From: a virus | IMG/VR virus record: IMGVR_UViG_3300030380_006769 | Span: 1-20,193 of that record | DNA length: 20,193 nt | Reading direction: 5' to 3' (one strand) | Shown here: positions 1-20,193 of the stretch, piece after piece | How the letters are laid out: every line of letters begins with the position of its first letter | Position numbering within the stretch: position 1 is the stretch's first letter | The notes under the pieces: generated by a model | Seen by the model: only the letters and a program-made list of their open reading frames with translations | The model's database searches: none | What the model was told of the DNA's origin: nothing | Made by a program: the position numbers and the translations under genes

Positions 1-222
1 TTATCATTCAATAATCGTACTGCAGAAGATATAAATTTAATTGCTGCTTTTTTTGACAATAAAGCAGCAAAAAACTTTGACTTTACAGTAACAGATAATT
101 TTACTGGAGGAAATTTATCTAATACGACTATGAAAGTTGTATGTGATACGTATAGTATAAATTATGTTAGAGAAAATTTTCATTCTTTAACTTGTACACT
201 ACGAAGAGTTTATGAGCCATGA
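1..222 (+). CDS. Minor tail protein M-like (3' end only)
   Basis: The reading frame is open from the first base and ends in TGA at 220-222, giving the last 73 residues of a protein that starts upstream. The segment near the start reads FNNRTAEDINLIAAFFDNKA, then KNFDF, and it ends in LTCTLRRVYEP. This pattern (an aromatic-rich 'end of profile' helix, a short beta segment, then a final strand) is what the C-terminal half of the lambda gpM/minor tail family looks like, and M lies directly before L in lambda-type tails, as here. Its stop overlaps the next start as ATGA. The call rests on short sequence plus gene order, so it is probable rather than certain. Confidence 0.7.
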   Translation, partial: LSFNNRTAEDINLIAAFFDNKAAKNFDFTVTDNFTGGNLSNTTMKVVCDTYSINYVRENFHSLTCTLRRVYEP

Positions 223-1313
223 GCGATATAATTGATACAGTACAACTTCAAGAAACTGATGATGCTTTAGTAACTCTTTTTGATATTACTTTGCCGAGTG
301 GTACTGTTACTCATTTTTTTAATGGGCTAGATGATGGAAGCAATAATATTTATTTTCCTCAAAAAGAAATAAGTGGTTCTTCTTACCCATTAAAAGAGTA
401 TATAGCAATACCTATACAAATAGAAGGAATTGAATTTTCAAGTGCAGGTGCTTCAAATAGACCTACTTTATCTGTAGCAAATATTCCTATTCTTTCAAGA
501 AGTATTTCTAATAATTCAGATGGTACAGACGATGAAGCAAATATTCCTATTCTTTCAAGAAGTATTTCTAATAATTCAGATGGTACAGACGATGAAGCAG
601 ATATTTTAGATATATTAAATTCTGAAGGAATTACAAACAATGAAGATTTGTTGAATTCAAGAATTGTTGTAAGAAAAACATTACTTTCAAAAACTTATAA
701 TAGTTCTAGTTCCAATCCGAACTCTGCTCCAATAGAATTTCCTTCTCAAACTTATATTATAGACAGAGTTTCCGGTGAGACTAATGTAGTTGTTCAATTT
801 GAACTAGCAAGCCCTATGGACATAGAGGGAGTAAAATTACCTAACCGAGTAGTAATAGGTAGATACTGTCCTTGGAGATACCAAGGATATCTGCATCCCG
901 ATAGAACACAAACTCCCACAGGACCTGCTTACGAAGGTGGGTGCACTTGGCCTTTAAATAGTAATGGTAGATTTTTTGATAAAAATGATAATGTAATAAC
1001 AAAGAATATTTCTTCCATACCTACATATGATTCTAATAATACGAATGACTCTAGATCAATAGGTTTTAAAACAAAAACAATTAGAGATGGTCATACAGAA
1101 ATATGGGAAGCTATACGTACTATACCAGAGGAAAGTTTTGCAGGACAATTTAATCCAGTAACTGCTAAAGGATACTGGACTCGTGCTGACGTTTGTGGAA
1201 AAACATTAAATTCTTGTAAAATTCGTTTTCAAGGAAATAATAGTGATGATACTTTAAATACAGCATTTGTATTACCTTTTGGAGGGTTCCCTGGAGCTAA
1301 ACAGTTTAGATGA
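219..1313 (+). CDS. Minor tail protein L-like, putative Fe-S tail-tip protein
   Basis: A 364-residue protein resembling lambda gpL, a tail-tip component whose C-terminal domain binds an iron-sulfur cluster through four cysteines. This protein has exactly four cysteines, all in the C-terminal half: C217 (RYCPW), C242 (GGCTW), C326 (DVCGKT) and C333 (SCKIRF). That matches the family's ligand pattern. The end, LPFGGFPGA, is also typical. The N-terminal part (about 1-210) has the usual beta-rich look, with SNRPTLSVAN leading into a loop region. The protein is longer than lambda gpL (232 residues); part of the excess is a perfect 20-residue tandem duplication at residues 87-126. The start overlaps the M stop (ATGA) and the stop overlaps the K start, indicating translational coupling. 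Function is inferred from family and position. Confidence 0.85.
   Translation: MSDIIDTVQLQETDDALVTLFDITLPSGTVTHFFNGLDDGSNNIYFPQKEISGSSYPLKEYIAIPIQIEGIEFSSAGASNRPTLSVANIPILSRSISNNSDGTDDEANIPILSRSISNNSDGTDDEADILDILNSEGITNNEDLLNSRIVVRKTLLSKTYNSSSSNPNSAPIEFPSQTYIIDRVSGETNVVVQFELASPMDIEGVKLPNRVVIGRYCPWRYQGYLHPDRTQTPTGPAYEGGCTWPLNSNGRFFDKNDNVITKNISSIPTYDSNNTNDSRSIGFKTKTIRDGHTEIWEAIRTIPEESFAGQFNPVTAKGYWTRADVCGKTLNSCKIRFQGNNSDDTLNTAFVLPFGGFPGAKQFR
476..599 (+). repeat. Perfect 60-bp in-frame tandem duplication inside the L-like gene
   Basis: Two head-to-tail copies with a period of exactly 60 bp, identical across the whole 124-nt span. The match ends only at 475/535 on the left and 540/600 on the right. 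Each copy encodes 20 residues, beginning ANIPILSRS and ending GTDDE (residues 87-106 and 107-126). Identity at third codon positions means the event is very recent or an assembly artefact. It keeps the frame and lies in a loop-like acidic/serine-rich region upstream of the cysteine domain. Confidence 0.97.
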
Positions 1314-1996
1314 TAGAAGATATAAAAAAACATTTTGATAGTGAATACCCGAAAGAAGCTTGTGGAATAATTGGAATCGTAAAAGGAAAGAAAAAGTGGT
1401 TTCCTTGTGAAAATATCGCACAAACTGAAGAAGATTTTATTATGTCTTCGAATGATTGGTTTGAAGTAAAAAAGAAAGCAGATATATTTGCAATAGTGCA
1501 TAATCACATAAATAGTAGTAATCAGGCAAGTGAAAATGATATAAATAATTGTAATGCTCTAGGAGTGCCTTATTATATTTTTAGCTACCCGAGTTTAGAC
1601 TTAAATATAATTGAACCTAAAGAAAATTTTAATCCTTTAATTGGAAGAGAGTATCAGTTTGGAGTAGCTGACTGTTTTGAAGCGATGAGAGATTGGTTAA
1701 GTGCTCAAGAAATTAAAATACCTAAAAGAGCTTTATTTGAAGATGATTGGTGGTTGAAAGGGTTGGATTACTTCACCGAAGAAACAATTGCACAGTGGGG
1801 ATTTAAAAAAGTAGATAGTCCACAAAAAAACGACTTATTAGTATTTGCGGTAGAAGGTAACATAGGAAATCATTGTGGAGTATATTTAGATAATGATATC
1901 TTTTTTCACCACGCAGAAAACAGACTATCTTGCAGAGAATCGTTATACCCTTTTTGGGTTAAACATATTATAGGAATATATCGTCATGGAGCGTAA
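1310..1996 (+). CDS. Tail assembly protein K-like: JAMM peptidase + NlpC/P60 domain
   Basis: A 228-residue two-domain protein with the architecture of lambda gpK. Residues about 1-110 form a JAB/MPN (JAMM) metallopeptidase: E16, the H64-x-H66 pair in IVHNHINSS, then S74 and D77 fit the zinc-binding pattern. Residues about 112-228 form an NlpC/P60 cysteine peptidase: likely nucleophile C122 in VADCFEAMRDW, catalytic H188 in NHCGVYL, and H200 or H201 in FFHHAEN as the third residue. By analogy, this protein acts in tail-tip assembly and may cut peptidoglycan during DNA entry. All key residues are present, so it should be active. It overlaps L by 4 nt and the next gene by 11 nt. Confidence 0.92.
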   Translation: MIEDIKKHFDSEYPKEACGIIGIVKGKKKWFPCENIAQTEEDFIMSSNDWFEVKKKADIFAIVHNHINSSNQASENDINNCNALGVPYYIFSYPSLDLNIIEPKENFNPLIGREYQFGVADCFEAMRDWLSAQEIKIPKRALFEDDWWLKGLDYFTEETIAQWGFKKVDSPQKNDLLVFAVEGNIGNHCGVYLDNDIFFHHAENRLSCRESLYPFWVKHIIGIYRHGA

Positions 1997-2744
1997 AATT
2001 TATTTAGAAGGAGAGCTTGGCGCTAAATTTGGAAAAGAGTACACCATGAATGTAAACTCTTTTTCAGAGGTTTTACGCTGCTTGGAGTGTAATTTTTCTA
2101 ATTTTAGAGAGTATTTAAATTCTTGTGCAGAAAATAATATAGGATTTGTATGTGAAGTTGCGGGAAACCCGTTAAAAAGTGAAGCAGAACTTCTTTTACA
2201 ATACAGGGAAGGAGATATGTTAATTAGTCCGCTTCCAATGGGATCTAAGAGTGGCGGAGGTAAAATACTGGCAGCACTTGCTGTAACTGCTTTGATACTA
2301 ATTAACCCCGGCGGATTTTTTATGACGCAAACACAAGCAGCTGCGTTTAATGCAGCAGGAGTTCAAACACAAGCAGCTACATACGCTCTTACTACTCCGG
2401 GATTAGTTGCAGCAGGTCTAGCAGTAAACTTAGCTTTAGCGGGTGTTCAACAAATAATGGCTCCAGATCCAGGAGTAGACAGCGATCAAGATGAAAGTTA
2501 TTTATTTCAAGGAACAGGACAAACTCTTGTAGAAGGAGACCCTGTTCCTATTTTATATGGAAAGCTGAGAGTGCCGGGACGTCCTATAAGTACACAAGTA
2601 AGAAATGAAAGATTAAATTATTATGATGCTGGGACAGTCTATGCAGATTCTACAGCAGATTCAACTAATCCTGTTGTTGTAAATGGAGCAAGCGGTGGTA
2701 GTAACGATCCAACAGAAGAACGTGAAAATCACGCAATGCGATAA
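1986..2744 (+). CDS. Tail assembly protein I-like
   Basis: A 252-residue protein matching lambda gpI (223 residues), which is needed for tail-tip assembly together with K, L and J. Residues about 1-82 look like a ubiquitin-like beta-grasp domain. A glycine-rich hinge (GSKSGGGK, 86-93) follows, then two hydrophobic helices (about 94-110 and 138-158) separated by a QTQAA-rich stretch (the motif occurs at 115-119 and 127-131). The conserved C-terminal part has SYLFQGTGQT (171-180) and GDPVPILYGKLRV (184-196), close to the usual family motif. The start codon lies inside the K gene (11-nt overlap) with AGGA a short distance upstream. The gene ends 11 nt before J. The order K-I-J and the motifs agree. 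Confidence 0.88.
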   Translation: MERKIYLEGELGAKFGKEYTMNVNSFSEVLRCLECNFSNFREYLNSCAENNIGFVCEVAGNPLKSEAELLLQYREGDMLISPLPMGSKSGGGKILAALAVTALILINPGGFFMTQTQAAAFNAAGVQTQAATYALTTPGLVAAGLAVNLALAGVQQIMAPDPGVDSDQDESYLFQGTGQTLVEGDPVPILYGKLRVPGRPISTQVRNERLNYYDAGTVYADSTADSTNPVVVNGASGGSNDPTEERENHAMR

Positions 2745-2755
2745 GAGAGAAGATA

Positions 2756-5700
2756 ATGGTAGATATTAATAGAGGAGGTCGTACTTCACAGCTTACAAAT
2801 GCTGGTGCTACTGCACAAAATATAAATATAACTGATTTAATTTGTGAAGGCCCTATTAAAGGCTTGGTAGATGGTGTAGGTAGTTTATACCTAGACGATG
2901 TATCTGTAGAGGACTCAAAATTTTCTGAATTTATTCCTGAATCTTTTTTAAATGGAACTATATCTTTTTCTGGCAGTGCAGTCGGAACGGTTGCTTCAAA
3001 TATTGATATAAGTTCAGTTGAATTTGACTCTGCAAGCCCTAGAAGTATACGACTTTTATATAAGCAAACAACAGCAACATTAACGAGTCTTACTGAAACT
3101 AATGCAAAAAGAGATTTAGTATTAGAAGCAGTATCTGGAACTCCTTTTGATTCTTCATGGGAAACAGGCTCTCAACTATCTGGAAACGCAGAAGCTAGAG
3201 CTGTGTTGTCTCACTCTGATATGGAAAGCTCTCGAGCAGGGGTTTTTAGAGTCACAGATGGTAACACAGCTTCTTTTTCTACTGCAGGAGGAAGTTTTCC
3301 GTCTACTGGAACGTATACTATAACAATTTTTTATTACATTTCAATAACCGGAATTAACTCTTCAACTAATGAAATTACACTAGCGTCTGCTCCAAACTCA
3401 GGGACTTATGAGTTTGCTATTGGACAACAACAATTAATTGATGATGAAGGCGAGGGACAAGCAAATACTGCTAGTGTTGTTACCAGAATTAATAAACTTA
3501 ATATTGACTTCCGTAGAGGAGATTTAGAGCAAACTGTAGTTTCTTCTGTTGGAGGAGTTGGAGGCTCTGTAGCAGTTACCGGAAGTACTTCAAATATAAG
3601 TGGACCTTCAGAATTAAAAATAATCAGCTCTTCTTTATCGTCTTCTTTGGGTATAGGTATATTTGACGTAAATGGTCTTCCAAATACTGATGGCAGTGCA
3701 ACTTTTCCTGGAAATCCAGATACTTCTATTATGGCTAGTGCTGCTACAATTTTACCCAGCTCTGCTTTTGGATTAGATACTGCTGTTAAAATTGCTGAAG
3801 CTGACGAAATTGGATTTACTATTAAGTATCCTGCACTTCAAGTAATAAATTTAAATAAAGGAAAAAAAGAAACTGCATATGCATTTTATGTAATGCAAAT
3901 TCGTTTTCAACAAAATGGAGCGTTTACAGCTTTTAAAGCACTATTCCCTAATCGAGGAGACTACGTAAAACATTTTGCAAATACTAGTGCCCCAATATCT
4001 TTTGACCATCAAGTAAATTTAGATGGATATAGAAACATAGTAGGCCCTTTTGAAGACTTTCAAGTTAGAATTGTAAGAGTTACTCGTCATATAGGACTAC
4101 CTGTGCGTCAAAGTGGTACTAATGAAAATGATCCAGATAAATCAAAATGGCAACTTTCTGCTACAGCATCTGTAGAAAGTTTACGTGCAGTAATTAAGGA
4201 CAACTTAATTTATCCTTATAGTTCAATTGCCTCTGTTAGTTTTTCGTCTAAACAGTTTGATGGTATCCCAAAAAGAAGTTACTTACTTCAAGGTAAATTA
4301 GTAAATGTTCCAAATACTTATACTCCTCGAGAGTACTCAAATACAGGAATTGCAAAGTATTCAGGGTTCTGGAATGGAGATTTTCATAGTACTCCACTTT
4401 ATACAGATAATCCTGCTTGGATATTTTATGATATTGTTACTAATAATAGGTATGGTGGTGGGAGATGGTTAAAAGACACTGAAATAGATAAGTATGCTTT
4501 ATATCGTGTAGCGAGATATTGTGATGAACTAGTAGATGATGGAAGTGAATATAATAATCAAACTCCTTTAATAGTTGGAGAGTTCTATAAAATTAAAGTT
4601 ACAGGAGCAATGAATTGGAGTACAGTGGGAGCTTCTAGTAACGCTGTAGGAACAATTTTTCAAGCTACATCAACTACACTCACAACGGCAACTGCAAAGG
4701 CATGTAGAGTTGAGCCACGTTTTCGTGCAAATGTATTTCTTACTAAGGCAACGGATGCTTACAAAGTGTTTAAAGACTTTGCAACTATATTTTTAGGAAT
4801 ACTTTATTGGCAAGATAGTAAGGTTGTTGCTGTGCAAGATGCACCCCAAGATCCTGTTTATAATTTTACAAAAGGAAATATCATAGATGGAATTTTTTCA
4901 TACGAGTCTTCAGGCTCTCGCACAAGAGTAAATCAAGTTGTAGTTACTTGGAATGATCCTACAATTAATTATGAGCCCGTACCTTTAGTAGTAGAGGATA
5001 GAGAAAGCATTGCTCGCACAGGCAGAATTATTAGTGAAAGTGCTGTAGCTTTTGGAGCCACTTCAGAAAGTCAAGCAATTCGATATGGTAGGTGGAAACT
5101 ATGGACTGCTCAAAATCAAACAGAAGTTGTATCATTTAAAACTTCTTTAGCTGCTCATTTTGTTAAGCCTGGCGATGTTATAAATATTCAGGATGCAGAT
5201 AGATTTGGAGTTGCTTATAGTGGCCGTACAAGTTCTGCAACATCTACTACTCTTACTTTTGATAGAAGCGTTCCTTTTAACTCTGGCTCAACTTACGAGT
5301 TGAGTACTCTTGTAACTGCTCCGGCAGCATTAAATGCTTCAGACGGCAGTATAACTATAAATTCAGTAACATACGAAAGAGGAGAAAAGATAGATCAAGC
5401 ATTTGTTTTTAATGGCTCTGCTTATGTTTTAACAAATTTAGATACTGAAAAAAGAGCTTCAAATGCATTTACAGATAGTTCAGGCTCAGAGCTTATTCCA
5501 ACAGTATGGAAGCCTTATTCATATATAGAAAGTCACGAAATTACAAATCCTGGAAGTACTGTAACAACAGTTACTCTAGCAAACTCTGCTACTTTTGACA
5601 CTACTCCTTCTAAACACAATATTTGGGCATTAAAAGAGACTTCTGGAGGCTTGAATGTTTCTGGATCAGAAAAAATGTATAAGGTTTTAAGTATTACAGA

Positions 5701-8700
5701 AGAAAGTTCTAATATTTTTGCAATAAGTGCAGTTGAATATTTTGATGAAAAATTTACAGCAATTGAACAAGAGTATTCATTAGGAGTTACTCCTGCTTCT
5801 GTTTATATTGAAAATGAACCTGTCGTTATTCCGAGACCTATAAATCCAAGAGTAGTTTTAGCAACTGATGCCTCTAGTCCGGGAGAAGAATTGAGAATTG
5901 AGTGGGATCAACCTTCATCAAGTATAGAGTCTATAGTGCGATACGAAGTATTACACAACATAGATGGAGTAAGAAATCCGTTTATAACAAAAGATACTCA
6001 TGCAGTTTTTAATAATGTTCCAAATGGCAGTGCTACATTTAAAATACGAGCAATTTCTAGACAAGGAAATATATCTTCGTATACAGCCATTGAATACGGT
6101 GTATATGATCCATATAGTGAAAATATACCTCGGATGGCTGGAGGTATTCCAAAAGGTGCCATTTCTACAGCACAGGGCAAAATTAATTCAAGTAATCAGT
6201 TTGTATTCCAAGCAACAAACACTCAAGTAGCTTCAGTAGGAAATCCTTTTATTACTTATACTATTACGGGGGCAAAAAATGTTGCAAACATTTCAGCTGG
6301 AGAAAAGTATTATCTTTATCTAGATACTGCAACACCGTCGCTAAAACTATTAGAGTACGAGGCATCTGCTTTCTCTAATTTACAATTCTATAGAGATGTC
6401 GGATCAGGAAATGCAGCACTGTCTACTGCATGGACATCTATAGGCACTGTTTCTGTTTCTGCAAATTCAAATGAAGTTACTGGAAGTGGATTTAATAATA
6501 ATGTTCAGTTGAGAGACGTATTAAATTTATCAAACTCTACGAGCCCTTCTGGAGGAGATGGTGCAACTGTAATTTCTATTATTTCAGATACAAAACTACT
6601 GATTGATCGTACTTTTAGTACTGCAAAATCCAGTATTACTGCATATCGCTCTGCATTTAGACCCGACTATGCAAATGATGCTATTTTTGCAGAGATTACA
6701 AAAACAGGAAGTACTATTTCAACTGATAATTTTATTACTTTAAGAACTTTGTCAGACGATGAAGATGATACAACCGAAACTTTAGATGACGGTACAATTA
6801 GAGTAAGGGATGGGGGAATAAGTGTAGATAAAATTGCTGCAAACTCAATTACTGCTGATAAAATTCAGGCAAATGCAATTAGCGCTCGTGAGATTGATGC
6901 AGATTCAATCAATGCAAACCACATTATAGCAGGCCAAATTACTGCAAGTGCCATTGCAGCGGGAGCAATAACTTCAGACAAAGTTACAGCGAACTCTATA
7001 GTTGCAACTCTTTTGAATGCAACTAAAGTACAAGCTACTGATATACAAACTACAACTCTTTCATCAATTAGTGCAAATATTGGTGATATTACTGCCGGAA
7101 CTCTCAAAGGAGGAAATATACCAGATGCAAATTCTGCGCCTGCAGGAAGTGAGAGTGGAGCATTCTTAAATCTTACTGGCGGTAAAATGGTTTTTGGTAA
7201 TGCAAGTAAGTACGTATTATTTGATGGTACAAATCTTGAATTGAATGGTGTAGTTATTGATGCAAGCTCAACAATCAGTGCTCCTGCTCCTGCACAAATT
7301 ATAATAAAAGAAGACGGTACGACAGAAGTTAGTGATGCTTCATCTTTAAATTTTACAAATGGACTTAATGTTTCAGTTTCTGGTACAGAGGCTACAATAA
7401 ATATAGATACAGGTGCTGTAACAAATGGAGCTACTACTATTCCTACAGGAGATCAAGTACATGACTTTGTAATTGCTCAAGGATATACTACTAATATTGG
7501 AGATATTACAGGTGTTACAGCAGGAGATGGACTAAGTGGAGGAGGCAGCTCTGGAGGAGTTTCTCTAGCAGTAGACTCTACGGTAGTTCGTACGAGTGGT
7601 GCTCAAACAATAAATGGTAATAAAACTTTTGGTAATAATGTAACAGTTGCTGGTAATCTCACTGTAAATGGAACTACTACTACAATTAATACACAAAATG
7701 TAACTATAGAAGATAATATTATAATTGTAAACAGTGCTCAATCGGGAACTCCAGCTTCTTCTGTCACTGCAGGACTTGAGGTAGAGAGAGGATCCTCTTC
7801 AAATAAAAGATTTGTATATGCAGAAAGTGGAGTTGGCAATTCAGGAAATGAAACTTCAGGATGGACTTTTGGAAGCGAAAGAGTCGAAGCAGGTACTTTT
7901 TTTGGCACTTTTGTTGGAGATGTAACAGGTACTCCTAGTTCTCTTGTAGGATTGACTACAGACAATCTTGCTGAAGGCACAAATAATCTTTATTTTACTA
8001 ATGCAAGAGCTATAGCTGCTATAAGTACAGGAGTAGGTATTGCAAAATCAGGTCAAAGTATATTTGTAGATCTTTCTGAATTAACTGATATGACATCGAG
8101 TGTTAATAGAACACAGGATGAATTAATTCTTTTAGATAATGGTGCAGATAGAAGAAAACTTATTTCAGAAATTGGACTAAGTGCATTTAATAATGATTTA
8201 GGCTTTACATCTAACGCCGGAGATATTACAGGTGTTACAGCAGGAACAGGATTAACAGGTGGTGGTTCCTCCGGTAGTGTTACACTTAATGTTAATACTG
8301 GCGCAGTGTCAAACGGTGCAAATACTATTCCAACAGGTGATCAAGTACATGACTTTGTTACAGGACAAGGCTTTGTAACAAGTTCAGGAGTTACAAGTAT
8401 AGTAGTTAATACAGCGGCCGGGTTAGATGGTGGAGGAACAACAATTACAAGCACCGGAACAATATCATTAAGTTTAGATCTTTCAGAGCTTACTGATATG
8501 ACTGGTGCAGTAGATACTTCAGTAGATGAATTAATTCTTTTAGATAATGGATCAGAACGCAGAAAAAGATTTGATGAAATCTTTGGGTCAAATGCGTATA
8601 GCTCGACTACGATTCCTACTAATAATAATCAACTTACTAACGGTAGAGGCTTTACTACAAATACTGGTACAGTAACATCTGTATCAGGAGGTACAGGGTT

Positions 8701-9325
8701 ATCTGGAACTGTTACAACTTCGGGGTCTCTCAACTTAACTAATACTGGAGTTACTGCGGCGACCTATGGTAGCAGTACGAACATTCCTCAAATAGCCGTA
8801 GATGCACAAGGACGTATTACAAGTGCAAGTAATGTAGGAGTATCAATACCTTCTGGAGCAAATGATGCAACTATTACACTCTCTGCTGGAAATGGTCTTA
8901 CGGGTGGAGAAGATTTTACTACTGATCAAGCTTCCGATGAAACAATTACATTTAATGTTGGAGCAGGAGATGGTATTTCTGTAACAGCAAATGCAGTTGC
9001 AGTAGACTCTACAGTACTTCGAGCAGGTACAGGTAGTCTGATAAATGAAATTGTTAATGCAAATGTAATTACTGCAGACATGATTCAAGCAAACTCAATT
9101 GTTGCTACAATTATTACTGCGGAAGAAATTACTGCTTCGCATATTGCTACAAATACTATAACAGCAAATGAAATTTCAGCAGGAGCAATCACAGCAGAGC
9201 AATTACAAATCTCTAATAACTCAGCAGGAAGTGCTGGTATATTTATGGATTTCAATTTCGGAAACTCAAGAATTGACATACGAGACTCCAGTGCTCTGCG
9301 AGTGCGTATTGGATACCTTGCGTAA
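2756..9325 (+). CDS. Giant J-like central tail-tip/receptor-binding protein with added fibre modules
   Basis: A 2189-residue protein with the conserved lambda gpJ core at its N-terminus. Motifs seen include ICEGPIKGLVDG (29-40), IPKRSYLLQGKLVNVP (about 504), DNPAWIFYDIVTNNRYGGG (about 552), EPRFRANVFL after residue 652, VYNFTKGNIIDG (about 700) and VVTWNDP. A fibronectin-III-like domain follows at about 1026-1119. A stalk of short AN/AG-x-I-[TS] repeats spans 1357-1451. A long fibre-like region of GDITGVTAG, GGGSSG and DELILLDNG modules follows, then a second short stalk (2104-2150) and a terminal segment ending VRIGYLA. Lambda gpJ has 1132 residues, so about half of this protein is additional. 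J forms the tail tip and its distal part chooses the host receptor. A purine-rich site (AGAGAGAAG) precedes the ATG. Core assignment is firm; the roles of the distal modules are inferred. Confidence 0.93.
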   Translation: MVDINRGGRTSQLTNAGATAQNINITDLICEGPIKGLVDGVGSLYLDDVSVEDSKFSEFIPESFLNGTISFSGSAVGTVASNIDISSVEFDSASPRSIRLLYKQTTATLTSLTETNAKRDLVLEAVSGTPFDSSWETGSQLSGNAEARAVLSHSDMESSRAGVFRVTDGNTASFSTAGGSFPSTGTYTITIFYYISITGINSSTNEITLASAPNSGTYEFAIGQQQLIDDEGEGQANTASVVTRINKLNIDFRRGDLEQTVVSSVGGVGGSVAVTGSTSNISGPSELKIISSSLSSSLGIGIFDVNGLPNTDGSATFPGNPDTSIMASAATILPSSAFGLDTAVKIAEADEIGFTIKYPALQVINLNKGKKETAYAFYVMQIRFQQNGAFTAFKALFPNRGDYVKHFANTSAPISFDHQVNLDGYRNIVGPFEDFQVRIVRVTRHIGLPVRQSGTNENDPDKSKWQLSATASVESLRAVIKDNLIYPYSSIASVSFSSKQFDGIPKRSYLLQGKLVNVPNTYTPREYSNTGIAKYSGFWNGDFHSTPLYTDNPAWIFYDIVTNNRYGGGRWLKDTEIDKYALYRVARYCDELVDDGSEYNNQTPLIVGEFYKIKVTGAMNWSTVGASSNAVGTIFQATSTTLTTATAKACRVEPRFRANVFLTKATDAYKVFKDFATIFLGILYWQDSKVVAVQDAPQDPVYNFTKGNIIDGIFSYESSGSRTRVNQVVVTWNDPTINYEPVPLVVEDRESIARTGRIISESAVAFGATSESQAIRYGRWKLWTAQNQTEVVSFKTSLAAHFVKPGDVINIQDADRFGVAYSGRTSSATSTTLTFDRSVPFNSGSTYELSTLVTAPAALNASDGSITINSVTYERGEKIDQAFVFNGSAYVLTNLDTEKRASNAFTDSSGSELIPTVWKPYSYIESHEITNPGSTVTTVTLANSATFDTTPSKHNIWALKETSGGLNVSGSEKMYKVLSITEESSNIFAISAVEYFDEKFTAIEQEYSLGVTPASVYIENEPVVIPRPINPRVVLATDASSPGEELRIEWDQPSSSIESIVRYEVLHNIDGVRNPFITKDTHAVFNNVPNGSATFKIRAISRQGNISSYTAIEYGVYDPYSENIPRMAGGIPKGAISTAQGKINSSNQFVFQATNTQVASVGNPFITYTITGAKNVANISAGEKYYLYLDTATPSLKLLEYEASAFSNLQFYRDVGSGNAALSTAWTSIGTVSVSANSNEVTGSGFNNNVQLRDVLNLSNSTSPSGGDGATVISIISDTKLLIDRTFSTAKSSITAYRSAFRPDYANDAIFAEITKTGSTISTDNFITLRTLSDDEDDTTETLDDGTIRVRDGGISVDKIAANSITADKIQANAISAREIDADSINANHIIAGQITASAIAAGAITSDKVTANSIVATLLNATKVQATDIQTTTLSSISANIGDITAGTLKGGNIPDANSAPAGSESGAFLNLTGGKMVFGNASKYVLFDGTNLELNGVVIDASSTISAPAPAQIIIKEDGTTEVSDASSLNFTNGLNVSVSGTEATINIDTGAVTNGATTIPTGDQVHDFVIAQGYTTNIGDITGVTAGDGLSGGGSSGGVSLAVDSTVVRTSGAQTINGNKTFGNNVTVAGNLTVNGTTTTINTQNVTIEDNIIIVNSAQSGTPASSVTAGLEVERGSSSNKRFVYAESGVGNSGNETSGWTFGSERVEAGTFFGTFVGDVTGTPSSLVGLTTDNLAEGTNNLYFTNARAIAAISTGVGIAKSGQSIFVDLSELTDMTSSVNRTQDELILLDNGADRRKLISEIGLSAFNNDLGFTSNAGDITGVTAGTGLTGGGSSGSVTLNVNTGAVSNGANTIPTGDQVHDFVTGQGFVTSSGVTSIVVNTAAGLDGGGTTITSTGTISLSLDLSELTDMTGAVDTSVDELILLDNGSERRKRFDEIFGSNAYSSTTIPTNNNQLTNGRGFTTNTGTVTSVSGGTGLSGTVTTSGSLNLTNTGVTAATYGSSTNIPQIAVDAQGRITSASNVGVSIPSGANDATITLSAGNGLTGGEDFTTDQASDETITFNVGAGDGISVTANAVAVDSTVLRAGTGSLINEIVNANVITADMIQANSIVATIITAEEITASHIATNTITANEISAGAITAEQLQISNNSAGSAGIFMDFNFGNSRIDIRDSSALRVRIGYLA
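4562..4711 (+). other. Small beta module inserted into the conserved J core
   Basis: Residues 603-652 of the J-like protein (TPLIVGEFYKIKVTGAMNW, then STVGASSNAVGTIFQAT and a Thr/Ala-rich tail) interrupt the core between VDDGSEYNNQ and EPRFRANVFL, segments that are nearly adjacent in ordinary gpJ proteins. The pattern 'G..Y.I...G...W/FT..GA..N.VGT.F.AT' is a small module I recognise from many marine phage structural proteins. It probably forms a surface-exposed insertion. Confidence 0.6.
6824..7108 (+). repeat. First stalk repeat array of the J-like protein
   Basis: Residues 1357-1451 consist of short degenerate repeats of about 10-12 residues with the pattern [AD]-x-I-x-A-[NG]-x-I-[TS] (for example DKIAANSITADKIQANAIS). 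Such arrays at the ends of J-type proteins are expected to form a trimeric stalk. The repeats are degenerate at DNA level. Confidence 0.75.
7499..8550 (+). repeat. Duplicated fibre modules inside the J-like gene
   Basis: Two kinds of repeated segment are visible. GGAGATATTACAGGTGTTAC and the seven following bases occur identically at 7499-7525 and 8219-8245 (27 nt, encoding GDITGVTAG). A second 26-nt segment encoding DELILLDNG is identical at 8117-8142 and 8525-8550, 408 nt (136 codons) apart. The phrase GDQVHDFV also appears twice, near 7450 and 8338. Identity at synonymous positions points to fairly recent intragenic duplication or conversion. Confidence 0.85.
9065..9205 (+). repeat. Second stalk repeat array of the J-like protein
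   Basis: Residues 2104-2150 (VITADMIQANSIVATIITAE and onward to ISAGAITAEQL) repeat the same stalk pattern found at residues 1357-1451, after a gap of about 650 residues filled by fibre-like modules. The protein then ends with a segment typical of J C-termini (SRIDIRDSSALRVRIGYLA). Confidence 0.75.
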
Positions 9326-9344
9326 TACCTCCAAAAAATAATCC

Positions 9345-9373
9345 TTGACATAGTATGTCCTCTAGGCTATAAT
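9345..9373 (+). promoter_or_regulatory. Consensus sigma70 promoter ahead of the fibre block
   Basis: TTGACA at 9345-9350 and TATAAT at 9368-9373 are both perfect matches to the sigma70 -35 and -10 boxes and are separated by the ideal 17 bp. The site lies in the only sizeable gap (67 bp) between J and the next gene. Transcription would start near 9380, just ahead of the AGGAGA ribosome-binding site at 9382-9387 and the ATG at 9393. The leader would be very short. Strength and use in vivo are inferred. Confidence 0.85.
9347..9359. promoter_or_regulatory. Perfect inverted repeat over the -35 box, possible operator
   Basis: GACATA-G-TATGTC is a perfect 6-1-6 palindrome covering four bases of the -35 box and the start of the spacer. 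A repressor or activator bound here would sit on the promoter. No regulator is encoded in the window, and a 13-bp palindrome can occur by chance, so this is a candidate only. Confidence 0.35.
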
Positions 9374-9392
9374 TCCACAATAGGAGAAGTAA

Positions 9393-9734
9393 ATGGCAGC
9401 AGCAACTTATAATCTAGTTATTGACCAAGGATCAGACTTTACTCTTGACTTAGTCGTAAAAGAATCAGGTTCGGTTAAGAATCTTACTGGCTATTCTGCT
9501 AGAGCGCAGTTGCGTACCAAAAAAGATGCGTCAGGAAACGCCGCTGCTAGCTTTACTTGTACCGTTACAGACGCTACCGCAGGAGCTATTCGTATGGAGC
9601 TTCCAAATGCTACATCTACTGGAATTTCTGCAGGACGTTATTACTACGATCTTGAAATTCACACAGGTTCTGATGCTATTGTTAAACGCCTTATACAGGG
9701 AGAGGTTACAATAAACCAAGAAGTAACAAGATAA
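9393..9734 (+). CDS. Small Ig-like/BppU-N-like baseplate or fibre-adaptor protein
   Basis: A 113-residue beta-rich protein. The opening ATYNLVIDQGSDFTLDLVV, then LTGYSARAQLRTKKDAS in the middle and GRYYYDLEI with RLIQGEVTINQEV at the end, fits a family of small phage proteins with an immunoglobulin-like fold (similar to the N-terminal domain of BppU baseplate proteins) that often lie beside fibre genes. It has no signal peptide or membrane segment. It is the first gene downstream of the consensus promoter and has a good ribosome-binding site (AGGAGA, six bases before ATG). Its stop overlaps the next ATG by one base (TAATG). Likely role: a structural adaptor between tail tip and fibres. The fold assignment is moderate and the exact role is not known. 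Confidence 0.6.
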   Translation: MAAATYNLVIDQGSDFTLDLVVKESGSVKNLTGYSARAQLRTKKDASGNAAASFTCTVTDATAGAIRMELPNATSTGISAGRYYYDLEIHTGSDAIVKRLIQGEVTINQEVTR

Positions 9735-10150
9735 TGTCAGTCGTACTTACTACAGTAGATGTTTCAGAAGATGTAACCGAAGTTTCGATAACAGAGACCG
9801 GAAAAGTTGAAGTTGCAATAAATGAAGATACAACCACAATAGAGATAAATAATTTTGCTATACCAAGCACTACTTCTGATGCTTCTGGAGTTTCTTTCAA
9901 TCCTCATGGAACTGTAACTGCAACAAATTTACAAGGAGCTGTAGAGCAGCTTGCAGATCAACAATTTCGAGGAACTGCACCTCCGGCAGATGGAACTGCA
10001 AACTTAGAAGAGGGAGACCTTTTTTATGACACAGATGATAATCAAATAAAAGTATACCGCGAAACTAGTTCAGGAGTTTTTGAGTTTGTACCTATAATAG
10101 TAGGTGACGCTTCAGGTGATTCAGACACGCTAGACGCAGGAGCCTTTTAA
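9734..10150 (+). CDS. Small fibre-associated structural protein
   Basis: A 138-residue acidic protein, translationally coupled to the previous gene (TAATG). Residues about 1-42 are a Thr/Val-rich beta region. HGTVTATNLQGAVEQLADQ (about 58-76) resembles the 'A.N.QGAI.EL' segment common in phage fibres. EGDLFYDTDDNQIKVYRET (about 92-110) resembles the 'GDLWYDT..N.LKVY' motif of tail-fibre proteins. The C-terminus, DTLDAGAF, is close to that of the next fibre protein (NILDGGTF), which may mark a shared attachment or assembly peptide. No enzyme motif is present. It is a structural protein by motif and context; I cannot name a family with certainty. Confidence 0.6.
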   Translation: MSVVLTTVDVSEDVTEVSITETGKVEVAINEDTTTIEINNFAIPSTTSDASGVSFNPHGTVTATNLQGAVEQLADQQFRGTAPPADGTANLEEGDLFYDTDDNQIKVYRETSSGVFEFVPIIVGDASGDSDTLDAGAF

Positions 10151-10169
10151 GGCTAATTTGGAGTTTTAA

Positions 10170-12101
10170 ATGGCTCAAACAATCAAAATCAAACGCAGTA
10201 CAACCACTGCAGCTCCTAGCTCCCTAACAGCAGGTGAATTAGCGTACTCGGATAATAGTGATAAGCTATTTATTGGTGCTCCTGCAGACAATGCAGTTGT
10301 AGCAATTGGTGGTAAAGTTTATGTTGATATGCTTGATCATACAGCAGGTACTTTAACAGCTTCTAGTGCAATTATTGTAGATGCAGATAGTAAGATTGAT
10401 AAATTACTTACTGGTAATATACAAATTAATGATACTGCAAATCAAATTGACACTTCCAGCGGTAATCTTATACTAGCTCCTGCAGCAAACTTAAAAATTA
10501 ATGCAGGTACTGTTGACCTTAGTGCTCAAGCTACTCAACTCTCTCTTGTAGATAACTCTGCCACTGCTCTTACAATCGCAGAAGGCTCTAATACCTATAT
10601 GTCGTTTATTACGACAAACTCTGGTGAGAAAATTACTACAGGAAAGACTCTTGTAGTTGACGGTGACGGAACTACTGGAAACGGTGGAGTAACGATTGAA
10701 AACGGCACTATTGATTTAAAGAATGGTGGCGGAAACGACTCTCGTATACGATTCTATTGCAGTTCTTCAAACGCGCACTTCCAAACATTGCAAGCTGCTC
10801 CACACAGTGCTTCAGCATCTAATACTCTTCTTCTTCCTGCAGCAGGTACTGAATTAATATCTAATACTGCTACGCAGACAATGACAAATAAGTCATTGAC
10901 TTCTCCAACTCTTACAGGCACAACTACAGCGGCAGCTGCAAACTTCTCTGGAACTATAACAGGCCCAGGAGGTTCAAGCAGCGGTGTAAGTATTACACAA
11001 GGTGCTATTGCTATAAAGAATGGCGGAACTCAATCAAGAATTGATTTCTATTGTGAAGTTTCAAATGCGCACTATGCCAGACTGCAAGCGCCAGCACACT
11101 CTGCATTCAGTGGAAATGTTACAATTACACTTCCTGCAGCAACTACTACTCTTGTAGGTACAGATACTACACAAACACTAACAAATAAAACTCTTACTTC
11201 TCCAGACATTAATACTCCTGATATTGACGGCGGTGCTATTGATGGTGCAACAATTGGTGGAAACACTCCTGCAGCAGGCACCTTCACAACTTTAGCAGGT
11301 AACTCTTTAGCAGTTGATAATGTATCTGTAGATACAAATACTATCTCAACTACAAACTCAAACGGTGATTTAGTACTTTCTCCAAATGGCACAGGAACTG
11401 TTACTGTTCCTTCTGGGTACAAAAATCGTGCAGGATTTGGAGCAAACTCTCTTGTATCAAAAGAGTACGTTGACGCAGTAAAAGTTGGACTTGATTTTAA
11501 AGATTCTGTACGAGTCGCTTCTACAGCAAATGTAACAGTTTCTGGTCCTGGTACAGCGATTGATGGTATAACACTATCAAGTGGTGATCGAGTTCTGTTA
11601 AAAGACCAGTCAACTGCCTCTGAAAACGGTATTTATGTATTTAACGGATCTGCTTCTGCAATGACTCGAGCAACAGATGCGGATTCAAGCACTGAAGTTA
11701 CATCAGGATTATTTACTTTTGTAGAAGAGGGTACTGTAAACGCTGATAATGGATTTGTACTTACAACAGATGGAAGTATTACTGTAGGAAGTACTTCGCT
11801 TTCTTTTGTTCAATTCTCTGGAGCAGGTCAAATTACAGCAGGTGATGCTTTATCAAAAACAGGTAATCAACTTGATGTAAATGATGACAACATCACATTA
11901 GAAGTTAATAGTGATGCTTTACGAATAAAAGGAATTTCCGCAACTGCCGTAGGTGATTTACTTATCGGTGCAGCCTCAAATGCAGGTTACACACGACTTG
12001 TCAAGCCTTCTGGTAATGCTACTGCACACGACTATGTTCTTTCTATGAATACGAGCGGAGCAGCTCAATGGTCTAATATTCTAGACGGCGGTACATTCTA
12101 A
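10170..12101 (+). CDS. Tail fibre protein with Mtd-N-like N-terminus (fibre 1)
   Basis: A 643-residue modular fibre. Residues about 1-45 (MAQTIKIKRSTTTAAPSS, then AGELAYS and KLFIG) resemble the N-terminal domain of the phage major tropism determinant and many marine fibres, which attaches the protein to the tail. A beta-rich shaft follows. Residues 176-250 and 275-350 are two copies of one module with a D[ILV]KNGG...RI.FYC...NAH core. Residues about 418-552 form another common fibre module (SKEYVDAVKVGLDFKDSVRV, then VLLKDQSTASENGIYVF). The end is AQWSNILDGGTF. A GGAG site precedes the ATG by ten bases. It lies between the small adaptors and its larger paralogue at 12147, with which it shares the N-terminus. 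Likely role: host recognition. The receptor is unknown. Confidence 0.82.
   Translation: MAQTIKIKRSTTTAAPSSLTAGELAYSDNSDKLFIGAPADNAVVAIGGKVYVDMLDHTAGTLTASSAIIVDADSKIDKLLTGNIQINDTANQIDTSSGNLILAPAANLKINAGTVDLSAQATQLSLVDNSATALTIAEGSNTYMSFITTNSGEKITTGKTLVVDGDGTTGNGGVTIENGTIDLKNGGGNDSRIRFYCSSSNAHFQTLQAAPHSASASNTLLLPAAGTELISNTATQTMTNKSLTSPTLTGTTTAAAANFSGTITGPGGSSSGVSITQGAIAIKNGGTQSRIDFYCEVSNAHYARLQAPAHSAFSGNVTITLPAATTTLVGTDTTQTLTNKTLTSPDINTPDIDGGAIDGATIGGNTPAAGTFTTLAGNSLAVDNVSVDTNTISTTNSNGDLVLSPNGTGTVTVPSGYKNRAGFGANSLVSKEYVDAVKVGLDFKDSVRVASTANVTVSGPGTAIDGITLSSGDRVLLKDQSTASENGIYVFNGSASAMTRATDADSSTEVTSGLFTFVEEGTVNADNGFVLTTDGSITVGSTSLSFVQFSGAGQITAGDALSKTGNQLDVNDDNITLEVNSDALRIKGISATAVGDLLIGAASNAGYTRLVKPSGNATAHDYVLSMNTSGAAQWSNILDGGTF
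10695..11219 (+). repeat. Two copies of an NAH/FYC fibre module in fibre 1
   Basis: Copy 1 is 10695-10919 (residues 176-250) and copy 2 is 10992-11219 (residues 275-350). Aligned anchors are RIRFYCSSSNAHFQTLQ with RIDFYCEVSNAHYARLQ, and TMTNKSLTSPTLTG with TLTNKTLTSPDINTP. The copies have diverged in sequence, so the duplication is old or the copies were acquired separately. Confidence 0.8.
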
Positions 12102-12146
12102 ATTTAATACCTCTCGCGTAAATACGCATAGTACTGGAGGAGCCAC
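12102..12146 (+). promoter_or_regulatory. Structured leader with strong ribosome-binding site
   Basis: This 45-bp gap holds a strong Shine-Dalgarno site, GGAGGAG at 12136-12142, six bases (from GGAGG) before the ATG. Upstream is a perfect inverted repeat, GCGTA-AA-TACGC (12116-12127). CCTC at 12110-12113 can pair with GAGG at 12137-12140, enclosing that hairpin and hiding the ribosome-binding site. The pairing is short, so the regulatory reading is tentative. No promoter boxes are evident. Confidence 0.4.
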
Positions 12147-15100
12147 ATGGCGCAAACAATTAAACTAAAACGGTCTTCCGTTTCTGGTAATACTCCTTCA
12201 ACCTCAGATTTAGAGCTAGGTGAAGTTGCCATCAATACTTACGATGGTAAAATGTTCATTAAGAAAAATGATGGCTCTGACTCTATTGTTGAAATTGGAG
12301 GTTCCTCTGGAACCGTAACTGATGCATTTAAAACTATTGCTGTATCCGGACAAACTAGTGTTGTAGCCGATTCAGCAACTGATACTCTTACATTTGTAGC
12401 CGGTACTAATATGAGTATCACTACAAACGCGTCAGGTGACTCAATTACGTTTGCGTCTACAGGAAGTAGTGGCTCTGCTACTTTTCTTGGTCTTTCAGAT
12501 ACTCCTGCTAACTTTACTGGAGCCGCCGGAAAGTTTTTAAAAGTAAACTCGGGCGGTAACTCGATTGAGTTTGATACTCTTAATTTTGATGATTTAGGAA
12601 CTACTCCAACTACTCTTGCAGGGTATGGAATTACCGACTCTCTACAACTAGGAACTAGTTCAACTACTGCACTTGCAGGAAATACTTCAATACCTTCAGC
12701 ACTTACTGATTTAAGTATTAGTGATGGTTCAAATGGTCAAGTATTACAAACAGATGGTAGCGGTAATTTTAGTTTTGTTAACCAAACGGGTGGCAACTCT
12801 TTCGGAACTATTGCTGTATCTGGACAATCAGATGTAGTTGCAGATCAAGGAAGTGATACTCTAACTCTTGTTGCAGGAAATAATATTACTCTTTCAACAA
12901 ATGCATCTGGTGATAGTGTAACCATTACTTCTACTGCAAGCGGTAGCGGCCCTACCGCTGCTGATGCAATCTTAGAAGAATACCAATTTACTGCTACTTC
13001 AGGGCAGACAACATTTACTGGATCTGATGATAATAGTCAAACTCTCTCGTATACTGCAAATGCAATTCAAGTATTTCTTAATGGTATTTTTCTTGACCCT
13101 TCTGTAGACTACACTGCAACAAACGGTACTTCAATCGTACTTTCTGAGACCGTAGATGCAAACGATTATCTACAAATTATTGCATATAAGAAAAAGATAA
13201 GCGATGGTCAAACAACAGTAAATACTTTTACAGGAAACGGTTCAACTACTGCATTTACTCTTTCTCTAAATCCAGGCGATGAAAATAATACCCGTGTATT
13301 TGTAGATGGTGTGTACCAGTCAAAATCTAACTATTCCGTAAGTGGTACAACTCTTACATTCACTACTGCTCCTTCAAACGGAACTGCTATTGAAGTAGAA
13401 GTTGGAAATCGTATTGTAACTCTCGATACTCTCAGTAATCTCGACCTTCCTGATAATGTAAAACTGCGACTTGGTACCAGTCAGGATCTTGAAATATTTC
13501 ATGATGGAAACAATAGTAGAATTACTGACACTGGAACAGGTGATCTGATTATAAAGGGTGGTAATGATATTCTTTTCCAAGATGCTGTTGGAAATACTTT
13601 AGCTAACATGAACCAATCAAATAGTGTTGAGCTTTATTTTGGTGGTAACAAAAAATTTGAAACAACCTCCGCGGGCGTCGATGTAACTGGAATAATCAAA
13701 GCATCCGGTAACGGTAAGCTACAAATAGCTGATGATGTAGAAGGCTCTACGTTCGAATTTAATGTAGGCGGTACCGGTGCGTTAGAAATCTATGATGGCA
13801 CTACAGAACGCTTCCGTATTGACTCGAGCGGCAATGTTGGTATCGGCACTACCACCCCGTCATCTTTTAGTGGTGATGGAAATAATTTAGTTGTTGGTAC
13901 AACTAGCGGCAATAATGGTATTAGTGTTATCAGTGCGACTGATGGAACTAGCAACATTTATTTTGGTGATACCACAACAACTGGAGGCGGGTCAAGACGC
14001 GGACAAATAGTTTACGACCACAACACTGACTCTATGCGTTTTGCTACAGCAGTTACAGAACGCATGCGTATCGACTCCAGTGGCAACGTTGGTATCAGAA
14101 ATACTAATCCAAATAAACCTCTTACTATTACTGCTGATAGTGGTGCTAATGGCATAGCTCTTAGAGCAAGGTCTGCCGATGACTATTCCTTTATTCAATT
14201 TTTTAACAACGCAGGTACAGCATTAAGAGGGCAAATTTATAGTAAAGCTGCAGGAGATATAGGCTTTACAACAGGCACAGACAGCTCTGCAGGTAATGAT
14301 TTATATATTAAAAACGGTACTGGAGTTGGTATCGGCACTACTTCTCCAGTTGGTACGCTAGACGTTAGCTCAACAAACGCTGTAGGATCTGTATTTAGAA
14401 AAGACTTTAACGGTCCTGTTGCAGATACATTCAGTAAAGTTGCTGTAACACTTTGGGGTCAAGACCACGATGATGCAGACGTTGGAACTGGAACAGATCA
14501 ATTTGGACCGATGCTTGGATTCGGAGCAAGAATTGATGACGGATCTCCAAATTCAGGTGATGTTCGTGCGGGTATTTCATATTCATACAATGGCGATCTA
14601 ACATTTCATGCAAAAGCAGGAGCAAGTGTTGCAGACGGTTCGTATGAAAGAATTCGTATTGATGGAGCTACGGGCAACGTAGGTATCGGCACTGCTTCTC
14701 CAGATGCTCCTCTAGCTGTTCATAACTCAAGCCTAACCTCCACATCTTTTGATGGTTCTGGAGGTATTCGAGTTCATCGTCCAAATGCTTTCGGACAGTA
14801 CGGCTGGCTTGAATACGGGTATAATAGCGACACAACATTTATTGGAAGTAAATATAGTGGAGGAACTGCTACACACTATGGTCAAATTTGGTTTGCTCAA
14901 GACTCAAATGGAGGAAGTAGACGGTATCCTTTAGTTATTACTGGAGCAAGCAACGTAGGTATCGGTACTACTAATCCAAGTACAAGATTACATGTCGATA
15001 GCGGTAGTGACTTTCCTGCAATAACTATTGCAAGATCAACGACCAACGCAGGTTTATCATTTACGTTAGGAATGTCTGACTTTGGAGGCGGAGGTACTGA

Positions 15101-17129
15101 TCTTCTTTTTGATGGTGTAGGCAATAACACCGGATTTGGTTTTAGGTCAACAAACGCAAGTGGTACTCAAGTAAATTCACTAGTTATAGCTCCTTCTGGC
15201 AACGTTGGTATCGGCACTACTTCTCCAGCAAATAAGCTTCACGTAAAAGCAGGCGCGAGTGGTGCGACTACTTTTGATTCTCGAAATAATATTATTCTTG
15301 AAGACGATGGAGAAAACTATCTTGGATTCTATACTCCTAATAATAGTTTTTCTGGGCTTCGTTTTGTAAACGCCGATAGTTCAATTCGTGCACATATTGA
15401 CTACTATCATGGTACTCAGGGCGATAAATTTGTAATGTACTCTCAAGAGGGCTGGGAGTTTACTTATCCTTCATATGGAGTACAGCAAGTACTCAAGAAA
15501 AATGGTAATGTTGGTATTCGCGCCACAAATCCTCCGCATGATCTTACAATTTATAACGCGTCAGGCCCCACTCTTTATCTTGTAGGAGGCGGCTACAATG
15601 ATGACGTAAGAATTGCATTTGGAGGAGGAGACACTACAAATACTTCAAGCGATGGAAATACCGGTGCACAAATAATTTCAACTCAAAGTGCACTAAATGG
15701 GCAAGCTCGCGGTGACTTACGATTTTTAACTAATCAAGGTGATTCTCTTCAGACTCGCTTAGTGATTGAAGAGGCAGGTAACGTTGGTATCGGAACTACC
15801 TCTCCTGGGTACCCTTTAGAAATCTCTGGACCGGGAACAGTTTCTCTTGCTTACCAAAGAACAGGTACTGGAGTAACTGCTAAAAAGTGGGGCTTCCATT
15901 CTGATAATTCTAACACGTATTGGCAAAATATTACTGATAGTATACTTGCTATTACTGTGGCTAATGCTGGCAACGTAGGTATCGGCACTACTTCTCCACA
16001 AGTCAATTTAGATATTGCAGGAACTTTAGCAAGCCCTCCAACTATTCGTCTTACAAATACTACTACAGGATTTACTGCCGGCGATTCAACAGGAGAAATA
16101 GAGTTTTATCATAGTGATCCTACTGATTTTACTCCTGGTGTAATGGCAAAAATTCGAGCAGTTGCAGGTGCTTCGGGAGGTGAAGGCTCTCTTCAAATTC
16201 TTACCAATATGCCTTCAGAAGGTGCCGACGCAGCTACTATTGCAGCGCATTTTAATGGAAACGGAAATGTCGGTATCGGCACTACTTCTCCTGGCTCTAC
16301 TCTTGATGTACACGGAAATACAAATCTTGGCTCAGATTATATTGGTAATCAGTATACAACTACACTAAGCGGATTTTCGGTTACATCTAATGGATCAGAT
16401 TATTATGGAAGTTATGGTACATTACTGTTAAATTCCAACCAAAATTATACTTCTAATTCTCGTCCTTATATGATTACAAATGCGCTAGGAGCTAGTAAGT
16501 TTGCAATTATTTCGGGTACAAATGCAACTACAGATCCTACTATTGGAACTTCGGGTAATATAACTAGCGGATCAGCAAGATTAGTAATTGATAATGCAGG
16601 CAACGTAGGTATCGGAGATACACTTCGTACTGGTGTCTCTGCCACTACTACGCTAACTACAAAAGGTTCAATAGTTTCAGGATACTCACAGGGAGCCTCT
16701 ACTAATGTTGCTCGAAATACTCGAGACTGGTTTGTTTACGCGGGACCTAGCTCATCAAACTCTGGTGTGTATGTCCACATGAAAACAAATCTTTGGGGAG
16801 GGGGCTCTGCTTACGGAAATAGCGAGTTTACAATGAGTAGTTTTACTTATCATAACTATTATGCTTATGGTGGAACTTGGGCTCGTGGACAAATTTCATG
16901 GCACAATTGGAGTAATTCTTTCTACAATGTAGTAAGACAAAATGAAGGAACTCTAGAACTAGTACAACCAAGTTATATGTCTAGTGATGGGTATGTGGTA
17001 TTAGTTGCAAAAATAGACGCAGCGTATGCACAGTTTAGTATTGATTGGTTTCAGTGGGGAGGATATAGTTTTAGAGACAGAAAAGTTACAGCAGTAACAC
17101 AACATTCAGCAGCAACAGGAGCATACTAA
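12147..17129 (+). CDS. Large repetitive tail fibre protein with NVGIGT array (fibre 2)
   Basis: A 1660-residue fibre. Residues 1-52 (MAQTIKLKRSSVSGNTPS, then ELGEVAINTYDGKMFIKK) form the same Mtd-N-like attachment domain as fibre 1. Two copies of an 'IAVSGQ...VVAD...DTLT.VAG' module lie at about 60-110 and 218-268. Two beta modules of the type '[FV].LNG..LD...DY' follow at about 278-425. Residues about 434-515 (DLEIFHDG, then VELYFGGNKKFETTSAGVDV) are a very common marine-phage shaft module. Eleven NVGIGTTSP-type repeats fill about 553-1492. The last 168 residues form a different, Tyr/Trp-rich tip (for example SFTYHNYYAYGGTWARGQ) ending ATGAY. NVGIGT arrays often end in a peptidase S74 chaperone domain; none is visible here. 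Likely role: the longest side or tip fibre, contacting the host with its aromatic tip. Confidence 0.85.
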   Translation: MAQTIKLKRSSVSGNTPSTSDLELGEVAINTYDGKMFIKKNDGSDSIVEIGGSSGTVTDAFKTIAVSGQTSVVADSATDTLTFVAGTNMSITTNASGDSITFASTGSSGSATFLGLSDTPANFTGAAGKFLKVNSGGNSIEFDTLNFDDLGTTPTTLAGYGITDSLQLGTSSTTALAGNTSIPSALTDLSISDGSNGQVLQTDGSGNFSFVNQTGGNSFGTIAVSGQSDVVADQGSDTLTLVAGNNITLSTNASGDSVTITSTASGSGPTAADAILEEYQFTATSGQTTFTGSDDNSQTLSYTANAIQVFLNGIFLDPSVDYTATNGTSIVLSETVDANDYLQIIAYKKKISDGQTTVNTFTGNGSTTAFTLSLNPGDENNTRVFVDGVYQSKSNYSVSGTTLTFTTAPSNGTAIEVEVGNRIVTLDTLSNLDLPDNVKLRLGTSQDLEIFHDGNNSRITDTGTGDLIIKGGNDILFQDAVGNTLANMNQSNSVELYFGGNKKFETTSAGVDVTGIIKASGNGKLQIADDVEGSTFEFNVGGTGALEIYDGTTERFRIDSSGNVGIGTTTPSSFSGDGNNLVVGTTSGNNGISVISATDGTSNIYFGDTTTTGGGSRRGQIVYDHNTDSMRFATAVTERMRIDSSGNVGIRNTNPNKPLTITADSGANGIALRARSADDYSFIQFFNNAGTALRGQIYSKAAGDIGFTTGTDSSAGNDLYIKNGTGVGIGTTSPVGTLDVSSTNAVGSVFRKDFNGPVADTFSKVAVTLWGQDHDDADVGTGTDQFGPMLGFGARIDDGSPNSGDVRAGISYSYNGDLTFHAKAGASVADGSYERIRIDGATGNVGIGTASPDAPLAVHNSSLTSTSFDGSGGIRVHRPNAFGQYGWLEYGYNSDTTFIGSKYSGGTATHYGQIWFAQDSNGGSRRYPLVITGASNVGIGTTNPSTRLHVDSGSDFPAITIARSTTNAGLSFTLGMSDFGGGGTDLLFDGVGNNTGFGFRSTNASGTQVNSLVIAPSGNVGIGTTSPANKLHVKAGASGATTFDSRNNIILEDDGENYLGFYTPNNSFSGLRFVNADSSIRAHIDYYHGTQGDKFVMYSQEGWEFTYPSYGVQQVLKKNGNVGIRATNPPHDLTIYNASGPTLYLVGGGYNDDVRIAFGGGDTTNTSSDGNTGAQIISTQSALNGQARGDLRFLTNQGDSLQTRLVIEEAGNVGIGTTSPGYPLEISGPGTVSLAYQRTGTGVTAKKWGFHSDNSNTYWQNITDSILAITVANAGNVGIGTTSPQVNLDIAGTLASPPTIRLTNTTTGFTAGDSTGEIEFYHSDPTDFTPGVMAKIRAVAGASGGEGSLQILTNMPSEGADAATIAAHFNGNGNVGIGTTSPGSTLDVHGNTNLGSDYIGNQYTTTLSGFSVTSNGSDYYGSYGTLLLNSNQNYTSNSRPYMITNALGASKFAIISGTNATTDPTIGTSGNITSGSARLVIDNAGNVGIGDTLRTGVSATTTLTTKGSIVSGYSQGASTNVARNTRDWFVYAGPSSSNSGVYVHMKTNLWGGGSAYGNSEFTMSSFTYHNYYAYGGTWARGQISWHNWSNSFYNVVRQNEGTLELVQPSYMSSDGYVVLVAKIDAAYAQFSIDWFQWGGYSFRDRKVTAVTQHSAATGAY
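13804..16620 (+). repeat. Array of eleven NVGIGTTSP-type repeats in fibre 2
   Basis: Repeat cores begin near 13830, 14082, 14322, 14672, 14950, 15198, 15504, 15776, 15969, 16263 and 16599. The spacers of about 190-350 nt differ from one another. The 20-nt string GGTATCGGCACTACTTCTCC is identical at 14328-14347, 15207-15226, 15978-15997 and 16272-16291, and near-identical at most others. Copies 2 and 7 are degenerate (NVGIRNTNP, NVGIRATNP) and copy 11 loses its second half (NVGIGDTLR). Each core probably closes one beta-shaft segment. Confidence 0.9.
14760..14900 (+). repeat. RVHRPNA-type module, copy in fibre 2
   Basis: Residues 872-918 (GIRVHRPNAFGQYGWLEYG, then GSKYSGG and YGQIWFAQ) match a segment of the downstream fibre at 19969-20109. 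The 20 bases GAGTTCATCGTCCAAATGCT are identical at 14770-14789 and 19979-19998. In both proteins the module is followed by a spacer and an NVGIGT core. Confidence 0.85.
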
Positions 17130-17257
17130 TGACTCAATCAGAAGCACTCATAGAAATTAATGCAATGGACTTCCCTGCAGTGGCAGAAGGAGATATTGCA
17201 ATACATGAAGGGTATAGTTTTACTTATACCAATGGAAAATGGGCAATAACCCAATAA
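17129..17257 (+). CDS. Hypothetical 42-residue protein
   Basis: A short reading frame that starts on the last base of the fibre 2 stop codon (TAATG) and ends in TAA at 17255-17257, 12 nt before the next start. The protein runs MTQSEALIEINAMDFPAVAE, then GDIAIHEGYSFTYTNGKWAITQ. It is acidic, without a signal peptide or membrane segment; the C-terminal half looks like two beta strands ending in a GKW turn. The TAATG coupling is the same arrangement used at 9734, and the frame fills an otherwise empty 140-bp gap, so I think it is real. Function unknown; possibly a small fibre-associated factor. Confidence 0.55.
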   Translation: MTQSEALIEINAMDFPAVAEGDIAIHEGYSFTYTNGKWAITQ

Positions 17258-17269
17258 AGGAGACTTAAA

Positions 17270-17599
17270 ATGGCAGCAGCATTTAACTGGACAATCGCTA
17301 CTTGCGAAAGAACTATGTCGGACGGCGGTATTACAATGGTGCACTGGCGTTGTGACGCAACAGAAACTGTAGGAAGCGGTGATGACGCCGTAGTTCACAA
17401 TGCATCAAGCTACGGCACTCAAGGTCTTACTCCTGATTCTTCAGCAAGCGACTTCGTTGCATATGACTCGGTTACAGAGGCAAATGTAAAAGACTGGATC
17501 TGGGCAGCAGACGTTGACAAAGATGCAGTTCAAACAAGCCTACAGGCACAAATTGACGAATCAAAAACACCCACTACAGGTACTGGAGTACCTTGGTAA
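17270..17599 (+). CDS. Small conserved marine-phage protein (DUF7936-like)
   Basis: A 109-residue protein beginning MAAAFNWTIATCERTMSDGG, then ITMVHWRCDATETVG, SDFVAYDSVTEANVKDWIW and a C-terminal AQIDESKTPTTGTGVPW. The combination 'WTIA.CE....GGIT..HWR', 'VTE..V..W', 'L.AQI' and final 'G.PW' is a pattern I recognise from small hypothetical proteins widespread in cyanophages and other marine phages (I believe DUF7936). The function is not known. A good AGGAG site lies eight bases before the ATG. It sits between two large fibre genes, suggesting a virion or fibre-assembly role, but nothing in the sequence proves that. Two cysteines (C12, C28) are present. Confidence 0.65.
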   Translation: MAAAFNWTIATCERTMSDGGITMVHWRCDATETVGSGDDAVVHNASSYGTQGLTPDSSASDFVAYDSVTEANVKDWIWAADVDKDAVQTSLQAQIDESKTPTTGTGVPW

Positions 17600-17613
17600 T
17601 ATAGGAGTAAAAA

Positions 17614-20193
17614 ATGGCTAAGTCAAGAGCAAGAAAATTAGCTGACATTATTGTCGGTGCAGGGATAGATATTGATGGAAATCTGACGTTTGACGGCGGA
17701 TCGACCTCTGCTGACTTGACTTTTGCCGACAATGATAAGGCAAACTTTGGTGATGCATCAGATTTGCAGATTTTTCATAATGGAAGCCATAGTTTTATTA
17801 AAGATGCAGGCACAGGAGACCTTTATATTGGAGCATCCAATAATCTTGCATTAATGAACTCTGCTTTTAGTGAGAACTATCTACTTGCTACAACGGATGG
17901 TGCGGTAACTTTGTACTATGATGGCGCTTCAAAACTTGCAACCACTTCTACCGGAGCCACAATCACAGGAACTTTAGTTGCTGATGGTTTGACAATGGGA
18001 GACAATGAAAAAATTCAACTAGGAACTGGCAATGATTTAAGAATTTATCATGACGGTTCACACAGTCGAATTTTAGAAAATGGCACAGGTAATCTTATAA
18101 TTCAAGGTACAAACCTAGATTTAGCAGATACTGCAACAGGAGAAAACTTTTTAAGAGCAGTTTCGAACAGTTCAGTAGACTTGTATTATGATGGTACTAA
18201 GAAGTTTGAAACTAGTTCCGCAGGTGTAGATATCTCTGGAGCACTAAAACTTATTTCAAATATAAGTTTTTCTTCTTCGGAGGCGGGAAGAATTTATAAA
18301 GCAAGTAACCATGGTTTAGCGTTTCATGGAGTAACAGGCACTGAAAATGATTTTGCACTGTTTACTCCTGCAGGGCAGCTCATGGTCGTAAATCCTACAG
18401 GTACAAATAATGTTTCTCTTGTACCTTCAGCAGGCGGTAGTGTTGGTGTAGGAACAGGAACTTCAAGCCCTGCTAGAAAACTTGAAGTTAAAGCGGGAAG
18501 TGAGGGATATGTTGCAAGGTTTAAAGGTAGCACGAGTGCAGTAGATATATTTGCAGGAAACACAGGCTCCTTTACAGGGGGCTTAATTACAACACCAACA
18601 AGTATACCTCTTGGATTATCTACAAATACAGGAACAGGTGCTTTAATTATAGCTACAAATAATAACGTAGGTATCGGAACTGCTTCTCCAAACTATTTAT
18701 TAGATGTAGAAGGTACGGGGTCTTTATTTAGGGTTAATTCAACATCAGGAGCAGCAGTTCTGCAAATCAGTGTGCCTGATACAACAAGTATAAATGATAT
18801 TAATTTTGGTGATTCAGGTTCTACAACTAGCGGACAAATTAGATATAGACATAATGGCGACTCTCTCGCAATATCAACAGCAGGAGCAGAACGCCTTCGT
18901 ATTGACTCGAGCGGTAATGTTGGTATAGGTACTACGGAATCAAGTGCAAAGCTACACGTTAGAGCAAGCGCAGTAAGTGGTGTTACAAATGTACTTGATG
19001 TCGGCAATGCAGTAAATGCTGCAGGAACAGGGCACGGTGCAAGATTAAGATTGTACTCAACGCCAGATGAAAACCGTGGAGTTGCTATTAGCAGTTTTAG
19101 TGAAACCAACTATGCTGTGGACAATTCCATGTTGTTTTATACAAGCGCATCCTCAACTTTATCTGAAAAGATGCGTATTACTAGCGCAGGCAATGTTGGT
19201 ATTGGAACCACCAATCCTAGCGGCACTCTTCACGTAAAATCTACAGGCAATGGCGAAATAAATATTGAGCGTGCGAGTGGAGCATTAATTAATCTTCAAG
19301 CTCAAGCTTCCGCAGCTTACATAGGCACAAACTCGAACCATCAATTTGGACTGAAAGCAAACGGCAGCGTAAGATTAAAAATTGCTACTAGTGGGGCAAT
19401 TACATTTAATGATGCATTCACGTTCCCAACATCAGATGGTTCAGCGGGTCAAGTGCTCAAAACAGATGGCTCAGGTAATTTAACTTTTCAAAATGACTCA
19501 AGCGGAGGCGGAGGCGGAGGCTCATCCACTTCTATACTTGATTCTGATGGCGATACAAAGATTCAAGTTGAAGAATCCTCTGATGAAGATATAATTCGCA
19601 TGGACATTGCGGGAACTGAAAAAGTTACTCTTAACAGTTCTAACTTTAGTATTGAAAGCGGAAGTTTTCGAGTAAACGATTCAGGTAATAACTATCCATT
19701 TGCTGTTAATGCATTTGGGTTTATGACGACTCGTGGATCAACAATTACTCAACTAAATGCTACAGGCGACCACGCAAATGTTCCTCTTAGTGTGCTTGCA
19801 GATGTAGCTTCTACTCGTACTGCAAGTTATGTAGAAATTGGAGATATTGGCTCTGCAGGTAATCGTTTTAAGATTGATAATAGTGGTCGCGTAGGTATCG
19901 GCATATCTGCCCCAACCGCAGCACTTTCTGTTGTCGATACCAGTCAAACAACAACTGGACAAGGTCTTGCAGGTTTAAGAGTTCATCGTCCAAATGCTAC
20001 AAGTCAGTATGGCTATGTTGATTACGACAATGGCGGAGGCGGCATAAACGTAGGAAGTTTTTATAGCGGCGGTGGTAACAGTGTATACGGAACCTTTATG
20101 TTCCGACAGCATAATGCTGCAGGAAGCCAGACTCCAATGGCTATTGGAAATACAGGAAACGTAGGTATCGGCACTACCTCTCCAGCAGCAAAA
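17614..20193 (+). CDS. Large tail fibre protein, 3' end missing (fibre 3)
   Basis: The frame opens at ATG 17614 (AGGAG seven bases upstream) and stays open for 860 codons to the window end. The N-terminus, MAKSRARKLADIIVGAGIDI, differs from those of fibres 1 and 2. Residues about 47-118 and 134-210 are two copies of the shaft module (DLQIFHNGSHS, then LYYDGASKLATTSTGA; DLRIYHDGSHS, then LYYDGTKKFETSSAGVDI). At least six NVGIGT-type cores follow (near 18440, 18669, 18910, 19190, 19890 and 20160). A Gly6 linker is at residues 631-636 and an RVHRPNA module at 786-832. The distal tip lies beyond the window, so its receptor-binding or chaperone domain cannot be judged. It is a fibre by module content and by its neighbours. 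Confidence 0.85.
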   Translation, partial: MAKSRARKLADIIVGAGIDIDGNLTFDGGSTSADLTFADNDKANFGDASDLQIFHNGSHSFIKDAGTGDLYIGASNNLALMNSAFSENYLLATTDGAVTLYYDGASKLATTSTGATITGTLVADGLTMGDNEKIQLGTGNDLRIYHDGSHSRILENGTGNLIIQGTNLDLADTATGENFLRAVSNSSVDLYYDGTKKFETSSAGVDISGALKLISNISFSSSEAGRIYKASNHGLAFHGVTGTENDFALFTPAGQLMVVNPTGTNNVSLVPSAGGSVGVGTGTSSPARKLEVKAGSEGYVARFKGSTSAVDIFAGNTGSFTGGLITTPTSIPLGLSTNTGTGALIIATNNNVGIGTASPNYLLDVEGTGSLFRVNSTSGAAVLQISVPDTTSINDINFGDSGSTTSGQIRYRHNGDSLAISTAGAERLRIDSSGNVGIGTTESSAKLHVRASAVSGVTNVLDVGNAVNAAGTGHGARLRLYSTPDENRGVAISSFSETNYAVDNSMLFYTSASSTLSEKMRITSAGNVGIGTTNPSGTLHVKSTGNGEINIERASGALINLQAQASAAYIGTNSNHQFGLKANGSVRLKIATSGAITFNDAFTFPTSDGSAGQVLKTDGSGNLTFQNDSSGGGGGGSSTSILDSDGDTKIQVEESSDEDIIRMDIAGTEKVTLNSSNFSIESGSFRVNDSGNNYPFAVNAFGFMTTRGSTITQLNATGDHANVPLSVLADVASTRTASYVEIGDIGSAGNRFKIDNSGRVGIGISAPTAALSVVDTSQTTTGQGLAGLRVHRPNATSQYGYVDYDNGGGGINVGSFYSGGGNSVYGTFMFRQHNAAGSQTPMAIGNTGNVGIGTTSPAAK
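19504..19521 (+). repeat. Hexanucleotide repeat (GGAGGC)x3 coding for Gly6
   Basis: Three perfect tandem copies of GGAGGC encode six glycines flanked by serines (SSGGGGGGSS), a flexible linker between two shaft segments of fibre 3. Slippage would change the linker by two glycines without breaking the frame. Confidence 0.9.
19969..20109 (+). repeat. RVHRPNA-type module, copy in fibre 3
   Basis: Residues 786-832 (GLRVHRPNATSQYGYVDYD, then GSFYSGGG and YGTFMFRQ) pair with residues 872-918 of fibre 2. The anchors RVHRPNA, QYG, YSGG and YG keep the same order and spacing, and a 20-nt stretch is identical in both genes. Confidence 0.85.

Follow-up and report, generated by a model that had tools for sequence, protein, structure and literature searches.

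Between the gene for the central tail fibre protein J and the fibre genes of an uncultured virus (IMG/VR record IMGVR_UViG_3300030380_006769) lies what is very probably a strong late-class promoter of the host sigma70 type, which would head a separate transcription unit made up of an LtfC-like adaptor gene and the fibre genes behind it. The window, i.e. the whole stretch of DNA analysed, is a complete IMG/VR record yet a genome fragment of 20,193 bp, and the rest of the genome was seen through relatives only. The element stands out by its sequence, its conservation, its position, its membership of a genome-wide promoter set and a base difference between the strand classes of that set; from these we infer actual transcription, start site, timing, sigma70 use and benefit. 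The kind of element is ordinary, a strong late host promoter, and its place is conserved, although the first-pass annotation of this DNA had reason to find the place odd. The features are as follows.

2756..9325, plus strand: central tail fibre / host-specificity protein J (phrog_31, 6e-123, residues 1-1581)
9333..9341, plus strand: A-tract AAAAAATAA, UP-element-like, adjoining the -35 box on its upstream side
9345..9350, plus strand: -35 hexamer TTGACA, read directly
9347..9359, no strand: inverted repeat GACATA-G-TATGTC, overlapping the -35 box and the spacer block
9355..9363, plus strand: conserved spacer block ATGTCCTCT, spacer index 10-18, about -25 to -17
9368..9373, plus strand: -10 hexamer TATAAT, read directly
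9374..9381, plus strand: putative late-type discriminator, first base T, assigned by the strand-class statistics of the relatives
9382..9386, plus strand: Shine-Dalgarno sequence AGGAG, in a leader of presumably about 12-14 nt
9393..9734, plus strand: LtfC-like fibre adaptor gene, 113 aa, first in the unit, assigned by phrog and Pfam matches
9734..10150, plus strand: gene of 138 aa, second in the conserved block, overlapping the end of the LtfC gene by one base
10170..12101, plus strand: fibre-like gene, variable, with matches to phrog_11518 tail fiber protein and others

Read directly, 9345-9373 is TTGACA-17-TATAAT, which matches the sigma70 consensus in 12/12 positions with a spacer of 17, just as had been claimed; the perfect inverted repeat GACATA-G-TATGTC reported at 9347-9359 is likewise present and overlaps the -35 box. 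The promoter sits in a gap of 67 nt (9326-9392) between the stop codon of J (ORF 2756-9325) and the ATG at 9393, and no terminator-like site was found in this gap. It is the sole 12/12 match among the 20,000 bases scanned. A second candidate at 10447-10474, matching in 11/12 positions, was set aside, lying as it does inside a fibre gene and without an A-tract. A chance match to the consensus might be suspected in an AT-rich genome (GC 38%), and 2 out of 100 shuffled windows do contain the exact pattern at a spacing of 16-18 (0.02 expected per shuffled window), but conservation across the adaptor-, J- and motif-selected loci described below refutes this explanation, to which we give next to no probability.

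RNA polymerase would contact the A-tract through its alpha subunits and, in addition, TTGACA and TATAAT. Judged by the position of the -10 box, transcription is predicted to start near 9379-9381, and a start near 9380 would leave the mRNA only a very short leader, in which AGGAG lies. In this way adaptor and fibre synthesis could be raised or timed separately from that of J, adding to whatever read-through comes from the tail genes upstream.

The neighbouring genes are tail genes: besides J, the upstream side encodes a tail assembly protein, a JAB/NlpC protein and minor tail protein L. The adaptor protein matches phrog_1084 (2.7e-28) and phrog_3304, "L-shaped tail fiber protein assembly" (5e-18), and reaches 3e-5 and 24.8 bits against Pfam LtfC, which is under the curated cut-off of 27. 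Downstream of it follow the 138-aa protein, probably structural to judge by its place, and then the fibre-like genes. DNA similarity to the compared relatives extends over the 138-aa gene to about 10134-10567 and is patchy in the fibre-like gene at 10170..12101. In the gene for minor tail protein L, a 60-bp tandem duplication was seen at 476-605 (2.2 copies, 98% match, 20 additional aa in frame), which is either a real duplication or an assembly artefact.

Conservation of the promoter in related phages

A set of 75 loci was chosen by the adaptor protein. Two of these (L068, L076) were dropped because the gene start lay outside the match, and the other 73 together with the window were reduced, by removing near-duplicates, to 51 distinct loci, to which the filter TTGAC[AT]-17-TATAA[TA] was applied. 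A promoter of the form TTGACW-17-TATAA[TA] is found 19-21 nt before the start codon of the adaptor gene in 46 of the 51. While TTGAC and TATAA[TA] are imposed by the filter, the last base of the -35 box is T in 35 and A in 11 of the 46, and the -10 box is TATAAT in 45 and TATAAA in one. The tract AAAAATA beside the -35 box, which was not a selection criterion, is present in all 46 promoter-bearing relatives (46/46), and also fixed outside the filter are a C before the -35 box and a G at spacer index 21. Among the five promoter-negative loci, L032 has TTGCAC-17-TATAAT and L016, L021, L066 and L073 have nothing similar.

When loci were selected by J instead, the adaptor gene lay within 14 out of 79, and all 14 carry the promoter; the remaining contigs of this set mostly end inside J or run into other genes. 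A scan of viral contigs with the motif only gave at least 120 matching stretches. Re-reading 118 of them, among the matches listed, placed an adaptor gene 18-21 nt downstream in 102; the other 16 comprise ten cut by the contig end, one with a broken frame (L274) and five which look like chance (L172, L196, L232, L238, L257). Two stretches outside the 118 (L111, L152) have both gene and promoter in the J-selected analysis. The motif-selected and the adaptor-selected sets overlap in many contigs. The comparison with related phages proposed in the first-pass annotation thus finds the boxes conserved, in the adaptor-selected (46/51) as well as in the J-selected loci (14/14).

In L114 the distance from TATAAT to the adaptor gene is 92 nt where 19-21 nt is usual, and the promoter still matches in 12/12 positions. 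As it is kept despite the longer leader, the element is not simply part of the ribosome site. The 92-nt leader of this locus (15435-15526) contains a GC-rich inverted repeat, GCCCG...CGGGC.

Similarity around the J gap was compared in 11 loci from 9 contigs. In five of them (L002, L003, L005, L006, L013) similarity resumes, after a divergent J tip, at 9323/9324, which is the stop codon of J. It starts further upstream within J in L008 (9284), in L007 and L103 (one contig, 9158) and in L009 (9074), and in L004 and L080 (one contig) at 8445, inside J. Promoter and adaptor gene are stable here, flanked by a J tip and by fibres that both vary. The suggestion that the site marks the boundary of an acquired adhesion cassette is therefore right as to the mosaic edge, which coincides with the J stop in 5/11 loci, and wrong as to the promoter and the adaptor gene, which are conserved and not newly acquired. 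The same edge at 9323/9324 would fit a gap which is mainly a recombination joint, i.e. conserved DNA that allows adhesion parts to be swapped. However, in 6/11 loci similarity begins further upstream in J, conservation within the gap tracks the promoter elements and drops to the neutral level at spacer index 6-9 and 19-20, unlike a homology block of even conservation, and the promoter survives the longer leader of L114, so that a joint as the main role of this gap seems improbable to us.

Strand classes of promoters and their discriminators

From the loci already found, 25 records of relatives were picked for size, all of which were hence known to hold the adaptor gene. The promoter set was analysed in 14 of these 25 records, with the stretches G012 58001-58495, G003 39901-40427 and G008 20001-20534 omitted. 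They contain 101 sites of the form TTGACW-16..18-TATAAT, a total that agrees with a separate count over these 14 records; 61 have the orientation of the adaptor gene and 40 the opposite one. In the same sequence pieces the motif is counted 107 times (overlaps between pieces included) and the reversed-motif control once. "Late" and "early" in what follows denote the strand relative to the adaptor gene and not a measured timing. AAAA[AT] stands before 58/61 late-strand and 33/40 other-strand promoters, against a background of 5.3% per 16-mer. In the 14 records the late-strand promoters cluster before the adaptor gene (14/14, the records being chosen for it), an HNH-like gene before the portal gene (11), the tail chaperone gene (8) and the gene for the terminase small subunit (4). 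The first-pass annotation had found a consensus promoter surprising here, such late genes being normally read from a single promoter, but several of them lie on the late strand of this T5-related group. In two records, pairs of TTGACA-18-TATAAT sites with GC-rich spacers lie near the record end (G011:75055-75172, G019:5585-5715), and one site of these pairs is identical in both.

The two classes differ in the base after the -10 box. Among the promoters with an A-tract, T directly follows TATAAT in 44/58 on the late strand versus 0/33 on the other strand, and AT follows in 9/58 versus 29/33, which gives two -10 forms by strand class, the early-type TATAATAT and the late-type TATAATT. The split is not absolute: of the nine AT-followed late-strand promoters, four are in the tail-chaperone cluster. 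Weighting by gene family (14 late, 15 early; only promoters with an ORF within 120 nt) leaves T at 0.71 versus 0.00 (p about 0.0002, uncorrected for the positions scanned). The promoter at 9345 has the late form, with T next to TATAAT. Timing would probably follow the T5 scheme, in which promoters of both classes are of the sigma70 type and the discriminator differs, the late class here being marked by this T.

The other use under consideration was a promoter active early, or in the lysogen, which would express an adhesion or surface function at times other than late infection. Moron promoters of the lambda lom/bor type lie in the late region behind J, and a promoter of its own behind J brings lambda lom to mind. 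Against such a moron-like role stand the late-type T after TATAAT, which none of the 33 other-strand promoters has, and the first gene, which unlike those of the lambda lom/bor morons belongs to a conserved family of tail-fibre assembly proteins. The relatives, again unlike these morons, yielded no tyrosine integrase (PF00589) in the 25 records, all of them fragments, in a search whose control was positive. Early use is thus contradicted and lysogenic use is without support, and we regard the whole reading as very unlikely. What stands of the original proposal is that the fibre block could in principle be transcribed separately, as it has its own conserved sigma70-type promoter; the part on early or lysogenic use is not supported.

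With regard to the polymerase, a sigma70 region 4 domain was found in 0/25 relative records (the positive control was detected in 14/14 genomes), and a search of these records for a T7-type RNA polymerase gave no match, but neither did its positive control. Because the phages are uncultured, the use of sigma70 here is deduced. Counting against a late sigma70 promoter at 9345 are the 9/58 late-strand promoters that are AT-followed, the conserved spacer block, which known sigma70 contacts do not explain, and the late side of the isolated T5-like phage VspSw_1, which is nearly without such promoters.

The spacer block and the inverted repeat

Part of the spacer is itself conserved. Over 46 sequences, pairwise identity at spacer index 10-18 is 0.829 versus 0.462 at index 6-9 and 19-20, in a comparison for which the limits of the block were chosen after the columns were seen and which leaves out index 21 (the invariant G) and 22. 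At fourfold-degenerate sites of the downstream gene the pairwise identity is 0.469, so that the block is clearly under selection. Its commonest form in the relatives is ATGTCCTTT. Known sigma70 contacts do not explain this block, which is possibly a new element, and we know of no counterpart of it in T5-like promoters.

The block also holds the right half, ATGTC, of the inverted repeat, whose left half is the -35 box. It had been suggested that the promoter with this palindrome might be under repressor control. Within the 20,193-bp window no further copy of GACATA-G-TATGTC with 0-2 mismatches exists, and when up to 3 mismatches are allowed 7 matches are counted versus 6.2 expected, the site accounting for two of the 7, one on each strand, so the proposed scan for further copies gave nothing beyond chance here. 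In the relatives the dyad ACAT/ATGT is intact in 34/99 distinct sequences, with T at -30 in 60/99, and on a FastTree tree of the 99 the full dyad has changed at least 6 times. The majority form TTGACT...ATGTCC breaks the symmetry while the right half is still conserved. GTC is kept in 92/99, a figure inflated by a set partly selected for TGTCC, and in 42/46 of the unselected set. A symmetric operator is therefore not a group-wide feature, and the claim of a repressor palindrome is not supported, with full symmetry in only 34/99 relatives and a majority form that breaks the dyad.

Symmetry is nevertheless enriched in some lineages. Arms of at least 5 bp over the -35 box occur in 11/26 distinct adaptor 29-mers versus 5/48 other promoters, and a shuffled-spacer control has a mean of 2.1 and a maximum of 6 versus the 11 observed; the filters of this count left out the forms of L061-L065, which by eye hold CTTGA/TCAAG. 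Taken together with the tree, these counts confine the enrichment to TTGACA lineages; a symmetric operator common to the whole group is not supported, and the idea is kept as an alternative below. Alternative dyads are present in L032 (TGCAC/GTGCA) and L318 (TTGACAT-AGA-ATGTCAA). Another late-strand promoter, in G005 (25888) and G006 (32805), has a TGACAT-N3-ATGTCA dyad, likewise over the -35 box.

Within the spacer, A at index 10 has a frequency of 0.63 in late-strand versus 0.24 in other-strand families (p about 0.017), and C at index 14 of 0.46 versus 0.07 (p about 0.006), both values being uncorrected for the positions scanned. Outside the adaptor family, GTC is at the matching place in 3/41 late promoters. 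Elsewhere in the relatives the spacer motif recurs with 1-2 mismatches, in many cases at other late-strand promoters, without making up one obvious regulon.

A phage DNA-binding protein might read the ATGTCC block, as a late activator or as a repressor, in which case the hexamers alone would not set the timing; in some lineages its target would be the full dyad GACAT-N3-ATGTC over the -35 box. Consistent with such a factor are the selection on the block (0.829 vs 0.469 at fourfold sites), the preference of late-strand families for A at index 10 and C at index 14, the excess of arms of at least 5 bp over other promoters and over shuffled spacers, and the further dyads in L032, L318 and the second late promoter of G005 and of G006. 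It is opposed by the rarity and the repeated changes of the full dyad, which the TTGACT majority breaks, by the fact that TTGACA itself forces part of the symmetry, and by GTC being found in so few late promoters outside the adaptor family. We consider this factor a tentative possibility, which would add to the late promoter and not exclude it. Somewhat more speculative still is a phage-encoded late signature, composed of the ATGTCC block, the A/C bias and the T after TATAAT, which would tell late from early sigma70 sites and would be read by a DNA-binding factor or by an RNA polymerase altered by a phage protein. If true, this signature would be a sequence handle on the early-to-late transcription switch of T5-type phages.

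Phage group, host and known systems

A megablast search of window positions 2000-14000 against named phages gave no match, and among the matches listed in the literature none describes the group or promoters of this kind in it, which is not proof of absence. In the close relative G001, the terminase is 49% identical over 99% to that of Pectobacterium phage My1, and a protease-head fusion is about 36-38% identical to T5-like phages. In the 78-kb relative G012, the DNA polymerase is 45% identical over 99% to that of Vibrio phage VspSw_1 (Demerecviridae), and NAD ligase, ribonucleotide reductase, SHMT and Thy1 are encoded as well. The serine hydroxymethyltransferase gene lies in the early-strand region of the 78-kb relative (L277 12247-13392; Pfam SHMT, 2e-149). 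By these similarities the group appears mosaic, with T5-related replication, packaging and head genes and a lambda-like tail tip; the kinship to T5 comes from the relatives and not from the fragment itself.

With regard to the host, a genome scan gave 6 loci, of which four (L316-L319) were examined. One of these (L316), a contig in the uncultured gammaproteobacterial assembly AG-333-E20, a name which we take to mean a single-cell genome, carries the promoter before the adaptor gene and thereby suggests a host. A literature search on AG-333 did not find the name among the matches listed. Weaker host evidence comes from L317 (Betaproteobacteria) and L318 (Bacteroidetes), which are metagenome bins; both have the promoter, and L319 is without it. 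The 1.7-Mb assembly of L316 contains one other full match to the motif versus three for a control pattern, and the density of promoters is therefore a trait of the phages.

Outside the group, the adaptor gene can be preceded by another kind of late promoter. TATAAATA, which we take to be the T4-type late promoter motif, is found in exact form at most 80 nt upstream of the adaptor gene in 5 of the 11 loci without a sigma70 promoter (L066, L073, L074, L322, L324), these five being HTVC008M, Melnitz-1 and three environmental contigs, two of them alike. Six named phages were picked for this check from 40 listed, and exact TATAAATA is absent before the adaptor gene in the T4-like MED4-213 and S-SSM7. 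The T4-type late promoter uses a different polymerase partner, of the gp55 type. As in our group, a late-promoter sequence directly precedes the adaptor gene; unlike our group, other lineages are concerned, HTVC008M and Melnitz-1 being Kyanoviridae. The presence of TATAAATA before the adaptor in some other marine phages is a hint that phages in general may benefit from dosing or timing the adaptor separately. For the present uncultured and largely marine group, the data suggest that the late region is divided into several units headed by near-perfect host promoters, one of them ahead of the fibre adaptor.

In phage T5, early as well as late genes have strong sigma70 promoters, the two classes differing mainly in the discriminator; its early promoters share the discriminator ATATT, and the mechanism of promoter switching is called unknown (PMC7472727). 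The base difference between strand classes and the selected spacer block would make this question approachable by sequence. The promoters described here resemble those of T5 and T5-like phages in being of the sigma70 type, in having an A/T-rich tract around -43 and TATAAT after a spacer of 17 nt, and in standing before genes of both classes (PMC7472727, PMC3326045). They also resemble T5 in that early and late classes, here defined by strand only, differ in the discriminator. The T5-like phage AKFV33 likewise has A/T-rich -43 regions, but the -35 consensus given for it is TTGCTW (PMC3326045), unlike the TTGACA of the window and the TTGACW, imposed by the filter, of the relatives. VspSw_1, of which 10001-110000 out of 113,760 was examined as a T5-like comparison, differs from the group in having one weak late-side site, with TTGCAT and a 16-nt spacer, where the late strand of the group has several near-perfect ones, and resembles it in that, away from the late side, AT comes after 9/16 sites and T after one.
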